Notes: a model not told the origin generated them from the sequence alone. Shown: positions 1 through 64,000, numbered from the stretch's first letter. The stretch is 64,000 bases of DNA from Methanomassiliicoccales archaeon (GCA_026394395.1 JAPKYK010000001.1:124001-188000); one strand, 5' to 3'. Made by a program: numbers and translations.

Positions 1-97
1 TTTGACCAACGTCAAGGGCGCATAATAACCTTTCATCATGGTCTGGTCGCTAACTATTTATCTGATTCTCCACATCGAGCGGCCTGGAGAGATGCAT

Positions 98-1132
98 ATG
101 CGCCGATTGGACCTTAGGAGCGACACGTTCACCCTGCCTACGAAGGAGATGCTGGATAGCATACCGTCCGCTGACCTGGGGGACGATGTGGAGGGAGAGG
201 ACCCCACGGTGAACCAGCTACAGGACACGGCGGCCAAGATGTTCGGGACCGAGGGCGCCCTGCTGGTGGCCAGCGGCACCATGGGCAACCTAGTATCCCT
301 GATGTCCCATTGCCAGAGGGGCGACGAGATCATCCTGGAGAACGACGCGCACATCTACTATTATGAGCTGGGCGGAATGTCCGCCATCGTCGGGGCCATT
401 CCCCGGCTCATCAAGGGCAACAGGGGCAAGTTCACACCGGCCCAGCTGGAAGAGAGCATCCGCCATGCGGACCTTCATTATCCAACGACCAGGCTGGTGT
501 GCATCGAGAACACCCACAACCGGGGCGGTGGCACGGTGTGGACACCGAAGGAGGTGGCGGAGGTGGCCAAGGTCGCCCACGAGCACGGCCTGAAGATGCA
601 CTGCGACGGCGCCCGTATATTCAACGCCGCGGTGGCGTTGGACGTGGACGTGAAGGATTACATGAAGCACCTGGACAGCCTGAGCTTCTGCCTGTCCAAG
701 GGACTGTCCTGCCCGGTCGGGTCGGTCGTGGTGGGGAGCAAGGAGTTCATCGAGGAGGCTCGCAGGAACCGCAAGATGGTGGGCGGGGGGATGCGTCAGG
801 CCGGCATCATCGCCGCTCCCGGCATAATCGGTCTGACGAAGATGGTAGACCGGCTGAAGGAGGACCACCAGAACGCCAGGAGGCTGGCTGAGGGGCTGAA
901 CACCCTCCCAGGGGTCAAGGTGGATATGGACGCAGTACAGACCAACATCGTGCTGGCCGACATCACCGGGACCGGCTGGGATGTGGACTATTTCGTCAGC
1001 CGGGCCTGCAAGATCGGGGTCCTGGTGTTCGAGTTCGGCAACACCAAGGCCCGTTTCGTCACCCATTACGGCATCGAGCCGGAGGACGTCGACGAGGCCG
1101 TGGCCCGCCTGAGGCGCCTGTTAAGCCATTGA
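98..1132 (+). CDS. ltaE: Low-specificity L-threonine aldolase (PLP enzyme)
   Basis: Cleaves L-threonine or allo-threonine to glycine and acetaldehyde in the cytosol. The protein opens with the family motif RSDTFTLPT, continues with the GTMGN phosphate-binding loop, ENTHNRGGG, and the CDGAR segment whose Asp contacts the PLP pyridine. The Schiff-base lysine lies in CLSKGLSCPVGS. Length (about 344 residues) is normal for the family. An in-frame ATG lies further upstream, but the ATG at 98 has GGAGA seven bases before it, so I take that start. The next gene is another PLP enzyme leading to SerA, so the neighbourhood is glycine/serine/threonine metabolism. No oddity seen. Confidence 0.93.
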   Translation: MRRLDLRSDTFTLPTKEMLDSIPSADLGDDVEGEDPTVNQLQDTAAKMFGTEGALLVASGTMGNLVSLMSHCQRGDEIILENDAHIYYYELGGMSAIVGAIPRLIKGNRGKFTPAQLEESIRHADLHYPTTRLVCIENTHNRGGGTVWTPKEVAEVAKVAHEHGLKMHCDGARIFNAAVALDVDVKDYMKHLDSLSFCLSKGLSCPVGSVVVGSKEFIEEARRNRKMVGGGMRQAGIIAAPGIIGLTKMVDRLKEDHQNARRLAEGLNTLPGVKVDMDAVQTNIVLADITGTGWDVDYFVSRACKIGVLVFEFGNTKARFVTHYGIEPEDVDEAVARLRRLLSH

Positions 1133-1225
1133 AGGCATGGAAACCTATTTCAGCCCGGGGTTTTTACCCTCTCAGGCCGGAACTCAGGATATACCGCGGG
1201 GCCGGCGGGGAATACATATCTTCCG

Positions 1226-2317
1226 ATGCGCATTAACAATAAAGGGATTCACTTGAGCAGGAGACTTTTCACGGTCGGTCCGGTGGAGGTTTTCCCGGAC
1301 ACACTTGATTCGATGAACAGGGGCATGATGGTCCACCGGGGCAAGGACTACCAGGACCTGCAGCACGGGGTGGTGGAGAAGCTGCACAAGATGCTGGACA
1401 TCGACATGGAGATATACCTTGCGCCGGCCTCGGCCTCGGGGTTCCTGGAGGGCTGCGTGCGCAGCGCCGTGGACACCAAGATGTGCGGCCTTTCCAACGG
1501 CTCCTTCGGCGACCGCTGGCAGCTGATCGGCCAGGAGAACGGTAAGCAGGTGCAGAAGATCAACGGGGAGTGGGGCAAGGCGTTGCGCAGATCGCACGTG
1601 GCCGGAAAGCTGGAGAAGGACGTGGAGGCGGTTACAGTGGTGTCGAACGAATCGTCCACCGGCGTCCTGAACCCCATCGCCGAGATCGTGGAGGGCGTGA
1701 GGGAGCAGAGCGAGGCCCTCATGATGGTGGACGGCGTGACCTCCGTGGGTGCCGTGGACCTGAAGCTGCGGAAGCTAAACTTGGACGCCCTGGTGTTCGG
1801 CAGCCAGAAGGCTTTAGCGCTACCGCCGGGCCTGGCCGTGGTCTGCGTCTCCTCCCGACTAATGGAGAAGGCGGCCAAGGTCAAGAACCGCGGCTACTAC
1901 CTGGACCTCATCCAGTACAAGAAGCTGGCCGACAAGGACCTGCCGCTGACCACGCCTCCGGTGTCCCTGATGTACGGGTTGAACTACCAGCTGGACAAGA
2001 TTCTTAAAGAAGGGGTGCAGAACCGCTACGCCCGCCATCAGCGCATGGCCGACATGGTAAGGAAATGGGCCTCGGAGCGCCTGGGCCTCTACGCCGAAGA
2101 AGGCTTCCGTTCCAACACCATCACCGTGGTCAAGCTGAACGGCATGGACTTCAAGGAGTTCGACAAGCGCCTACGGCAAAAGGGATTTGAGGTATCCCCG
2201 GGATACGGGAACGTCAAGGACGAGACGTTCCGGATCGGGCACATGGGCGACCTGACCGAGAAGGACATCCAGGAACTCCTGGACGTCATGGACGTGGTAA
2301 TGGAGGAGATGAAATGA
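1226..2317 (+). CDS. Class V aminotransferase, probable archaeal phosphoserine aminotransferase
   Basis: A fold-type I PLP aminotransferase of the serine-pyruvate/alanine-glyoxylate family (363 residues). It opens with FTVGPVEVFP, contains VDGVTSVGAVDL with the PLP-binding Asp, and has the catalytic lysine in FGSQKALALPPG. Its stop overlaps the serA start (ATGA), so it is probably co-translated with SerA and supplies the transamination step of phosphorylated serine synthesis. That role is inferred from position; the family alone would also allow alanine-glyoxylate transamination. A TTG at 1253, preceded by AAGGGA, is a credible alternative start because family members usually begin just before the FTVGP motif. 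Confidence 0.85.
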   Translation: MRINNKGIHLSRRLFTVGPVEVFPDTLDSMNRGMMVHRGKDYQDLQHGVVEKLHKMLDIDMEIYLAPASASGFLEGCVRSAVDTKMCGLSNGSFGDRWQLIGQENGKQVQKINGEWGKALRRSHVAGKLEKDVEAVTVVSNESSTGVLNPIAEIVEGVREQSEALMMVDGVTSVGAVDLKLRKLNLDALVFGSQKALALPPGLAVVCVSSRLMEKAAKVKNRGYYLDLIQYKKLADKDLPLTTPPVSLMYGLNYQLDKILKEGVQNRYARHQRMADMVRKWASERLGLYAEEGFRSNTITVVKLNGMDFKEFDKRLRQKGFEVSPGYGNVKDETFRIGHMGDLTEKDIQELLDVMDVVMEEMK

Positions 2318-3921
2318 AGCTCTTAGTCACCGACGAACTGTCAAAGGAAGGCTTGGAGATGCTGACCAAGGACTCCGGGGTCCAGGTCGACGTTAAGCCG
2401 AAACTGCCGCACGATGAACTGCTTAAGATCATAGGCCAGTACGACGGCCTCATCGTCCGCAGCGGCACCAAGGTCACCGCCGATGTCGTGGAGGCGGGGA
2501 AGAAGCTGAGGGTCATCGGTCGCGCCGGAGTGGGCGTGGACAACGTGGACGTGGACGCGGCGACCCGCCGCGGCATCCTGGTCATGAACACCCCGTCCGC
2601 CAACATCATATCCGCGGCGGAGCACACCATGGCCATGATGCTGACCATGGCCAGGAACATCCCCCGGGCCGACGCCTCGGTCAAGGCCGGCAAGTGGGAG
2701 AGGAGCAAGTTCACCGGCGTGGAGCTCATGGGCAAGACCCTGGGCATAGTGGGCATCGGTCGCGTAGGCGGAGAGGTGGCCAAGCGGGCCAAGTCCTTCC
2801 AGATGAAGCTGGTAGGATACGACCCGTACATCTCCCAGGAGCTGGCGGTCAAGCTGGGGGTGCGCATACTTTCGCTGGAACAGGTGCTGTCCGAGGCGGA
2901 CTTCATCACCATCCACACCCCACTGACGCCTACCACCCACCATCTGATCGGCAAGGCCCAGTTGGAGATGTTGAAGCCCTCGGCGCTGGTGATCAACTGC
3001 GCCCGCGGGGGCATCATCGACGAGGACGCCCTGTACGAGGCGCTCAAGAACGGCACCATCGCCGGAGCGGCGCTGGACGTCTTCGAGGACGAGCCGCCCA
3101 AAGGCTCCAAGCTCCTGACCCTGGACAACCTGGTGGCCACGCCGCATCTGGGCGCTTCCACCAAGGAGGCGCAGGAGAAGGTCTCCATCGAGATGGCCGA
3201 GCATGTCAAGATGTTCCTGGTGGACAACAAGATCACCAACGCGGTCAACGTGCCCATCAGCCGGGTCGACCCTAAGGTCGCCCCGTTCATCGGGCTGGCC
3301 GAGAGGCTGGGAGCGTTCTGCGTGCAGCTCTCCGACAGCCCGGTCAAGAAGATCGAGGTGGAATGCCACGGGGAGATTGCCAACCTGGACACCCGCATGG
3401 TCACCGTGTCGGCGATCGTCGGCGTGCTGTCCATCGTGGTCGGCGAGAACACCAACATAATCAACGCCAGCAGCATCGCCCGGGAGAAGGGCATACAAGT
3501 GGTGGAATCCAAGGTGGATGAAAGCAGCCACTACACAAACATGCTGGTGGTCCGCATCTCTTCCGACGGATACAAGGGGGAGGTGCGCGGCACGGTGTTC
3601 CCCTCGGACCAGTTCCGCATTATCGGCGTGGACGAGTTCGACCTGGACATGCCGCTGGAGGGAGACTTCCTGCTGACCAAGCACCACGACATGCCAGGCA
3701 TGATCGGCAAGATCGGCACCCTCCTGGGCAAGCGGGACATCAACATCGCCCGCATGGGCGTGGGCCGGGCGGACAAGGGTGGCAACGCCCTGATGCTGAT
3801 CGCCGTGGACCAGGAGGTCGGAAAGGCGGTGGTGGCGGAGTTCCGCGCCCTGCCCAACTTCCAGGACGCCCGTTCCATCGTGCTCAGCCACATGCGGACC
3901 CGGGAATACATGAACATCTGA
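2314..3921 (+). CDS. serA: D-3-phosphoglycerate dehydrogenase
   Basis: Catalyses the first committed step of serine synthesis, oxidising 3-phosphoglycerate with NAD. At 535 residues it is the long form: substrate domain, Rossmann domain with GIGRVGGEVAKRAKSF near residue 147, the catalytic Arg in NCARGGIIDE, the His in TPHLGAST, then an allosteric substrate-binding domain and a C-terminal ACT domain (MPGMIGKIGTLLGK) that in this family binds serine for feedback control. It overlaps the upstream aminotransferase by four bases and ends in a strong hairpin terminator. No phosphoserine phosphatase is adjacent. Confidence 0.96.
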   Translation: MKLLVTDELSKEGLEMLTKDSGVQVDVKPKLPHDELLKIIGQYDGLIVRSGTKVTADVVEAGKKLRVIGRAGVGVDNVDVDAATRRGILVMNTPSANIISAAEHTMAMMLTMARNIPRADASVKAGKWERSKFTGVELMGKTLGIVGIGRVGGEVAKRAKSFQMKLVGYDPYISQELAVKLGVRILSLEQVLSEADFITIHTPLTPTTHHLIGKAQLEMLKPSALVINCARGGIIDEDALYEALKNGTIAGAALDVFEDEPPKGSKLLTLDNLVATPHLGASTKEAQEKVSIEMAEHVKMFLVDNKITNAVNVPISRVDPKVAPFIGLAERLGAFCVQLSDSPVKKIEVECHGEIANLDTRMVTVSAIVGVLSIVVGENTNIINASSIAREKGIQVVESKVDESSHYTNMLVVRISSDGYKGEVRGTVFPSDQFRIIGVDEFDLDMPLEGDFLLTKHHDMPGMIGKIGTLLGKRDINIARMGVGRADKGGNALMLIAVDQEVGKAVVAEFRALPNFQDARSIVLSHMRTREYMNI

Positions 3922-3957
3922 GGGGCCCCGCCCCTCTTCTCAACCTTTTTCCTTTTT
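3920..3957 (+). terminator. Hairpin plus T-tracts after serA
   Basis: A perfect 7-bp stem, GAGGGGC (3920-3926) with GCCCCTC (3930-3936), starts at the serA stop codon and is followed by two T-runs at about 3946-3957. It separates serA from the convergent thiamine-binding protein gene, whose stop is at 3957. Confidence 0.7.
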
Positions 3958-4253
3958 CAGAGCTTCTCCTCCACGCTGCGCACCTTCCTATCCATCCCGC
4001 CATGCCAATTTCGCCGGTCGTCGATCTTGATGATAGTCACGGCCCTTTCGCTCATCTGCATCACCCGTTCATGGCAGCGCATTACCACCGGAATGACCTC
4101 GTCGCCCTCCCCCTCGAGCACGGTGCCCATGGACGTCAGCTCATACACCAGACCGCTCTCCCTGACGATGCGCACGCATTCGGCCACATACGAACTGAGG
4201 CTGGAGCCTACCCCGACAGGGATGATCGAGAATTCCACTATCATATGGCTCAC
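3957..4253 (-). CDS. MTH1187-family thiamine-binding protein (UPF0045)
   Basis: A 98-residue protein beginning MIVEFSIIPVGVG, with YELTSMGTVLEG and the conserved mid-chain glutamate, matching the MTH1187/YkoF-like family. Members have a ferredoxin-like fold, are homotetrameric, and bind thiamine or related pyrimidines; they are thought to handle thiamine in the cytosol, but no enzymatic activity is established. The gene faces serA convergently and has no thiamine genes beside it. It starts at ATG 4253; ATG at 4244 is an alternative. The first 60 bases upstream are AT-rich and probably hold its promoter. Confidence 0.85.
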   Translation of the reverse strand: MSHMIVEFSIIPVGVGSSLSSYVAECVRIVRESGLVYELTSMGTVLEGEGDEVIPVVMRCHERVMQMSERAVTIIKIDDRRNWHGGMDRKVRSVEEKL

Positions 4254-4299
4254 CTATCATACCACCTATTTGCAGGACGACCGTCTTGAGCTTTTCCTG

Positions 4300-4455
4300 C
4301 ACAAATAATAAATAATTAATAATTTATAAAATGTAATAGTTTTAAATATGAAACATCCAAAGGAACTCGCTCATTTTCAATAACTATTTATACACCATAA
4401 ATGGTGTAAAAAGTCTATAACACTTCAAAACCGATTCACACTGAGGGATTTATAG
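4300..4455. promoter_or_regulatory. AT-rich divergent promoter region
   Basis: About 100 bases of very AT-rich DNA containing several TATA-like runs, including ATTTATAAAATG near 4320 and CTATTTATACACC near 4383. The second is well placed for the plus-strand gene beginning at 4456. No longer repeat or RNA structure is apparent. Confidence 0.5.
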
Positions 4456-5004
4456 ATGAGAAGCGTTAGCAAGGACAAGTCACGAGCTTTTCCATTGGAG
4501 ACAAAGGGAGCCCGCAAATCGGTCCCCTTCTCTTTGGTGAAGGACGTAAATGCCAGCAGTTTGGATGTTTTGGGTAGCAAGGGGAGATCGGACATGGAAC
4601 CCTCTTTTGAGATATGTTTTGATGGAAATTGCACCACCCTCACCGTTGAGGACCTCACGCAGGCGATCAAGAACGGCATAGACCGCGATGGCATGCCGGA
4701 TGAACAGGCCCGTTCCATGGCCCAGCACGTTCTGAACTTCTTCGGTTATAGCGAGAGGATCATCGACAACATCCTAGAGCCCGAGGACCGCGACGCCTTT
4801 TATCAGCTAGAGGACACTGGCATCCTGACCACCGAGCGCGAGGAGACCACCCTCTACGACGGCCGGGAGTGGCGCATTCATTACTGGCTCTTCAGGAAAG
4901 AGAGAATATATCAGCTCATCAACGCCAACGCCATCATGGACCACATCGCCGACGATTCTCTGGCCTGCTATCAGGACCCCGAGAACTGGCAGCGGTCAAA
5001 GTAA
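4456..5004 (+). CDS. Conserved archaeal protein of unknown function
   Basis: I do not recognise a characterised family. The 182-residue product has a basic, low-complexity first 45 residues, then an acidic helical region (LTVEDLTQAIKNGI, ARSMAQHVLNFFGY) and a C-terminal part ending in a wing-like segment (EWRIHYWLF followed by a helix) that could be a winged-helix fold; that is only an impression from the pattern. An internal ATG at 4594 (MEPSFEIC) has GGGGAG eight bases upstream and starts exactly where the globular part begins, so the true product may be 136 residues. It lies ahead of the XPD helicase but that gene has its own TATA box. Confidence 0.6.
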   Translation: MRSVSKDKSRAFPLETKGARKSVPFSLVKDVNASSLDVLGSKGRSDMEPSFEICFDGNCTTLTVEDLTQAIKNGIDRDGMPDEQARSMAQHVLNFFGYSERIIDNILEPEDRDAFYQLEDTGILTTEREETTLYDGREWRIHYWLFRKERIYQLINANAIMDHIADDSLACYQDPENWQRSK

Positions 5005-5045
5005 GATGGTGGAACCGGGCTCACTTTCGGTGGGCCCAAGGCAAT

Positions 5046-5056
5046 CATATTTATCA
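5046..5056 (+). promoter_or_regulatory. TATA box for the XPD-like helicase (leaderless start)
   Basis: CATATTTATCA is centred about 26 bases before the GTG start at 5077, the spacing expected between a TATA box and the transcription start. The message is therefore probably leaderless; no Shine-Dalgarno is visible. Confidence 0.5.
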
Positions 5057-5076
5057 TAGCCGCATTCAGAGCGGGC

Positions 5077-6975
5077 GTGGACCTTTTCCCCTATCCTCCG
5101 CGCCCCAATCAGGTGGAGTTCGTGCGCACGGTGGAGCGCACCATGCTGGACCGAAGCCATCTGGTCGTAGAGAGCGGTACGGGGAGCGGTAAGACCGTCT
5201 GCGCCCTGTCCGGAGCTCTCCAGGCCGCCCTGGCCCGGGGCAAGAAGGTCCTGTACCTGACGCGAACGAACTCGCAGGAGAAACAGGTGATCCTGGAGCT
5301 GCGCCGCATCAACGAGAAGATGCCGGTGTTCGGCGTGGCCCTCCAGGGAAGGCAGGGCACCTGCCCTCTGGTCCGCCGGGACAAGGAACTAAGCGCAGGA
5401 ACTCCCGAGGAACTGTCCAAGATATGCCAGGACAAGCGCCGACGGGTGTTGGACGACCGTCCCGGAGGTTGCCGGTTCTTCAAGGGGCTGCAGGATGTGG
5501 ACTGGGAGCAGCTCCTGGACCACTGCAAAAGAACGCTACCCACCGCCGAGGAGCTCATCGATTATTGCGATTCCCTGAACATCTGCCCTCATGAGGTCAT
5601 GAAGGAGCTGGCCAGGGAGGCCCAGGTGGTGGCCGCCCCCTACGCCTACTTCTTCATGCCCTTCATCCGCAACTCGTTGCTAGACTGGATGGACTGCCCC
5701 ATGGAGGACGTCCTGCTTATCGTGGACGAGGCCCACAACCTCCCCGATTATACCAGGGAGATCGAGAGCTTCCAGCTCTCCCGATTCATGCTGGAAGCGG
5801 TGGCCAAGGAGGTGGAGGAATACGGCGACCCCGAGATCTGGAAGGGGGTCAGCCTGAACGACGTGCGGGAGGTTTGCAGGCGCATGCTGGACGAGGCGGT
5901 GCAGGACTACCTCATCGACGAGGACGGCCTCATTCCCCCCTCGTTCCTGGAGGAAGGGCTCATGTCGGCCTTCACCGCCAGCTCCCACTCCCTGATGGCC
6001 ATGTCCAAACTGATCATGGAGCAGGGGGAGATTATCCGGGAATCGCGCTTCGCCCAGGGCCGGCTGCCGAGGTCCTACACGTATTCGCTGGGGGCGTTCC
6101 TCAGCTACTGGTTCACCATCGACGAGGAATGCTTCGTCAAGCTGGTGGTGGGCGGGGAGAACCCCTGCCTCAAGGCCTACTGCATCGACCCGGTGATCAC
6201 CACCTCCGCCCTGCTGGGATGCGGCGGCTCCTTGCACATGTCCGGAACGCTGGTCCCCTTGAACGAATACCGCGACTCCATCGGACTTCCGGCGGAAAGC
6301 GCCCTGGTGACCTTCCCCTCCCCCTTCCCCAAGGAGAACCGCCGGGTGTTCTACGTGGAGGACGTCTCCACGAAGTACGAGGAAATGCAATCATCCCCAG
6401 AGATGGTGGAGGTCATGGAGGACCATGTGGTCCAGGTGTGCAACGGCGTGCGCCGAAACACCGTGGTCTTCTTTCCCTCCTACTCGCTCATGGACCGTTT
6501 CGTGGCCGACGGGGTCTCCCGACGCATCTCCCGCAAGGTGAATCTGGAGGAGCGGGGGATGGCCCAGCTGGAACTTATGGACGTGGTCACCCGGTTCAAA
6601 AAAGGGACCGAGGGCGGGCAGGTGCTCTTCGCGGTCATGGGCGGGAGGATAAGCGAGGGGATCGACTTCCCGGAGGACGAGCTAGAACTGGCCATCGTTG
6701 TGGGAATACCTTACCCACGGCCCACGGCCAAGCAGAGGGCGCTGCTGCACTACTACGAGCTGAAGTTCCGGAAGGGATGGGAATACACGGTGAAGGGCCC
6801 GGCCATCCGCAAACTGCAGCAGGCCATCGGCCGTCTCATCCGAACCGAGAGGGACGTCGGCGCGGCCCTGGTGCTGGACCGGCGCATAACCCAGTTCACC
6901 GACCGCCTGGAACTGGTGCCGACGGAGAGACCGCTGCAGGACATCCAGCAGTTCTTCCGCGAAAGGGGGAAGTAG
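5077..6975 (+). CDS. XPD/Rad3-family 5'-3' DNA helicase with 4Fe-4S cluster
   Basis: A superfamily 2 helicase of 632 residues. Walker A is ESGTGSGKT near residue 30 and the DEAH box is IVDEAHN. Between them sit the four cysteines of the XPD iron-sulfur domain: GTCPLV, KICQDK, GGCRFF and NICPHE. The C-terminal motor half has GGRISEGIDFP and the motif VI segment QAIGRLIRTERD. Archaeal XPD unwinds 5'-3' and is implicated in repair; the cluster is needed for activity in the family. It starts with GTG. It is followed by lipid and pyrimidine genes, so no repair operon is formed, although a uracil-DNA glycosylase lies 1.1 kb downstream on the same strand. Confidence 0.93.
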   Translation: MDLFPYPPRPNQVEFVRTVERTMLDRSHLVVESGTGSGKTVCALSGALQAALARGKKVLYLTRTNSQEKQVILELRRINEKMPVFGVALQGRQGTCPLVRRDKELSAGTPEELSKICQDKRRRVLDDRPGGCRFFKGLQDVDWEQLLDHCKRTLPTAEELIDYCDSLNICPHEVMKELAREAQVVAAPYAYFFMPFIRNSLLDWMDCPMEDVLLIVDEAHNLPDYTREIESFQLSRFMLEAVAKEVEEYGDPEIWKGVSLNDVREVCRRMLDEAVQDYLIDEDGLIPPSFLEEGLMSAFTASSHSLMAMSKLIMEQGEIIRESRFAQGRLPRSYTYSLGAFLSYWFTIDEECFVKLVVGGENPCLKAYCIDPVITTSALLGCGGSLHMSGTLVPLNEYRDSIGLPAESALVTFPSPFPKENRRVFYVEDVSTKYEEMQSSPEMVEVMEDHVVQVCNGVRRNTVVFFPSYSLMDRFVADGVSRRISRKVNLEERGMAQLELMDVVTRFKKGTEGGQVLFAVMGGRISEGIDFPEDELELAIVVGIPYPRPTAKQRALLHYYELKFRKGWEYTVKGPAIRKLQQAIGRLIRTERDVGAALVLDRRITQFTDRLELVPTERPLQDIQQFFRERGK

Positions 6976-7009
6976 AAAGGTTCATAACCGGCTGGAGGGA
7001 TTCGCGCCT

Positions 7010-7573
7010 ATGGACCTCCTTCTGCTGATTCTCCTGGGATTCTGGCTGATGCTGCCCTCCTTGCTGCCCAATTCGGCGGCGGTAGTGTTCGGCGGCGGCC
7101 GGCCAGTGGACGGAAGAAGGTCGTGGAAAGGCAAGCGGCTGCTGGGGGATGGCAAGACCTGGCGAGGGCTCATCGGGGGCATTTGCGCCGGCATCTCGTT
7201 AGGCATAATCCAGCTTTACATCGCCTTCCCCTTCGACCGCCTGCATTTCTTCGGCTTTGGAGGTTTCCCGGAGAACCTGGGCGTGGTGGTGGTGCTGGCC
7301 ACCGGTTCGCTCCTGGGGGACATGGCCGGTTCCTTCGTCAAGAGGCGGCTGGACATCGGCAGGGGAGACAAGGCGCTGATCACGGACCAGTACACCTTCC
7401 TGCTCGGCTCTTTCGTCCTGGTGATCGCGGCCTTTCCCGACTGGTTCCTGGACCATTTCTGGCGGGACTACGGGTGGGTGTCCTTGCTCGCCATCCTCAT
7501 CATCACCCCGGTGCTGCACCGCGGCGTGAACATAATAGGCTACAAACTGGGACTGAAGAAGGTCCCCTGGTGA
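7010..7573 (+). CDS. carS: CDP-archaeol synthase CarS
   Basis: Transfers CMP from CTP to digeranylgeranylglyceryl phosphate in archaeal membrane-lipid synthesis. The 187-residue protein is integral to the membrane: hydrophobic segments at about 2-22, 62-80, 95-115 and the C-terminal third. Diagnostic stretches are LLPNSAAVVFGGG, the charged loop GKRLLGDGKTWRG and the GDMAGSFVKRRLD motif that resembles the CDP-diglyceride synthase signature. It lies in a tight plus-strand run with pyrE (4-base gap) and the uracil glycosylase. The family was previously called DUF46. Confidence 0.93.
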   Translation: MDLLLLILLGFWLMLPSLLPNSAAVVFGGGRPVDGRRSWKGKRLLGDGKTWRGLIGGICAGISLGIIQLYIAFPFDRLHFFGFGGFPENLGVVVVLATGSLLGDMAGSFVKRRLDIGRGDKALITDQYTFLLGSFVLVIAAFPDWFLDHFWRDYGWVSLLAILIITPVLHRGVNIIGYKLGLKKVPW

Positions 7574-7577
7574 TCAC

Positions 7578-8099
7578 ATGAGCGAAGAACTCAAGAAAGC
7601 GCTGGTGGGTTGCGGGGCCATCCTCTACGGGGATTTCACCCTGGCCTCGGGCAAGAAGAGCAAGTACTACATCGACATAAAGAAGGCCACCACCGACCCC
7701 AAGGTGCTTGGTCTGGTCGCAGACCTCATGGCCAAGGAGATGGGGCAAGAGGTGCAGCGCATCGCCGGCGTGGCCCTCGGCTCTGTGCCGCTAGCCGTGG
7801 CCCTGTCGCTCCGGACGGGCATCCCTTTCGTCATGGTGCGCAAGGAGAAGAAGGACCACGGGACCGGCAAGCTGATCGAGGGACAGCTCGACCCTGGCGA
7901 GAAGGTGCTGGTGGTGGAGGACGTCATAACCTCGGCCGGTTCGGCGGTCTACGCGGTGGAGACGCTGCGACAGGCCGGAGCGGTCGTGGACAGGGTCATG
8001 TCCGTGGTGGACCGCGAGGAAGGCGGAAGAGAGGTCCTGAAGAAAATGGAAGTGGAGATGAAAGCGCTGCTCACCGCCAGCAAGATCTTGGGGAACTGA
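7578..8099 (+). CDS. pyrE: Orotate phosphoribosyltransferase
   Basis: Adds phosphoribose from PRPP to orotate, giving OMP in de novo pyrimidine synthesis. The 173-residue sequence begins with the family pattern GAILYGDFTLASGKKSKYY and contains the PRPP-binding motif VLVVEDVITSAGSA near residue 113 and the flexible catalytic loop MVRKEKKDHGTG. Length is typical for archaeal PyrE. It follows carS by four bases and its TGA is immediately followed by the ATG of the uracil-DNA glycosylase gene, so the three are likely one transcript. Confidence 0.95.
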   Translation: MSEELKKALVGCGAILYGDFTLASGKKSKYYIDIKKATTDPKVLGLVADLMAKEMGQEVQRIAGVALGSVPLAVALSLRTGIPFVMVRKEKKDHGTGKLIEGQLDPGEKVLVVEDVITSAGSAVYAVETLRQAGAVVDRVMSVVDREEGGREVLKKMEVEMKALLTASKILGN

Positions 8100-8627
8100 A
8101 TGCCCTTCGATCCGGACTGCCGCCGCTGCCCCCTGTGCCACGGACGCATTCAGGTGGTCCCCCCCACTGGCGACCTGTCATCAAGAGTGGCCCTGGTGGG
8201 CGAAGCGCCGGGGGCCAAAGAGGACGAGATGGGCCGACCGTTCATCGGTCGGGCAGGAAAGATCCTGGATGGACTGATGGGGGAAGCCGGTCTGGACCGG
8301 AGCTCAGTGACGATAACCAATACCGTTAAGTGCCGCCCGCCGAAGAACCGCCGTCCCAACGCCGAGGAGATGGAGGCCTGCCGTCCCTACGTCCTGGAGG
8401 AGCTGGCCGGGAAGGAGTTCGTGCTCGCGCTCGGTCTAAGCGCCGCCGAGGACCTGCTGGGCCGTAAGCTGGTCATGAAAGACGCCGCCAACCGGACGTT
8501 CGAGATGGAAGTGGGCGGAAGGCCGTTGAAGATAATGGTCACCTATCATCCCTCGGCCTGCATCTACCGTCCGCCGGCTAGAGAAGTATTGCGCGAGGCG
8601 CTGAGAGCCGCCGCTACCTACTTGTGA
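8100..8627 (+). CDS. Family 4 uracil-DNA glycosylase (iron-sulfur)
   Basis: Removes uracil from DNA at the start of base excision repair. Family 4 hallmarks are present in the 175 residues: motif A GEAPGAKEDEMGRPF, the C-terminal motif TYHPSACIYRP, and a four-cysteine cluster formed by CRRCPLC near residue 7 and a C-x15-C pair (KCRPP to EACRPY), expected to hold a 4Fe-4S cluster. The start directly abuts the pyrE stop. Its last ten bases overlap the end of the convergent glycosyltransferase gene. Confidence 0.93.
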   Translation: MPFDPDCRRCPLCHGRIQVVPPTGDLSSRVALVGEAPGAKEDEMGRPFIGRAGKILDGLMGEAGLDRSSVTITNTVKCRPPKNRRPNAEEMEACRPYVLEELAGKEFVLALGLSAAEDLLGRKLVMKDAANRTFEMEVGGRPLKIMVTYHPSACIYRPPAREVLREALRAAATYL

Positions 8628-9295
8628 GAGCTGCGGAAGCGCTTCTTGAAAAGGAACTTCATGTTCTTCCAGCCGTCCTTCCAGCTGGATAACTTCACCT
8701 CGCCCACCCTCCGACGGTAGATGATGGGAGCCTCCTGGCTGCGGACCTTGCGGAACGCCTCTATCTTGATCTCCTCGGACATGGGCATGCCATCGTCGCT
8801 AAGGAGAAGGCGGTCCAGTATGTCCCGACGGAACACCCACATCCCGCTCTGTGAGTCCTTTATCCTAACGCCAAAGAACAGGTTCAGGGTGAAGGTCAAG
8901 GCGAAATTGCCCAGCCGGTGCTTGGAGCTCATGGCCCCCTTCTCCAGCTTGGCGAAGCGGTTGGTGGTGATGAACTCCAGGTCCTGGTCTATCAGCATCT
9001 TGTAGAGCTGCGGGATGTCCTCCGCCGGATAAGTGCAGTCCGCGTCCAAGGTGGCGATGACCTTGCCTCCGGCCCTCTCGAAGCCGGTCTTGTACGCCCG
9101 TCCATAGCCCCGGCGGGGCTCCTCGATGACCACCGCCCCCTTCTCCACGGCGATCTCCCGGGTGCGGTCCTTGGAATTGGTGTCCACGACCAGCACCTCG
9201 TGCTCGAATCCATTCAGGGCCTGGTGCACGCTGTCGATGACCTGCCCTATGGATTCCTCCTCGTTCATGGTGGGTATGATCACGCTGATGTCCAT
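8618..9295 (-). CDS. Family 2 glycosyltransferase, DPM1-like
   Basis: A 225-residue GT-A fold enzyme with VIIPTMNEEESIGQVI at the N terminus, the nucleotide-sugar-binding stretch VVDTNSKDRT, and LDADCTYPAED as the metal-binding DxD-like motif. The family includes dolichyl/polyprenyl-phosphate mannose or glucose synthases that load sugars on membrane lipids. No transmembrane tail is present, as in short soluble DPM1 forms; the C terminus is basic. It lies 46 bases downstream of a second family 2 glycosyltransferase on the same strand, so the two probably act together in surface glycan or glycolipid assembly; the sugar cannot be read from sequence. Confidence 0.85.
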   Translation of the reverse strand: MDISVIIPTMNEEESIGQVIDSVHQALNGFEHEVLVVDTNSKDRTREIAVEKGAVVIEEPRRGYGRAYKTGFERAGGKVIATLDADCTYPAEDIPQLYKMLIDQDLEFITTNRFAKLEKGAMSSKHRLGNFALTFTLNLFFGVRIKDSQSGMWVFRRDILDRLLLSDDGMPMSEEIKIEAFRKVRSQEAPIIYRRRVGEVKLSSWKDGWKNMKFLFKKRFRSSHK

Positions 9296-9341
9296 TTTGG
9301 TCCGGCCCCGACGTTATAACGAGAGGGGGCTAATAATGCTT

Positions 9342-10151
9342 TCAGGCCGGTGTTTTCTGTCCACCGCCGAAGAGCTTGAAGGCGATATAGCCCATCCAGG
9401 CGAATCCCAGTCTAAGGAAGGCCCAGAAGGTCATACGTTGACGGAACATTCTCAAGGGGTCGTACTTGGACCACAGGTTCCCGTGCTTCATGGTCAACTG
9501 TTTCCTTCCGACCCCGTTCCAAAAGGCCTGGTTGAAGAAACCGTAGACGGTCCCCCGGGTACGGTTGTAGATTATGGCCTTGGGATTGTGGACGATGTTG
9601 AAGCCGGCGTTGGTGGCCCTGATGTTAAAATCTACGTCCTCCGCGGTAATGAACCAGGGGTCCACACCGCCGATGGTCTCGAAGACCTGGCGGCGGAAGG
9701 CCAGATTGCATCCGGGCCAGGTGCAGTCGAATCCCTTGTTGTACAGTTCGACCCGGTCCAGCGTCTCCCAGGCGCTTAGGCCGATGTTGATGGACCTGCC
9801 CGCCACCATGTCCGCCCCTTTTTCCACGATACAGCGTCGTATCTCCTTGATCCAATTGGGATTGGCGATGCAGTCCCCGTCGGTCAGGGCGATGATGTCT
9901 GCCGTGGCCTTGCTCAGCCCAAAGTTCAGACTATCTCCCCTGGTCCGACCAGCCACGTAAAGGTGGACGAACGGGTAACGGGATTCGTACTCCTTGACGA
10001 TTTCCCGCGTGCGATCGGTGCTGCTGCCATCTACCAAAATGATCTCGACGGGGCTCTCCTGCACCACTAGGGAGTCTATGGCATCGGCTATATTGTCCTC
10101 CTCATTCCTGATCTTGAGGACGATGGAGACGAGCATCCCCCCTTTATCCAC
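9342..10151 (-). CDS. Family 2 glycosyltransferase
   Basis: A 269-residue GT-A enzyme: VSIVLKIRNEEDNI at the N terminus, VDGSSTDRT, the acidic ALTDGDCIANPNW site, and the acceptor-side motif FDCTWPGCNLAFRR followed by AEDVDFN, which resembles the ED catalytic-base region of GT2 enzymes. The last 40 residues are hydrophobic/aromatic and could be a membrane-associated helix. It heads a two-gene minus-strand unit with the DPM1-like gene. Upstream (to the right) is the structured intergenic gap before smc. Substrate unknown. Confidence 0.82.
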   Translation of the reverse strand: MDKGGMLVSIVLKIRNEEDNIADAIDSLVVQESPVEIILVDGSSTDRTREIVKEYESRYPFVHLYVAGRTRGDSLNFGLSKATADIIALTDGDCIANPNWIKEIRRCIVEKGADMVAGRSINIGLSAWETLDRVELYNKGFDCTWPGCNLAFRRQVFETIGGVDPWFITAEDVDFNIRATNAGFNIVHNPKAIIYNRTRGTVYGFFNQAFWNGVGRKQLTMKHGNLWSKYDPLRMFRQRMTFWAFLRLGFAWMGYIAFKLFGGGQKTPA

Positions 10152-10159
10152 ATTGCATG

Positions 10160-10453
10160 TATAAAAGTTCCCTGGCTCCGAAGTTCACAAGGACATGCGT
10201 TCTTACGCCTACAGACGGAGCCTCCGAAAGATGGTATTCGATTCGAGCCTCCGATTACCAAGATCCCGGCCATACCATCTGCTGTGAAAAGATTGGAGGA
10301 CCACGATCCTCCATAAGGTCGGTCTACACCGTCTGTCAGACATCCTGTCACACAAATCGTTCATATCGCGATTAATCCCTGGCCTTAGATTGTAATCTTC
10401 GATTTGCCTCATAATTACATGTGAAATCAAGGTTTCACATCAGGTAATTTTTT
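10160..10453 (+). ncRNA. Candidate structured non-coding RNA in the smc upstream gap
   Basis: The 450-base gap before smc has no credible ORF but contains nested perfect inverted repeats: ACAGACGG 10211-10218 with CCGTCTGT 10329-10336; AGATGGTAT 10229-10237 with ATACCATCT 10272-10280; TGGAGGA 10294-10300 with TCCTCCA 10307-10313. A TATA box (TATAAAAG, 10160-10167) lies upstream and a hairpin followed by six T closes it at 10453. Together these look like a plus-strand RNA of about 260 bases starting near 10190. It does not show motifs of RNase P or SRP RNA. It could instead be a leader of the minus-strand glycosyltransferase gene. Confidence 0.35.
10413..10453 (+). terminator. Hairpin and T6 closing the candidate RNA
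   Basis: AATTAC-ATGTGAAA (10413-10426) pairs with TTTCACAT (10433-10440) and, after a three-base bulge, GTAATT (10444-10449). The T-run 10448-10453 follows directly, giving a terminator in the plus orientation only. Confidence 0.45.
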
Positions 10454-10481
10454 CTCGCTGGACATCAATCCTTCGAGAATA

Positions 10482-10532
10482 AATTATATATATGCAACAT
10501 AATATACATTATATGTCCGACACATGTCGGAC
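10482..10532 (+). promoter_or_regulatory. smc promoter with 18-base inverted repeat at the start site
   Basis: A TATA-rich run (about 10482-10492) precedes a perfect inverted repeat, GTCCGACACATGTCGGAC, at 10515-10532 (8-base arms, 2-base centre). The repeat sits about 25-45 bases after the TATA run, over the expected transcription start, where archaeal repressors commonly bind. The regulator is not identifiable. Confidence 0.45.
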
Positions 10533-10552
10533 TCGTGATGGGATGCACTCGA

Positions 10553-10582
10553 GCGAAGGCGAGCAAGATAGAGCACCTTCGC
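10553..10582 (+). promoter_or_regulatory. Hairpin in the smc 5' leader
   Basis: GCGAAGG (10553-10559) pairs perfectly with CCTTCGC (10576-10582) across a 16-base loop, ending about 20 bases before the smc ATG and just ahead of the GGGGG ribosome-binding run near 10591. Confidence 0.35.
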
Positions 10583-10601
10583 ACTTCGTAGGGGGACTGG
10601 C

Positions 10602-13600
10602 ATGTACCTTAAGCAGATCGAGGTCGAGAACTTCAAGTCGTTCGGAAAGAAGCTGACCATACCAATGCTCAGCGGCTTTACCGCGGTCACCGGCCCCAAC
10701 GGATCGGGTAAGTCCAACATCGCCGACGCCATTCTTTTCGTCCTTGGTCCGAAGAGCTCCAAAGCCATCCGGGCCGGCAAGCTCTCTGACCTGATATTCA
10801 ACGGCGGTAACGCGAAAGCGCCCGCCAATCACACCCGCGTCTCCCTAGTGTTCGACAACGCCGATCGCACCATCCCCTTGGACGAGGACATCGTCAAGCT
10901 CACCAGGTATGTCAAGCTCTCCGATGCCGGGGAGGGCTACAACTCCTATTTCTACGTCAACGAACGAAAGTCCACCCTGACCGAGTTCGATTTTCTACTC
11001 TCCAGCGCCCGCATCAGCGCCGAGGGCTACAATCTGGTCCAGCAGGGCGACGTCACCCATATCGTGGAGATGTCCACCATAGATCGCCGGCGGGTGCTGG
11101 ACGAGATATCCGGTATCGCCAAGTTCGACGAGGAGATCCTGAAGGCCGAGGTGGAGAAGTGCTCGGCCCAGGACAACATAGACCGCATAGCCATCATCCT
11201 GGGCGAGCTGGACAAGCAGATCCGCCAGCTGGAGCAGGAGCGCGGTGCGGCCCTCAAGTACCTCGAGATGAGGGACCGGCTGTCCCTGGCCAAGGCCCGG
11301 CTTGCTCACAAGCGCAAGGAAGGGGCGGAGGCCGAGATACGCGGCATCAGCGAGCAGATCGCTTCCTATTCCAAGGAGATCGAGGCCCACAAGACCCGCA
11401 AGGCCGAACTAGAGTCCCAGATCAGGTCCATCGAGGACCTCTATCTCAAAAAAGAGAACGAACTTCAGGCCAAGGGAGGTGCTGAGTTCCAGCAGCTGAA
11501 GGAGAAGATGGACGGGCTGCGGGTGGACGTGGCCAGAGCATCGGACCTGCGCGAGAGGTCGACGGAACAGATGGGCGAGGTCCGTGACGAGATCAAGGCC
11601 CTGTCCGAAGAGCGGGACGCCCTACTGAAGGAAAAGCAGGGGCAGGAAGCGTCATTGGTCGCGACCAGCGCCGAACTGAAATCACTGGACGAAAAGGTCA
11701 AGAAACTGCAGCGCGACGAGGCCAAGCTGAAAGGGGAGCTCAGCTCCTACGACAGCGAGCTCTCGGCCCTGGAGAAAATCATCAAGGAAAAGGACCAGCA
11801 TATCCGTGAGAGGTCGGAGGCGCTGCACGTCAAGAAGCTAGAGAAGGAGCGCCTGGAGAGGCTGGCCCAGGACCTGGGGGCGGAACTGGAGGCGCTGCAC
11901 GCCGAACAGGAATCCGCCGATTTCGAGGTCAAGGACCTGGACTGGAGGGTAAAGGAGATAGGCAAGCAGGGCAAGGACTCCAGCGGGTCTCTCAAATCCA
12001 TGCAGGAGCAGTTCTATTCTAAGAAGAACCGGGAGACGCAGCTCACCAAGATGGCCGCCGAGCTGGAACAGGCGGTGCGCAACCTCACTCGGGAGTATAA
12101 TCACCTCAAGGCCGAAGAGGAGGCGGCGGTCAACGTCGCCCGCGGCTACAACCGTGCGGTCAAGGCCATCTTAGAGGCTAGGGACCGCAGCGAAATGAAG
12201 GGGATACACGGAACCATCGCCGAGCTGGCCGATGTCGACCCCAAGTACGAGGTTGCACTGAACGTAGCCGCCGGCGGCCGTATGCAGTCCATTATCGTCG
12301 AGGACGATGAGGTGGCCTCCAACGCCATCAACTACCTGAAGCGCAGCGATCTGGGACGGGCCACGTTCCTGCCGCTCAATAAGATGCTAGACGGCAAGCC
12401 CCGCGGCAAGGCCCTGCTAGCGGAGAAGGAAGCTGCTGGGTTCGCTATCGATCTTATAAAGTTCGACGAGCAGTACCGAGCCGCCTTCTGGTATGTGTTC
12501 GGGGACACGGTCGTGGTCGACACTTTACAAAAGGCAAGGCAGCTCATGGGCGGCGTGCGCCTAGTGACCGCCGGCGGCGAGCTCATCGAGGCCTCCGGGG
12601 CCATGGTCGGCGGAACGGTCGAGGGCAGCAAGCTCAAGTTCGGCTCTGGAAAGGGCAAGGCCGACGAGGTGGCCGAGGAGCTACGCAAGGCCACGGAGCA
12701 GGCCGACAAGGTCTCCACGGAACTGACGACGCTCCGGCAGGAGGTCATCGACCTGGAGTCGAAGATCCGCGAGATCAGCGGCTCGGACCGGGGCAAGGGT
12801 ATCGAGCTGGAAGGTCTGAAGAAGCAGCTGGCCGAGCAGAAGGTCCGTTCCAAGAGGGTGACAGAGGGCGCCGCGGCCAAGCAGACCGAGAAGGAAAGGG
12901 CGCTGTCCCAGACGGCGGAGCTCGGGCTACAAATCACCAAGATGGAAGGGGAGCTCACGAAACTGAGGGCGGAGCTGGAAGTCAGCACCAAGCGCCAGAT
13001 GGAGATCGCCCCCACCGAACTTTCACAGAAGCTGAGGGAGGCCCAGTCGACGCTCACCAGCATATCACAATCACTTTCAGAGAAGCGCACTGAGCACGAA
13101 TTCCTCAAGCTAAACGCCGAGGTCAGGGAAAGGCGCCTAAACGAGATGGCCGGGCAGGAGGAGCAGTTCAAGGAGAAGCTGCGCCTGTTGGACGCCCAGG
13201 GCAAAGGGGCCGGGGAGAAGGAGAACCGGTCCAAGGTGGAACTGGCCGCCCTGAAGAAGATCGAGGACTCCATGGGCAAGGAGATCACCGCCCTGCGGGA
13301 CGAGAAAGAGAAGCTCCTGAGACAAAAGGGACAGGCCCTGGCCGACCGGGAGAAGGTGGCCGTGAAGCTGGAGACCTCTAATGACTTCCTCATTGGGCTG
13401 AACACCAAGAAGACCTTGGGCGAGGAGAAGCTCCGGGAACTGGTCCAGGAGATCGCCCAGCATAATCTGGCGGTGAGCTACCCGCTACCGTCCCTGGACG
13501 ACATCCATTCGGAGATGGTGCTGTGCGAGAACTCCCTTAACGGCATGGGCGCGGTCAACCTGCGCTCCATCGAGGATTACGATGAGAAGAAGGCCAGGCA

Positions 13601-14201
13601 CGTCGAGCTGCGCGGGGAGACCAAGCGGCTCGAGGACCAGAGGGACCAGCTGGTGGCGCTGACCGACCAGCTGAACGAGAAAAAGAAGGTCAACCTGGTC
13701 CAGGTGTATGACGCCGTCAACGCCAACTTCCGCCGGGTGTACGCCGAGCTCTCCGGGGGCGGAGAGGCGGAGCTGCTGCTGGAGAACCCGCAGGAGCCCT
13801 TCCAGGGCGGACTAGTCATCAAGGCCCGGCCGCGCAACGGCAAGGTACTGAGATTGGAGGCGCTGAGCGGAGGGGAGAAGAGCCTGACCGCACTGGCCTT
13901 CATCTTCGCCCTGCAGGAGTGGCAACCGTCGCCGTTCTACCTGCTGGACGAGGTCGATATGTTCCTGGACGCGGTCAACGCCGAGATGGTGGCCAACCGG
14001 GTCAAGAAGAGCAGCACCACCGCCCAGTTCGTGCAGATATCCCTGAGGAAGGTCACCCTGAACAAGGCTGACCACATAATCGGGGTGACCAAGCCGGCTG
14101 GCGGCATTTCCAACATCATTTTCAAGCCGAACATCGGCGACCTGAGCGAGCTGGAGAAGGACATAGAACTGCCTGAGGATAAGGTCAAGAGGGATGGGTA
14201 A
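10602..14201 (+). CDS. smc: Chromosome segregation ATPase SMC
   Basis: The 1199-residue product has full SMC architecture: N-terminal Walker A GPNGSGKSN near residue 32, long coiled coil, hinge around residues 520-660 (IHGTIAELADVD, GRATFLPL), second coiled coil, then the ABC signature ALSGGEKSLTAL and Walker B FYLLDEVDMFLD. SMC dimers entrap and compact DNA with the ScpA kleisin and ScpB. Its TAA overlaps the scpA ATG (TAATG), so the complete condensin is one operon. The leader carries an inverted repeat and a hairpin that may regulate it. Length is typical. Confidence 0.97.
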   Translation: MYLKQIEVENFKSFGKKLTIPMLSGFTAVTGPNGSGKSNIADAILFVLGPKSSKAIRAGKLSDLIFNGGNAKAPANHTRVSLVFDNADRTIPLDEDIVKLTRYVKLSDAGEGYNSYFYVNERKSTLTEFDFLLSSARISAEGYNLVQQGDVTHIVEMSTIDRRRVLDEISGIAKFDEEILKAEVEKCSAQDNIDRIAIILGELDKQIRQLEQERGAALKYLEMRDRLSLAKARLAHKRKEGAEAEIRGISEQIASYSKEIEAHKTRKAELESQIRSIEDLYLKKENELQAKGGAEFQQLKEKMDGLRVDVARASDLRERSTEQMGEVRDEIKALSEERDALLKEKQGQEASLVATSAELKSLDEKVKKLQRDEAKLKGELSSYDSELSALEKIIKEKDQHIRERSEALHVKKLEKERLERLAQDLGAELEALHAEQESADFEVKDLDWRVKEIGKQGKDSSGSLKSMQEQFYSKKNRETQLTKMAAELEQAVRNLTREYNHLKAEEEAAVNVARGYNRAVKAILEARDRSEMKGIHGTIAELADVDPKYEVALNVAAGGRMQSIIVEDDEVASNAINYLKRSDLGRATFLPLNKMLDGKPRGKALLAEKEAAGFAIDLIKFDEQYRAAFWYVFGDTVVVDTLQKARQLMGGVRLVTAGGELIEASGAMVGGTVEGSKLKFGSGKGKADEVAEELRKATEQADKVSTELTTLRQEVIDLESKIREISGSDRGKGIELEGLKKQLAEQKVRSKRVTEGAAAKQTEKERALSQTAELGLQITKMEGELTKLRAELEVSTKRQMEIAPTELSQKLREAQSTLTSISQSLSEKRTEHEFLKLNAEVRERRLNEMAGQEEQFKEKLRLLDAQGKGAGEKENRSKVELAALKKIEDSMGKEITALRDEKEKLLRQKGQALADREKVAVKLETSNDFLIGLNTKKTLGEEKLRELVQEIAQHNLAVSYPLPSLDDIHSEMVLCENSLNGMGAVNLRSIEDYDEKKARHVELRGETKRLEDQRDQLVALTDQLNEKKKVNLVQVYDAVNANFRRVYAELSGGGEAELLLENPQEPFQGGLVIKARPRNGKVLRLEALSGGEKSLTALAFIFALQEWQPSPFYLLDEVDMFLDAVNAEMVANRVKKSSTTAQFVQISLRKVTLNKADHIIGVTKPAGGISNIIFKPNIGDLSELEKDIELPEDKVKRDG

Positions 14202-15112
14202 TGACAGAGGTTGGGAGCTTGGACAACGTGATGGGACATCTGATGTTCCACAAGGCATTGATCGACGAGGGGCGGGGAGCGGAGAAGATCAACCGCTACC
14301 TGGGGCTATTGCGCTCGGCCGAGGACGAGCACCAGTTCGCCGGCCGCGAGCCGCTGGACCGTTCGTTGCAGTTAGTGTTCGAGCTGGTCCTGAGCAACGA
14401 CCTGGACCCCTGGGACGTGGACCTGATGAAGTTCGCCAAGCTCTACGGGCAGAGGATGAAGACCGAGGAGGTCGATTTCATCGTGGCCGGCAAGCTCATG
14501 CACATGGCCTGGAGCATACTGCACATGCAGTCCCGCGAGGTGCTAGTGCTCAACGACAACCGCCGCGATGAGCTGTTCTGCGCCGACTGGGACCTGGACG
14601 CCATGGACCAGTTCGTGGAGCACCCCCAGCCGGACGTCGACCTGAACGTTCCGGAGAACGTGGAGCTCACCGAGGTGATAAGGCACCGCTGCACGCGGCC
14701 GGTCGCGCTCATCGACCTGCTCGAGGCCTTCGAGACCGCCCAGCAGGAAGTGGAGGTATCCTTGAACCGCCAGAGGGTCCGGGAGCAGCTGCTCAAGGCC
14801 CAGGAAAGGTTCGACGGCAAGAGCCACAACGACAACCAGGAGAAGGACGTCGCTGAAACATGGGAGAGGATAATGCGCTGCGGCAACGGCCCCATGGCCC
14901 TGGAGGACCTGTTCGAGGGGGACAAAGAGGACTGCATCAAGGTTTTTGTATCGCTGCTGTTCCTGGCCCGTAACGGCAAGATATCGCTGTGGCAGGAAGA
15001 GCTTCCCTATGGCCAAATATTCCTGGAGATCAAGCTGCCCTGGGAGATCGGCCAGCTGGTGGACGGTCAGGAGGCCCAGCTCCCGGTGGCCCACGCCCAG
15101 ATGGTGATGTGA
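14201..15112 (+). CDS. scpA: Segregation and condensation protein A (kleisin)
   Basis: A 303-residue kleisin bridging the SMC heads. The N-terminal portion carries the ScpA pattern PLDRSLQLVFELVLSNDLDPWDVDLMKFAKLY (given here only as reference residues about 45-75), followed by VDFIVAGKLMHMAWSILHMQS. The C-terminal part (about 215-303) is the winged-helix-like region that contacts the SMC cap, with FVSLLFLARNGKISLWQ. It overlaps smc by one base and scpB follows two bases after its stop. Confidence 0.93.
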   Translation: MTEVGSLDNVMGHLMFHKALIDEGRGAEKINRYLGLLRSAEDEHQFAGREPLDRSLQLVFELVLSNDLDPWDVDLMKFAKLYGQRMKTEEVDFIVAGKLMHMAWSILHMQSREVLVLNDNRRDELFCADWDLDAMDQFVEHPQPDVDLNVPENVELTEVIRHRCTRPVALIDLLEAFETAQQEVEVSLNRQRVREQLLKAQERFDGKSHNDNQEKDVAETWERIMRCGNGPMALEDLFEGDKEDCIKVFVSLLFLARNGKISLWQEELPYGQIFLEIKLPWEIGQLVDGQEAQLPVAHAQMVM

Positions 15113-15113
15113 A

Positions 15114-15602
15114 GTGGACCGTGCGGTGGAGGCCGTGCTGTTCGCCGCGTCCCAGCCCCTCCGGGCCAGTGACATCTCTGACATGTGCGGTCTAGGACCC
15201 GACGCCGTGCGCAAGGAACTGAGGCACCTGGAAAAGGAGTACGAAACGCGAGACTCGGCCATCCAGGTGGTCAAGATCGGGCAGAGATACTCCCTGCAGC
15301 TGCGCCCCGAGTACAATCACTACGCCTTGCCATTCGCTGAACAGGATATATCGACCGAAGTGCTCAAGACCGCGGCCATCATCGCCTACAACCAGCCGAT
15401 TTTACAAAGCGACCTGGCCAAGATGCTCGGCTCCGGCGTATACGAAAGGGTGAAGGAGCTCAGACAGATGGGCCTGGTCACCGGCAAGCACGCGGGGCAG
15501 TCCCTACTGCTCAGCACCACCCGGGAGTTCTCGGAGAAGTTCGGCCTGGGGACCAAGAAGGAAGAGATAAAGGAGTGGATGGAATCAAAGTTCAAACAGT
15601 AG
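15114..15602 (+). CDS. scpB: Segregation and condensation protein B
   Basis: The winged-helix partner of the SMC-ScpA complex, 162 residues starting with GTG at 15114. The pattern AVEAVLFAASQPLRASDI at the N terminus and LKTAAIIAYNQPILQSDL plus GLVTGKHAGQSLLLSTT are family signatures; two winged-helix domains fill the chain. It lies two bases after scpA. Its last 28 bases overlap a small downstream ORF in another frame. Confidence 0.93.
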   Translation: MDRAVEAVLFAASQPLRASDISDMCGLGPDAVRKELRHLEKEYETRDSAIQVVKIGQRYSLQLRPEYNHYALPFAEQDISTEVLKTAAIIAYNQPILQSDLAKMLGSGVYERVKELRQMGLVTGKHAGQSLLLSTTREFSEKFGLGTKKEEIKEWMESKFKQ

Positions 15603-15784
15603 GCCCGACGGCCCTTGACGGATGGGCCATAACCCGCATTCCCCCGGAAACGACGACCTTTTCCTGGTCCACAGGGAGGAAGGTCAACCTGGTGGGCGTA
15701 TCCGACGTAATCCTCGAAGAGGACTTCGTGGGTTACGCCCGCCAAGACCCCTCCGACTCCTGGATTCTGTCCCTGAAGCAGTGA
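15575..15784 (+). CDS. Small hypothetical protein overlapping scpB
   Basis: A 69-residue ORF begins inside the end of scpB, with AAGGAG just ahead of its ATG, and fills the gap to the Sm-like gene. I recognise no family. The sequence looks globular, with a beta-rich pattern (VQTVGPTALDGWAITRI, RKVNLVGVSDVI) and an aromatic C terminus. Because it is the only good ORF in the 240-base gap and is positioned for translational coupling it may be real; a competing frame at 15622-15807 looks less protein-like. Confidence 0.4.
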   Translation: MDGIKVQTVGPTALDGWAITRIPPETTTFSWSTGRKVNLVGVSDVILEEDFVGYARQDPSDSWILSLKQ

Positions 15785-15840
15785 TGGCCGCACCCGAAAA
15801 GGTTTAAATCTAAGGGTACGATGACTACGGAAGTGATAAC

Positions 15841-16056
15841 ATGGTAATGCCTCTAGCGCTCATGGAGAAAACCCTGAACAAGAAGGTATCCCTCCTGCTC
15901 AAGGACAACCGCGTCTTGGAAGGGAAGCTCACCGGTTACGATGAGTACATGAACATGGTCCTAGAGGAGACCGAGGAGCGCAACGCGGACCAGGTCCGGC
16001 GGTTGGGCGTCGTGATCCTGCGGGGCAACAACGTCGTGAGCATTGCCCCCCTCTGA
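15841..16056 (+). CDS. Sm-like archaeal protein (LSm)
   Basis: An RNA-binding ring-forming protein of 71 residues with both Sm motifs: VSLLLKDNRVLEGKLTGYDEYMNMVLEE (residues about 16-43, Sm1) and VVILRGNNVVSI (Sm2). Archaeal LSm rings bind U-rich RNA and take part in RNA processing. A TATA-like TTTAAAT lies at 15803-15809. The nucleotidyltransferase gene starts nine bases after its stop. Confidence 0.95.
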   Translation: MVMPLALMEKTLNKKVSLLLKDNRVLEGKLTGYDEYMNMVLEETEERNADQVRRLGVVILRGNNVVSIAPL

Positions 16057-16065
16057 TAACTTTTC

Positions 16066-17025
16066 ATGAAAGCACTGATCCTGGCCGGGGGCATGGGCAC
16101 CCGGCTAAGGCCATTGACCTTCTCCATTCCCAAACCCATCGTACCGTTGCTCGGCAAGCCGCTGGTCATGCACATAATCGATTCGCTGCCAGCGGAGGTG
16201 GACACGGTCGTACTGGCCGTCAGCTACATGAAGGAGACCCTGGAAGACCATTTCCGTCAACACGACTACGGCCGTCAGGTCATTCTGGTCAATGAAGAGG
16301 AGCCCCTGGGCACGGGAGGCGCCATACGCAACGTCCGGAAACACCTGGACGGCGAGTTCTTGTGCTTCAACGGGGACATAATCAGCTCCCTGGACATCGA
16401 CGCCTTCCTTCGCTTCCACCGACGGATGGGGGGGATCGGCACCATAGCGCTGTGGCAGGTGCCGGACCCCTCCGCCTTCGGGGTGATAAGGATGCAGGGA
16501 GAGCGCATCGTGGACTTCCAGGAGAAGCCGGCGCCGGGAACTGCAGCCTCGGACCTGATCAACGCCGGGATCTACGCGTTCGAACCGGAGATACTGGACC
16601 ATATCGGCGAAGGTGTCATTTCCTTGGAACGGGCTGTGTTCCCCCGGGTGCTGGAGCAGGGCTTGTTCGGATACAGGTTCTCCGGTCACTGGGTGGATTG
16701 CGGGACGTCGGAGAGCTACCTGACCGCCCAGTCAGTGCTCATCGATCACGGTCATAATCTTCACCGGCCAGCGTCCGAGACAGGTTCGGAGGTAAGGGGA
16801 CAGAACCATCTGGACGGTGTGAAGCTCGAAGGATGCGTGGTCGGGCCGCATGTCTGCGCTCAACCTCGCTCCGCCATAATGTCCGGTTCGACCGTCGACC
16901 GCTCCACGCTCATGGAGGGAGCCATCGTGGGCAAGGGATGTCGTGTCCACAACTGCATACTGGGGCCTGGAACGGTGATCGAGGACGGCGCGGTCGTGGA
17001 GGACAAGGTACTGATCGGTCATTGA
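16066..17025 (+). CDS. Sugar-1-phosphate nucleotidyltransferase with short beta-helix
   Basis: A 319-residue enzyme that couples a sugar 1-phosphate to a nucleotide. The N-terminal catalytic domain has LILAGGMGTRLRPLT (nucleotide binding), FSIPKPIVPLLGKP, EEPLGTGGA, FNGDII (metal-binding Asp) and FQEKPAPG. Residues about 245-319 are hexapeptide repeats of a left-handed beta-helix (VVGPHV, AIVGKGC, VIEDGAVVEDKV). The family covers mannose-1-phosphate guanylyltransferases and glucose-1-phosphate thymidylyltransferases; the sugar is not decidable. The adjacent phosphohexomutase would supply the sugar 1-phosphate. Confidence 0.88.
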   Translation: MKALILAGGMGTRLRPLTFSIPKPIVPLLGKPLVMHIIDSLPAEVDTVVLAVSYMKETLEDHFRQHDYGRQVILVNEEEPLGTGGAIRNVRKHLDGEFLCFNGDIISSLDIDAFLRFHRRMGGIGTIALWQVPDPSAFGVIRMQGERIVDFQEKPAPGTAASDLINAGIYAFEPEILDHIGEGVISLERAVFPRVLEQGLFGYRFSGHWVDCGTSESYLTAQSVLIDHGHNLHRPASETGSEVRGQNHLDGVKLEGCVVGPHVCAQPRSAIMSGSTVDRSTLMEGAIVGKGCRVHNCILGPGTVIEDGAVVEDKVLIGH

Positions 17026-17082
17026 GGCGGCGTTCAGAAAAACGCACACTAGGTTTAAATGCCAGCTAACTTTTCCTAAACC

Positions 17083-17090
17083 ATATAAAA
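17083..17090 (+). promoter_or_regulatory. TATA box for the phosphohexomutase gene
   Basis: ATATAAAA, centred about 25 bases before the ATG at 17112, suggesting a leaderless or nearly leaderless message separate from the upstream nucleotidyltransferase. Confidence 0.5.
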
Positions 17091-17111
17091 GGGACCGGCC
17101 AAAGTGATACG

Positions 17112-18461
17112 ATGACCAAACTTTTCGGAACCAATGGAGTGCGCGGGGTAGTCAATAAGGACATGAACGTCGAGCTGGCGCTGGAGGTCGGTCGGGCCAT
17201 AGGCACATTCATGATGGGGAAGGTGGCCATCGCCACGGACTCCCGGACCTCCGCCGACATGCTGCGCCTGGCCGTATCCGCCGGGATGACCTCGGCGGGG
17301 ACCAGCGTGGTGGACCTGGGCATGCTGCCGACGCCCGCCCTGCAGTATTACGTCAAGAACACTGGAGTAAAGGGAGGAGTGATGATCACCGCCTCCCACA
17401 ACCCGCCGGAGTTCAACGGCATCAAGTGCATCGACCACGACGGCACGGAGATGCCGCGGAAGAAGGAGGAGGTCATCGAGCGCATCTTCACGGAAAAGAG
17501 CTTCTCCCTGCCAGAATGGAGGGCGGTAGGCACCGTCTCCCGCTTGGATGGGGTGGGGGCCTCCTACGCCAACGCCATAAGGCGCTCGGTGGACCGGGTG
17601 GCCATCGCCGATGCCAACCTCCACGTGGTATTGGACTGCGCCAACGGCGCCGGGACGGTCACCTCTCCTGGGCTGCTCGATGCCCTGGGCGTGAGGGCGG
17701 TGACGCTGAACGGGAACCCGCAGGGCACCTTCCCCGGTCATCCCAGCGAGCCGACCCCGGACAATCTCAAGGACCTTATCTCGGTGGTCAAAGCCACCGG
17801 CGCGGACCTGGGCATAGCCCACGATGGGGACGCCGACCGCACCATATTCGTGGACGACCAGGGCAACTACGTCTACGGGGACCAATCGCTGAGCGTTGTG
17901 GCCTCACACATGGTGCAGGAGAACGAAGGGGGCATCGTGGTAACTCCGGTGAGCACCTCCTCCTGCCTGGAAGAGGTCGTCAAAAAGCACAACGGCCAGG
18001 TCATCTACACCAAAGTGGGCGCACCGATAGTCGCCCGCAAGATGATGGAGGTCCAGGCCCTCTTCGGCGGGGAGGAGAACGGCGGGCTGATCTTCCCCGA
18101 GCACCAGTACTGCCGGGACGCGGCCATGGCCATGGCCAAGATGCTGGAGATAATCGCCAAGAAGGGGCCTCTCTCCGAACTGCTGAAAGAAGTGCCCCGT
18201 TACTGCCTGGACAAACGGAAGCTGGAGTGCCCGGAGGAAAAGAAGGAGTGGGCTCTGGAGCAGGTCGAAGTGTACTTCGCCGACCAGCGCACCGACCTCA
18301 CCGACGGGATCAAGATCTATTTCGACGGTGGATGGAGCCTGGTCCGGCCATCCGGAACGGAGCCGATCTTCCGCATCTACTCCGAGGGAAAGGACGAGGG
18401 CACCGCAAAGAGGTGCGGTGACGAGTGCGAGGAAGTGCTGCGGGAACTGCTGGAAAAGTGA
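17112..18461 (+). CDS. Phosphoglucosamine/phosphomannose mutase
   Basis: An alpha-D-phosphohexomutase of 449 residues interconverting hexose 6- and 1-phosphates. It has the N-terminal LFGTNGVRGVVNKDMN, the phosphoserine loop ITASHNPPEFNGIK (serine near residue 95), the magnesium loop DGDADRT and the C-terminal phosphate-binding RPSGTEPIFRIYSE. Archaeal members include GlmM-type and phosphomannomutase-type enzymes that motifs do not separate. A second paralogue with its own nucleotidyltransferase partner is at 52763-54058. The stop abuts the end of the convergent GDT1 gene. Confidence 0.92.
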   Translation: MTKLFGTNGVRGVVNKDMNVELALEVGRAIGTFMMGKVAIATDSRTSADMLRLAVSAGMTSAGTSVVDLGMLPTPALQYYVKNTGVKGGVMITASHNPPEFNGIKCIDHDGTEMPRKKEEVIERIFTEKSFSLPEWRAVGTVSRLDGVGASYANAIRRSVDRVAIADANLHVVLDCANGAGTVTSPGLLDALGVRAVTLNGNPQGTFPGHPSEPTPDNLKDLISVVKATGADLGIAHDGDADRTIFVDDQGNYVYGDQSLSVVASHMVQENEGGIVVTPVSTSSCLEEVVKKHNGQVIYTKVGAPIVARKMMEVQALFGGEENGGLIFPEHQYCRDAAMAMAKMLEIIAKKGPLSELLKEVPRYCLDKRKLECPEEKKEWALEQVEVYFADQRTDLTDGIKIYFDGGWSLVRPSGTEPIFRIYSEGKDEGTAKRCGDECEEVLRELLEK

Positions 18462-19034
18462 TCACAGCAGTTGCTGCGCCAGGAATATGATCCCGAAGAT
18501 GATGAAGACCAGGCCGCTTCCCTTCCGTATGTAGTCCTTGGGGACCTTCTCCCCGATGGCCTTGCCCACGGTCACCTCCAGGGCTGTAAGCCAGAAGAAT
18601 GCCATCGCTGCGCCGATGAAGACCAACAGGGCTGCGCCAGATTCCGCGGAGAGAGTGATGACCGATAGCTGGGTCTTGTCCCCCAGCTCCATCAGGCCAA
18701 TAAAGCCGAAGGCGGTCAAGAACCCGCCCCAGCGGCTCTTATCCTTGACCTCCGCCTCTTCCTCTTTCTCTGGAAGCAGCAGGGTGACCACTCCGAATAG
18801 AATGAAGATCACACCGGCGGCCAGACCGACAATCCAGGCTGGCACGAACTGGAATAGCACCTCCCCGATGAGCACGCCGACGGCCGTGACCAATGCCAGA
18901 CCCAGGAAGGCCCCCAGGAACACGGTTCTCTTCGGATATTTCGAGGACAGGGTGATGGCCGCGATCATGGTCTTGTCTCCCAGCTCGGTGATGGAGATTA
19001 GTATGAAAGCCGATATGAGAGGGGTGAGGTCCAA
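18462..19034 (-). CDS. GDT1/TMEM165-family membrane cation transporter
   Basis: A 190-residue integral membrane protein with two copies of the family motif: ELGDKTMIAAI near residue 18 and ELGDKTQLSVI near residue 119, each at a membrane helix; six or seven hydrophobic segments are evident. Eukaryotic members exchange calcium or manganese for protons, and bacterial MneA-type members export manganese. Manganese is a plausible substrate here because the next upstream gene encodes an agmatinase-like enzyme of a manganese-dependent family, but this is inference. There is no gap to that gene. Confidence 0.87.
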   Translation of the reverse strand: MDLTPLISAFILISITELGDKTMIAAITLSSKYPKRTVFLGAFLGLALVTAVGVLIGEVLFQFVPAWIVGLAAGVIFILFGVVTLLLPEKEEEAEVKDKSRWGGFLTAFGFIGLMELGDKTQLSVITLSAESGAALLVFIGAAMAFFWLTALEVTVGKAIGEKVPKDYIRKGSGLVFIIFGIIFLAQQLL

Positions 19035-19886
19035 CTACTTTTCACCCCGACGGGTGTGCACGATGGCGACCACTTCCATAATGAGGCGGGCGGCCAGAGC
19101 GGCGGTGGCCCCTGGATCATGGAGTGGCAGCACCTCGGAGACGTCGAAACCGACCAGGCGATCGCCCACCATGTCGATGCAGCGTTTGACCTCGTAGCCC
19201 GTTAGGCCGAAAGGCTCGGGGCGCGAGGTCCCGGGGGCGAACCCCGGGTCTATCCCGTCCATGTCCAGGCTCAGCAGCACGTCCTCCCGACGCATCATGT
19301 TGAGGGCCTTCTTCCAGGAGTTGTCCAGGCCCATCTCCCTTATCTGGTAGGCGTCCACGTAATTGGGCATCTCCCCGGTCAGCTCCTCCTTGGAGATGGA
19401 ACGCACGCCGAAGGGCAAAATGTTCTCGATGCCCACCACGTCCGCCACCTTCCTCATAGTGCAGGAGTGGTCGAACTTGCGGTCGCCGTTCGATTGGAAG
19501 TCCAGGTGAGCGTCGATGCTTATGACCCCGACCTCCTTGAAGGCCTTCACCAGCGGATAGGTGATGCTGCGCTCGCCGCCCATCAGGATAGGGAACTTGC
19601 CCGCGGTGATTACCTTCCCGGCCTCCTTCTCTACCGCCTTGAACATGTCCTCGCAGGAAGAGCCGCAGTCCAGATCACCTAGGTCGTGGACCTTAACCGT
19701 GGACAGGTCCAGCTTGTGCTCGAAGACATAGGGGTCCAACAATTTCGAGGCCTTGCGTATGGCCGCGGGCGCCTTCCGGGTGCCGGAACGGAAGCGGGTG
19801 GTGCCATCGTAAGGTACCCCCATGATGACGAACTCCGCCTCCTCAAAAGTGGAATTGGCCAGAGAGAACGAGTCGCTGCGGGCCAT
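19035..19886 (-). CDS. Agmatinase/arginase-family ureohydrolase with an altered metal ligand
   Basis: A 283-residue ureohydrolase. The family's Asp-rich metal motifs are present: SIDAHLDF and SLDMDGIDPGFAPGTSRP. The first ligand motif, usually GG(D/E)HS with His, reads GGERSITYP: codon CGC (Arg) in place of CAC (His), around 19577. The family hydrolyses agmatine (or aminopropylagmatine) to putrescine or spermidine plus urea with two manganese ions. The gene sits 19 bases after aIF5A, whose hypusine is made from spermidine, a sensible pairing. Whether activity survives the substitution cannot be read from sequence. Confidence 0.85.
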   Translation of the reverse strand: MARSDSFSLANSTFEEAEFVIMGVPYDGTTRFRSGTRKAPAAIRKASKLLDPYVFEHKLDLSTVKVHDLGDLDCGSSCEDMFKAVEKEAGKVITAGKFPILMGGERSITYPLVKAFKEVGVISIDAHLDFQSNGDRKFDHSCTMRKVADVVGIENILPFGVRSISKEELTGEMPNYVDAYQIREMGLDNSWKKALNMMRREDVLLSLDMDGIDPGFAPGTSRPEPFGLTGYEVKRCIDMVGDRLVGFDVSEVLPLHDPGATAALAARLIMEVVAIVHTRRGEK

Positions 19887-19905
19887 GGAGGTCTCTGGTC
19901 CCCGA

Positions 19906-20292
19906 TCACACCTTGGTGATCTTGCGACGGTCCATGGCGATCATGTACATGATCTCCTCGCCGGCGTTGAGCTGTCCCTTGTATTCCTCTGGAATGGGCA
20001 GCTGGAAGGTCTCGTAGGTATCCAGGTCCATGAGCTGGACCTCGTCACCGGCGATGGAAAGGATCTGCGCCTTGCGCTTGTCGATCATGGGCACCTGGAC
20101 CTTGTGCTTGACGGGGTGAACTATGTTGCGCTTCTTGTTGTCAAAGATGCCCACGGCATCGATGTTGGATTTGGCCTCCCCGTGCTTCCCGGGCTTGGAG
20201 GTGGTGATGTTGATGATCTTGCAGGGTTCGCCGTCGATCAGCATGTAACGGCCTTCCTTCAGCTCCCTGACTTCCTGTTGAGTCCACGACAT
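19906..20292 (-). CDS. Translation initiation factor 5A
   Basis: The archaeal homologue of eIF5A/EF-P, 128 residues, which relieves ribosome stalling. The N-terminal domain has the hypusination loop TSKPGKHGEAK with the target lysine near residue 36; the C-terminal OB fold follows (VQLMDLDTYETF). It leads a minus-strand operon with the agmatinase-like gene and GDT1. A TATA box (20322-20330) lies upstream. No deoxyhypusine synthase gene is in the window. Confidence 0.97.
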   Translation of the reverse strand: MSWTQQEVRELKEGRYMLIDGEPCKIINITTSKPGKHGEAKSNIDAVGIFDNKKRNIVHPVKHKVQVPMIDKRKAQILSIAGDEVQLMDLDTYETFQLPIPEEYKGQLNAGEEIMYMIAMDRRKITKV

Positions 20293-20320
20293 AGATACCT
20301 CTAAAGGGAAATGAAGGTAC

Positions 20321-20333
20321 GTTTATATATTTT
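20321..20333 (-). promoter_or_regulatory. TATA box for the aIF5A operon
   Basis: GTTTATATATTTT on the plus strand (AAAATATATAAAC on the coding strand) lies about 30-40 bases upstream of the aIF5A ATG and reaches the end of nop5. Confidence 0.6.
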
Positions 20334-20335
20334 GC

Positions 20336-21421
20336 TTATCTCCGACGGCCTTGGCCATAGCGTTGACCCTGACGCTGATTGTTGTACCTTCCTTGAGGGC
20401 GCGGCTGTCTTTGGGGCGGGTTGGGGTACTTCTCCTTGATCTCGGCAACCCGTCTCTCCATCTGCTCCTTCAGCTGGTCGGCTATGGGCTCGCCATGATA
20501 ATAATCCACCTTGGCGGCGATGCTTATCTTGCCGCCCAGGCTGCGGGCCACCTTGCCCCTATGCCAGTAGGGCGACCGGTTGATCCATGGGTGCTGGAAT
20601 ATGACCCCGTGCTTGGGAGGGCTCTTGCCCGACCGCAGGTGCAGGAACAGGGCCTTCTCCGCCCCCAGCAGCTGCACGGTGCTGGACGGCAATTTAGCCA
20701 GGCGTTGCAGCCCCCCGGCCAGGGAAATTAGGCGAGCGGCCAGGTTGGGGTTGAGCAGCGAGGTCAGGTTGGGCGCCACCCGGTTCATCCCTTCCAGGAT
20801 GTAGGCGTCCAGGGACTCCTTGCGCTTGTAAAGCTCGAACAGCGTCCCGCCCAGGCCCCGGATGACCTGCAGGTCTCTTTCCACCAGGTCCGTGCCCACC
20901 GATTCGAGGGAGACGCCCAGTTGCGCCATGATGGCCTCTCTCTCCCCGATCTCCGCCACCAGGCGAGCGTACTCTGCCTCCACCGCGTAGTCGCCCAGTT
21001 CCGGGAAGTACACCCCGTACCATTCGTGCAGACGTTCGCTCAGGAGGTTGATCTCATCGATGAGGTCGTCGGTGGCCCGAATGGCTTGGGCGATGGAGCG
21101 GTCCTCGCTCAAGGGCTCGCGCACCCTGATCTTGCCCAGCTCGACCATGACCTTCTGCATGAGCTCCGGGGTCAGCCCGTAGGTCTCCGGTCTGATGAAG
21201 GACGAATCGAATACCATGGGCTTTCCGAGGGGTTTCAGCCGCGAATCGGCCACCTTCATGCGCCTCACCGCCAGCTCCCTCTCCTCCGGGAGTATCTCCC
21301 CGCGCTGGACCGCTGCCAGCTTATGAGCCACCAGCTTAGGTTCCTTCTCGAACAGCTTGAACCGGCGAACCTCGGTGTCCTCGCACAGGAACACTCCGAA
21401 CCATTTAGTTATCAGGATCAT
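20336..21421 (-). CDS. Nop5/Nop56-family box C/D RNP core protein
   Basis: The scaffold of box C/D guide RNPs that 2'-O-methylate rRNA and tRNA. The 361 residues comprise an N-terminal fibrillarin-binding domain, a coiled coil (about 130-190, LSERLHEWYGVYFPEL) and the Nop domain with APNLTSLLNPNLAARLISLAGG, LGAEKALFLH and PKHGVIFQHPWI. The C terminus is basic and rich in Arg, Gln and Gly. Fibrillarin, commonly adjacent in euryarchaea, is instead 23 kb away at 44056-44730. It follows the aldolase gene by four bases. Confidence 0.95.
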   Translation of the reverse strand: MILITKWFGVFLCEDTEVRRFKLFEKEPKLVAHKLAAVQRGEILPEERELAVRRMKVADSRLKPLGKPMVFDSSFIRPETYGLTPELMQKVMVELGKIRVREPLSEDRSIAQAIRATDDLIDEINLLSERLHEWYGVYFPELGDYAVEAEYARLVAEIGEREAIMAQLGVSLESVGTDLVERDLQVIRGLGGTLFELYKRKESLDAYILEGMNRVAPNLTSLLNPNLAARLISLAGGLQRLAKLPSSTVQLLGAEKALFLHLRSGKSPPKHGVIFQHPWINRSPYWHRGKVARSLGGKISIAAKVDYYHGEPIADQLKEQMERRVAEIKEKYPNPPQRQPRPQGRYNNQRQGQRYGQGRRR

Positions 21422-21425
21422 GTGA

Positions 21426-22037
21426 TCAGTCCCTCAGGATACGTTCGATCTCCGCCTCTGGCAGCGCCTTCCCTTTTCCCAGCAGCAGCAAGCGATACTG
21501 CAGCTCGGCGTGAAACTCCAGGGTCTCCAGGCGGTGGTAGGCGTCCTTGAGGTCCTTGCCAACAGCTATCGCGCCGTGGTTCTGCAGCAGGAAGGCGTTG
21601 GCGCCTCCGACCACCGCTCTCAGCGCTTCGGCCAGGTCGTTCGACCCCGGGGTGGCGTACGGCACGGTCGGCACGCGCCTGCCCAGCACCATCAGTCCCT
21701 CGGGGGTCAATCCGGGGGTCAGCTCCACCCCGGCGCAGGCCAGGGCGGTGCAGAAACGGGGATGCACGTGCACCACACCGTTCACGTCCGCGCGTTCCCT
21801 GTACACCGTCAGATGGAAAGGGGTCTCCATCGATGGTCTTCCGCTCAGGGCTTTTCCGGTGGCTATGTCCACGTTGACCAGCTCGGTAGGGTCCAGCATC
21901 CCTTTGCAGGTCCCGGAGGGCGTGATGATCATGTTCCCCCCGACCCGAGCGCTGATGTTCCCCCCGGTCCCGAACGTCAGTCCCCTCTCGTACAGCAATC
22001 GTCCGTACCGCACAACGTCCATACCTGCCTGGTTCAT
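21426..22037 (-). CDS. Class II aldolase, probable 5-(methylthio)ribulose-1-phosphate aldolase
   Basis: A zinc-dependent aldolase of the fuculose-phosphate family, 203 residues: GTGGNISAR phosphate-binding segment, GVVHVHPRF with two zinc histidines near residue 93, and LLQNHGAIAVG with the third. It overlaps mtnA by four bases. This pairing is the core of the DHAP shunt for methylthioadenosine or 5'-deoxyadenosine salvage, in which MtnA makes the ribulose 1-phosphate and the aldolase cleaves it to DHAP and an aldehyde. Radical SAM enzymes generate 5'-deoxyadenosine, so either by-product is a likely substrate. The specific role is inferred from neighbourhood. Confidence 0.87.
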   Translation of the reverse strand: MNQAGMDVVRYGRLLYERGLTFGTGGNISARVGGNMIITPSGTCKGMLDPTELVNVDIATGKALSGRPSMETPFHLTVYRERADVNGVVHVHPRFCTALACAGVELTPGLTPEGLMVLGRRVPTVPYATPGSNDLAEALRAVVGGANAFLLQNHGAIAVGKDLKDAYHRLETLEFHAELQYRLLLLGKGKALPEAEIERILRD

Positions 22038-23044
22038 AATTTGGCCCCCTTCAACTTCTTAGATATCTCGCCCGGGCTGAGCACGCCCGATTCGGTGATT
22101 ATGCCCTTCAGGTACCGGCCAGGGGTCACATCGAACCCGGGGTTCAAGGCCTTGCAGCCCTGAGGGGCGATGCGCACCCCGTCGATCATCGTGACCTCCT
22201 CTTCTCCACGATATTCGATGGGTATGTCCTGGCCCCGGGCGATGGAGAGGTCGAAGGTCGAGAGAGGAGCGGCGGTGTAGAAAGGCACGCCCAGCTCCTT
22301 GGCCAGGACCGCCTTCTCGTACGTCCCTATCTTGTTGGCGAAATCGCCATTAGCGGCGATGCGGTCCGCCCCCACGATCACCAGGTCCACGCCCTCCCTT
22401 AGGAAATGGCCGGAGGCACTGTCCGGAATGATGGCGTGCGGTATGCCCTCGTTCAACAGTTCGAAGGCTGTCAGTTTCATGCCCTGCAGCCGGGGCCGGG
22501 TCTCGGAAACGTAGACGAAGATGTCCTTCCCCTTGCGCCAAGCCTCACGTATGGGCGCCAGGGCGGTGCCCCAGTCCACGGTGGCCAGGGCTCCGGCGTT
22601 GCAATGGGTCATGATGCGAGCCCCGTCCTTGATCAACGGCTCTCCGTGAACGCCGATCATCCGGCATCGTTCCACGATGTTATTGGCGTAATCCTCCGCC
22701 GCCCTGACCGGGTCAGCGCCAGATTCCAGACGGGCCAGCATGTGGTCCACGGCGAAGAACAGGTCGAAGGCCGTCGGCCTGGTGCTTTTCAGCTCCTTCG
22801 CCGCCGCCGGCAGGTCCTCATGGTTATTGGCGGCCAGAAGCATCCCGTACGCCGCGGACACACCGATAGCCGGGGCGCCCCGGACGGTCATATCGCGGAT
22901 GGCCTCGGCCACTTGGTGATGGTCAGTGAGATCGACGACCGAGACTCGATGAGGTAGTATCCTTTGGTCGATCATACGGACCGTCCCGTTCTCGAACCAG
23001 ACCGCCCGCGTGTCCTTGGCCTCGCCGTCAATGAGTATCCTCAT
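22034..23044 (-). CDS. mtnA: S-methyl-5-thioribose-1-phosphate isomerase
   Basis: Converts methylthioribose 1-phosphate to methylthioribulose 1-phosphate in salvage of methylthioadenosine. The 336-residue sequence has TVRGAPAIGVSAAYG, the catalytic cysteine in MTHCNAGALATVDWGTAL and the catalytic aspartate in IVGADRIAANGD, which separate it from aIF2B subunits. It is the first gene of mtnA-aldolase-nop5 on the minus strand and is divergent from the V4R regulator 185 bases away. Confidence 0.95.
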   Translation of the reverse strand: MRILIDGEAKDTRAVWFENGTVRMIDQRILPHRVSVVDLTDHHQVAEAIRDMTVRGAPAIGVSAAYGMLLAANNHEDLPAAAKELKSTRPTAFDLFFAVDHMLARLESGADPVRAAEDYANNIVERCRMIGVHGEPLIKDGARIMTHCNAGALATVDWGTALAPIREAWRKGKDIFVYVSETRPRLQGMKLTAFELLNEGIPHAIIPDSASGHFLREGVDLVIVGADRIAANGDFANKIGTYEKAVLAKELGVPFYTAAPLSTFDLSIARGQDIPIEYRGEEEVTMIDGVRIAPQGCKALNPGFDVTPGRYLKGIITESGVLSPGEISKKLKGAKL

Positions 23045-23229
23045 CTGTCCTCATCCACTGGAGGGTGGCCAATCTAATTAAGTTATCTCGGACCCGATGT
23101 TTCGTAACTTTACGATACATTTAACTATGCATACCATTAATCTGTAGGCTGGGGATTCATCTGCAAGGAAAGACCTCAAATTTCGATGTCTATTCTACGA
23201 CCACTGGTCTACGGCAGATATCGAACCCC

Positions 23230-23907
23230 GTGCGGCAAAAGATCTTGAGCGAGCTCCAACGCCGGGACCTGAGCCTGAGCGAGATCGCCGTCCTTACCGG
23301 CAAGGCCCAAAGCACCCTCTCGGTCCACCTGGACAAGATGGTCAAGGAAGGTTTGATCGGTTACCGGGACGATCCCCAAGACAACCGCCGGAAGATATTC
23401 TATGTCATTTCCAGGCTAGTTGGCTCGTCGGTTGTCCCCCGGGAGGAGCTGAAAAAGGCCGTATCCAACACCATCGGTCGCTCCATAGGCTCCACCAGTA
23501 CTTTCCTCAAGGGAACCATACGTTCCATCGTCATCGGGATGGAGGCCATCGGGTTTAACATGGACCCCATCCTGAAAGACATCGGCCGACAGATAGGGGC
23601 CGAGGTCTCCACGCGCATGAAGTCCAATGACGTCGAAGGCCTGATACACGAGGTCAAGGATTTCTATGCGCTGCACGAGCTGGGGGACGTCGTGGTCTAC
23701 TCCCTGCATCCGGTGACCCTGATAATCAAGGACGAGTACGACTGTTCTAAGGCTCCGGACGTCGGTAAGACGCTGTGCCTGCTCAACGAGGGCATACTAG
23801 AGTCCATCTTCGAGGAGAGGCTCCACATGCCCCTGCGCGTGGTGGAGAAGGACACGTTCGGAGCGGGCTTCAACATGTGCAAGTACGTCATCGAGCCTTC
23901 GTTGTAA
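23230..23907 (+). CDS. ArsR-like winged-helix regulator with V4R domain
   Basis: A predicted DNA-binding regulator. Residues 1-60 form a winged helix (LSLSEIAVLTGKAQSTLSVH as recognition region); residues about 90-225 resemble the V4R small-molecule-binding domain, ending with cysteines near DEYDCSK and FNMCKYV. The GTG at 23230 cuts the first helix: the reading frame stays open upstream, and translation of 23161-23229 gives GLRQISNPVRQKIL across the GTG, a classic start of this fold. No ATG, GTG or TTG lies in the open upstream frame, so initiation may use CTG (23149 or 23161) or ATT (23155). It is divergent from mtnA. Ligand and targets unknown. Confidence 0.8.
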   Translation: MRQKILSELQRRDLSLSEIAVLTGKAQSTLSVHLDKMVKEGLIGYRDDPQDNRRKIFYVISRLVGSSVVPREELKKAVSNTIGRSIGSTSTFLKGTIRSIVIGMEAIGFNMDPILKDIGRQIGAEVSTRMKSNDVEGLIHEVKDFYALHELGDVVVYSLHPVTLIIKDEYDCSKAPDVGKTLCLLNEGILESIFEERLHMPLRVVEKDTFGAGFNMCKYVIEPSL

Positions 23908-24005
23908 TGCAGGCGTCTCAATTTAGCGGTCTCTTCAGCGGACTCAGCGCCACGAAAAATGTATCTCGATCTGACGGTAAAAGTTACTAAATAGTCATAA
24001 GTATC

Positions 24006-24671
24006 ATGACTCTCCGCTCCTATCTGGGATTAGGTTGTGAGACATTAGCCCTCTCTTGGCTCATTCCGCAGGAAAAGAAGTTTTTCGATATGCTGGTTGA
24101 GCAGAGCGCCAACGTCATGGAGGGCGTCAAGTACCTCAACTCAATAATGAGCAATTTCACCGATCTGGAGCAGAAGGCGCTCAACCTGAACAGGATGGAG
24201 AACAAGGGGGACAACATGGTCCATCATATACATGATGAATTGAACAAGACCTACATTACCCCCATCGACCGTGAGGACATCGTAGCGCTCACCTCATCCC
24301 TGGACGACATACTCGACTGCGTGGACGACGTGGCCGACAAAATCGTAATGTTCAAGATAAAAGAGCCCACTAGATCGATGGTCGAGCTGGTGCGCAATCT
24401 CACCATGGCCATGGAGGAGGTGGACACGGCCGTTCACACCCTCAAGGGCATGAAGGACCCCAAGAACACCAAGTCCTGCTGCGTCGAGATACACCGTCTC
24501 GAGCACGAGGGGGACACGTTATACAGGAAGGCCATCGCCGATCTGTTCGATACCGAAGAAGCCAAGGACATAATAAAGCTCAAGGAACTGTACACCAACA
24601 TCGAGACCGCGGCGGACAGGTGCGAGGATGTTGCTGACGTTATAAACGGCATCCTTATCAAATACGCCTGA
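24006..24671 (+). CDS. DUF47/PhoU-like phosphate transport accessory protein
   Basis: An all-helical 221-residue protein with the DUF47 opening WLIPQEKKFFDMLVEQ and repeated PhoU-like helices (NLNRMENKGDNMVHHIHDEL, RLEHEGDTLYRKAIADLF). Members are encoded beside Pit transporters and are thought to control them or bind metal-phosphate. The gene for a Pit transporter starts 15 bases after its stop. The first dozen residues precede the conserved core; no better start is in frame. Confidence 0.88.
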   Translation: MTLRSYLGLGCETLALSWLIPQEKKFFDMLVEQSANVMEGVKYLNSIMSNFTDLEQKALNLNRMENKGDNMVHHIHDELNKTYITPIDREDIVALTSSLDDILDCVDDVADKIVMFKIKEPTRSMVELVRNLTMAMEEVDTAVHTLKGMKDPKNTKSCCVEIHRLEHEGDTLYRKAIADLFDTEEAKDIIKLKELYTNIETAADRCEDVADVINGILIKYA

Positions 24672-24685
24672 CCCGGAGATGGACC

Positions 24686-25732
24686 ATGGCCGTCGAGCAG
24701 TTCCTGTACCTGGGATCAACTGTCATCGCCATCGCCCTGTTGTTCGATTTTACCAATGGTTTCCATGATTCGGCCAACGCCATAGCCACGGTCGTCTCGA
24801 CGAAGGTGCTGTCGCCTGGGAAGGCGGTGGCCATGGCGGCCATCTTAAACTTCCTCGCGGCCTTGGTCGGCATCGTAGGCAGCGTATCGGTCGCGGCGAC
24901 CATGACCAAGATCCTGCATCTGGAGAATTTCGGCTATGCCCAGGCGCATACGGTGCTGATCGTCATGATGGCCGGTGTGCTGGCCGCCATCATATGGAAC
25001 ATCATCACCTGGCTTTTAGGATTGCCAACTTCCTCGTCCCATGCGCTGATAGGCGGGATCATAGGGGCGGGTATGGTATCCGCAGGGCTCGGCGCCGTAC
25101 AGTGGCCGACCCTTTTACAAATAGTGATATTCATGATCGTGTCGCCGCTGATCGGGATGCTCTTCGGCTTCCTGTTGATGACGGGAATGCTATGGCTCGT
25201 GCGCAAGAGGACGCCACAAATTATCAACAACTATTTCAAAAGGTTACAGCTCCTCAGTGCGGCCCTTTTCAGCTTCAGCCACGGCCTCAATGATGCCCAG
25301 AAGACGATGGGGATCATCGCCACCACCCTCTGGTGCATGGGTTGGTACGGTGCGGCGGCCGACCCCAAACACCTTCAAATCGAGATCTTCGTCATAATAG
25401 GGGCTCATATAGCAATCGCGTTAGGCACATTGATGGGCGGCTGGCGAATAGTCAAGACCATGGGCAGTAAGATCACCCGTCTCGACCCCATCCACGGCTT
25501 CTGCGCGGAGACCGCAGGTGCGGGAGCCATCATCGGGACCTCGCTCATGGGCATTCCCATAAGCACGACACACGTGATCTCAACGTCCATAATCGGCGTC
25601 GGCGCGACCAGGCGGATAAGCGCAGTACGGTGGGGAGTTGCTAGGAGCATCGCTTGGGCGTGGCTCCTCACGATCCCATGCGCTGCGCTGGTCGGGGCCC
25701 TGATCTATTACGGAGCTGCAGCGTTCCTATGA
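24686..25732 (+). CDS. Low-affinity inorganic phosphate transporter (Pit family)
   Basis: A 348-residue polytopic membrane protein. It has the two inverted Pit signature repeats: FDFTNGFHDSANAIATVVST near residue 13 and FSHGLNDAQKTMGI near residue 195, and about ten hydrophobic segments. The family carries metal-phosphate with protons (or sodium). Together with the DUF47 protein it forms a phosphate uptake unit that could feed the polyphosphate operon at 54.6-60.4 kb. A T6 run follows its stop. Confidence 0.92.
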   Translation: MAVEQFLYLGSTVIAIALLFDFTNGFHDSANAIATVVSTKVLSPGKAVAMAAILNFLAALVGIVGSVSVAATMTKILHLENFGYAQAHTVLIVMMAGVLAAIIWNIITWLLGLPTSSSHALIGGIIGAGMVSAGLGAVQWPTLLQIVIFMIVSPLIGMLFGFLLMTGMLWLVRKRTPQIINNYFKRLQLLSAALFSFSHGLNDAQKTMGIIATTLWCMGWYGAAADPKHLQIEIFVIIGAHIAIALGTLMGGWRIVKTMGSKITRLDPIHGFCAETAGAGAIIGTSLMGIPISTTHVISTSIIGVGATRRISAVRWGVARSIAWAWLLTIPCAALVGALIYYGAAAFL

Positions 25733-25736
25733 ACCA

Positions 25737-25742
25737 TTTTTT
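25737..25742 (+). terminator. T-run after the phosphate transporter
   Basis: Six T residues shortly after the stop codon, with a second T5 run about 15 bases later, consistent with archaeal oligo-T termination. Confidence 0.4.
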
Positions 25743-26102
25743 CTATCCTGATTTTTCACGAGAGTACGAGGAATTCATCTCTCCAGGTGATCGTTGCCGA
25801 TACGATGGATCCGCAGTCGAAGATTAAAGATCGAACGGACCATGACCGAGTCCCTCACAGCCATTCCCAGCGCCAAAAGCCGAGAAAGCCCTCCGGTATT
25901 AATATGTGTTTACTAAAATTAAATATTGTTAAGACCGATGCCGAAAAAATCTCATCGATTATGGGTCCGGCGCATAGGAAATATTCTGTCTGGCTCACCT
26001 TTCCACAGGTAAGATGGGGTTAGACGACGCATCGTAATCCTTCCTGTACCAATCGATAGAATATTAATAGGCGGACCAAGCAATTATCACTTAGGGGTAA
26101 TT
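25743..26102. other. Intergenic gap with promoter of the sulfur/Hdr operon
   Basis: No credible gene is seen. An AT-rich patch lies around 25900-25935. A TATA-like ATATTAATA at 26060-26069 stands about 40 bases before the DsrE start, and AGGGG precedes that ATG. The 78-codon ORF in this gap lacks protein-like composition. Confidence 0.5.
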
Positions 26103-26456
26103 ATGGCAAAAGTAGCAATAATTGTAAACAGCACGGAGCCGAGATGCGTTTACCCGCCTTTTCTTCTGGGGTCGAGCGCTCAGGCGATTGGAGACGAAGT
26201 AATATTGTTCTTCACACCGGGTGGATCCCTGATTCTGAAGACGGGCGAACTGGAGAAGCTGAAGGCCAAGGGACTTCCAGACATGGAGGACCTCGTCAAG
26301 AAGTTCCACATGTTGGGCGGGAAGGTCTACATCTGCGCACTAGCCTTGGAAGCCAAGGACATCAAGAAAGAGGAGCTCAGGAAAGATGTAATGATCATGG
26401 GAGCTACCGAATTCATGACCATGGCCAGTGGATGCACCGTCACTTTCTCGTTCTGA
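26103..26456 (+). CDS. DsrE/DsrF-like sulfur-relay protein
   Basis: A 117-residue DsrE-fold protein (VAIIVNSTEPRCVYPPF, then GDEVILFFTPGGSLIL). Members carry persulfide or trisulfide on cysteines in sulfur relays. Cysteines occur in EPRCVYPP, YICALAL and, near the C terminus, ASGCTVTF, the last in the position typical of active cysteines of this fold. It is the first gene of a co-directional run: TusA 18 bases later, then MvhD, HdrA-type and FdhB-type proteins. DsrE plus TusA next to Hdr-like genes recalls sHdr sulfur-oxidation loci. Confidence 0.85.
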   Translation: MAKVAIIVNSTEPRCVYPPFLLGSSAQAIGDEVILFFTPGGSLILKTGELEKLKAKGLPDMEDLVKKFHMLGGKVYICALALEAKDIKKEELRKDVMIMGATEFMTMASGCTVTFSF

Positions 26457-26474
26457 TCGATCGGGGCGTACAAA

Positions 26475-26699
26475 ATGGCAACGGTGTATCTTGATACGCT
26501 GGGCAAGAAATGCCCTCAGCCCATTCTGGAGGTGGCGGTCAGATCCAAGCAAATGAAACCCGGCGATGTGCTGGAGGTAATCTCGGATTGCGAATCCTTC
26601 CACGGGGACGTCGGGCCTTGGTGCAAGAAGACTGGCAGGACCTTACTGTTCGTAGGTGAAATGGGCGGAGGCAAGTGGAAAGCTCAGATCCAATTCTGA
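26475..26699 (+). CDS. TusA-family sulfurtransferase
   Basis: A 74-residue two-layer alpha/beta protein with the diagnostic GKKCPQPILEV, in which the cysteine of the CPxP motif carries persulfide sulfur. TusA proteins hand sulfur to DsrE-type partners or to redox enzymes. A further WCKKTG cysteine is in the C-terminal half. It lies 18 bases after the DsrE-like gene; a T7 run after its stop may partly terminate transcription before the redox genes. Confidence 0.9.
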   Translation: MATVYLDTLGKKCPQPILEVAVRSKQMKPGDVLEVISDCESFHGDVGPWCKKTGRTLLFVGEMGGGKWKAQIQF

Positions 26700-26708
26700 G
26701 CCCCAACC

Positions 26709-26720
26709 TTTTTTTATTTA
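26709..26720 (+). promoter_or_regulatory. T7 run and TATA-like sequence between tusA and mvhD
   Basis: T7 (26709-26715) followed by ATTTA lies ten bases after the tusA stop and about 20 bases before the mvhD ATG. It could terminate part of the dsrE-tusA message, act as a TATA element for the redox genes, or both. Confidence 0.35.
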
Positions 26721-26738
26721 TCTAGCAAGGCAGCGACA

Positions 26739-27164
26739 ATGAGTGATACATTCCAGCCACGTATAGTTGGGTTTCTATGCAATTGGTGCTCCTACGCCGG
26801 GGCCGACCTGGCCGGAGCGAACCGCCTTCTAGTGCCCTCCAGTATAACGCCCATAAGGGTGATGTGCTCCAGCCGCCTGGACCCCACCTTGGTCCTGAAC
26901 GCCCTGCTCAGAGGGGCCGATGGAGTCCTCGTGGCCGGATGTCATCCAGGTGATTGCCATTACGGGGAAGGTAACTACTACGCCCGCCGCCGCCTGTTCT
27001 TGCTCAAGGAAGTGCTGGCCTCCCTGGGCCTGGAAGAGGACCGATTTAGGCTGGAATGGGTCTCGGCCTCGGAGGGGAAACGCTTCTCCGAGGTGGCCAT
27101 CGACTTCGACCGACGTATCCGGGAGATAGGACCCAATCCCATACGCCAGACGGCATACACCTGA
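26739..27164 (+). CDS. MvhD-like 2Fe-2S electron-transfer protein (copy 1)
   Basis: A 141-residue homologue of the hydrogenase delta subunit MvhD, which relays electrons between a donor enzyme and HdrA. The conserved cysteines are all present: FLCNWCSYAGADLAG at the start, RVMCSSR, and VAGCHPGDCHYGEGNYYARRR. No hydrogenase MvhA or MvhG gene is in the window, so the donor is probably another subunit of this operon. A second copy (32230-32655) closes the operon. Confidence 0.92.
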   Translation: MSDTFQPRIVGFLCNWCSYAGADLAGANRLLVPSSITPIRVMCSSRLDPTLVLNALLRGADGVLVAGCHPGDCHYGEGNYYARRRLFLLKEVLASLGLEEDRFRLEWVSASEGKRFSEVAIDFDRRIREIGPNPIRQTAYT

Positions 27165-27173
27165 GGTGATGGT

Positions 27174-28439
27174 ATGACCAAGCTCGACGTGCTCGTGATC
27201 GGCGCCGGTATCGGCGGTCTGCAGGCCAGCCAGCTTCTCAGCAAGGCCGGACACCAGGTGCATCTAGTGGAGAGGACGGCACACATCGGCGGGACGAGCG
27301 TCAAGTTCGAGAACGTCTTCCCTAACCTGGAATGTGCCACCTGCATGCTATCCCCCCTGGAGCAGGAACTGCTGCAGGACCCGAACGTGCACATTCTCAC
27401 CTTGACCGAGGTGGCGGGCCTGGAGGGCGGTCCGGGCGATCTCACCGTTAAGCTACGTCAAAGAGCGAGGTACGTAAGCATGGACAACTGCATCGGCTGC
27501 GCAGCCTGCTTCGACGTCTGCCCAGTCTCCGCCAGCAACGAGTTCGAGGAAAGTCTGTCGCAGCGCAAGGCCATCTACCTCCCCTGTGCGGGGGCGTTAC
27601 CGAACGTCCCGCGCATCGACCCGGAGGTCTGCCTGCGTTTCAAGGGGCAGGAGTGCTCGACATGCCAAGAAGCCTGCGCCTTCGAGGCCATAGAGTACGA
27701 GCAGAAGGATCAGGAAATAGAACTGAAGGTCGGGGCGGTCCTGGTGGCCGTGGGGTGCGGGACCATGGACCTCAAGAAGCTCCCCCAGTTCTCCTACGAT
27801 TCCCTTCCAGAGGTCTTCAGCGCCCTGGAGTTCGAACGCCTCTACGCCTCCAATGGGCCCACCGCTGGACAGGTGCAGTTGCGCGACGGCCGCGTGCCAT
27901 CCCGGATCGCGCTGGTCCATTGCGTGGGAAGGAAGGAAGAGATGATCTGTTCCGGCGTCTGCTGCCGCTACCTCCTGAAGTTCAGGCACTACCTAAGGGT
28001 CAAGCTACCGGACACCGAGGTGCTGGAGTTCCACAGCGACCTCTGCCTGCCCAACAAAGGCGACCAGCGGTTCATGGCGGAGATGGCCCCGGACGGCCAG
28101 GGCATGATAAGGGCCGAGGTGACCAGGGTCAAGGGTGCGGGCGGATCGCTCAAGGTTTTCCATCGTTCATCTGCTGGAGAAGGGTGCGAACAGGTGGACA
28201 TGGTGGTGCTGGCGCCGGCGCTGGTCCCTCCGGAAGGCACAGAAGGGTTGAGCAAGGTACTGGGCCTGGAACTGGCCTCCGACGGTTTCCTGGCCGGGGA
28301 CGGCGTCCTTTCCAGCCGTCCCGGGGTGTTCATCCTGGGGGGCGCCCGGGGACCCAAGGACATCCGGGAGACGGTGGCCGAGGCATTAGCCGCGGCCGGA
28401 GAGGCCATGCGCTGCGCTGAGCGGGAGGGACCAGAATGA
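27174..28439 (+). CDS. HdrA-type flavoprotein with ferredoxin insert (QmoA-like)
   Basis: A 421-residue FAD protein of the HdrA family. It begins directly with the dinucleotide fold VLVIGAGIGGLQASQLL, has the HdrA segment LECATCMLSP and a ferredoxin insert (CIGCAACFDVCP, then QECSTCQEACAFEAI) near residues 107-170. It lacks the N-terminal cysteine domain and the C-terminal ferredoxin of full HdrA, giving the length and layout of QmoA. HVHCVGRKEEM-like and CSGVCC cysteines follow in the second half. It overlaps the next HdrA-type gene by ATGA. Expected role: electron bifurcation or transfer within a cytosolic complex. Confidence 0.88.
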   Translation: MTKLDVLVIGAGIGGLQASQLLSKAGHQVHLVERTAHIGGTSVKFENVFPNLECATCMLSPLEQELLQDPNVHILTLTEVAGLEGGPGDLTVKLRQRARYVSMDNCIGCAACFDVCPVSASNEFEESLSQRKAIYLPCAGALPNVPRIDPEVCLRFKGQECSTCQEACAFEAIEYEQKDQEIELKVGAVLVAVGCGTMDLKKLPQFSYDSLPEVFSALEFERLYASNGPTAGQVQLRDGRVPSRIALVHCVGRKEEMICSGVCCRYLLKFRHYLRVKLPDTEVLEFHSDLCLPNKGDQRFMAEMAPDGQGMIRAEVTRVKGAGGSLKVFHRSSAGEGCEQVDMVVLAPALVPPEGTEGLSKVLGLELASDGFLAGDGVLSSRPGVFILGGARGPKDIRETVAEALAAAGEAMRCAEREGPE

Positions 28440-30067
28440 CCGCCAGGATAGGGGTGTACGTCTGCGAGTGCGGCAACAACATCTCCGACCAGGTAGACAT
28501 GGTCAAGCTGCTCGAGCAGCTTTCCCTGCCCGGGGTGGTCAAGGTTTCCCAGCACCGCTTGATGTGTTCCAAGGAGGGGCAGGACTTCCTAGAGGAGGAG
28601 ATCAGGAAGGAACGGTTGACCCATCTGGTAGTGGCCGCCTGTTCCCCCCACCAGCATCTGTCCACCTTCATGGAGGTGTGCGAGAGGGGCGGACTGAACC
28701 CTCACCTGATGCAGATGGCCAACATAAGGGAGCAGTGCGCCTGGATCACCCCGGACCGCGAAGAGGCCACGGAGAAGGCCGCACGCATGATCAAGGCGGC
28801 CATCAGAAGGGTGACCTGGCAATCCCCACTGTCCGAAAGAGAGGTGTCCACCAACCCGGACGTGCTCATAGTCGGGGCCGGGCGCAGCGGTATGACCGCC
28901 GCCCTAATGATAGCCTCCCCGGAACGTCAAGTGCACCTGGTGGAGAGGACGGTGACCTTGAACAAGACGGTCAGTTTGTTGGGGGCCGGCAGACCTTTGG
29001 CGGAGATGATGGCGGAAGATCCTCAGATAATCAAGCACTTGCAATCTGAACTGAAAGCCGTCCGCGGCTTCTTCGGCAATTTCGAAGTGGACCTAGTCCA
29101 GGGGAACGAGAGGACCGGATTGAAGGTCGGGGCCATCGTCCTATGCACTGGGTCCCGGACCATGACCAAGGAAGAGATGGGATATCCGGGCTCGGAGAAT
29201 CCTCGGGCGATGACCCTTCCCGATGCTCCAAACGGTCTTGTTAGTCGGGTGCAGGCGCTCGGTCCGGGCTCGCCCAAGGTCGTGTTCGTCCATTGCGCTG
29301 GGCGGGAAAAGGTCGGTTATTGTTCCGGTAACTGTTGCCTGCGGTCGTTCCAGGCGATGCGCTCGCTGATGAAGGAAGTGCCCGATGTCCATATCATAGG
29401 CCTGTACCAGGACGTCTGCGTCCCGGGCCGGGAAGGCCAAAGATATTTCGAAGGGACCGTCAAGGACGGCGTCACCATGGCCTGGGGAAGACTGACCGGT
29501 CTGGAAGGCGAGGGCGGCGGATGCTTGCTGCGGTACGACTCAGGGAGCGGGGCCGAAGAAAGGATATCGGCCGACCTGGTGGTCCTGGTGCCAGCCACGG
29601 TGCCTGCCAGCGGTCATCGGGAGCTGGCCGAGATCACCGGGGTGACGATGGGCCCGGAGGGCTTCGTTTCCGAAGGGCACGAGAAACTGGAACCGGTCGC
29701 CACCTCCAGCAAGGGCATCTACATGGCCGGGAGCGCCTCCGGGCCGCGGGACGAACGGTCCACAGACGTGCTATCGTTGGCCGTTATCGCCCAGGTGAGA
29801 GCGGAGCTGGTCCCGGGAAAGACGCTGCATCTGGAACCCAAGACCTCTCAGGTGTGCGAGACCCTCTGCACAGGCTGCCGGAACTGCCTGTCGGTCTGCA
29901 CGTACGGGGCCATCATCTACGACCCCGTCGCCCAGGTCTGTCGGGTCAACGAGGTCATATGTCGGGGCTGCGGTAACTGCATGGCCGCCTGCCCCTCCGG
30001 AGCCATATCCGTGAAGGGCGCAACCTACGATCAAATAGTCCAGGAGATAAGGGAGGCGGTCCGGTGA
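28436..30067 (+). CDS. HdrA-type flavoprotein with N- and C-terminal Fe-S domains
   Basis: A 543-residue HdrA homologue complementary to its neighbour. It has the HdrA N-terminal domain (RIGVYVCECGNNISD, RLMCSKEG, VVAACSPHQHLSTF), the FAD fold DVLIVGAGRSGMTAALMIA near residue 140, CSGNCC, and a C-terminal double 4Fe-4S ferredoxin (CTGCRNCLSVC and CRGCGNCMAACPSGAI). The internal ferredoxin insert of the preceding protein is absent. The pair together carries the parts of one HdrA, and with MvhD resembles the QmoA/QmoB arrangement. It overlaps its neighbours by four bases on each side. Confidence 0.9.
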   Translation: MTARIGVYVCECGNNISDQVDMVKLLEQLSLPGVVKVSQHRLMCSKEGQDFLEEEIRKERLTHLVVAACSPHQHLSTFMEVCERGGLNPHLMQMANIREQCAWITPDREEATEKAARMIKAAIRRVTWQSPLSEREVSTNPDVLIVGAGRSGMTAALMIASPERQVHLVERTVTLNKTVSLLGAGRPLAEMMAEDPQIIKHLQSELKAVRGFFGNFEVDLVQGNERTGLKVGAIVLCTGSRTMTKEEMGYPGSENPRAMTLPDAPNGLVSRVQALGPGSPKVVFVHCAGREKVGYCSGNCCLRSFQAMRSLMKEVPDVHIIGLYQDVCVPGREGQRYFEGTVKDGVTMAWGRLTGLEGEGGGCLLRYDSGSGAEERISADLVVLVPATVPASGHRELAEITGVTMGPEGFVSEGHEKLEPVATSSKGIYMAGSASGPRDERSTDVLSLAVIAQVRAELVPGKTLHLEPKTSQVCETLCTGCRNCLSVCTYGAIIYDPVAQVCRVNEVICRGCGNCMAACPSGAISVKGATYDQIVQEIREAVR

Positions 30068-31161
30068 GTGGTCCAAGGAAGGGAGCGAGGCTGACGGGAA
30101 AAGGCCCCAACGTATTGCTACCGCACCTTGTGCGGTCCTTAGAGGAGAAGGGCTTCGATGCCGTGCTCATCCCCCTCTGCACTCCTGGCCAAGATTCGTT
30201 CGCCTATGTGCTGGTCAAGGACCCCGGCCTGTTGAGCATCGCCGATCCGGTCCCTCCGGTACAGACCACCACCGGCGGCAAGGCCCTTTCTAACCTTACC
30301 AAGCATGGCGGGGGGCGGCTCAGGATTGCTGCGGTCATGAGGCCCTGTGAGGCCAGGGGGACCGTCGAACTGGCCAAGCTGGGCCAGGTGGACCTGACGA
30401 ATGTCACCATGATCACCCTGGACTGTCCAGGGACCATACCGCTTCAAACATACTTCCGCGGCGGGGAAAGACCGGTCCGCTCGGGATTCCTTTCGAACGG
30501 CATCAGACCCATCTGCCAAATGTGCGACCGCTCCTTCGCTCCGGTGGGGGACCTGCATCTGGGATGGTGCGTCGAGGACGAAGCCCCGGTCCTCATGTTC
30601 ACCAGTCAAAAAGGGGAGCAGGCCCTAGAGGCCCTGAGGCTGACACCTGATGCTGATATCTCCAATTGGGCGGTCGCCTCGAAGGAACTGTCCGAGGCCA
30701 AGGGAAAGGAACGAGCCCGTGGCCTGGGCGAGATGACGCAGAGGACCGCTGGCCTGAACAACCTCATGGAGGTACTGGGGCCCTGCATCGACTGTCATAA
30801 CTGCATGAGGGTCTGTCCGGTCTGCTATTGCCGCGTCTGCACCTTCGACCTGAAGAGACAAGGTCACACCCCGGAAGATGTACTGGAGCTGGTCAAGGTC
30901 CGCGGACGCCTCCGGTTGCCCTTGGACACGCTGATGTTCCACCTAGGAAGGATGAACCACATGAGCCTGAACTGCGTCTCCTGCGGCGCCTGCGAGGACG
31001 CCTGCCCCGCCGGCATCCCCATCGCCCAGATATTCGCCGCGGTGGCGGACCGGACCCAGAAAGCCTTCGGCTACCAGGCCGGGCTGGACCTGGGGCAAAG
31101 GCCGCCGCTCATAACCTTCCTGGAAGAGGAGCTGGAGGGTGACCATGTCCAAGGCCATTGA
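30064..31161 (+). CDS. FdhB/FrhB-like iron-sulfur protein (copy 1)
   Basis: A 365-residue protein whose C-terminal 140 residues carry two iron-sulfur motifs, CIDCHNCMRVCPVCYC with a further CTF cysteine, and CVSCGACEDACPAGIP, and the pattern LMFHLGRMNHM shared with formate dehydrogenase beta subunits. The N-terminal part (AAVMRPCEARGTVEL, ICQMCDR) resembles the F420/FAD-binding FrhB-FdhB region. Such subunits pass electrons between F420, NAD(P)H or formate modules and HdrA. It starts at GTG, overlapping the previous stop, and is a tandem paralogue of the next gene. The electron donor is unknown. Confidence 0.8.
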   Translation: MSGPRKGARLTGKGPNVLLPHLVRSLEEKGFDAVLIPLCTPGQDSFAYVLVKDPGLLSIADPVPPVQTTTGGKALSNLTKHGGGRLRIAAVMRPCEARGTVELAKLGQVDLTNVTMITLDCPGTIPLQTYFRGGERPVRSGFLSNGIRPICQMCDRSFAPVGDLHLGWCVEDEAPVLMFTSQKGEQALEALRLTPDADISNWAVASKELSEAKGKERARGLGEMTQRTAGLNNLMEVLGPCIDCHNCMRVCPVCYCRVCTFDLKRQGHTPEDVLELVKVRGRLRLPLDTLMFHLGRMNHMSLNCVSCGACEDACPAGIPIAQIFAAVADRTQKAFGYQAGLDLGQRPPLITFLEEELEGDHVQGH

Positions 31162-32233
31162 TCTCGGGCCACGGCCGCAGGAAGGCCTCAGGGACGCTTT
31201 GGACCGTCTAATGGACGCCGGCGAGTTCGCCGGCGTAGTATCCCTCGGCTCCACCTCCGGAGGGGCGGTGGACTACCTGCTGGTGATGAAAGGCCAAAAC
31301 ATGTCAGACCTGCGTCCCCTGCATCCTGTGATCCCCAACCAGGTGGGGAGGCTGCTCCGGGAAATGACCCTAAGGGGGCCGCTCAAAGAAAGGCTGCTGG
31401 TGATCGCCCGGCCCTGCGAGCTGCGGGGGTTCGTGGAAATGGTCAAGAGGCAGCAGGGCGACCTAACCAACATGGTGTTCGTGAGCATGGTGTGCAGCGG
31501 GGCGTTCCCGTTGTCCATGTCCGTCTCCGGCAGTACCGAAAAACGTTCGGAGGAGTACTGGTCATCCCTGGGGAAGGGAGCGCTTCCGGACCTGCGTCCG
31601 GCCTGCCTTGTCTGCACCGAACTCGTGCCCTACACCGCCGATCTGGTCATGGCCCCGGTGGAAGAAGGGAGATGGTCCTTGGCGGCCTGGAGCGATGAAG
31701 GTTCCAAATTGATGGAGGCGGCGTTCCCCTCGGTCAAAGATGCGGAACTGGACAGAAAGACCTTAGAACGCATGGTCACGGAGCGGAAGGCCAACCGCCC
31801 GGAGGTCCTCGGAAAGGAGGCGGACGTGCATGGTCTCGCCGACCTGGTCAAGATATTCGGGCGCTGCATCGGCTGCCACGCCTGCAGCAAGGCCTGCCCC
31901 ATATGCTATTGCACCCTGTGCACCTTCGAATCTGCCCGCATGGAGGAAAGGATGGAGCAGATAGAAGGGGAGCTGGACATCAAGGGAGGGGTCAGGGCCC
32001 CCACCGGCACGGTGCTGTTCCACATCGGGCGCATGGGGCACATGGCCGTATCATGCATAGCCTGCGGCAGCTGTCAGGACGTATGCCCTACGAACATCCC
32101 GGTGTCGTTGCTTTTCAAGAAGGTGGGGGAGGCTGTACAGGCCCGCTTTAATTACGTTCCGGGTCGTGATGTCAAGGAAAAGCAGCCGATCAACACTTTC
32201 CAGCCGATAGAGTTCAAGGAGATGGGCAAATGA
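31145..32233 (+). CDS. FdhB/FrhB-like iron-sulfur protein (copy 2)
   Basis: A 362-residue paralogue of the preceding protein with the same order of motifs: VIARPCELRGFVEM, CLVCTEL, CIGCHACSKACPICYC, LFHIGRMGHMA and CIACGSCQDVCPTNIP, ending in the FdhB-like proline-rich PINTFQPIEF. ATG 31145 is preferred because GGAGGG lies about five bases upstream; an in-frame GTG at 31139 is possible. It overlaps the previous gene by 17 bases and the second MvhD by four. Two different copies in one operon suggest two electron entry or exit sites on the HdrA core. Confidence 0.8.
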   Translation: MSKAIDLGPRPQEGLRDALDRLMDAGEFAGVVSLGSTSGGAVDYLLVMKGQNMSDLRPLHPVIPNQVGRLLREMTLRGPLKERLLVIARPCELRGFVEMVKRQQGDLTNMVFVSMVCSGAFPLSMSVSGSTEKRSEEYWSSLGKGALPDLRPACLVCTELVPYTADLVMAPVEEGRWSLAAWSDEGSKLMEAAFPSVKDAELDRKTLERMVTERKANRPEVLGKEADVHGLADLVKIFGRCIGCHACSKACPICYCTLCTFESARMEERMEQIEGELDIKGGVRAPTGTVLFHIGRMGHMAVSCIACGSCQDVCPTNIPVSLLFKKVGEAVQARFNYVPGRDVKEKQPINTFQPIEFKEMGK

Positions 32234-32655
32234 GCGAAGATTACGACCCGAAGATTCTGGGATTCCTGTGCAACTGGTGCTCCTACGCCGGGGCGGACCT
32301 GGCGGGCGTATCGCGCATGCAAATGCCCACTAACTTCCGCATCATCCGCACCATGTGTTCCGCCCGCGTAGAGCCGCTGTTCCTTTTCAAGGCGCTGCTG
32401 GGCGGCATGGACGGAGTACTGGTGGCCGGCTGTCATCCCATGGACTGTCATTACCAGCGGGGTAACTATTTCACCAGAAGGCGACTGGTCATGGTACAGG
32501 CGATTCTGGATGAGCTGAACCTGGAGGTGGAAAGGGTGAGGTTGTCGTGGGTTTCGGCGGCGGAAGGCGGGAAGTACCAACAGGTCATCACCGAGTTCAA
32601 CGAGAAGCTGAAGGAGATGGGCGAGAGCCCAGCCCGGCATGAAGTGTTCCTGTGA
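32230..32655 (+). CDS. MvhD-like 2Fe-2S electron-transfer protein (copy 2)
   Basis: A 141-residue paralogue of the first MvhD, nearly identical in the N-terminal FLCNWCSYAGADLAG, with RTMCSAR and VAGCHPMDCHYQRGNYFTRRR. It overlaps the second FdhB-like gene by ATGA and ends the operon. Having one MvhD at each end suggests each may dock to a different HdrA-type or FdhB-like subunit. Confidence 0.92.
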   Translation: MSEDYDPKILGFLCNWCSYAGADLAGVSRMQMPTNFRIIRTMCSARVEPLFLFKALLGGMDGVLVAGCHPMDCHYQRGNYFTRRRLVMVQAILDELNLEVERVRLSWVSAAEGGKYQQVITEFNEKLKEMGESPARHEVFL

Positions 32656-32757
32656 GATAAAAGGCGAGCCGGGTCCAGGACTGGTGAGCCGACCAGGCGC
32701 CAATAGCTATACATGCTCGGTTCTATACGAAAAGAACGAACTGATGACGGGACAGGA

Positions 32758-32795
32758 AGGTGCTTGTTAGAGAGAACGATATCGAAAAAGCACCT
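32758..32795. other. Hairpin in the gap after the Hdr-like operon
   Basis: AGGTGCTT (32758-32765) pairs perfectly with AAGCACCT (32788-32795) across a 22-base loop. No T-run follows directly. It lies between the redox operon and the 19-residue ORF; role unknown (processing site, attenuator or part of a small RNA). Confidence 0.3.
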
Positions 32796-32911
32796 CTCGC
32801 TACGGCTTGCAACACTTTGATTATTTTTATCCTTTTAGATAATAAAACAATATTGGTAGAGGGCATGAGGGTAAGAACACGAGAACGGTTATTAATCTCA
32901 GAGGTGACAAC

Positions 32912-32971
32912 ATGGCAAAGATTGGTAAGAAGGCCGAGAAGGTCGCCAAAGACGCTGCCCCGAAGAATTAA
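32912..32971 (+). CDS. 19-residue lysine-rich peptide ORF
   Basis: A tiny ORF (MAKIGKKAEKVAKDAAPKN) with seven lysines and one other acidic/basic mix giving a strongly positive charge. GAGGTGA, a full match to the anti-Shine-Dalgarno of archaeal 16S rRNA, sits four bases ahead of its ATG, and a T7 run lies 15 bases after the stop. That leader quality and closing signal argue for translation. I recognise no family. It could be a basic nucleic-acid-binding peptide or a leader peptide; no structural gene follows closely, which weakens the second option. Confidence 0.45.
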   Translation: MAKIGKKAEKVAKDAAPKN

Positions 32972-32986
32972 GTACATTCCATCCGC

Positions 32987-32993
32987 TTTTTTT
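32987..32993 (+). terminator. T7 tract within a short inverted repeat
   Basis: CCGCT (32983-32987) and AGCGG (32994-32998) flank seven T residues, 15 bases after the stop of the 19-residue ORF; an oligo-T terminator is likely. Confidence 0.5.
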
Positions 32994-32998
32994 AGCGG

Positions 32999-33444
32999 GC
33001 GAAAATACTGAAAACCTCTTTTTCATTATTTCATTTCTATGATCTCGGCATGGGTCGATCGTGTGGAATGAAAATAACCTACCAGCATCCCGAAAGTAAT
33101 TTTATGGGAATGAACGGGTTCATTCGGATGATAAGACTACATGACCGACAACTATGCTTGAAAAAACAGATAATGAAATATCGCTGTTTTTGCCTCAAAA
33201 AAATTATGGTAATTTGCCCAGGCGATCGACTGGCAAGTTATGATACTTTTTAATTATAAACAATCCATCGAACAACTATCCAGGGGAGCATAATGGCCCC
33301 GCTCTGAACGTATTTTCTTTTTCTTATTCTTAAAATATAGAATTACGACACCATCGAAAGAAAAATGCCAATGCTAATAACAGATAAATGATTTTCATTA
33401 TCCAACTTCTGCAGAATCTTCTAATTGATTTTGCGGCATAGGAT
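32999..33444. other. AT-rich gap, no gene recognised
   Basis: Nearly 450 bases of AT-rich sequence with short T- and A-runs and a 67-codon ORF of unconvincing composition. Several TATA-like words (for example TTTTTAATTATAAAC near 33248) could serve as promoters. I see no tRNA, repeat array or attachment site. Confidence 0.4.
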
Positions 33445-35328
33445 ATGATATTTATGATTCCCAAAAGTATCGACAGATCTCCTGAGATTCCCTCAAAAAC
33501 TCTACTTTTTTTTTACCTTCGTATGAATGAGAGGGAGCATAATAACGTCATCACGACATTCAAGGACCATCTCAGTAAGCTCGACCCTCACATGGATGGT
33601 ATTCTTCTCAAATATCATAGCAAAACAATGATCAGGAGGAAACTAACCGATCTAATAAACACAAGGAGGAGCCATTTCAACGGTCTAGATTACAATGTTG
33701 ACGACCTCGAAAGAGTAGTGGCTTTGAACTGTCTCAGCACCATGGAGAATTTTATTAGCGAAAGGAACGAGGTCGTTTCCAAATCAAGTGTTCTAAAAGG
33801 GCTGATGGCCGCATATAGTGGCAATCAGGATGAAGCGTACACTTACGCCTTCTATGTCGACCTGATCAACGTCATCAAAGGAGCGCAGGCCTTATCTGGC
33901 ATATATGATGAGGAAGCACCAGCTCAAAATGGCATAAATGATGCCGAAACGACCCGAATGAGATCGGATCATCTTGACAAATTGGCGCTTCGTTGCCGAA
34001 CGAGCATGGCAAAATATCCCAATGGATTGAACGAGTCGGTCATCGCGAACCGGCTTGACAATCGCAGGAGGATCTTAAGCGCCCTGGGCGGGGAGGAGGA
34101 CCACTGGTGGGACTACAAGTGGCAACGGAAAAACACCATAAGGAATTCCGCCACACTCTCGAAGCTCATCGATCTGACCGAGGAGGAGTCAAACGCAATT
34201 GAACTGGCGGTTAAAAATCACATCCCCTTCGGGATCACACCTTATTACGTGTCATTGATGGACAAGGACACATTGCGAAGAAACGACCATGCGGTTAGAG
34301 CCCAGGTCATCCCTAAAGAGCATTATCTAAAACAGGTCCTTTCTTCGTTGACGACCAAAGACAAATCCGAACTCGATTTCATGAAAGAAGGAGTGACATC
34401 ACCAGTGCCGCTGGTCACTCGAAGATATCCGATGATCGCTATCATGAAACCTTATAATTCCTGCGCCCAGATCTGCGTCTATTGTCAGCGCAATTGGGAG
34501 ATAAGGGATATCGATATCGATCAGCCGACCATCGACGATCGTACCGTAGATAAGGCGATCGAATGGTTCTCCGAGCATCCAATGGTCAGTGAGGTGCTAT
34601 TGACAGGGGGAGATCCAGTACTGTTAGAGGACAAAATACTATCCCTGCTCATTAAAAGGTTCTCAGAGATAGATCACATCACCAGAATAAGGATAGGCAC
34701 ACGAATCCCCGTCGTGCTACCGATGCGCTTTACAGAATCGTTACTTACCATATTGGAGGAAGCGCACAATCCGCCCAAACAGGAACTGTGCATAGTTACC
34801 CATGTTGAACATCCCTATGAGATAACCCCCGAGTTCGTCACCGCCATCCAATCGATAAGAAAACGAGGAATGTCGGTCTATAACCAGCAGGTCTTCACCT
34901 TTGAGAACAGTCGAAGGTTCGAGACAGCCGCGTTAAGGGAGCTGCTCAAACGGGCTGGGGTCGATCCCTATTATACATTTAACACCAAAGGCAAGGAGGA
35001 GACCCAGTGGTTTCGTGTTCCAATAGCCCGTTTATTACAGGAACGGAAAGAGGAGGCACGTCTGCTTCCAGGGCTAACGCGTACCGATGAGCCAGTGTTC
35101 AACATCCCTGCTCTCGGGAAGAACCATCTTCGTGCATGGCAACATCACGACATGATCATGATAACACCAGAGGGGGAACGGGTGTACGAGTTCCACCCCT
35201 GGGAAAAGAACATCGTCACGGCCCCCACCTATATTCACCGAGACGTACCGATTATGGACTATCTCGACCGCCTGCAGGGCATAGAGGAAGATCCCTCAGA
35301 TTATTGGAGCATATGGTATTATTTCTGA
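33445..35328 (+). CDS. Long KamA-like radical SAM protein (lysine 2,3-aminomutase family)
   Basis: A 627-residue radical SAM protein. The cluster motif is CAQICVYC (C-x3-C-x2-C) near residue 345, followed by VLLTGGDPVLLED, IGTRIPVVLPMR and the VYNQQVF strand, all as in lysine/glutamate 2,3-aminomutases. KamA enzymes are about 420 residues; here about 200 extra residues precede the core, predicted mostly helical, with no known domain that I can name. The ending DYWSIWYYF is unusual. Start is uncertain: ATGs at 33445, 33454 and 33523 are all poorly supported by Shine-Dalgarno. Codon use is more AT-rich than in neighbouring operons, suggesting transfer. No acetyltransferase AblB is adjacent. Confidence 0.78.
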   Translation: MIFMIPKSIDRSPEIPSKTLLFFYLRMNEREHNNVITTFKDHLSKLDPHMDGILLKYHSKTMIRRKLTDLINTRRSHFNGLDYNVDDLERVVALNCLSTMENFISERNEVVSKSSVLKGLMAAYSGNQDEAYTYAFYVDLINVIKGAQALSGIYDEEAPAQNGINDAETTRMRSDHLDKLALRCRTSMAKYPNGLNESVIANRLDNRRRILSALGGEEDHWWDYKWQRKNTIRNSATLSKLIDLTEEESNAIELAVKNHIPFGITPYYVSLMDKDTLRRNDHAVRAQVIPKEHYLKQVLSSLTTKDKSELDFMKEGVTSPVPLVTRRYPMIAIMKPYNSCAQICVYCQRNWEIRDIDIDQPTIDDRTVDKAIEWFSEHPMVSEVLLTGGDPVLLEDKILSLLIKRFSEIDHITRIRIGTRIPVVLPMRFTESLLTILEEAHNPPKQELCIVTHVEHPYEITPEFVTAIQSIRKRGMSVYNQQVFTFENSRRFETAALRELLKRAGVDPYYTFNTKGKEETQWFRVPIARLLQERKEEARLLPGLTRTDEPVFNIPALGKNHLRAWQHHDMIMITPEGERVYEFHPWEKNIVTAPTYIHRDVPIMDYLDRLQGIEEDPSDYWSIWYYF

Positions 35329-35394
35329 TTCTACTTTGCCGCCCAATCAGTTATCGAATTATCTAGCTGTGGTCAGTGAACCTTTCCTTTTAAT

Positions 35395-35404
35395 CATATA
35401 AATT
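35395..35404 (+). promoter_or_regulatory. TATA box for the CPA1 antiporter
   Basis: CATATAAATT is centred about 18-22 bases before the GTG start, consistent with a leaderless message. Confidence 0.45.
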
Positions 35405-35416
35405 CATACTCTGATC

Positions 35417-36694
35417 GTGGTCGTTCTCGGCACCTCCTCTTTGTTCATCGTGGCTGGACTGGCGATAGTGATAGGTTTCGTTGCCAACTACCTTTTCCGT
35501 CGCTTCAAGGCGCCGGACGTGCTTATCATCATGCTCTTCGGATACCTGATTGGCCCCACGGCGTTTGGCTTAATCGAAGCGGACGTGACCGACCTGGTGG
35601 AGAGCTTGGTACCCTATGTGTCGGCGTTAGCGCTGGCGTTCATCATGTTCAACGGTGGTCTCGAGCTCGATTTGCATGAGGTCCGCCACTCAGCTCGCAC
35701 TACTCTGCTCCTAGCGGCAGGTGGTTTCGGGATGGTCCTTATATCCATCTCGTTGATGCTCTACTTTCTTCTGGACATTCCTTTGCAGTACGCCATCTTG
35801 GGCGGGGTGGTGTTCTGTTCCACCTCCGCTCCCACGGTCATTCCTATGATCGTCAATATGGAATGCTCCCGTCGAATCAAGACGGTGCTCACTTTGGAAT
35901 CGGCGATAACGGACACGTTAGTTGTAGGCATCGGGACTGCTTTGGTAGTGTACTTCAGTCAAGACAGCGCATCTCTTGCAGGCACTACTATCGGATTAAT
36001 CAGCAGCCTTGCCGTCGCCTTCCTCGTCGGCTTGCTGGCCAGTCTGATTTGGGCTCGCCTCCTTCCTTTCCTGCAGGGCTTCAAGTACTATTACCTGCTC
36101 ACTTTGGGTGTCCTGCTCCTTCTCTACGCACTATGCGAGATCATCACACCCTACGGTGGGGGAGTGATCGTAGTGTTGGTCTTCGGTTTAATGTTGAACA
36201 ACGCGCACTATGTGCATGGCCTGCTACCACGCAGCCTCCGTCAACCTCTATTGAACAACGAGTTCAAGGTGATCAACGAGGAAGCGGCGTTCTTCATCAA
36301 GGTGTTCTTCTTTACTTTCTTGGGGTTGTACGTCTCCACCATCGACTTCCAGGTCACCTACCTGGTATTGGGATTGATGGTGTTCATCGCTTTACTATTG
36401 ATTCGGGTGGCTATGACCAGGCTCGTCTCTAAGAACGCTAAGATGGATAATGCGGAGCGGACCATGCTTTATACGATGTTCCCCCGAGGGCTATGCACTG
36501 TGGTCACTGCTTTGCTGCCCTTGTCCTACGGCCTAGACATAGGGGAAGCCCAGCAGGCATTGATAGGTATCGTGTCGACGGTGGTGGTGCTGACCACACT
36601 CCTTGCCTCCTTCGGGGCGTACATGGCGGAGCGCAAGCTATGCCAAATGAAGAAAATAGAAGAAATGGAAGAGTTCTTAATACCGGAGTTTTAA
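35417..36694 (+). CDS. Cation/proton antiporter, CPA family (first)
   Basis: A 425-residue membrane protein with about twelve hydrophobic segments. Family features are FRRFKAPDVLIIMLFGYLIGP near residue 30, FNGGLELDL in the third or fourth helix, and the ion-site region CSTSAPTVIPMI followed by LESAITDTLVV, the last like the ExAxxD signature of NhaP-type transporters. It would exchange sodium or potassium for protons. No C-terminal RCK or universal-stress domain is present. It starts with GTG shortly after a TATA box. A second, distinct antiporter is at 38199-39491. Confidence 0.88.
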   Translation: MVVLGTSSLFIVAGLAIVIGFVANYLFRRFKAPDVLIIMLFGYLIGPTAFGLIEADVTDLVESLVPYVSALALAFIMFNGGLELDLHEVRHSARTTLLLAAGGFGMVLISISLMLYFLLDIPLQYAILGGVVFCSTSAPTVIPMIVNMECSRRIKTVLTLESAITDTLVVGIGTALVVYFSQDSASLAGTTIGLISSLAVAFLVGLLASLIWARLLPFLQGFKYYYLLTLGVLLLLYALCEIITPYGGGVIVVLVFGLMLNNAHYVHGLLPRSLRQPLLNNEFKVINEEAAFFIKVFFFTFLGLYVSTIDFQVTYLVLGLMVFIALLLIRVAMTRLVSKNAKMDNAERTMLYTMFPRGLCTVVTALLPLSYGLDIGEAQQALIGIVSTVVVLTTLLASFGAYMAERKLCQMKKIEEMEEFLIPEF

Positions 36695-36913
36695 TGCAAG
36701 ACAATTGATGCCAAGGCTTGAATTTCAGAGTAAGAATGAAATTAATTTAGATTCAACAATATAAATATAACGATTTCATATATTGATTGACCGCAAATAC
36801 TTAGTCCACGCGACAGTTATAATCAATTATGTTGAATTCATGCATAGGTAGTTACTCCAGCTCACACCCGATTATCGTAAATGTAACATTGAATCTTGAA
36901 GAGGATGGGGATA

Positions 36914-38047
36914 ATGAGTGAAAAAAATGACAGGGTCGTTGTTCGAGGATTGAAGGATATTGCTGCAGCTGAGACAAGAATAAGTTATGTCAATCCAATG
37001 GGCTCGCTGTATTACCTAGGATACAATATTGATGATCTCGTGGGAAAAGTCGTCTATGCGGAGATAGCCTATCTTCTAATTTATAAAAAGTTGCCCGATC
37101 AACGTGAATTGAACGAGTTCAACTCCAATCTGATTTCGGAGATGGAATTACCAGAGGAAACCATTCGAAGCATCAAATCCACTCCTAAGAATAGCCACCC
37201 CATGGATGTATTACGAACTGAAGTTTCCCGACTTGGAGAATATGATTCTGAAAGCAATGACCTATCAGAGAACGCGAACATCAGGAGAGCTACCAGGTTA
37301 ATAGCCCAAGTGCCAACAATTGTGGCCGCCTTGCATAGAAGTCGCATTGGACAATCAATTCTGTCCCCGAGGAAGGATTATAGCTTCGCTAAGAACTTTC
37401 TCTATATGTTCAGAGGCTCTCCTCCAGACGATGACGAAACCGACGTCCTTCATCGGCTCATGATCCTCCATGCCGATCACGGGTTCAACGCCTCCACCTT
37501 TGCTGCCCGAGTTACAGCAAGCACGAATTCTGACATGTATTCTGCTGTCACCTCCGCAATCGGAACCCTGAGGGGTCCATTGCACGGAGGAGCCAGTGAG
37601 AAAGTAATGGAAATGCTCGATGACATAGGATTGGAAGAACACGTTGAAGAGTATATTCGTGGTTTATTTGACGATAATATAAAAATAATGGGTTTCGGCC
37701 ACCGGGTATATAAAACAGAAGACCCGAGAACGAAGCATCTTCGGAGCATAGTTGAAAATCTGTGTCACCGCGAGAGAACTATGAGCTTGTACAACAAATG
37801 CATCAAGATCGAGGAAATTGTACACGATAGGAAGAGGATCTATCCAAACTTAGATTTCTACGCCGCAGTAGCTATGGATGCGTTGGGAGTCCCTAAAGAA
37901 TTCTTTACGCCATTCTTCACTTCAAGCAGAATATCAGGGTGGGTCGCTCATGTAATAGAACAATACGAGGACGCGGTCCTCCTTCGTCCATCATCAAACT
38001 ATATTGGAGATTTCGGAAAGACCTTTGTCCCGATGGAACAGCGATAA
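36914..38047 (+). CDS. Citrate synthase
   Basis: Condenses oxaloacetate with acetyl-CoA. The protein (377 residues from this start) has the small-type citrate synthase layout: ILHADHGFNASTFAAR with the catalytic His near residue 190, GPLHGGASEKVMEML with the second His, and MGFGHRVYKTEDPRTKHL with the third plus active-site Arg; the catalytic Asp lies in the YPNLDFYAAVAMDALG region. GAGGATGGGG precedes ATG 36914, favouring it over an upstream in-frame TTG at 36896. The gene is AT-rich compared with most of the window and lies between two antiporters. No aconitase or isocitrate dehydrogenase is nearby. A methylcitrate synthase role cannot be excluded. Confidence 0.93.
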   Translation: MSEKNDRVVVRGLKDIAAAETRISYVNPMGSLYYLGYNIDDLVGKVVYAEIAYLLIYKKLPDQRELNEFNSNLISEMELPEETIRSIKSTPKNSHPMDVLRTEVSRLGEYDSESNDLSENANIRRATRLIAQVPTIVAALHRSRIGQSILSPRKDYSFAKNFLYMFRGSPPDDDETDVLHRLMILHADHGFNASTFAARVTASTNSDMYSAVTSAIGTLRGPLHGGASEKVMEMLDDIGLEEHVEEYIRGLFDDNIKIMGFGHRVYKTEDPRTKHLRSIVENLCHRERTMSLYNKCIKIEEIVHDRKRIYPNLDFYAAVAMDALGVPKEFFTPFFTSSRISGWVAHVIEQYEDAVLLRPSSNYIGDFGKTFVPMEQR

Positions 38048-38198
38048 TTTCGATGACACTCTTAATTTTGAAGCATGAATCGGTTCGAGAATCTGGATGC
38101 GCCGAAGTGGTCGACAATCTCGATAGGGTTGGTGTTTGGAAATGAAAAATGTAAAGGGTTGGCGTACTTCTCTACCATCAATCGAGGGTTTGTAGACG

Positions 38199-39491
38199 TC
38201 ATCGTTGACATCTTTGACCCTTCATCTCTGGAACAATAGGGGTCTTTCCATATTTCTTTTGGAAGAAGTAGGTAAGCAAAGGTGGCGCCACCAGCGTCGT
38301 CGCTATTGCCATGAACACCACTATGGCATAGACCGATTGTTCCACTACCCCTTGATTTAGACCAATAGCAGCAACGATCATTGCCACTTCACCTCGAGGG
38401 AACATTCCCGATCCGACGATGGCCGCTGATTTCCCTCCCATTTTATATGCGCCGATACCACATCCGACGAATTTAGTGATGATAGCGATTATGGTCAAGA
38501 TAATGGCAAGTGCTAGAATTCCTGAGAAATCATTCAAATGGACCTTTGTTCCAACATAGAGGAAGAAGAAGGGGACCAGGAACTCGTTGATGGCCTCGAT
38601 CTTGTCCTGACAGAACCATTTGTCCTGGAACTCGGCGAAGACCATACCGGCCAGGAAAGCCCCGACGATGGCGGCAAGGCCGATGTAGATGGCGGCATAG
38701 GATATGCCCAGGCAGAGGATGATGGCCAAGGACAGAGCGCTAATTGATAATGTCCTACCCTCGGGGGTGATGGGAGGACAGATCTCCCCCTCTGACATCA
38801 TCTTCCGATTGTTGTTTCGCACCTTACTGATGAGGCCACCGATGAACATGATGCCCAGGACGAACACGATTGCCTCCACAGCCACGATGCCCACGCTGAC
38901 CAGGCCCTCGCCACTACCGCTGCTAATACCGACGACGAGAGAAAGTACGATCAGACCCATGACGTCGTCGATTACCGCTGCTCCGATGATTATCTTGGAT
39001 TCCAAGGTATGGGTCAGGTTCATGTCCTTGATGACCCTGGCGGTGATGCCGACAGAAGTCGCCACCATAGCCGCACCAACGAACATGGCTTCGGTGTTGC
39101 TATAATTGTACGCCAGGAACAAGGCATAACCACCGAGGAAGGGAAGAATCACTCCCAACAAGGCTACAAGGAAAGCCGTCCTTCCAACGCGTCGAAGCTC
39201 ACTGTATGGTGTTTCCAGACCTACGGCAAAGATGAGAAATATGACTCCGAGTTGAGATAAGATAAAGAACATATCTCCATTCATGCTGCCAGGATTGAGA
39301 TTCAATCGGTCCATCAGGAGGGTGTTACCAATGATGATACCGCCAACAATCTCCCCGATTACCGCAGGAATCACGATACGATTCCTCATAGCGCGCGTAG
39401 CCCATTCGCAAAGGAGCCCGAGCACCTTCGCAACTACTATCAAAACGAATATGCTCAGCAGAATTTCACCAATCTGTTCCTCGCCAGCCAT
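38199..39491 (-). CDS. Cation/proton antiporter, CPA2 family (second)
   Basis: A 430-residue membrane protein with about thirteen hydrophobic segments. It has IPAVIGEIVGGIIIGNTLL near residue 40, FAVGLETPYSELRRVG, and AAVIDDVMGLIVLSLVVG with the paired aspartates of the CPA2 ion site near residue 163; MFPRGEVAMIVAAIGL near the C terminus is typical of Kef/NapA-type transporters. It would exchange sodium or potassium for protons. It faces citrate synthase convergently. No regulatory nucleotide-binding domain is attached. Confidence 0.9.
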   Translation of the reverse strand: MAGEEQIGEILLSIFVLIVVAKVLGLLCEWATRAMRNRIVIPAVIGEIVGGIIIGNTLLMDRLNLNPGSMNGDMFFILSQLGVIFLIFAVGLETPYSELRRVGRTAFLVALLGVILPFLGGYALFLAYNYSNTEAMFVGAAMVATSVGITARVIKDMNLTHTLESKIIIGAAVIDDVMGLIVLSLVVGISSGSGEGLVSVGIVAVEAIVFVLGIMFIGGLISKVRNNNRKMMSEGEICPPITPEGRTLSISALSLAIILCLGISYAAIYIGLAAIVGAFLAGMVFAEFQDKWFCQDKIEAINEFLVPFFFLYVGTKVHLNDFSGILALAIILTIIAIITKFVGCGIGAYKMGGKSAAIVGSGMFPRGEVAMIVAAIGLNQGVVEQSVYAIVVFMAIATTLVAPPLLTYFFQKKYGKTPIVPEMKGQRCQR

Positions 39492-39768
39492 GACCCATTC
39501 CTAGACCCTAATAGAAATGTATTATAAATCTACAATAGGGGAAAAAATTAGGCAACTCGAACACCTTTCGATCTCAATAAGATTTAAGATCGACAAACCT
39601 ACTTGATAGAAAGAAAAATGCCTAAATCTCTTAATCACTCTCGGAGAAAAATGACCTACTAATATCTCAGCCTCGACGACAAAAAGGAGTCCTTCAACGT
39701 GTTTGAAGAAGCGGCTGCCCAAAACATCCCCGAAAAGGGGCATTTATTGGGTTAGCCAGTAAGTTGAA

Positions 39769-39865
39769 TGGGCCCATCCGGATTTGAACCGGAGACCTTC
39801 TCCGTTCCGCCCCCTTTTTAGGAGGGGTTGTCAGGGAGACGTCATAACCGCTAGACCATGAGCCC
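39769..39865 (-). tRNA. tRNA-Val (anticodon GAC) with a 24-base intron
   Basis: The minus strand folds into a full tRNA: acceptor GGGCTCA with TGGGCCC and discriminator A; D arm GGTCTAGCGGTTATGAC; anticodon stem TCTCC/GGAGA; T arm TCCGG-TTCAAAT-CCGGA. The anticodon loop begins CTGACA, giving anticodon GAC (valine), and 24 extra bases lie between this and the 3' half of the stem. They form their own CCCCT/AGGGG helix, as expected for an archaeal intron at the canonical 37/38 site. Without the intron it is 73 bases; CCA is not encoded. A TATA-like CATATACAT lies about 30 bases upstream on the coding strand. Confidence 0.92.
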
Positions 39866-39994
39866 TTGGAATTGGCCGTAAGTTGTTCTAATGTATATGC
39901 CTTTCGCAGTCCACGATGCCATATTTCATAGTCTGGTACATCGCGTCCCCTCGCAAATTTTATTAGTAGCAGCATCTTGCATGCACTGAGCTAA

Positions 39995-40225
39995 ATGACG
40001 GAAATCATCCTCTTTACCAAACCTGATTGCCAGAAATGTGAGTATGTCAAGACGCACCTACCGGAGGGTCTGAACATGCGCATGGTCAACACCACCGAGG
40101 CCGAGGGATTGGCCGAAGCGGCGTACTACGAACTGCTGAACCGCAACCTTCCCATCTTGGTGGTTGACGACGAGGTCTTCGAGGGGTCCATCGTCATTCT
40201 CAACAAGCTGAAGGAACTGGCCTAA
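39995..40225 (+). CDS. Glutaredoxin/thioredoxin-like small redox protein
   Basis: A 76-residue thioredoxin-fold protein with the redox centre CQKC at residues 11-14 (LFTKPDCQKCEYVK) and the cis-proline region NLPILVV; EGSIVILNKLKEL closes the fold. It would act in thiol-disulfide exchange in the cytosol. The Kae1 gene starts 16 bases after its stop, so they may be co-transcribed, without an obvious functional link. Confidence 0.85.
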   Translation: MTEIILFTKPDCQKCEYVKTHLPEGLNMRMVNTTEAEGLAEAAYYELLNRNLPILVVDDEVFEGSIVILNKLKELA

Positions 40226-40241
40226 GGCCACCGAGTCTAAG

Positions 40242-41222
40242 ATGTACTGTCTAGGAATAGAGGGGACCGCCCACACCGTGGGCGTGGGAATCGTGGACCA
40301 GAAAGGTAATATCCTAGCCAACGAGCTGGAGATGTACCGACCGGCCGAGGGCGGCATCCATCCCCGGGAGGCGGCCAACCACCACGCGGAGCGCCTGGTC
40401 CCACTGGTCCGACAGGCCATGAAAAAATCAGGATTGAAGTTCAAGGACATCGGCCTGGTATGCTTCTCCAAAGGCCCCGGCCTGGGACCCTGCCTACGCA
40501 CCGTGGCCACCGGCGCCCGGGCCTTGTCGCTCAGCCTCGGTGTCCCCATCGTCGGCGTCAACCACTGCATCTCCCACCTGGAGATAGGACGGATCAAGAC
40601 GGAGGCTAAGGACCCGGTCCTGCTGTACGCCTCCGGCGGCAACACACAGGTCATCGCCTTCGCCAACGGCCGCTACCGCATCTTCGGCGAGACGCTGGAC
40701 ATCGGCATCGGGAACATGCTGGACAAGCTCGGGCGGGAGATAGGCCTCGGTTATTACGCCGGACCTAAGATAGAGAAGGCCGCCGCTCAGGGCAGCAAGC
40801 TCCTGGATCTACCGTATTCCGTCAAAGGCATGGACATGGCCTTCTCCGGGATATTGACGGCCGCAGTGGCCCACCGCAACAAGGGGGAGAGCGTGGAGGA
40901 CATCTGCTACAGTGTGCAGGAGACCTGCTTCGCCATGCTCACCGAGGTGACGGAGCGGGCCATGGCCCACGTGGAGAAGGAAGAGGTGCTGCTAGGCGGC
41001 GGAGTGGTGCAGAACAAGCGCCTGCAGCGCATGGTGCAGGAGATGGCCGAGGCCCGCAACGCCCGCATGTACGTTCCCGACCGCACGCTATGCATGGACA
41101 ACGGGGCCATGATCGCCTGGACCGGCCTGATAATGCACCAGGCGGGCGTGAAGCACGATCTGAAATCCACCATCGTCGACCAGCGGTTCCGCACCGACCA
41201 GGTCGAGGTCACTTGGCGCTAG
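40242..41222 (+). CDS. Kae1, KEOPS threonylcarbamoyl-adenosine tRNA modification subunit
   Basis: The catalytic subunit transferring threonylcarbamoyl to A37 of ANN-decoding tRNAs. The 326-residue ASKHA-fold protein begins CLGIEGTAHTVGVG and has the metal-binding HPREAANHHAERLVPLV (HxxxH) near residue 48, ASGGNTQVIAF, and LLGGGVVQNKRL; the final metal Asp lies in CMDNGAMIAWTG. Bud32 kinase, often fused or adjacent in archaea, is absent here, so Kae1 is stand-alone. Its last 14 bases overlap the convergent DHH nuclease gene. Confidence 0.95.
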   Translation: MYCLGIEGTAHTVGVGIVDQKGNILANELEMYRPAEGGIHPREAANHHAERLVPLVRQAMKKSGLKFKDIGLVCFSKGPGLGPCLRTVATGARALSLSLGVPIVGVNHCISHLEIGRIKTEAKDPVLLYASGGNTQVIAFANGRYRIFGETLDIGIGNMLDKLGREIGLGYYAGPKIEKAAAQGSKLLDLPYSVKGMDMAFSGILTAAVAHRNKGESVEDICYSVQETCFAMLTEVTERAMAHVEKEEVLLGGGVVQNKRLQRMVQEMAEARNARMYVPDRTLCMDNGAMIAWTGLIMHQAGVKHDLKSTIVDQRFRTDQVEVTWR

Positions 41223-42570
41223 CCCGGTTCATCTGCTTCGCCACGATGATGTCCAAGGCCTGAATGAAATCTATGTCCTTGCCCAGGGGGATGGTCGCCC
41301 CGCTGGCGATGTTGTGACCACCGCCCACGCCCCCCACGGACGCCGCGGCGTCCCGGAGGGCCACGGAAAGGTCCAGACCGTCCTTGTCCACCAGCTTCCT
41401 GGTGCCGCGGGAGGAGATCTTGAAATCCTTGTCCATGCGGGTCAGGCAGATGGTGGCCTTGTCCTGGTCCCCCACCCACTGCATGATGATGCCACAAAGC
41501 TCGCTGGAGACCTCCTTGTTCGACGATTCGAAGTACTGGATGGCGGTCTCCTTGGAAAGGCCGCGCTCCGCGGTGCGCCGTGCAGCGGACAAAAGCATGT
41601 CGTCATAATTGCGGACTAGGGACTCGGCCCTCTTGCGCGCCTCCTCCTCCCCCAGCAGCATGGCCAGTCCCAACGAGGTCTCGTCAACGCGGCCGCAGGC
41701 GTTCACCAGCCTGGTCAGCTGCCCTGCCCTGGAGTTGGCCTTGGGGAAGAAATAGTCCGAGGCCAGCTCGTCCTCCAAGCTGCCCTGGGAGCATCCCTGT
41801 TCCAGCAGCCTCAACGAGATGAGCGAGGAGAGCCTGCGCCTTCCCCCTTCGTCCAGACCGTCCCAGGTCGTCTCCGGCCGAACGTTCGCTTCCTGCAGCA
41901 GCTGGGCGATGCCCTGGGTATCGCCGCTCACCCCCCGAATGAAGGGGTGGGCCGAGCGCATCAATCCCTCGCCCACCGGTCCAGGGAGGAGTAGCGAGCC
42001 CTTCCGTTCTTGTACCAGCTCCTTTTTGGCCCCCTCGGTGAAGAGGTGGGCGTTCACACCCATGAGCCCGGACAGGTGCTGCCGGTCACCGACCATTCCG
42101 GCGAAGGCCAGCGGCAGCAGGTCCCAGTTCTTTTCATCCACCGTTACCGCCAGCAGCATCGACAGGGTGCTGGCGCAGGCGTACCTGGCCCCGTCCACCT
42201 TGAAGACCGAGGGGTTGAGGTGGAACAGCTTCTCGGAATCCCGTTCGGGGCGATGATGGTCCAGGACGATCACCTTGGTCCCCAGCGATTCGAGAAGGCC
42301 GAGGTTCGCGGACCCCATGTCGGAGACTATCAGCAGGTCCACCCCGGCGGAAGCCCCCGCCTTGATGGCCTCCTGGTCGAAGCTCTTGAGCATGGTGGTC
42401 TGAGCGCCCTTGCCCTGCCGGAGCATCATGGCCGTCAGGACGCTAGCGGCGGATATGCCGTCCGCATCGTTGTGGGAAAAGATACGGGCCTCGGTGCAGG
42501 ACCGCACCGCGGCTGCCGCTTTGCAAAAGCGAGTTAAGAGGTTTTCTGGCAACTGGACGTTCACGTCCAT
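41209..42570 (-). CDS. DHH-family phosphoesterase, archaeal RecJ-like
   Basis: A 453-residue DHH/DHHA1 protein. Motifs: FSHNDADGISAASVL near residue 33, LIVSDMGS, VLDHHRPE (the DHH box) and, in the C-terminal DHHA1 domain, GGVGGGHNIASGATIP. Archaeal homologues are RecJ/Cdc45-like nucleases, including the GINS-associated nuclease acting at replication forks, and some act on short RNA. It lies seven bases after the S15 gene, a conserved archaeal arrangement. GINS is not in the window, so the partner is inferred. Confidence 0.9.
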   Translation of the reverse strand: MDVNVQLPENLLTRFCKAAAAVRSCTEARIFSHNDADGISAASVLTAMMLRQGKGAQTTMLKSFDQEAIKAGASAGVDLLIVSDMGSANLGLLESLGTKVIVLDHHRPERDSEKLFHLNPSVFKVDGARYACASTLSMLLAVTVDEKNWDLLPLAFAGMVGDRQHLSGLMGVNAHLFTEGAKKELVQERKGSLLLPGPVGEGLMRSAHPFIRGVSGDTQGIAQLLQEANVRPETTWDGLDEGGRRRLSSLISLRLLEQGCSQGSLEDELASDYFFPKANSRAGQLTRLVNACGRVDETSLGLAMLLGEEEARKRAESLVRNYDDMLLSAARRTAERGLSKETAIQYFESSNKEVSSELCGIIMQWVGDQDKATICLTRMDKDFKISSRGTRKLVDKDGLDLSVALRDAAASVGGVGGGHNIASGATIPLGKDIDFIQALDIIVAKQMNRASAK

Positions 42571-42577
42571 ATTACCC

Positions 42578-43036
42578 TCACTCGATGAGCAGCTCAGCGT
42601 TCTTCAGGGAGTAGTTCCAGTCGCTGGGCAAGATGTCCAGGCGCTTGTAGTACTTCACCAGGCGCCTGATCTTGGACTCTATCAGCTGCAGGCCCCGGCG
42701 GTTGGAATGATCGCCGCGGTTCCCGTTCTGAACGTGCAGGTTGAGGTTGATGGCCTTCCTCATCAATGCCGTCAGGTCCTCCGGCAGCTTGGGGGACAGA
42801 TCGTTCTCGTTCAGGATCTCCAACACGGTCTTGTCAGTGGAAAGCCTGACGCTGGGTACGGCGTGCTGGTCCCTAAGAACCAAGCCGATCTTGGAGCTGG
42901 TCATGCCCTCCTTTCCCAGTTTGACCACCATTTCCACTACTTCATCCTTCGACAGGGGAACCCACTCCGGGTTCTCGGTCAGCAGAGGCCTCCTGGAACG
43001 GGAGGACCCCCTTCTCCTGGCGTGCATTCTTGCCAT
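42578..43036 (-). CDS. Ribosomal protein S15 (eukaryotic S13e type)
   Basis: A 152-residue small-subunit protein. The N-terminal archaeal/eukaryotic extension (MARMHARRRGSSRSRRP) is followed by the core LVLRDQHAVPSVRL and the S15 signature NRGDHSNRRGLQLIESKI, which binds 16S rRNA in the central domain. It leads the operon with the DHH nuclease. A TATA-like GTTAAAC lies about 30 bases upstream on the minus strand. Confidence 0.97.
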   Translation of the reverse strand: MARMHARRRGSSRSRRPLLTENPEWVPLSKDEVVEMVVKLGKEGMTSSKIGLVLRDQHAVPSVRLSTDKTVLEILNENDLSPKLPEDLTALMRKAINLNLHVQNGNRGDHSNRRGLQLIESKIRRLVKYYKRLDILPSDWNYSLKNAELLIE

Positions 43037-43114
43037 ATGAACATCATCCTTTTGATCGTGCTAACAGGTTTAACTTCGTTGGTGGCGGCGAAGCGACCGT
43101 CTATTTCACTCCTA

Positions 43115-43492
43115 CTATTTAAGATTTCGATTCTTGCCCAGCTTGGAAAGGACCGCCTCCCTGGCCCAGGCGATCTGCTCCCGGTACTCGCACTCCGGGA
43201 AGGCCAGGTTGTCCGGGAGCTCTTCCATCAGCTCCCACCCCATCTCCCCCTCTCCCTTCTCCTCGCCCAGGATGCCGGCGAAGACAACCTCCGGTCCCAT
43301 GGGACGGCAGTCGAGGACCTGAAACTCGAACCCGCTCTCCTCCATGAACTCCCTCCTCATGCCCTCCAGCGGGGTCTCCATCTCCTCTAGCTTGCCCCCA
43401 GGCATCTCCCATCCCTTGCGCTTGGGGTTATAGACCATGAGATAGCGGTCGCCCTTGAATGCTATACCGTAGACGTTTGGCAGTTGGATCAC
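43115..43492 (-). CDS. Nudix hydrolase
   Basis: A 125-residue pyrophosphohydrolase with a complete Nudix box: GGKLEEMETPLEGMRREF followed by MEESGF, meeting the Gx5Ex7REUxEExGU pattern near residues 31-54. Substrate (for example an oxidised nucleotide or nucleoside diphosphate derivative) cannot be told. It is divergent from the GNAT gene; the two share a short AT-rich promoter region. Confidence 0.87.
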   Translation of the reverse strand: MIQLPNVYGIAFKGDRYLMVYNPKRKGWEMPGGKLEEMETPLEGMRREFMEESGFEFQVLDCRPMGPEVVFAGILGEEKGEGEMGWELMEELPDNLAFPECEYREQIAWAREAVLSKLGKNRNLK

Positions 43493-43557
43493 CGTTTCAT
43501 GTCGAACGCTTCCCTACAAGAGCTATCGTTATTTATGAAATTCCCAATTCTCCCCCA

Positions 43558-44055
43558 ATGAGAGGACAGAACGAGGGCGATGAGGGGAATCAAGAATCGG
43601 AGCTCCTGGAGATACGCATGGTTGATCCTCTGCTCCCGGAGGTCATAGATATGCTCTGGGAGATGCGCAGGGAGATAGACAGGATGTATGACGAGGTCAC
43701 CACATCCCCCCCTCCTCAGGAGGAGTTCCTATCGCCTCGAGCGGTCTTCCTGGCGGTCACATCCAATGGTAGGATGGTGGGATGCGGGGCCATCAAGCCC
43801 TTCGACGGTGAGACCGCCGAGATCAAGAGGCTCTTCGTCTCCCCGGCCTACAGAAGGAAGGGGATAGCCCGATGGATCATGCAGGAGCTGGAGAGGAAGG
43901 CTACCGAGCTTCGATACAGACAGACCATCCTAGACACCGGATACAAGCAACAAGGGGCCATGAGACTCTACGAATCCCTGGGATACCGGCGGATCCCTTG
44001 CGCTGGCCGCCAGGGAATGAAGGAATGGAGCGTCTGCTTCGAGAAAAGGCTTTGA
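43558..44055 (+). CDS. GNAT-family N-acetyltransferase
   Basis: A 165-residue acyltransferase. Motif A is IKRLFVSPAYRRKGIARWIM with the acetyl-CoA pyrophosphate-binding RRKGIA, and motif B is MRLYESLGYRRIP. The acceptor is unknown. I place the start at ATG 43558: GTTATTTATG, about 25 bases upstream, fits a TATA box for a leaderless message, whereas the longer reading frame from 43459 would run through the promoter and into the divergent Nudix gene. Its stop abuts the end of the convergent fibrillarin gene. Confidence 0.85.
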   Translation: MRGQNEGDEGNQESELLEIRMVDPLLPEVIDMLWEMRREIDRMYDEVTTSPPPQEEFLSPRAVFLAVTSNGRMVGCGAIKPFDGETAEIKRLFVSPAYRRKGIARWIMQELERKATELRYRQTILDTGYKQQGAMRLYESLGYRRIPCAGRQGMKEWSVCFEKRL

Positions 44056-44730
44056 TCAAACCCTTTCCACCACGATCATGGCATGGTCCTTCTCGAACGG
44101 TTCCAGCTCCACCATCTCCCGGACAGCGAAACCCTCCTTTTTCAGCAGTTCGGCGCTCTCCTTGAATATCTCCCTCGGCTCCCTGGTGACATCCTCGGAG
44201 CGCGCCTTGACCGTCAGCATGCCCCACCTGGCCGGAAATCGTTTCATGACCTTGGCGATGATCCCGGCCTGATGCTTCTGCGCCACGTCCTGATAGACCA
44301 CATCGGCCCTTTCCACCAAGAAGGCCAGGTCGTCCGGTTTCGTGGCGTCGCCTAAGATGGGCATCATGTTGGAGCGGGACTCGCAAACGCCAACGAGGTC
44401 GCGGAACATGCGGGGCGATATTTCCACGCAGTACACCCGCCCCTCGGTGACCAGGTCAGAGACGTGGCTGGGGGTGGTGCCGCTGGACGCTCCGAGGTAG
44501 AGCACGTGGGAGTCCGGCCGGAAGGGGCAGTACTTACCCCCCTTCCTGATGTAGGCCGACAGCTTGCTCCTCTCCGGCACCCATTCCCGGTATTCCACTC
44601 CCTCCTGGGAGAACAGTCTCTCCCCATAGACCCTGCGTCCCGGGGTTAGGTTGCGAGTCAGCAGCATGTCGCCGGACCTGAACACGCCAGGGAACGGCGT
44701 CCCCTCCACCCGCAGCTTGGCCTCGCTCAT
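44056..44730 (-). CDS. flpA: Fibrillarin-like rRNA/tRNA 2'-O-methyltransferase
   Basis: The methyltransferase of box C/D RNPs. The protein (224 residues from this start) has the fibrillarin opening FPGVFRSGDMLLTRNLTPG, the SAM-binding VLYLGASSGTTPSHVSD near residue 75, VYCVEISPRMFRDL and DVVYQDVAQKHQ with the catalytic Asp. I take ATG 44730; the TATA-like run at about 44752-44760 places transcription start there, so the TTG at 44751 and ATG at 44742 are less likely. Its scaffold Nop5 is 23 kb away rather than adjacent. Confidence 0.94.
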   Translation of the reverse strand: MSEAKLRVEGTPFPGVFRSGDMLLTRNLTPGRRVYGERLFSQEGVEYREWVPERSKLSAYIRKGGKYCPFRPDSHVLYLGASSGTTPSHVSDLVTEGRVYCVEISPRMFRDLVGVCESRSNMMPILGDATKPDDLAFLVERADVVYQDVAQKHQAGIIAKVMKRFPARWGMLTVKARSEDVTREPREIFKESAELLKKEGFAVREMVELEPFEKDHAMIVVERV

Positions 44731-44783
44731 AAGGATGACCATGACTGACAAATTATTAAGCGTTTCAGTGAGTATGATTCACC

Positions 44784-45239
44784 GTGGCGGGGACGGACGA
44801 GGCCAAGCGGATAGAGGAGCTGACCGAACGCATCGCCCAGCTCGAGGCCGCCTTCCGCCAGGTCTCCATCCCCTATGCCGAGCTGGTCACCCAGCTGGCC
44901 AACTTCCAGGAGACCGTGGGCAAGTACTTCCGGCTCATGGACCTGTACCAGCGGTACGGTGTGGTCTCGGTGGACACCATTCTACCGGAGGTCAAGGACC
45001 CCATATCCAAGGACATCCTGAGGATACTGCTGGACCGTCCTGACCTGAACATCTCCCAGCTGACCGAGGAGCTCAAGTCCCGCCGGGGGACCTCCTCCCG
45101 CCGCATCGTGCGGGACAAACTCAATGAGCTGTCCGAGCAGAAGCTAGTGGTGGAGGAGGCTGGAAGGAACGAGAAGACCTACCGCCTGTCAGAACAGGTG
45201 GTCAGGAAGTGGTCACAGGTGCTCGGCCTGTCCAAGTAG
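44784..45239 (+). CDS. Predicted coiled-coil/winged-helix protein
   Basis: A 151-residue protein starting at GTG, divergent from fibrillarin with about 50 bases between. The first 25 residues form a leucine/isoleucine heptad (AKRIEELTERIAQLEAAF), followed by a helical middle; residues about 75-140 read as a winged helix (KDILRILLDRPDLNISQLTE, then RRIVRDKLNELSEQKLVVEE with a wing before YRLSEQ). This suggests a dimeric transcription regulator; I cannot assign a family or targets. Confidence 0.65.
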   Translation: MAGTDEAKRIEELTERIAQLEAAFRQVSIPYAELVTQLANFQETVGKYFRLMDLYQRYGVVSVDTILPEVKDPISKDILRILLDRPDLNISQLTEELKSRRGTSSRRIVRDKLNELSEQKLVVEEAGRNEKTYRLSEQVVRKWSQVLGLSK

Positions 45240-45345
45240 AGTGACCACACGTACATAGGTGCATGAAACCACGGAACTCGAGAGAGAGGGAAAAGGCGGA
45301 CGGACAGAGCCAAGTGCAGATCACGATGATGATGAGGTGAGGAGA

Positions 45346-45633
45346 ATGACGAACGACAAAATGCCAGATGCGGAACAGTTGAAGGAGATATTCGGAGTGC
45401 TCACGGAAAGCGTGCCCAAGCTATTGGACAGCGTGACAAAAGTACTTTACGGCTCTCAAGAGGGCACCAAGTTCGGTCAGTCGGTGGCCGCGTTCTACAA
45501 GGCGCTCAAGGACGCCGGCATGAGCAACGAGCAGGCGTTCGAGCTGACCAAGGAGTACATGTCCAACCTGAGCATCGGCGGGATGCTGAAGAACGTTGTA
45601 GGCGGCGCAAGCCAACACGAACACCATGATTGA
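45346..45633 (+). CDS. Small conserved protein with FYxAL...EYxxxLS motif (soluble)
   Basis: A 95-residue helical protein of unknown function. GGTGAGGA before ATG 45346 sets this start over the longer frame from 45259. The C-terminal half, AFYKALKDAGMSNEQAFEL then TKEYMSNLSIGGMLKN, closely parallels a stretch in the next gene's product, so the two probably share a small helical domain. It ends in a His-rich tail (QHEHHD), which might bind metal. It lies 12 bases ahead of its partner. Confidence 0.7.
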   Translation: MTNDKMPDAEQLKEIFGVLTESVPKLLDSVTKVLYGSQEGTKFGQSVAAFYKALKDAGMSNEQAFELTKEYMSNLSIGGMLKNVVGGASQHEHHD

Positions 45634-45644
45634 GGTCCTAACAG

Positions 45645-45908
45645 ATGGCTAAAGTAAAGGGAGAGTGGACCGGTGACCGCTCGGCCATAGTTTACGTGGC
45701 CGCGGCGGCGCCGTGGTTGCTGTTGCGTTTGTCCGTCGCCTACCTGCGCATGAGGCGCAGAGCCAACAAGGAAGGCCGCCAGTTCTACCAGGCGCTGTTG
45801 AGGGACGGCGTCCCCCGCGAGCACGCACGTATGTTGGCGGACGAGTACTCCTCCAGCCTCTCCCTGGTCCGGATGATCAGGGAGAACCTGGGGAAGTTCA
45901 CTTCCTGA
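45645..45908 (+). CDS. Small conserved protein with FYxAL...EYxSxLS motif (one membrane segment)
   Basis: An 87-residue protein with one likely transmembrane helix (AIVYVAAAAPWLLLRLSVAY, residues about 14-33), a basic stretch (RMRRRANKEGR) and the helical motif FYQALLRDGVPREHARML then ADEYSSSLSLVRMIREN. The motif mirrors that of the gene 12 bases upstream. A membrane anchor paired with a soluble partner sharing one domain suggests a small membrane-attached complex; function unknown. Its end overlaps the convergent CrtC-like gene by 11 bases. Confidence 0.65.
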   Translation: MAKVKGEWTGDRSAIVYVAAAAPWLLLRLSVAYLRMRRRANKEGRQFYQALLRDGVPREHARMLADEYSSSLSLVRMIRENLGKFTS

Positions 45909-46821
45909 ACAGGTACTCGGCGATGCCGAAGCCCACTTCGTCACTGTCGTCGTCAATGCGGTAGCGGGCCATGTTCTCGAACATTATGGAGCCGCGGTTG
46001 TCCTCGCCCTTGAACTCCATGATGGCCTTCTTCTTGACCTCGCCCTTGACGCCGTAGACCACGCCGTCCTTATCGTACATCGCCATGTACAGAGTGTTGG
46101 GACTGCCGTCCGCGTCGTACTCGGTGACCATGTCCACCTTCACTAAGGGCAGGGTCTCGCCGTCCACGAATATGAAACCGGCGTCGATGTCGCCCTTGTC
46201 CATGTACAGCTTGGTGACGTTGAACCCATATCCTTCGTTGAACTGGCAGGTGAGCCAGACCCAGGCGCGGGGTGCGGTCCAGTCCCTCTCTCCCCAAGAG
46301 TGGTCCCTCTCGCCCAAGGCCTTGATGTAATAGTCCTTGTCGCCGACCTTCAGCTGTCCCAGGACCTTGCCCATCTGCTCCAGATGCTCGGAGGCGACGG
46401 TTGCGGCCATGGCCTCCTTGTCCCCGGTCACGCAGTCGCGGTAGTTGAACATGGGGTTCAGTCCCTCGAACCGCAGCTCGAACTTGACCTTCACAGCGCT
46501 GTCCTCGCCCTTCTTTTGCATGGGCAGGTCGCCGTCGAACTTCAGGTTCCAAACCTTCTCGTCCTCGACTTTCTCGAAGGTCACTCCCTTGACGGTAAGG
46601 TCGTTGCCATCGAACTCCACGGCCTCCTTCGTCCCCACCATGGAGCCGTCGGGCATCATGAAGAAGCAGAACAGCATCTTCTCGTTCTTGTTAGGTTTCA
46701 GGCCAAGGCGCATGAAGCCGCAGATATCGTTCCCGCGGTCATAGAAGCTGAAATAGAAACTTTCGTTCCAGTTCTTCTGTTCGCCATGTTCGTGAATTAC
46801 ATCGGTTTCCACTGGAATCAT
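45898..46821 (-). CDS. CrtC/AttH-like lipocalin-fold protein
   Basis: A 307-residue beta-rich protein with the marker GERDHSWGERDWTAPRAW near residue 195, typical of hydroxyneurosporene synthase (CrtC)/AttH-like proteins, which bind isoprenoid or lipid-like molecules in a two-domain lipocalin barrel. No signal peptide is seen, so it is cytosolic. It overlaps the upstream phosphotransferase-like gene by ATGA, making the two a translationally coupled pair. A chemical role is not established; possible roles are hydration or binding of a hydrophobic substrate that the partner phosphorylates. Confidence 0.72.
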   Translation of the reverse strand: MIPVETDVIHEHGEQKNWNESFYFSFYDRGNDICGFMRLGLKPNKNEKMLFCFFMMPDGSMVGTKEAVEFDGNDLTVKGVTFEKVEDEKVWNLKFDGDLPMQKKGEDSAVKVKFELRFEGLNPMFNYRDCVTGDKEAMAATVASEHLEQMGKVLGQLKVGDKDYYIKALGERDHSWGERDWTAPRAWVWLTCQFNEGYGFNVTKLYMDKGDIDAGFIFVDGETLPLVKVDMVTEYDADGSPNTLYMAMYDKDGVVYGVKGEVKKKAIMEFKGEDNRGSIMFENMARYRIDDDSDEVGFGIAEYLFRK

Positions 46822-49448
46822 CCTTCCCTGATATAGATCAGGCCTTCGTTGCCGTCAAGGGTTATCAGCTGACCCGTTATGAAGATTTTCGTTGCTCCCT
46901 TCACCGCGGTGACCGCCGGAATGCCGTATTCCCTTGACACGACGGCCCCGTGGGAAAGTATCCCGCCAGTCTCGGTGATCAACCCTCCGATCTTGGAGAA
47001 GACCGCGGTCCATCCCGGGTCGGTGTTGGAGGTGACCAGTATCTCCCCCTCCCGGACCTCGGGCAGCTGCTCGATGGAATCGACCACTCGCACCCGGCCG
47101 GTGGCCACGCCCGGGCTGGCCGAAGTTCCGGTCAAGCGGGCGGCCCCAGCCTCGACCTGGACCGTGTCGTCGAACTCCACGCCTCCCTTCAGGAACTTGG
47201 GCGGCAGCTCGCCCTTCCAGCTGCGGAACTCCTCGATGCGGGCCGGCATCTCTTTCAACGCTTCCCATCCTTCTCCCTTGGCCAAGGCGAAGATCTCCTC
47301 CTTGGAGAGGAAGAATATCTCCTCCTCCTTGGCGATGATCCCCTTGGCCAGGAACCGGCGGGCGTACTCCTTGTAGATCCTGCGCTCCCGGTACAGGATG
47401 TGGTCCAGATAATAGCGCTGGTTCTCCCGGAACATGAGGTAGACCTGGGCGAAATGCATTATGAGGCGGAAAACCCCGGCCTTGAAATAGCCCAGTTTCA
47501 ACCTCCTCATCCGCGACAGAATCTCCGTCTCGGCCTCCTCCCTCTCCCGGACCTTGCGCTTCTCCAGGCTCTCCAGGTCGACCGGTGGCGACGAGACCAG
47601 GGAACGGACGATGTCCACCACCAGTCGGGGGTCCTCGCCCCAGCGGGGGAAGTAGAGCTCCCGGGTGTGGGAACGATGCCCGTACTTCGCGAGGAACGAT
47701 TCGAAGTCCTTCCAATATGCGGCCATCTGGGGGTCGGTCCTCATCAGGGCCACCGCGTCCATCGAGCTGAGCGACAGCACCTTGTCCTTGACGTAGGGAT
47801 CGTTCCTGGCGGTGTTGGCCAGGTGGTTGAGGGCTATGTTGGTCTCGATGGTCTTGTTGCCCTCCAGACCGCTGATCACCTTGGAGTACAGAGCGCCGTT
47901 GTTGTCCTGCAGCCAGTCCTGCAGCCAGCGTTTTATGATCATGTTCATGCCGATGGAGTGGGCCACCATACCGTAGCGGATTAGGCGACAGTGCTTGAGC
48001 ACCTTGCCATCCAGCTCCCAGGCCACATCCTCCAGCTTCTCGTCAGGGACGACCGTCAGGTCCCGGGCGTCGAAGCCCTTGGCCCATTCCATGAAGTCGG
48101 CGGCCCACTTGTTGTAGGCCTTGTCGGTGTTCAGTATGACCCCATCTCTATCAAGGACGGAGATGCGCACCTCGGCCAGCACCCTGCGGAACAGCCTGGT
48201 CTTGGCGTTGACGATGCGGGCGTGGTCCTTCTCCGGGAAGTAGTTCAGCAGCTCCTTGGTGCGGGAGAACTTGGGGTTATAGATCAGCATTCCCTCGAGG
48301 ACCTCGGCGTTGAAGTACACGTGCCCTTTGTGAATGCGCAGCAGCGGTTTGTCCGTCAGCTCGTGGTAGCCCATGATGGCGCTGCCCTCCCAGTTGACGT
48401 ACTTGGTCAGCCACGGACCGAGGATGGAAAAGAACAAGGGGGAGGTGACATCCGCCCAGTACTCGTCGCCGTACCCTCTCGTCCATAGCGTGCGGTCCCC
48501 GCCTATGGTGGTGATAGGCCGTGATTGCAGGATGTATATCTTGTCCCCCTCGGCCGCCCACTCTATGTCCTGCGGCCCGTTCATGTGTTGGTGCAGCTTC
48601 ATGCCCAGTTTGGCCACCAGCTCCACCTTGGCTCTTGTGAGGGATGGCCGTCCCCGCTCGGCCTCCGGGACGTCCACCACCTTCTCCCCTTCAGGCGAAA
48701 GGAATATGGCCTGGGGCTTCACGCTGATGCTGGATTCCTTAAGCTCCCCGCTCTGGGGATCGCAGACGAAGCGGTCAGGCGTGACCAGCCCGGAGGCGAT
48801 GGACTCGCCCAGCCCCCAGCTCGACTCGATGATTATACGCTCCTCCCCGCTCATGGGATCGGAGGTGAACATGATGCCCGAGGAATCGGCGTTGACCATG
48901 CGCTGGACGATGACGGCCATGCCCGTATCCAGGTGGCCAATCTTCTTGTCGTGCCGGTAGCTGATGGCCCTTTCGTTCCAGTAAGAGGCCCAGCATCTCC
49001 TCACATGCTCCGCGACCTGGTCCTTGGTCACGTTCAGGAAGGTGTCCAGCTGCCCGGCGAAGGAGGCCTGCTCCAGGTCCTCAGCGATGGCCGAAGAGCG
49101 CACCGCCCAGAGGCTTTCCGGGCCCAGGGCGGCCATGCCCAGGTCCATCTGCTGCGACAGCTCCCGGTCCATCGGCGATGTCAGGATCGATGATCGTATG
49201 GACTCGGCGCAACGGGCCACCTTGAGGGCGTCCCCGTACTCCAGGGTCCCCAAGGCCTCCTGGATGCAAATGCGCAGGTCGTTAGAGTCCAGGAAGCGTT
49301 CGTAGGCCGCGGTGGTGACCACCACTCCCTCCGGTACCGGGAACCCGGTCTTTATCAGGTCCGTTAGGTTGCGGGCCTTCCCGCCTATCTCCTTTTTGTT
49401 CCCGTCGCCCGACAGTGAGATGACATCCCCGTTCAATCGATCCCTCAT
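46818..49448 (-). CDS. Rifampicin phosphotransferase/PEP synthase-like dikinase
   Basis: An 876-residue ATP-dependent dikinase. The N-terminal ATP-grasp half has GGKARNLTDLIKTGFPVPEG, AVRSSAIAEDLEQASFAGQ, VQRMVNADSSGIMFTSDP and GPQDIEWA. The C-terminal swivel domain has the phosphoryl-carrying His in GGILSHGAVVSREYGIPAV. After the swivel the chain stops: the C-terminal PEP-binding barrel of true PEP synthase is missing and a helical substrate domain (about 330-740) sits in the middle, matching the rifampicin phosphotransferase layout and length. The natural substrate is unknown. It is coupled to the CrtC-like gene and divergent from the IMPase. Confidence 0.85.
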   Translation of the reverse strand: MRDRLNGDVISLSGDGNKKEIGGKARNLTDLIKTGFPVPEGVVVTTAAYERFLDSNDLRICIQEALGTLEYGDALKVARCAESIRSSILTSPMDRELSQQMDLGMAALGPESLWAVRSSAIAEDLEQASFAGQLDTFLNVTKDQVAEHVRRCWASYWNERAISYRHDKKIGHLDTGMAVIVQRMVNADSSGIMFTSDPMSGEERIIIESSWGLGESIASGLVTPDRFVCDPQSGELKESSISVKPQAIFLSPEGEKVVDVPEAERGRPSLTRAKVELVAKLGMKLHQHMNGPQDIEWAAEGDKIYILQSRPITTIGGDRTLWTRGYGDEYWADVTSPLFFSILGPWLTKYVNWEGSAIMGYHELTDKPLLRIHKGHVYFNAEVLEGMLIYNPKFSRTKELLNYFPEKDHARIVNAKTRLFRRVLAEVRISVLDRDGVILNTDKAYNKWAADFMEWAKGFDARDLTVVPDEKLEDVAWELDGKVLKHCRLIRYGMVAHSIGMNMIIKRWLQDWLQDNNGALYSKVISGLEGNKTIETNIALNHLANTARNDPYVKDKVLSLSSMDAVALMRTDPQMAAYWKDFESFLAKYGHRSHTRELYFPRWGEDPRLVVDIVRSLVSSPPVDLESLEKRKVREREEAETEILSRMRRLKLGYFKAGVFRLIMHFAQVYLMFRENQRYYLDHILYRERRIYKEYARRFLAKGIIAKEEEIFFLSKEEIFALAKGEGWEALKEMPARIEEFRSWKGELPPKFLKGGVEFDDTVQVEAGAARLTGTSASPGVATGRVRVVDSIEQLPEVREGEILVTSNTDPGWTAVFSKIGGLITETGGILSHGAVVSREYGIPAVTAVKGATKIFITGQLITLDGNEGLIYIREG

Positions 49449-49509
49449 GCCTTTCTGAGGCGGTGAAGGAACGCCATGCGGTCTTTAAACTATTTCCACT
49501 GGCGCAATT

Positions 49510-50313
49510 ATGAATAATCCCCCGTCAATATCCAGGGCGATGAGGGAAACATTGGAATGGCTGGCCAGTAAAGTGGCCGGCGAGATCGGTATGAGCTGCT
49601 CGTTCAGCGAAATGGCTGCGGAGGTGGGGATGGGTGCGGACGGCACCCCGACATGTCGCATCGACCAGGTGGCCGAAGAGGCGCTCCTGAGGTTGATGGA
49701 CGAGCGCGAGGTCCCGCTGAACGTGCTCAGCGAGGAGGCCGGGCTCATCGACCGGGGCTACGAGCGGACCTTGGTAATGGACCCGGTGGACGGGACCTAC
49801 AACGCCCTGATGGGCATACCTTTCTACAGTGTTTCGCTGGCCGTATGCACCAGGTCCATGAACGACGCCACTCACGCCATCGTGCGCAACCTGGTGACCG
49901 GCGACACGTTCTACGCCGAGAAGGGCCAGGGGGCCACCTGGAACGGGCGCCCCATCTATGTGCGAGCATTCGATCAGGCCAACTCGGTGCTCCTGGTCTA
50001 CTTGGGCAAGTTCTGCGCCGCGGCCTCCAATGCCGTGGTGCACAAGGCCAGGAGGACCCGGTCCATGGGCTGTTCCTCCCTGGAGATGTGCCTGGTGGCC
50101 GCCGGCCTGGCCGACGGTTACTACATGAACTCTTCCGTGCGCAAGAGATCACTCCGGGTGGTGGACATCGCCGCCAGCGCCCTCGTCCTGCGCGAGGCCG
50201 GAGGCGAGCTCTACAATCTGAACGGTAACGTACTGGACATGACCCTGGACCTGAAGGTCCGGGCCAACTGCCTGGCCGTGGGCGACGCGGCCGTACTGGA
50301 GTGGATAAGATGA
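49510..50313 (+). CDS. Inositol monophosphatase/fructose-1,6-bisphosphatase-family enzyme
   Basis: A magnesium-dependent phosphatase of 267 residues with the metal-binding SEEAG, MDPVDGTYNALMGIPFY near residue 91 and the C-terminal VVDIAAS aspartate. Archaeal members hydrolyse inositol 1-phosphate, fructose 1,6-bisphosphate, or both; some are fused to NAD kinase and remove phosphate from NADP. Here the NAD kinase gene overlaps its stop by ATGA, supporting a shared NADP(H) role, though gluconeogenic FBPase function is also possible. Confidence 0.88.
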   Translation: MNNPPSISRAMRETLEWLASKVAGEIGMSCSFSEMAAEVGMGADGTPTCRIDQVAEEALLRLMDEREVPLNVLSEEAGLIDRGYERTLVMDPVDGTYNALMGIPFYSVSLAVCTRSMNDATHAIVRNLVTGDTFYAEKGQGATWNGRPIYVRAFDQANSVLLVYLGKFCAAASNAVVHKARRTRSMGCSSLEMCLVAAGLADGYYMNSSVRKRSLRVVDIAASALVLREAGGELYNLNGNVLDMTLDLKVRANCLAVGDAAVLEWIR

Positions 50314-51119
50314 AGTTCGGGATGAGCGTCAACATGAACATACCCGACGCCCCCCGCATCGCCAAGAAGACCTTGGAGCTGCTGAAGGGACACGAGGTGC
50401 TGCTGGAGAAGGAGATGGCCGGCCGGTTCAAGGTCCAGGGTCACCGCCTCGACGATATGGAGGTGGACATGATGGTGACCATCGGCGGTGACGGCACGAT
50501 ACTACGGGCGCTGCAGCACAACAAGGCGCCCATATTCGGGGTCAACGCCGGGGACCTCGGCTTCCTGACCGCAGTGTCCGAGGATGAGCTTGATGAAGGG
50601 ATAGACAACATCCTCCAGGGCCACTACGAGCTGGAAGCCCGCACCAAGCTGCAGACCACGGTGGGCGGGCAGCGCATGGCCGACGGCATGAACGAAGCGG
50701 TGGTGCACACCGCCCATGTGGTCAAGATACGTCCTTTTCAGGTGTTCGTGGACGGGGAGGTGGCGGTCAACGTCCGCGCCGACGGCATAGTGGTGGCCAC
50801 GCCCACGGGTTCCACCTGCTACGCCATGAGCCTGGGCGCGCCGTTGGTGGACCCCCGGGTGGAGGCGTTGGTGATAGTGCCCATGGCCCCCTTTAAGTTC
50901 GCCGCCCGCCCGATCGTGGTCCCAGCCAGCAGCCGCATCACCCTACAGATCGTCCGGCCCAAGGAATGCGTGGTAGTGGTGGACGGGCAGCAGGAGCTGC
51001 TTATGGCCGGCCACGAGACGGTGGAGTTCCAGGTCGCCCCGGACAAGGCCCGCTTCGTCAGTTTCGGCAAAGGATTCTACGCCCGTACCAGGGAAAAGCT
51101 GATGGGAACCCTATGCTGA
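50310..51119 (+). CDS. nadK: NAD kinase
   Basis: Phosphorylates NAD to NADP. The 269-residue protein has VTIGGDGTILRAL near residue 53, VNAGDLGFLTAVSEDEL and, in the C-terminal beta-prism, VATPTGSTCYAMSLGAP. The start at ATG 50310 overlaps the IMPase stop. A small JAMM-domain gene follows with a seven-base overlap. Family length is normal. Confidence 0.94.
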   Translation: MKFGMSVNMNIPDAPRIAKKTLELLKGHEVLLEKEMAGRFKVQGHRLDDMEVDMMVTIGGDGTILRALQHNKAPIFGVNAGDLGFLTAVSEDELDEGIDNILQGHYELEARTKLQTTVGGQRMADGMNEAVVHTAHVVKIRPFQVFVDGEVAVNVRADGIVVATPTGSTCYAMSLGAPLVDPRVEALVIVPMAPFKFAARPIVVPASSRITLQIVRPKECVVVVDGQQELLMAGHETVEFQVAPDKARFVSFGKGFYARTREKLMGTLC

Positions 51120-51493
51120 ACAGATTGAAGGGGATCGACCGCTCCCTGCTGGAGATGATCAACGAGGCCGCCAGGGACAGCCTTCCCAACGAGTTCATCG
51201 CCCTGCTCCGGGCCGAAGACGGGGTGATACAGGAGCTTATCCTGCTCCCAGGCACCCTGCAGGGAGAGAATTCCGCGCAGGTCATGCTGAACATGATGCC
51301 CATAGATTACACCGTTGTTGGTACGATCCACTCCCACCCTGGCTACGCAAACAGGCCGTCGGGGCAGGACCTGTCCTTCTTCCGCCATTACGGCGGGGTG
51401 CACATAATAACCTGCCAGCCTTTCGACGAGCGAAGCTGGCGGGCGTACAATTCCCAGGGCGGTAGGGTAACACTGCCGATCGTGGACCTCTAG
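51113..51493 (+). CDS. Small stand-alone JAMM/MPN-domain metalloprotease
   Basis: A 126-residue single-domain protein with a complete JAMM zinc site: IHSHPGYANRPSGQD gives H73, H75 and, after ten residues, D86; a candidate catalytic Glu is at position 27 (NEFIALL). Archaeal stand-alone JAMM proteins cleave ubiquitin-like (SAMP-type) tags. The longer reading frame from 50966 runs inside nadK, so ATG 51113 is the start. It is separate from the Rpn11-like JAMM at 62120 and not in a ubiquitin-like operon. Its end overlaps the convergent nucleotidyltransferase by four bases. Confidence 0.82.
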   Translation: MLNRLKGIDRSLLEMINEAARDSLPNEFIALLRAEDGVIQELILLPGTLQGENSAQVMLNMMPIDYTVVGTIHSHPGYANRPSGQDLSFFRHYGGVHIITCQPFDERSWRAYNSQGGRVTLPIVDL

Positions 51494-52716
51494 AACACCC
51501 GGCTCTTCGGGCGTACGTCCCCTCGGGCCAAGGCTCCCATACCAATGATGCTGCCTTCCCAGATGATCGTTCCCGGTTCGATCATGGCGTTGATGCCCGT
51601 CTTGACATCGTCTCCCATGATGACCCCCAGCTTGCGCCTGCCGCTGCTCATCAGCTGTCCCTTCGCCGAGACCCGGACCGTGCGGTCGTCGAAGCGCAGG
51701 TTGGCCACCTTGGTCCCGGCGCCGAAGTTGCAGCGCTCCCCGATGACGCTGTCCCCAATGTAATTGTGATGGGGCACGTGCGTTCCCTTCATTATTATGG
51801 AGTTCTTGATCTCCACCGCGCTGCCTACCCTGACCCCTTCGCCCAGGCAGGTGCAGGGCCGTATGTAGCAATTGGGCCCGATGTCGCAGCCCTTGGAGAT
51901 GTAGACCGGGCCCTCGATGTAGCTGCCGCTGCGCACTGTCGCGCCTTCCTCTACGACCACCTCGCCCTTGAGCACCGCCCCCTCCTCCACCGTCCCCCGG
52001 ACGTCCCTTTTTATGCGCCCCATCAGGAACTCGTTGGCCTTAAGCAGCTCCCAGGGATAGCCCACGTCCATCCACTCGCCCTTGATGCGCCGCACCAGCA
52101 CCTCGCCCTCCGCGGCCATCATGTTCAGGGTGTCGGTGAACTCGAACTCGCCCCGCGGGGACCGCTCCGTCCGATGAATGTAGCTGAACACCTCCGGGGT
52201 CAGGCCGAAAACGCCCCCGTTGATGAGGTTGGACGTGGGGATCGCCGGCTTCTCCACTATTCGCACCAACCTCTTTCCCTTGTGCTCCACGACGCCGAAG
52301 TGCTGTGGCTCGGCCACCTCCACCGTTCCCATGAAGGTGGTGCGGTCCTTGGAGAACGCCAACACCAGCTCTCCCAGGGACTCCGGGGCCATGACCACGT
52401 CCCCGTTCACGCAGATGAAATCATCGTCGATCGCTCCCTCCGCCACCCCCACGGCGTTGGCCGTCCCCAGCCTCTCCTTCTGCTCCAGGTAGGTGAGGTC
52501 CACGCCCATCTGCTGCCCGTCCCCGAAGAACTCCTTGACCCGGTTGCTCTTCCAGCCCACCAGGAGGTACTGCTCCTTTATCCCCGCGTCCTTGAGGGCC
52601 TGCACCAGATGGGCCAGGTACGGCCTTCCGGCCAGGGTCAAGAGCGGCTTGGGTATGTTGCTGGTAAGCGGTCTCAGGCGGGTGCCTTCGCCGGCGGCTA
52701 GGATGAGTGCCTTCAT
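51490..52716 (-). CDS. Bifunctional sugar-1-phosphate nucleotidyltransferase/acetyltransferase, GlmU-like
   Basis: A 408-residue two-domain protein. The N-terminal part has ILAAGEGTRLRPLTSNIPKP, VNGDVV and IVEKPAIPTSNLINGGVF; the C-terminal 170 residues are a left-handed beta-helix of hexapeptide repeats (GTVEEGAVLKGEVVVEEGAT, CDIGPNCYI) with the family segment GAGTKVANLRFDD. Archaeal GlmU-like enzymes of this type acetylate glucosamine 1-phosphate and make UDP-GlcNAc. Its partner phosphohexomutase is the next gene upstream. ATG 52716 precedes the conserved MKALILAAG; the ATG eight codons earlier is less likely. Confidence 0.9.
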   Translation of the reverse strand: MKALILAAGEGTRLRPLTSNIPKPLLTLAGRPYLAHLVQALKDAGIKEQYLLVGWKSNRVKEFFGDGQQMGVDLTYLEQKERLGTANAVGVAEGAIDDDFICVNGDVVMAPESLGELVLAFSKDRTTFMGTVEVAEPQHFGVVEHKGKRLVRIVEKPAIPTSNLINGGVFGLTPEVFSYIHRTERSPRGEFEFTDTLNMMAAEGEVLVRRIKGEWMDVGYPWELLKANEFLMGRIKRDVRGTVEEGAVLKGEVVVEEGATVRSGSYIEGPVYISKGCDIGPNCYIRPCTCLGEGVRVGSAVEIKNSIIMKGTHVPHHNYIGDSVIGERCNFGAGTKVANLRFDDRTVRVSAKGQLMSSGRRKLGVIMGDDVKTGINAMIEPGTIIWEGSIIGMGALARGDVRPKSRVF

Positions 52717-52762
52717 TTTTCTCAGTCCAAAGGTCAATGGGCGTTTTCCGTTAAATTTCTAT

Positions 52763-54058
52763 TCAGCCTAAGACCCGCTCGACCACGGACCTTCCCATCC
52801 GCATGATGTCCTCTAGGTCCTTCAGGTTCCGAGCCTCGGCGGTCAGTCGGAGCTTGGGCTCCGTACCGGACAGGCGTGCCAACAGCCAGCCCCGGCCCAG
52901 GTCCACCCGGAAGCCGTCGACCGTGGAGAGCCGGCCCTCGATCGACCCCATCTTCTCGGCCAGCCTGACCTGGACCTTCTCGCGGTCCCGAGCCTCGAAC
53001 TTGAAGGAGTCCCGGGCCGAGGGGTAGCTGGGCAGCCCGTCCACCACCTCCCACAACGGCCTCCCGTTCAGGAGCCTGAGGAGATGGGCCCCGGCCAACA
53101 TCCCGTCCGGGCAGAAGTTGACCCGGGGAAAGATGAACGCCCCGGAGGGCTCTCCGCCGAAGGGCAGCCCGCCCTTCTTCAAGGCGTCGGAGACGAAGGC
53201 GTCGCCCACCCGGGTGCGGGTGATCGGCCGCCCGACGATGTCGTCCAGGACCATCGAGGCGTCCACCGGGGCAGCCATCGCCTTCACCTTCATGAGGGAA
53301 GCGAAGAGCGCCAGCAGGCGGTCCCCGCTGACGTACCGGCCCTTCTCGTCCACGGCCACCATGCGGTCACCGTCCCCGTCATGGGCTATTCCCACAACGC
53401 CCCTGACGCGGCACAGTCCCATCAGCTCCTTCAGGTTCTCCTCCGAAGGTTCGGACGGGCGGCCGGGGAAATGTCCGTCCGGCTTGGCGTTAAGGGATAC
53501 GACATGGCAGCCCAGTTCCCCGAATAGCCGGGGGCTCACCGGTCCGGTGGCCCCACAGCCGCAGTCGATGATCAAGGAACGCTCCACCGGACCGACATCC
53601 TTCGTCACCTTGGCAATGTGCTCATCGATGGCCCCCTCCCACGGCTGCTCTTGGAACATGGACCTCCAGTCGGCCGATCTGCCGCCGGAGGTGATCGATC
53701 TCTCCACCTCGTCCTCCTGTTCCTTGTCAAAGGCGCTGCCGTCGGGGTTCCACATCTTCACCCCGTTGTACTCCGGAGGGTTGTGGGAGGCGGTGACCAT
53801 GAGCCCGCAGTCGAAGTGGGAGGCGGCGCAGGCCAAGGTCGGGGTGGGAACCATCCCTGCCCTGTAGGGCTCGGCTCCGGCCTCAAGGAGCCCGGCCGTC
53901 AAGGCGCTCACCAGAAGGTCGCCACTGGTCCGAGGGTCCTTGCCGATGACAACTCTGTCGGCCATGGTGCCCACCGCCCGGCCGATCTTGACGCACAGCG
54001 CGGCGTCTATGTCCTTTCCCACCACCCCGCGGATGCCCGAGGAACCGAACAGGCCCAT
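52763..54058 (-). CDS. Phosphoglucosamine mutase-like phosphohexomutase
   Basis: A 431-residue alpha-D-phosphohexomutase: LFGSSGIRGVVGKDI at the N terminus, VTASHNPPEYNGVKMW with the phosphoserine near residue 92, AHDGDGDRMVAVDE as the metal loop and ARLSGTEPKLRLTAEA at the C terminus. With the following GlmU-like gene it would convert glucosamine 6-phosphate to UDP-GlcNAc. It is clearly diverged from the paralogue at 17112-18461. Confidence 0.92.
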   Translation of the reverse strand: MGLFGSSGIRGVVGKDIDAALCVKIGRAVGTMADRVVIGKDPRTSGDLLVSALTAGLLEAGAEPYRAGMVPTPTLACAASHFDCGLMVTASHNPPEYNGVKMWNPDGSAFDKEQEDEVERSITSGGRSADWRSMFQEQPWEGAIDEHIAKVTKDVGPVERSLIIDCGCGATGPVSPRLFGELGCHVVSLNAKPDGHFPGRPSEPSEENLKELMGLCRVRGVVGIAHDGDGDRMVAVDEKGRYVSGDRLLALFASLMKVKAMAAPVDASMVLDDIVGRPITRTRVGDAFVSDALKKGGLPFGGEPSGAFIFPRVNFCPDGMLAGAHLLRLLNGRPLWEVVDGLPSYPSARDSFKFEARDREKVQVRLAEKMGSIEGRLSTVDGFRVDLGRGWLLARLSGTEPKLRLTAEARNLKDLEDIMRMGRSVVERVLG

Positions 54059-54186
54059 GGCAGGTTATCCCGGCCGGTGCATATAACCTTACCCCTCCAG
54101 GCATAGCCAGCATTTCGTCCAGCACCCCTTTTACATCCCGATCCGGGTGATAATTATCTGGGTTAGGAAGGGCTTAACAGGGCATT

Positions 54187-54244
54187 CTATATAAGTGAAA
54201 ACGCACCTGGAGTTTGTCCTTTATACGATAAATATTATATATAG
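54187..54244 (+). promoter_or_regulatory. TATA-rich promoter of the 74-residue gene
   Basis: Two TATA-like runs, CTATATAAG (54187-54195) and ATTATATATAG (54234-54244), lie in a 250-base gap. The second is about 65 bases before the ATG at 54306, giving a leader of roughly 40 bases that carries a GGAGG ribosome-binding site at 54294-54298. Confidence 0.5.
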
Positions 54245-54305
54245 ATTATTTCTATTACATACTGGATAACAGGCCAGATTGGTCGATTATCTTGGAGGAA
54301 ATTCC

Positions 54306-54530
54306 ATGGTGATGGAGAAGATCAGCGTAGACAAGGCCAAGGACATCGCGAAGAAGAAGGGTCTCAAGCCCGGCCGCGTTAAGGGCACTAACGGAATACA
54401 GTTCACGAAGGGCAGCAACGCGAGGCTGGAGATCGTTTCCTGGGAAGAGTTCGAGAAGACCCTGGGAAAGAGGAACCTCGCGGTGTTCGAGAGCGGCGGC
54501 TGGATGAAGATAATGAAGAAGACCAAATAA
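54306..54530 (+). CDS. Small basic protein of unknown function
   Basis: A 74-residue lysine-rich protein (MVMEKISVDKAKDIAKKKGL at the start). I recognise no family. It reads as one helix then a small beta-rich part (GIQFTKGSNARLEIVSW, LAVFESGGWMKIM). A strong TATA run, a GGAGG site seven bases before ATG 54306 and optimal codons suggest high expression; size and charge would suit a nucleic-acid-binding role, but that is speculation. ATG 54312 is an alternative start. Confidence 0.65.
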   Translation: MVMEKISVDKAKDIAKKKGLKPGRVKGTNGIQFTKGSNARLEIVSWEEFEKTLGKRNLAVFESGGWMKIMKKTK

Positions 54531-54559
54531 GGTCTCCTTACAAAACCCCGCCAAACCAC

Positions 54560-54581
54560 TTCAGCTCATTTTCTTATTTTT
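54560..54581. terminator. T/A-rich terminator between convergent genes
   Basis: A run rich in T (TTTTCTTATTTTTTTATTC) separates the small basic protein gene from the end of the Ppx/GppA gene; it is a good oligo-T terminator for the plus-strand gene. Confidence 0.5.
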
Positions 54582-56141
54582 TTATTCTTCTGTCCGGTTG
54601 AGCATCACCGTCAGTTCCTTTCCGAACGCCTTCTTGAAGGTCTTGCGGTCCTCCTCCAGGCGCCACATCTCCAACTGAGGGTCGCCGCTGGCAGTGACGA
54701 TCAGGCGCACCGAACCCTTGGTCACCTTGCTGAAGCGCACGCTCTGCACCAGATTGGAATGCGACCGGTCCAGGCTCTCGGCCATGCGCAGGAGGGTGGA
54801 CAGGCGTACTACCGCCATCTTATCCGCGTCGTCCAACCCCCTTAGGTCCACCGAGCGCTCCTTGGGCATGCGCTTGCGGTGGTACTTGGCCAGGTTGGCC
54901 ATGATCTGCACCTCCCGGCTGGAAAAGCCCAGCAGTTCGGCGTGATTGATGATGTATTGGGAGTGCAGGTGATGGTCGTTGTACGAGATGAAATCCCCGA
55001 CGTCGTGCAGGAAGGCGGCGTGGCGCAGCAGCTCCCTCTCGCCTTTGCCCAGCCCGTGCAGACCTTTCTTGACCGCGCTGTCGTACAGCTCGAGGGCGAT
55101 CGTGGTCACCCACCGGGCGTGCTCCTCGTCCACCGAGCAGTTCCGCCCCAGCTGTATGACGCTCCTCTCTCTCACCGACAGCTCGCGGAAGCCCGGGAAC
55201 TCCTCCAGTCTCCCCAGGTAGTCCATCAGCATGCCGTCCCGCATGCTGCGTCCGCTGACGGCTATCTCGGTGATCTTCAGCTCGTCCATCACCGTTTCGA
55301 GTATCAATGCCCCGGCCACGATGATGTCCGCCCTCTCCGGGTTGATGCCCGGGACCTTCTGCCGGCCCGCTAGGTCCAAAGGCGCCAATTGCGAGACCAG
55401 CTTCTTCAACTGGGTGTGGCGGATCACCCCTGGGTGCAGGCCATCCTGCTTGGCAAGGATGTCCCCCAGGTTCATGATGGTGCCCGAGCTGCCGAAGGCC
55501 AGGCCCACCTTGTTCTGCAAGATCTCCTTCTTCGCCCGGACCAGCGAGCTCTTGATGTACTTGCGCATCTTGCTGAGGGTCTCGTCAGAAACCGACCCCT
55601 CAGGCTTCTTGACGAACATGGCGGTCAGGCGGATGGCCCCCACCTTCATGCTCTCTAGGTAGGTGTATTCCCTCTGGTCACCGAGGATCAGCTCGGTGCT
55701 GCCCCCGCCGATGTCCACGAAAAGGGCGGTCTTCCGACCGAGATGGTGTCCGCTGGACACTCCAAGATAGATCAGCCGCGCCTCCTCCAGCCCGGAGATG
55801 ATCTTCAGCTCCACGCCGGTGGTCTCCTTCATCCGCTCGATCAGCTCCATGCGGTTGGAGGCCTCGCGGGTGGCGGAGGTGGCCATGGCCACGAACTCGG
55901 TCGCCCCGTAGGTGCGCGAGAGGTCGCAGAAGTTCTTCAACACCCTCACCGCTCTCTCTATGGCATTCTCCTTCAGCAGCCCGTCCTGGAACTCTGTCTC
56001 CCCCAGCCGCACCATCTCCTTTTGCTCGCTTATGACGGTGTACGAGCGGTTGAGGTTGATGCGCACCACCAGGAGCCGGACGGAGTTGGTACCAACGTCC
56101 AGAAAGGCCACCACCTTTCCCTTGTCCACCTCATTGGCCAA
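54582..56141 (-). CDS. Ppx/GppA exopolyphosphatase-family protein with C-terminal HD domain
   Basis: A 519-residue phosphatase. Residues 1-310 are the ASKHA-fold Ppx/GppA domain: VAFLDVGTNSVRLLVV, ATSATREASN, and FVDIGGGSTELILG. Residues about 320-519 are an HD-type domain: HAAFLHDVGDFISYNDHHLHS, AKYHRKRMP and RMAESLDRSHSN. The family degrades polyphosphate or (p)ppGpp-type alarmones; the ppk neighbour favours polyphosphate. The start is TTG at 56139-56141 with GGAGGG before it, overlapping the upstream stop by 11 bases; the frame further upstream lies inside the previous gene. It is the last gene of the operon ppk - CHAD fusion - ppx. Confidence 0.88.
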   Translation of the reverse strand: MANEVDKGKVVAFLDVGTNSVRLLVVRINLNRSYTVISEQKEMVRLGETEFQDGLLKENAIERAVRVLKNFCDLSRTYGATEFVAMATSATREASNRMELIERMKETTGVELKIISGLEEARLIYLGVSSGHHLGRKTALFVDIGGGSTELILGDQREYTYLESMKVGAIRLTAMFVKKPEGSVSDETLSKMRKYIKSSLVRAKKEILQNKVGLAFGSSGTIMNLGDILAKQDGLHPGVIRHTQLKKLVSQLAPLDLAGRQKVPGINPERADIIVAGALILETVMDELKITEIAVSGRSMRDGMLMDYLGRLEEFPGFRELSVRERSVIQLGRNCSVDEEHARWVTTIALELYDSAVKKGLHGLGKGERELLRHAAFLHDVGDFISYNDHHLHSQYIINHAELLGFSSREVQIMANLAKYHRKRMPKERSVDLRGLDDADKMAVVRLSTLLRMAESLDRSHSNLVQSVRFSKVTKGSVRLIVTASGDPQLEMWRLEEDRKTFKKAFGKELTVMLNRTEE

Positions 56142-58263
56142 TTCGGACCCTCCTCTTGAACGCCCTTTCGAACTGCCCTTTCTTGCGCCCCACCCATTCC
56201 CTCTCCAGTTCGAAGGTCCCCACGCCCTTGAGCTGCAGCCGGACCTCCTTCCTCCCCACGGCCATGGAGACACCGGCGACCCGGGAATCATGCCCCCGGT
56301 CCAATGAGTCGGCCAGCGCCAGCAGCGCGGACATCTTGCGGACCCGTTTCCGCTCGCCTTCCTTCAGGTCCCTGAACACCCGGTCGGTGTCCCGCGGGGC
56401 TCGCGTTCCGTGATAGCGGGCCACGCAGCCTACGATCATCTTCTCCCGGCAGTCCAAAGGCAGGTCGGCCTTCATGACCAGGTCCAAGGAGCGCCTCTGA
56501 TGGCCTTCTCTGCCCTGGCTCCATCCCACGTCATGCACCAGGGCGGCCAGCTCCAGCAGCTCACGGTCGCCTTCCTTCAGCCGGTGCAGCCCGTGGGTCT
56601 GGTCGAAGAGAAGCATGGTCATGGTCCTCACCTGCTCCACGTGCACCTGGTCCGGGTGCAGGGACATGGCCCATTCGCCCACCGCGACCGTCCGATCATC
56701 CTGATGCCCGTGGGCGATATCCTCAGCCAGGTCGTTCAGTCCCAACGTCCGCACCTCCTCGGCCGTCCCGCTGGCGTCGTACTCCACCAGATGGTGCTGC
56801 AGCTGCAGCTCAGGGAAGGTCAAGGTGGCGTAGGAGGCCTTGGGCCCGTTCCTGGGTCGGCCCACGCTCCCGGGGTTAACGAACAGGGTGCGGGACACCT
56901 CCCTCTCCATGGGTACATGGGAATGGCCGGTGACTATCACGTCCGCCTTGACCTCCTGGGCGATGTCCTCGAGGCGCGATTCAGGGGTGCCGGGGAGCAG
57001 CTTGTCCTGCTCGTCGTCGGGGGCGGCGTGGGTCATGAACAGGGTGCGACCGCAGATGTCCAGGCGCACCTCTTTAGGCAGGGACTCAATCCAATCCCAG
57101 CTCCTTTCCTTCATGGCGTCTACCAACGAGCCGAGCTGGGCGTCCGCGCTCGTCTTCCTCTGTCGGGCCTCGAGCGCATCGCGGTCCATGTTGCCGGAGA
57201 CGCTCATAACGTCCGCCCCCCGCAGCATGTCTATGGCCAGGTCCGGCTCTGGCAGGCCCACGGCATCGCCAGCGTGCAATATGGCTGAGACCCCGCGGTC
57301 CCGGGCGTGGGCCAGCACCGCTCGCAGCGCCGCTGCGTTCCCGTGCACGTCGGAGATCAAGGCCACATTGACCGGGCAGACCTCCTCCTGGCCATGCCCC
57401 TTCAGCTTCTCCAGCAGGCGATAGAAGAAGCGCTCCTGGGTCAGGGCGTACCAGGTCTCCATGAGCCGCCCGTGCAGTTCCTTCCGCCGTCCCTCCAGTC
57501 GCACCTGTAAGTGGTCCAACGCCCCTTCTACAGCGGGGAGCTCCTTCCTCAGGAGGGGGATCCGTTGCAGCCAGATGTCGCAATCGTGCAGTTCGCCTAC
57601 CACGTCCTGCATCTTCTTCAGCTCGCGCAGCTCCTCGTCCAGCCCGTCATCGTAAGCTTTCCTGAAGGCCTCCAGCGCGTAGCGCAGCCTCTTCGCCGCT
57701 ATGCGCAGGGCGTGATGTCCCTGCCAGTCGCTGTAGACCGGGACGGAATGGGCGTGCTCGAAGAGCTCCTCCACGGCCACGGCCGCGTGGGTATAGGCGT
57801 AGGGGCGCAGGGCGGCAGGCGGTCCGTTCCAATCCTCCCCTCCCTCCAGTTCGACCTTCAGTTCCAGCAGCGGGCTGCCATCTGATAGCTGGTCCATGAG
57901 GGCGCATATCGCCGGTTGCATTGCGGTCCGCCCCTCCTTCAGGTGCGCTATCAGGGGCTGGAGGTCCTCGGCCCCCTCCATCCCGCTGAGGAAATCGATC
58001 TGCACGTCCAGGTCCCGGGCTTGCCCCAAGGATGTGGTGACCTCCTTGGCCGCCTGCCGCCAACGCTTGCCCTTCTTCCCCTTGAAGCAATCTCCGAATA
58101 TCCTCAGGGCAGAACGCAGGCGCCGGGAGGCCACGCGCATGCGGTGTACGTGCTCGATGTCCTCCCCCTGGTGGACCCCCTCGACCTCCTCCAGCAGGGC
58201 GTCGAGGCGTTCCCGGGCGGCCTGACGGCCGAACTGGCACAGCTCATCCCGTCCCAAGATCAT
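56131..58263 (-). CDS. CHAD - metallophosphoesterase - HD three-domain fusion
   Basis: A 710-residue fusion. Residues about 10-285 form a CHAD domain with two histidine/arginine repeats (HVHRMRVASRRLRSALRIF and HHALRIAAKRLRYALEAF), a helical module that binds polyphosphate. Residues about 298-470 are a calcineurin-type phosphoesterase: ISDVHGN, HAGDAVG, SGNMDRD, MTHAAPD, GHSHVPM. Residues about 535-710 resemble the HD domain at the end of the adjacent Ppx protein (LVHDVGWSQ, ARYHGTRAPRD, LALADSLDRGHDS). ATG 58263 overlaps the ppk stop (ATGA) with AAGGAGGG just upstream; the longer frame runs inside ppk. A polyphosphate-bound phosphatase is the likely role. Confidence 0.85.
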   Translation of the reverse strand: MILGRDELCQFGRQAARERLDALLEEVEGVHQGEDIEHVHRMRVASRRLRSALRIFGDCFKGKKGKRWRQAAKEVTTSLGQARDLDVQIDFLSGMEGAEDLQPLIAHLKEGRTAMQPAICALMDQLSDGSPLLELKVELEGGEDWNGPPAALRPYAYTHAAVAVEELFEHAHSVPVYSDWQGHHALRIAAKRLRYALEAFRKAYDDGLDEELRELKKMQDVVGELHDCDIWLQRIPLLRKELPAVEGALDHLQVRLEGRRKELHGRLMETWYALTQERFFYRLLEKLKGHGQEEVCPVNVALISDVHGNAAALRAVLAHARDRGVSAILHAGDAVGLPEPDLAIDMLRGADVMSVSGNMDRDALEARQRKTSADAQLGSLVDAMKERSWDWIESLPKEVRLDICGRTLFMTHAAPDDEQDKLLPGTPESRLEDIAQEVKADVIVTGHSHVPMEREVSRTLFVNPGSVGRPRNGPKASYATLTFPELQLQHHLVEYDASGTAEEVRTLGLNDLAEDIAHGHQDDRTVAVGEWAMSLHPDQVHVEQVRTMTMLLFDQTHGLHRLKEGDRELLELAALVHDVGWSQGREGHQRRSLDLVMKADLPLDCREKMIVGCVARYHGTRAPRDTDRVFRDLKEGERKRVRKMSALLALADSLDRGHDSRVAGVSMAVGRKEVRLQLKGVGTFELEREWVGRKKGQFERAFKRRVRIGQ

Positions 58264-60395
58264 CCCTCCTTGTGCCAGCATCCGCGGTTCCGGATGAGCC
58301 AATCCTGGGAATCGACCTTTTCCTCGTTCTTCCGAGCCTTGCGCTTGACGTAGGTGCCGTCGGGGAGCATGTCCCGGGATTTCACGTTGTCCCGCAGGTG
58401 GATCGGCAATATGACGTCCACCAGCATCCGTTTGTAGCTCTCGTCCAGCACTGGGAACAGGACCTCCACACGTTTGTTCAGGTTGCGGGGCATGAGGTCC
58501 GAGCTTCCCAGGAAGACCTCCTCCTCCCCGCCGTTCCTGAAGTAGTAGATGCGGGCATGCTCCAGGAACCGGCCCACTATGCTGCTCTGCCGGATGTTCT
58601 CGCTCAGCCCCTTCACCCCCGGCCGCAGGGCGCATAGCCCGCGCACGTTGAGATCGATACGGACCCCGGCGTTCGAGGCCCGGTACAGCGCCTGGACCAC
58701 CTCCTTGTCCAGCAGTCCATTGAGCTTGAACGCCAGGTAACCGTCCCCATGCTCTAGGTGCCGTTGGGCCTCGCGGTCTATCTTAGCGATGATCTCCTGC
58801 TTAAGGGTCACCGGGGCCACCAGCAACTTGCGATATCGGTCCTTGTGGGCGTACCCAGTCAGGTAGTTGAACAGGTCGGCCACGTCCGCGCCGATGTCCG
58901 GATCGTTGGTCAGGTATCCGATGTCCCCATAGATCCGCGCGGTCTGGGCGTTGTAGTTCCCGGAGCTCATGTGACTGTAGCGGACGATATCGTCGCCCTT
59001 GCGCTTGACCACCAGGAGGAGCTTGGCGTGGACCTTAAGATCCAGTAGTCCGTACACCACGTGCACCCCGGCCTGCTCCAAGGCCCGGGCCCAAACGATG
59101 TTGTTCTCCTCGTCGAAGCGGGCCTTGAGCTCCACCACCGCGGCCACGGCCTTACCGTTCTCCCTCGCTTCCATCAGGGCATCGATGATGGGAGAATGCT
59201 TGTCGATGCGGTATAGGGTTATCTTGATGGCCAGCACCTGGGGGTCGTGGGCCGCCTGCTTGAGGAAGGTGACCAGGGGCACGAAGCTGTCATAGGGATG
59301 GTAGAACAGCCGGTCCCGATGGTCCACGGCGGTCATGAGGTCCTTCTCCGGGACCAGCTCCGGCGGCACGTAAGGAAGGAAGGGGTTATCTTTCAGATCG
59401 GGACGGTTTATGGCCATCAGGTCCCAGAAGGTGGTAAGGGCCAACGGAGCGTGCGAACGAAAGACCATCAGAGAATGCAGGCCAAGCTTGTTGGTGAACA
59501 GCTCGACCATCTTCTCTGGCATGTCATTGTCCACCTCCAGGCGGGTGGGGGAGCCGATCCTTCTGGTCTCCACGCTCTCCTCGATGGCCGTGAGCAGGTC
59601 CTCAGCCTCGTCCGTGGTTATCTCGATGTCCGCGTCCCGGGTGATGCGGAAGGTGTGCGCCTCCTTGATGCTCATCCCCGGGAACAACAGGTCCAGGTTG
59701 TCCGCCACCAGGTCCTCCAGTAGGACGAAGTCCTGTACCCGTCCCGGACCATTCTCCGGCAAGGGAACGAAGCGGGGGAAGAGGTCCAAGGGGACCTTGA
59801 CCCTGGCGTAGCGCTCGCCCCTCTGCGGGTGCCGGACCACCACGGCCAGGTTTATGCTCAGGTTGGAGATGAACGGAAAAGGTTGGTTGAAGTCCAGGGC
59901 CAGTGGCGTCAGCGCCGGGAAGATCATGCGCTCGAAGAAGTCCCGCAGCCCCTCCCGACGGCCCCGGTCCAGGTCCCCTATGCGGTGCACCAGTATGCCC
60001 TGGGCCTTCAGCTTGGGCAGAAGGTCGTCGTACCAGCAGGTGCCATGTGCCTCTAACAGAGGAAGGAGCTCGCGGTTGATGGCCTCCATCTGCTCGAGAG
60101 GCGTCAGGCCGTCCGGCGGGAATTCCAGCGCCCCCTTTTTGAGCTGCCTCTTGAGCCCTGACACGCGCACCATGAAGAACTCGTCCAGGTTGCTGCCGCA
60201 GATGGCCAGGAACTTGACCCTCTCCAGAAGGGGGTGCCGCTCATCCAAAGCCTCCTCGAGTATACGGCGATGGAACCCGATCCAGCTGATCTCCCGGTTC
60301 AGGAAAGAGGAGGATGATTCCAGCTTTGAGGCGGGCGCTTCAGCCTTCGTCACCGGCTTGTTCTTCTTCTTATCCTTGTTCTTGCGAGAGGCCAT
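58260..60395 (-). CDS. ppk1: Polyphosphate kinase 1
   Basis: Makes polyphosphate from ATP reversibly. The protein (711 residues) has the N-terminal NREISWIGFHRRILEEA, the middle head domain, and in the C-terminal phospholipase D-like domains the autophosphorylated His in RYSHMSSGNYN near residue 478 and the second-site RIYYFRNGGEEEVFLGSSD. ATG 60395 precedes a lysine-rich N terminus (ASRKNKDKKKNKP). A TATA box lies at 60424-60432 on the opposite side. It is the first gene of the polyphosphate operon and divergent from the ubiquitin-like operon. Confidence 0.95.
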   Translation of the reverse strand: MASRKNKDKKKNKPVTKAEAPASKLESSSSFLNREISWIGFHRRILEEALDERHPLLERVKFLAICGSNLDEFFMVRVSGLKRQLKKGALEFPPDGLTPLEQMEAINRELLPLLEAHGTCWYDDLLPKLKAQGILVHRIGDLDRGRREGLRDFFERMIFPALTPLALDFNQPFPFISNLSINLAVVVRHPQRGERYARVKVPLDLFPRFVPLPENGPGRVQDFVLLEDLVADNLDLLFPGMSIKEAHTFRITRDADIEITTDEAEDLLTAIEESVETRRIGSPTRLEVDNDMPEKMVELFTNKLGLHSLMVFRSHAPLALTTFWDLMAINRPDLKDNPFLPYVPPELVPEKDLMTAVDHRDRLFYHPYDSFVPLVTFLKQAAHDPQVLAIKITLYRIDKHSPIIDALMEARENGKAVAAVVELKARFDEENNIVWARALEQAGVHVVYGLLDLKVHAKLLLVVKRKGDDIVRYSHMSSGNYNAQTARIYGDIGYLTNDPDIGADVADLFNYLTGYAHKDRYRKLLVAPVTLKQEIIAKIDREAQRHLEHGDGYLAFKLNGLLDKEVVQALYRASNAGVRIDLNVRGLCALRPGVKGLSENIRQSSIVGRFLEHARIYYFRNGGEEEVFLGSSDLMPRNLNKRVEVLFPVLDESYKRMLVDVILPIHLRDNVKSRDMLPDGTYVKRKARKNEEKVDSQDWLIRNRGCWHKEG

Positions 60396-60509
60396 TTCTA
60401 TCCACCACACATCTGACCTGCAGTATATATGAGATTACTGACCAGTCAATAATTCACTCATTATCAAAATGTAAATCGGTGCTGTTCAGTTCTTATAGGC
60501 TGGAGCAGC
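60396..60509. promoter_or_regulatory. Divergent promoter between ppk1 and the ubiquitin-like operon
   Basis: A 114-base AT-rich spacer. CATATATAC on the minus strand (60424-60432) serves ppk1. Candidate elements for the plus strand are the AT-rich stretch near 60458-60477 and TTCTTATAG near 60490. GGAG at 60502-60505 is the ribosome-binding site for the E1-like gene. Confidence 0.5.
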
Positions 60510-61316
60510 ATGCTGGTGCCCATGGACGCCCTGATCCGCCCCGGGGACGTGGACACCGACCGCTTGGACCGGACCAGACGCATCGACTGGGTCGACATCG
60601 GGAGGGTGCAGGGATCGAGGGTGCTGGTGGTCGGCGCCGGAGCCCTGGGCAACGAGGCGGTCAAGGACCTGGTGCTCTTCGGCTTCCAGCACGTGGACGT
60701 GCTGGACATGGACCGCGTGGTCCGCTCCAACCTGAACCGCTGCGTTCTATTTCGCGAGGGGGACCAGTCCACCGGAAGGGGCAAGTCCGATCTGGTGGCG
60801 GAGAGGGCCAGGGAGCTCGATCCCTCGTCCGAGGTCAGACCTTTGTTCGGGACGGTGCAATCTCTGGGGCCGAAGGAGATGGCAGCCTACGACGTGATCC
60901 TCGGGTGCTTGGACAACGTGGCCGCCCGTCTGCACCTCAACGCCAATTCCTACCACGCCGGCGTCCCTTACATCGACGGAGGGACGGACGGCTTCCGGGG
61001 CCGAGTGCAGGTGGTGGTCCCCCCATCGACCCCCTGCCTGCAATGCTCCATGAATCGCAGCCACTACAAGGTGATGGAACGGAGGTTCAGCTGCACCGGA
61101 CAGGACACGGTGTTCTACCAGCCCAAGATGGCAGCGGAGATAACCACCACCAGCGTCATCGCCGCCATGCAGGTCCGGGAGGCGGTCAAGTTGCTCTCCG
61201 GAAAGGACGTGGTCTGTAACACGGTCTATTACGATGGACTGACAGGGAACTGCGAGACCCTCACCTTGGACCGGGACCCCGAATGCCCGGTCCATCTGAC
61301 CGCGCCATTATCATAA
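60510..61316 (+). CDS. E1-like ubiquitin-like-protein activating enzyme (ThiF/UBA fold)
   Basis: A 268-residue adenylating enzyme. It has the ATP-binding VLVVGAGALGNEAVKDL (GxGxxG at 42-47), VDVLDMD (Asp66), the SNLNRCVLF arginine motif at 73-81, GRGKSD (Lys92), and GCLDNVAARLHLN at 132-144. CLQC at 176-179 and a late DPECPVH look like zinc ligands. Cys195 in FSCTGQ, placed as the catalytic cysteine of ThiF/MoeB/E1 enzymes, could carry the thioester. It lacks a separate ubiquitin-fold domain. Its neighbours encode a ubiquitin-like protein, an E2 and a JAMM protease, so it is an E1 rather than a cofactor enzyme. ATG 60522 is an alternative start. Confidence 0.9.
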   Translation: MLVPMDALIRPGDVDTDRLDRTRRIDWVDIGRVQGSRVLVVGAGALGNEAVKDLVLFGFQHVDVLDMDRVVRSNLNRCVLFREGDQSTGRGKSDLVAERARELDPSSEVRPLFGTVQSLGPKEMAAYDVILGCLDNVAARLHLNANSYHAGVPYIDGGTDGFRGRVQVVVPPSTPCLQCSMNRSHYKVMERRFSCTGQDTVFYQPKMAAEITTTSVIAAMQVREAVKLLSGKDVVCNTVYYDGLTGNCETLTLDRDPECPVHLTAPLS

Positions 61317-61336
61317 TGTTGATTCTAATGGAAAGG

Positions 61337-61345
61337 ATTATACAT
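61337..61345 (+). promoter_or_regulatory. Candidate internal promoter for the ubiquitin-like gene
   Basis: ATTATACAT lies about 34 bases before the ubiquitin-like ATG, in the only sizeable gap (58 bases) of the operon. It would give a leader of about nine bases and allow the modifier to be made in excess over the E1. Confidence 0.4.
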
Positions 61346-61374
61346 GATTCCCAAAGATTGACCAGCGGATTACA

Positions 61375-61620
61375 ATGGTGGTAAGAGTAAGGGTAAGGAA
61401 CGCGGAGACCGGGGCTACGGTGGACATGGAACTGGAGACGGAGAACACCGTGGAAGAGATCATCGAAGGCGTTTCGGCATTCTGGGAGAAGGATCCCGGC
61501 GCCTACGTCGTCCGCAAGGGACGCCGGCTTCTTCGGGGGCAGCAGAAGGTCCAGGACCTGGACCTGCAGTCCAACGAGGAGCTGGAGCTGATCCCGGACC
61601 CCGAAGGCGGGAACAAATGA
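61375..61620 (+). CDS. Ubiquitin-like modifier protein ending GG-NK
   Basis: An 81-residue beta-grasp protein. The pattern fits ubiquitin: strand 1 VVRVRVRNAETG, strand 2 ATVDMELE, helix TVEEIIEGVSAFWEKD, strand 3 AYVVRKGRRL, and LQSNEELELIPDPEGG matching ubiquitin's last strand and tail. The C terminus is Gly-Gly followed by Asn-Lys, so the diglycine must be exposed by removing two residues, a job for the JAMM protease encoded two genes later. The E1, E2 and protease are in the same operon. Its TGA overlaps the E2 ATG. Other lysines are few (Lys48 and Lys58 approximately), limiting chain formation. Confidence 0.88.
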   Translation: MVVRVRVRNAETGATVDMELETENTVEEIIEGVSAFWEKDPGAYVVRKGRRLLRGQQKVQDLDLQSNEELELIPDPEGGNK

Positions 61621-62123
61621 CCCTGCCCCTCGAGATACTGTTCATAAGGATGCGCAACGAACTGGAGGCCTGCCAAAGCTTCCTCCCGACCGACTTCGAC
61701 CTGGGCGAGGAGCACCTGACCTCCTTCCCGCTGAAGGTGGACATAACCCTGGAGCGCACCCCCGGTCCCATCATGGAGAACGGGAAGCTCGCCTACCGAT
61801 ATCATCACCAACTGCAGCTGATCATCGGCCGAGAATATCCTTTCGAGAAACCGCTGGTCATCTGGAAGACCCCCATATTTCATCCCAACATCATGATGCC
61901 CGAGGACGGCGGCCACGTCTGCATCAAGCTGTTGTCGGACTGGTCCTTCAATTCTACGTTGTCCACGTTCATCAAGGGCCTGGAGTCCCTGCTCATCTCT
62001 CCTAACGGGGGCAGCCCGTTCGGCACTGACACCTGCACGGCCGCCGCCCAATATTTCAACACGAGCCCGAAACGGGCGCTGCCCATCGTGATTCCGACCT
62101 CCCCCAAGGTGGTGCGCCGTTGA
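61617..62123 (+). CDS. E2-like ubiquitin-conjugating enzyme (UBC fold)
   Basis: A 168-residue UBC-fold protein with the canonical core: N-terminal helix (ILFIRMRNELEAC), a beta meander with YPFEKPLVIW at 74-83, the HPN motif at 89-91 (IFHPNIMMP), the catalytic cysteine at 102 (GGHVCIKLL) and Trp109 in LLSDWSFNSTL, then the crossover helix TFIKGLESLLISPN. This order and spacing match eukaryotic E2s and bacterial or archaeal E2-like proteins. A basic, proline-containing tail (SPKVVRR) follows. It overlaps the modifier gene (ATGA) and the JAMM gene. Confidence 0.9.
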   Translation: MTLPLEILFIRMRNELEACQSFLPTDFDLGEEHLTSFPLKVDITLERTPGPIMENGKLAYRYHHQLQLIIGREYPFEKPLVIWKTPIFHPNIMMPEDGGHVCIKLLSDWSFNSTLSTFIKGLESLLISPNGGSPFGTDTCTAAAQYFNTSPKRALPIVIPTSPKVVRR

Positions 62124-62752
62124 AGCGTGCGCCGGTCATCCTCGGAGGGAAGGACATGGAGGTGGAGGAGATGCCCCCGCCCTCGTCCGAGCGAACCCTG
62201 CCTCACAAGTGGCTGCCCGAGGAGGGCCGTCCCCTATATTCAGAAAAAGAGGGGGCGGAGATGTTCCTGTTCAAGACGGCGGAGGAGAAGGTGCGCAACC
62301 ACGCCCTCAGCAAGGTCAAGGAAGGCTTGGAGGTGATGGGCTTCCTTTTGGGGGAGGTGTTCACCTTCGAAGGCCGGGAGTACACCGTGGTCCGGGACGT
62401 GGCCACCACCGACCTGGAGGCCACCTCGGTCAGCGTAAGGTTCGACCCGGAGGGGTTCGAGACCCTCTTCGCCTCGCTGGAATGCGCCCGCTTCCGCTAC
62501 GTGCTGGTGGGCTGGTACCATTCCCATCCCGGTCACAGATGCTTCCTCTCCTCGACGGACATCGCCACCCAAAGTGGGATGTTCGACCGGCCTTACCACA
62601 CCGCGTTGGTCGTTGACCCCATACACCGGGAGATGGACGCGTTCTGCCTGAAAAAAGGAGAGGTGCGGCGACGCAAGTTCATGGTCTACTGGGACGAGTT
62701 CCAGAATCCCTATTACGGCGAGAGCGTCAGGTCCCGTAAGCTAAGCGATTAG
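62120..62752 (+). CDS. Rpn11-like JAMM protease of the ubiquitin-like operon
   Basis: A 210-residue MPN+ metalloprotease. The zinc site is complete: Glu71 in LEVMGFLLGE, then GWYHSHPGHRCFLSSTDIATQ-type motif at 131-149 with His134, His136 and Asp147. The wording of this site (GWYHSHPG, LSSTDI) is strikingly like the proteasomal lid enzyme Rpn11. An acidic, proline-containing 50-residue N-terminal region precedes the domain. It starts at TTG overlapping the E2 stop. Expected roles: trimming the Asn-Lys tail of the modifier and removing it from targets. It is the last gene of the operon. Confidence 0.9.
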   Translation: MKRAPVILGGKDMEVEEMPPPSSERTLPHKWLPEEGRPLYSEKEGAEMFLFKTAEEKVRNHALSKVKEGLEVMGFLLGEVFTFEGREYTVVRDVATTDLEATSVSVRFDPEGFETLFASLECARFRYVLVGWYHSHPGHRCFLSSTDIATQSGMFDRPYHTALVVDPIHREMDAFCLKKGEVRRRKFMVYWDEFQNPYYGESVRSRKLSD

Positions 62753-62753
62753 C

Positions 62754-63293
62754 TCACACCCAGATAGCGTGCCGGCGCCTCAGCGAGGTCTCGTCCTGTT
62801 GCAGGCGTTGCATGAGCAGAGGGACCATGGAATCAAGCATGACCATGCTGGAGAGCTCGAAGATCGTTCCCAGGGGGGCCATGCGCTTCTTCTGATCGTC
62901 CCGGGGCTGCACCAGCTCCATGACTATGTTGCTGGCGATGCCCAGTTTGGAATGACGGCTTCCAGTGATCGTTATGACCACCGCGCCGATGCGGCGCACG
63001 ATGTTGGCGGTCTGCACCGCGGACATGGTCTCCCCGGTGTTGGATATGATGAACACTAGATCGTCCTTCTCCACTATGGGGGTGGTGGTGTCACCGACGA
63101 AGTGTACGTTCAGCCCAATCTGCACTAGGCGCACGGCGAAGGACTTGCCGACCAATCCGGACCGTCCCACCCCGTAGATGAATATCTTGGGCGAGGAGGC
63201 TAGGGCCTCAATGATCTGCGAGATGACGATCTCGTCCACCTTCTCGATGGTCCGCTTGACCTCTTCCAGGATGTAGACGGTGGTGTCCTTCAA
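62754..63293 (-). CDS. hxlB: 6-phospho-3-hexuloisomerase
   Basis: A 179-residue SIS-domain isomerase interconverting hexulose 6-phosphate and fructose 6-phosphate in the ribulose monophosphate route; archaea use it backwards to make ribulose 5-phosphate. Features: IFIYGVGRSGLVGKSFAVRL near residue 37, FIISNTGETMSAVQ and the C-terminal FELSSMVMLDSMV, all family-typical. No hexulose-phosphate synthase is adjacent. Its start overlaps the stop of the TIM-barrel gene upstream, so the two are co-transcribed. It ends two bases from the convergent JAMM gene. Confidence 0.93.
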   Translation of the reverse strand: MKDTTVYILEEVKRTIEKVDEIVISQIIEALASSPKIFIYGVGRSGLVGKSFAVRLVQIGLNVHFVGDTTTPIVEKDDLVFIISNTGETMSAVQTANIVRRIGAVVITITGSRHSKLGIASNIVMELVQPRDDQKKRMAPLGTIFELSSMVMLDSMVPLLMQRLQQDETSLRRRHAIWV

Positions 63294-64000
63294 TCCTCAT
63301 CCTCGTCCTTGCCGCCCTTGGGCTTCTTGACCTTGGTGTCCTTGGATATCTTCTTGGTCAGCACACGCTCGTAGATGACCTTCATGTACATGGCGTCGTG
63401 CTCCAGCAAGGGGGAGCTGGAAATTATGACCGAGTTGGGGTTGGCTTCCGCCAGATACTCGGCCATCGGTTCGAAACGCAGGTCGCCCTTCTTGATCGGG
63501 GTCACCCGGCGCTCGTTGCCGCCCTCGTGCTCCACGCCCGAAAAGTGAGTGTAATGCAGGTCGCCGACGTAGCTGCTGACCTTGTCGAAGACCTCGGCGA
63601 AGTCCTCCGATTCCCTGAGCATGCCGTTGGTACGAGCGTGCAGATGGGCGAAGTTGACCACCGGAACGACGTGGTCCAGCTTGTCGCACAGCTCCAAAAT
63701 CTCGTCCAGGCCGCCGAACACCTCCTTGCGGCCGGAGGTCTCCAGTCCCAGCTTGGGGGTGATCTTGTTCTTGTCCCACCAGGCCACGATCTCCTCCAGC
63801 CGGTCGGTGATGGCGGCGGTGGCCTCCCGGTGGCTCAGGTTGCCGTAGAGCCCCATGTGGGAGACTACCATGTTGCCGCCCATCTCCTGGGTCAGCAGGC
63901 CGGCCCAGCGGATGGAGTCCATGCTCTTTCTGGTGAGCTCGGTGTCTGTGGCCAGGTCGATGTAGTACGGTGTGTGCATGGAAAGCGCCACGTCCAGCTC
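63290..64000 (-). CDS. Endonuclease IV/xylose isomerase-like TIM-barrel protein (truncated by window edge)
   Basis: At least 236 codons are present; the frame is open to the window edge, so the N terminus is missing. Metal-ligand motifs of AP endonuclease family 2 barrels are seen: MVVSHMGLYG, PKLGLETSG, VVNFAHLHAR and DLHYTHFSG. The tail is lysine-rich and very acidic at the end (KKPKGGKDEDED). Family members are endonuclease IV-type DNA repair enzymes or sugar isomerases; coupling with the phosphohexuloisomerase leaves both open. Confidence 0.82.
   Translation of the reverse strand, partial: ELDVALSMHTPYYIDLATDTELTRKSMDSIRWAGLLTQEMGGNMVVSHMGLYGNLSHREATAAITDRLEEIVAWWDKNKITPKLGLETSGRKEVFGGLDEILELCDKLDHVVPVVNFAHLHARTNGMLRESEDFAEVFDKVSSYVGDLHYTHFSGVEHEGGNERRVTPIKKGDLRFEPMAEYLAEANPNSVIISSSPLLEHDAMYMKVIYERVLTKKISKDTKVKKPKGGKDEDED

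Follow-up and report, generated by a model that had tools for sequence, protein, structure and literature searches.

An operon of four genes, which encode an E1-like activating enzyme, a ubiquitin-like modifier (Ubl), an E2 conjugating enzyme and an Rpn11-like JAMM metalloprotease, is a vertically inherited core trait of the archaeal order Methanomassiliicoccales, and it probably serves a dedicated ubiquitin-like conjugation pathway with a RING-like E3, deconjugation by the JAMM protease and possible delivery to the proteasome. Gene content, folds, catalytic residues, synteny and the co-loss of the parts were established in a 64,000-nucleotide stretch of DNA (hereafter the window) and in related genomes. 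The window derives from a genome of 1.64 Mb that is 99.85% complete. The nearest named records retrieved by E2 search belong to Methanomassiliicoccales and other Thermoplasmatota, thereby bearing out the host that had been proposed in the initial annotation.

Eukaryote-like ubiquitylation in archaea has been documented mainly from uncultured Aigarchaeota and Asgard archaea. A compact cascade with a probable RING ligase is here a core trait of a methanogen order that includes Methanomassiliicoccus, and the targets of the tag and their fate at the proteasome are therefore directly testable in vivo. Natural controls come from lineages that lose the pathway part by part; the RING partner is informative on the timing of RING E3s joining E1/E2 systems.

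The operon and its products

The initial annotation described four co-directional genes in the order E1, Ubl, E2 and JAMM, the last three overlapping at ATGA and TTGA junctions. Coordinates and strand were reproduced by an ORF check (Table 1), and the overlaps were located at 61617-61620 (ATGA, Ubl/E2) and 62120-62123 (TTGA, E2/JAMM); the gap from E1 to Ubl is 58 bp.

Table 1. Genes of the operon and its neighbours, with positions counted from the first letter of the window
Feature	Position	Strand	Characteristics
E1-like activating enzyme	60510..61316	+	268 aa, single ThiF domain
Ubiquitin-like modifier (Ubl)	61375..61620	+	81 aa, C-terminus IPDPEGG-NK
E2 conjugating enzyme	61617..62123	+	UBC fold, 168 aa, HPN 89-91, catalytic Cys102
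Rpn11-like JAMM metalloprotease	62120..62752	+	210 aa, TTG start, E71/H134/H136/S144/D147
SIS-domain sugar isomerase, convergent neighbour	62754..63293	-	Pfam SIS 3e-16; synteny marker and loss control
AP_endonuc_2 TIM-barrel protein, convergent neighbour	63290..64000	-	1.2e-18; synteny marker
Polyphosphate kinase Ppk1, divergent neighbour	58260..60410	-	PP_kinase domains to 1e-70

The E1 matches Pfam ThiF at 1e-47 over residues 32-261, and its best PDB match is the UBA2/NEDD8 E1 (3e-27; catalytic subunits of the SUMO and NEDD8 E1s), in agreement with its earlier designation as E1-like. GAGALGNE, D66xD68, N74, R77, K92, D135 and the zinc ligands C176/C179/C259/H262 (CxxC...CxxH) are near-invariant in the alignment of relatives, and Cys195, which lines up with the cysteine in the crossover loop of E. 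coli ThiF and MoeB, is kept in 58/60 aligned relatives. Judged from these alignments, the E1 holds the adenylation residues and a candidate thioester cysteine, Cys195. At 268 aa, it would be too short to accommodate an SCCH or UFD domain as found in eukaryotic E1s.

The Ubl stays below threshold in Pfam (ubiquitin 0.036, YukD 0.014), and a structure model was required for its assignment because the sequence alone was too weak. AlphaFold (AF2) models of the Ubl and the E2 were built from alignments of named relatives. The Ubl model (pLDDT 93) matches ubiquitin and ISG15 in Foldseek with E ~1e-7 and TM ~0.8; this confident ubiquitin fold with a C-terminal diglycine substantiates the beta-grasp modifier that had been claimed. 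The diglycine occurs in 66/66 aligned relatives, the C-terminus LELIPDPEGG is nearly unchanging, and Ubls from E2-bearing genomes end in PDPxGG. A two-residue tail, NK, follows the diglycine in the window; 24/65 relatives have no residue beyond the GG, the others carrying short tails.

The E2 was detected by Pfam UQ_con at 2e-13, and the top fold matches of its model (pLDDT 88) are E2 enzymes with TM ~0.55-0.63. HPN89-91 and Cys102 align with the active site of solved eukaryotic E2s, so that the UBC fold with Cys102 at the active site, as annotated from the HPN motif and the cysteine, was recovered by structure prediction. Residues H89, P90, N91, C102, W109, P129, N130 and C140 are invariant among 32 aligned E2s.

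The JAMM protein matches Pfam JAB (1e-12) and, as its best PDB hit, Rpn11 (1.2e-12), which confirmed its assignment as Rpn11-like. It shares GWYHSHPGxxCxLSxxDxxTQ with Rpn11, the HPGxxCxLSxxD segment being Rpn11/CSN5-like, and reaches only 32 bits against the desampylase model (cut-off 130). The metal ligands are kept in 67-69 of 71 relatives. Tail processing was rejected as the main role of the protease, since most loci whose Ubl already ends at GG keep the JAMM gene; deconjugation is therefore likelier than tail trimming.

The AP_endonuc_2 gene adjoins the operon in nearly all of the 40 loci compared within the order. Neither it nor the SIS gene was accepted as a part of the pathway, SIS being retained by genomes that lost the pathway, and Ppk1 was rejected because only members of the window's genus (loci L031-L034) have it next to the operon. 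Ppk1 lies beside ORFs that by eye resemble Ppx/GppA and CHAD/HD-type proteins, forming a polyphosphate cluster at 54582-60410. Elsewhere in the window, the segment 32000-40000 has a GC content of 46-50%, against ~60% around it, and is possibly an acquired island; its ORFs resemble, by eye, a radical-SAM aminomutase, a citrate synthase and two cation antiporters.

Vertical inheritance and joint decay

The E2 is present in 71/101 relatives of the order Methanomassiliicoccales (24/27 genera) and in 82/390 genomes of the phylum (51/155 genera). A search of Thermoplasmatota genomes for the gene order, as had been proposed, found it order-wide and in other Thermoplasmatota: the order E1-Ubl-E2-JAMM, convergent with the SIS and AP_endonuc_2 genes, is found in 37/40 order loci, and among the named loci (n=80) 58 have this order and 14 have Ubl-E2-JAMM. 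Such recurrence is far above chance expectation. Values of pN/pS within the genus are 0.07-0.12 for Ubl, 0.17-0.26 for E2, 0.13-0.19 for JAMM and 0.25-0.30 for E1, and all four genes are real and under purifying selection. Because of the single syntenic locus, the near-universal gene order, the phylum-wide E2 and the low pN/pS, the operon was judged a vertical core trait of the order, neither a mobile nor a defence module. The initial annotation had called a unit of this kind unexpected in Thermoplasmatota, a view that does not hold: the operon is widespread in the phylum, and related operons as well as an Rpn11 orthologue are already published.

The pathway has been lost in several lineages, the E2 being absent from all of genus g21, part of g18 and part of g13. 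The Ubl of E2-negative lineages is often still found beside SIS, with a C-terminus that lacks the diglycine (for example IPDPVLSLRL, IPDIGEITT and LVHER). The GG end of the Ubl model was matched in 0/20 hits from E2-negative genomes, 12 of these 20 Ubl ends having been read directly, whereas the Ubls of all E2-bearing genomes match it. Among the leftovers in g13, the HxH of the JAMM has become RxS or LxF, and the E1 lacks K92, R77, D135 or C195 in various combinations. The diglycine, the E2, E1 catalysis and the JAMM ligands thus decay together and therefore belong to one covalent conjugation pathway; such joint decay is predicted by covalent conjugation and not by a sulfur-carrier or non-covalent role. 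Covalent conjugation of the Ubl is highly likely.

At the g21 loci L256-L265, which are E2-negative, and at L266, a Ubl without diglycine persists at the locus after the loss of E1, E2 and JAMM. This Ubl might serve a separate, non-covalent function.

A probable RING-like partner and the proposed pathway

The initial annotation saw no RING-type E3 and supposed that the E2 may transfer the Ubl directly. The genome nevertheless encodes one zf-RING_2-like match, a RING-like zinc-ribbon protein of 283 aa (G000:C3:391243-392091) that is co-inherited with the E2. It carries zinc ribbons and a C-x2-C...C-x-C-G-K-x-F-H-x2-C...C-P-Y-C domain besides a hydrophobic stretch at the N-terminus, and the family is often membrane-anchored. 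The protein scores below the cut-off of Pfam zf-RING_2, and the RING part of the profile matches the RING E3s Arkadia, RNF165 and RLIM in the PDB (1.5e-6). Seven ligands of the zinc pattern C-x2-C..C-x-C-x4-H-x2-C..C-x2-C are invariant, and one is replaced in family f6.

Raw counts over 101 genomes were 67 with both E2 and RING, 4 with E2 only, 2 with RING only and 28 with neither. One of the two RING-only genomes, G047, was rejected as an exception, its E2 being masked by N in an otherwise complete locus; with G047 counted as E2-bearing, the RING-like protein occurs in 68/72 E2-bearing genomes and in 1/29 others. The remaining RING-only genome (G081) is missing the whole locus including SIS. 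Two of the four genomes with E2 only, G002 and G037, reach a completeness of 82% and 73%, and the other two, G036 and G072, belong to genus g13 and have a JAMM without its catalytic half. The SIS neighbour, used as control, is kept in 98/101 genomes, among them nearly all that lack the E2, and the co-loss of E2 and RING is therefore specific. The Fisher value of 2e-18 for the co-occurrence overstates its significance because the genomes are related; the genus pattern suggests at least three separate co-loss events, and perhaps only 3-5 in all.

In other classes of Thermoplasmatota, the RING core is linked to the operon itself. Giant proteins immediately preceding Ubl-E2-JAMM (L112, L114) or E2-JAMM (L121) have it at their C-terminus, as do a 425-aa protein ahead of E1-Ubl-E2-JAMM (L116) and a divergent neighbour (L107, L108). 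The giant proteins of L112, L114, L121, L107 and L108, which lie beside the Ubl/E2 genes, measure 1455 to over 2200 aa within the stretch read and contain no recognised substrate-binding domain.

The RING-like zinc-ribbon protein is the best candidate for the E3 of the pathway, a role that is fairly probable. Direct transfer by the E2, with the RING-like protein otherwise employed and co-lost by coincidence, is now the less favoured reading because the RING is co-inherited with the E2 and is operonic with Ubl, E2 and JAMM in other classes. E3-independent conjugation would fit E2 loop 7, which reads DWSF in the window and W109 followed by xF in most relatives rather than D/ExWSP, so that the canonical RING-contact proline (WSP) is a phenylalanine in the window E2. 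It would also fit the order loci of Methanomassiliicoccales, where no RING gene was found inside the operon, and the two genomes G036 and G072. Against these points stand the co-occurrence with its specific control, the operonic RING of other classes and the loop-4 aromatic of the E2, which is retained (YP[FY]EKP); judging from its truncated JAMM, the pathway of G036 and G072 may be decaying. We therefore regard E3-independent conjugation as unlikely.

For the thioesters, the E3 role, the substrates and proteasome targeting, we infer the following course of conjugation with a RING-like E3. The JAMM would trim the short Ubl tail where one is present, and the E1 would adenylate the C-terminal glycine of the Ubl, probably through a Cys195 thioester. 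The Ubl would then be handed to Cys102 of the E2, and the RING-like zinc-ribbon protein, encoded elsewhere, would probably act as E3 for isopeptide transfer onto target lysines. Deconjugation would fall to the Rpn11-like JAMM. Delivery to the PAN-20S proteasome would be the most likely use of the tag and is the least certain step.

The genome encodes the 20S proteasome alpha and beta subunits and PAN, and a haloarchaeon has been found to couple SAMP to the proteasome (PMC4895103); on both grounds delivery is plausible, and we give proteasome targeting an even chance. The RING gene is co-directional with and upstream of psmA-SBDS in 17/20 loci, including the window's own genome. The Hdr genes on its other side are conserved as well, and the adjacency of RING and psmA may be plain conserved synteny. 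It could go either way whether Thermoplasmatota, an order of methanogens among them, possess a full E1-E2-RING(E3)-Ubl-JAMM cascade of their own that is coupled to the 20S proteasome, outside Asgard/TACK; such a ubiquitin-proteasome pathway would have been overlooked because its E3 is unlinked, within the proteasome-alpha/SBDS cluster.

A sulfur-carrier or cofactor pathway, with a ThiS/MoaD-like Ubl, a MoeB/ThiF-like E1 and accessory E2 and JAMM, is very improbable. The E1 does have the size of ThiF/MoeB and the crossover-loop Cys, but the genome holds a second, MoeB-like E1 that lacks the Cys195 equivalent, Pfam found no cofactor genes among the operon neighbours in the window, the Ubl folds as ubiquitin/ISG15, and an E2 with intact HPN and Cys is co-lost with the diglycine. 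An anti-phage role akin to the bacterial Bil/E1-E2-JAB operons, one of the roles first considered, was rejected as the least credible reading, since the operon shares their component classes but gave only partial PADLOC E1-E2 matches (ThiF part only, none for Ubl or E2), its proteins are unfused, and it is inherited vertically across the order at one syntenic locus with housekeeping neighbours.

Relation to known systems and variant arrangements

Among the closest known systems, the cascade of Caldiarchaeum subterraneum has been reconstituted (Hennell James 2017, PMC5654768). Its operon likewise encodes a Ub with GG and a short pro-peptide, an E1, a UBC-fold E2 and an adjacent Rpn11-like JAMM (PMC5654768, PMC6043591), and a RING E3 is common to both genomes, as a candidate in the window's. 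The Caldiarchaeum E1 includes an extra catalytic-Cys domain and a C-terminal UBL domain (PMC5654768), whereas the window E1 is a single ThiF domain; loop 7 of the E2 is of the D/ExWSP type there and WSF here; and the RING lies within the operon there and beside psmA, off the operon, here.

The JAMM-3 section of Fuchs 2018 (PMC6043591) describes Rpn11/CSN5-like prokaryotic JAMMs in operons with Ub, E1 and E2, as in the window, and names no taxa for them. The window operon probably belongs to this group, by gene content and likeness of the JAMM, as far as that section characterises it. The same text finds RING E3s in C. subterraneum and Asgard alone and presents the JAMM-3 operons without an E3 of that type, in contrast to the candidate RING partner here. 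An Rpn11 orthologue was reported in Methanomassiliicoccus luminyensis by Fort 2015 (PMC4453063), whose passage on this protein mentions no E1, E2 or Ubl, and the euryarchaeal toolkit of Grau-Bove 2015 (PMC4327156) was listed from one marine group II genome. Three elements were already known: the cascade of Caldiarchaeum, JAMM-3 operons carrying Ub, E1 and E2 but no E3, and the Rpn11 orthologue of Methanomassiliicoccus. Relative to the literature searched, three findings are new: conservation of the operon throughout the order, its step-by-step decay in which the diglycine disappears, and a RING partner that is inherited together with it and is operonic in some cases; the supplementary 'Cluster III' of PMC5654768 may already list Methanomassiliicoccales clusters.

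The four component classes are shared with the Bil/Bub defence systems and with bacterial operons of Ub, JAB, E1 and E2 (Iyer 2006, PMC1779556). Several of them have fused E1-E2 or E2s without the classical His, and their distribution is sporadic, whereas the window system has separate proteins, an intact HPN and vertical inheritance. Haloarchaeal SAMP (UbaA, JAMM1/2; PMC4895103) resembles it in a Ubl activated by a MoeB/ThiF-type E1, in a JAMM protease and, as proposed here, in a connection with AAA ATPases and 20S proteasomes. SAMP lacks both E2 and E3, and the distinction from SAMP/urmylation drawn at the outset stands: the window system has a co-conserved E2 and an Rpn11-like JAMM. The ubiquitin, SUMO and NEDD8 cascades of eukaryotes are alike in folds, HPN/Cys E2, Rpn11/CSN5-type JAMM, RING-like E3 candidate and, as proposed here, transfer order; the window system differs in its minimal set of one E1 and one E2, with an E1 apparently devoid of SCCH/UFD domains.

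Several variant arrangements were observed. In other Thermoplasmatota, single ORFs at L110:7166-7855 and L131:2438-3205 fuse ubiquitin (PF00240) to E2 (PF00179). In L110 a diglycine stands ahead of the E2 portion, with a JAMM gene next in line, on which grounds the fusion suggests a precursor cleaved by JAMM. L099 has the order Ubl-E2-JAMM-E1, with the Ubl fused to a zinc ribbon and DUF835 (L099:6311-7378) and an enlarged JAMM of 890 aa that shows zinc-ribbon-like matches (L099:7872-10541). Second loci with Ubl, E2 and a 351-353-aa E1 occur in genomes G105 and G116 (L136, L137), a gene content that hints at two parallel conjugation systems in each of these genomes.
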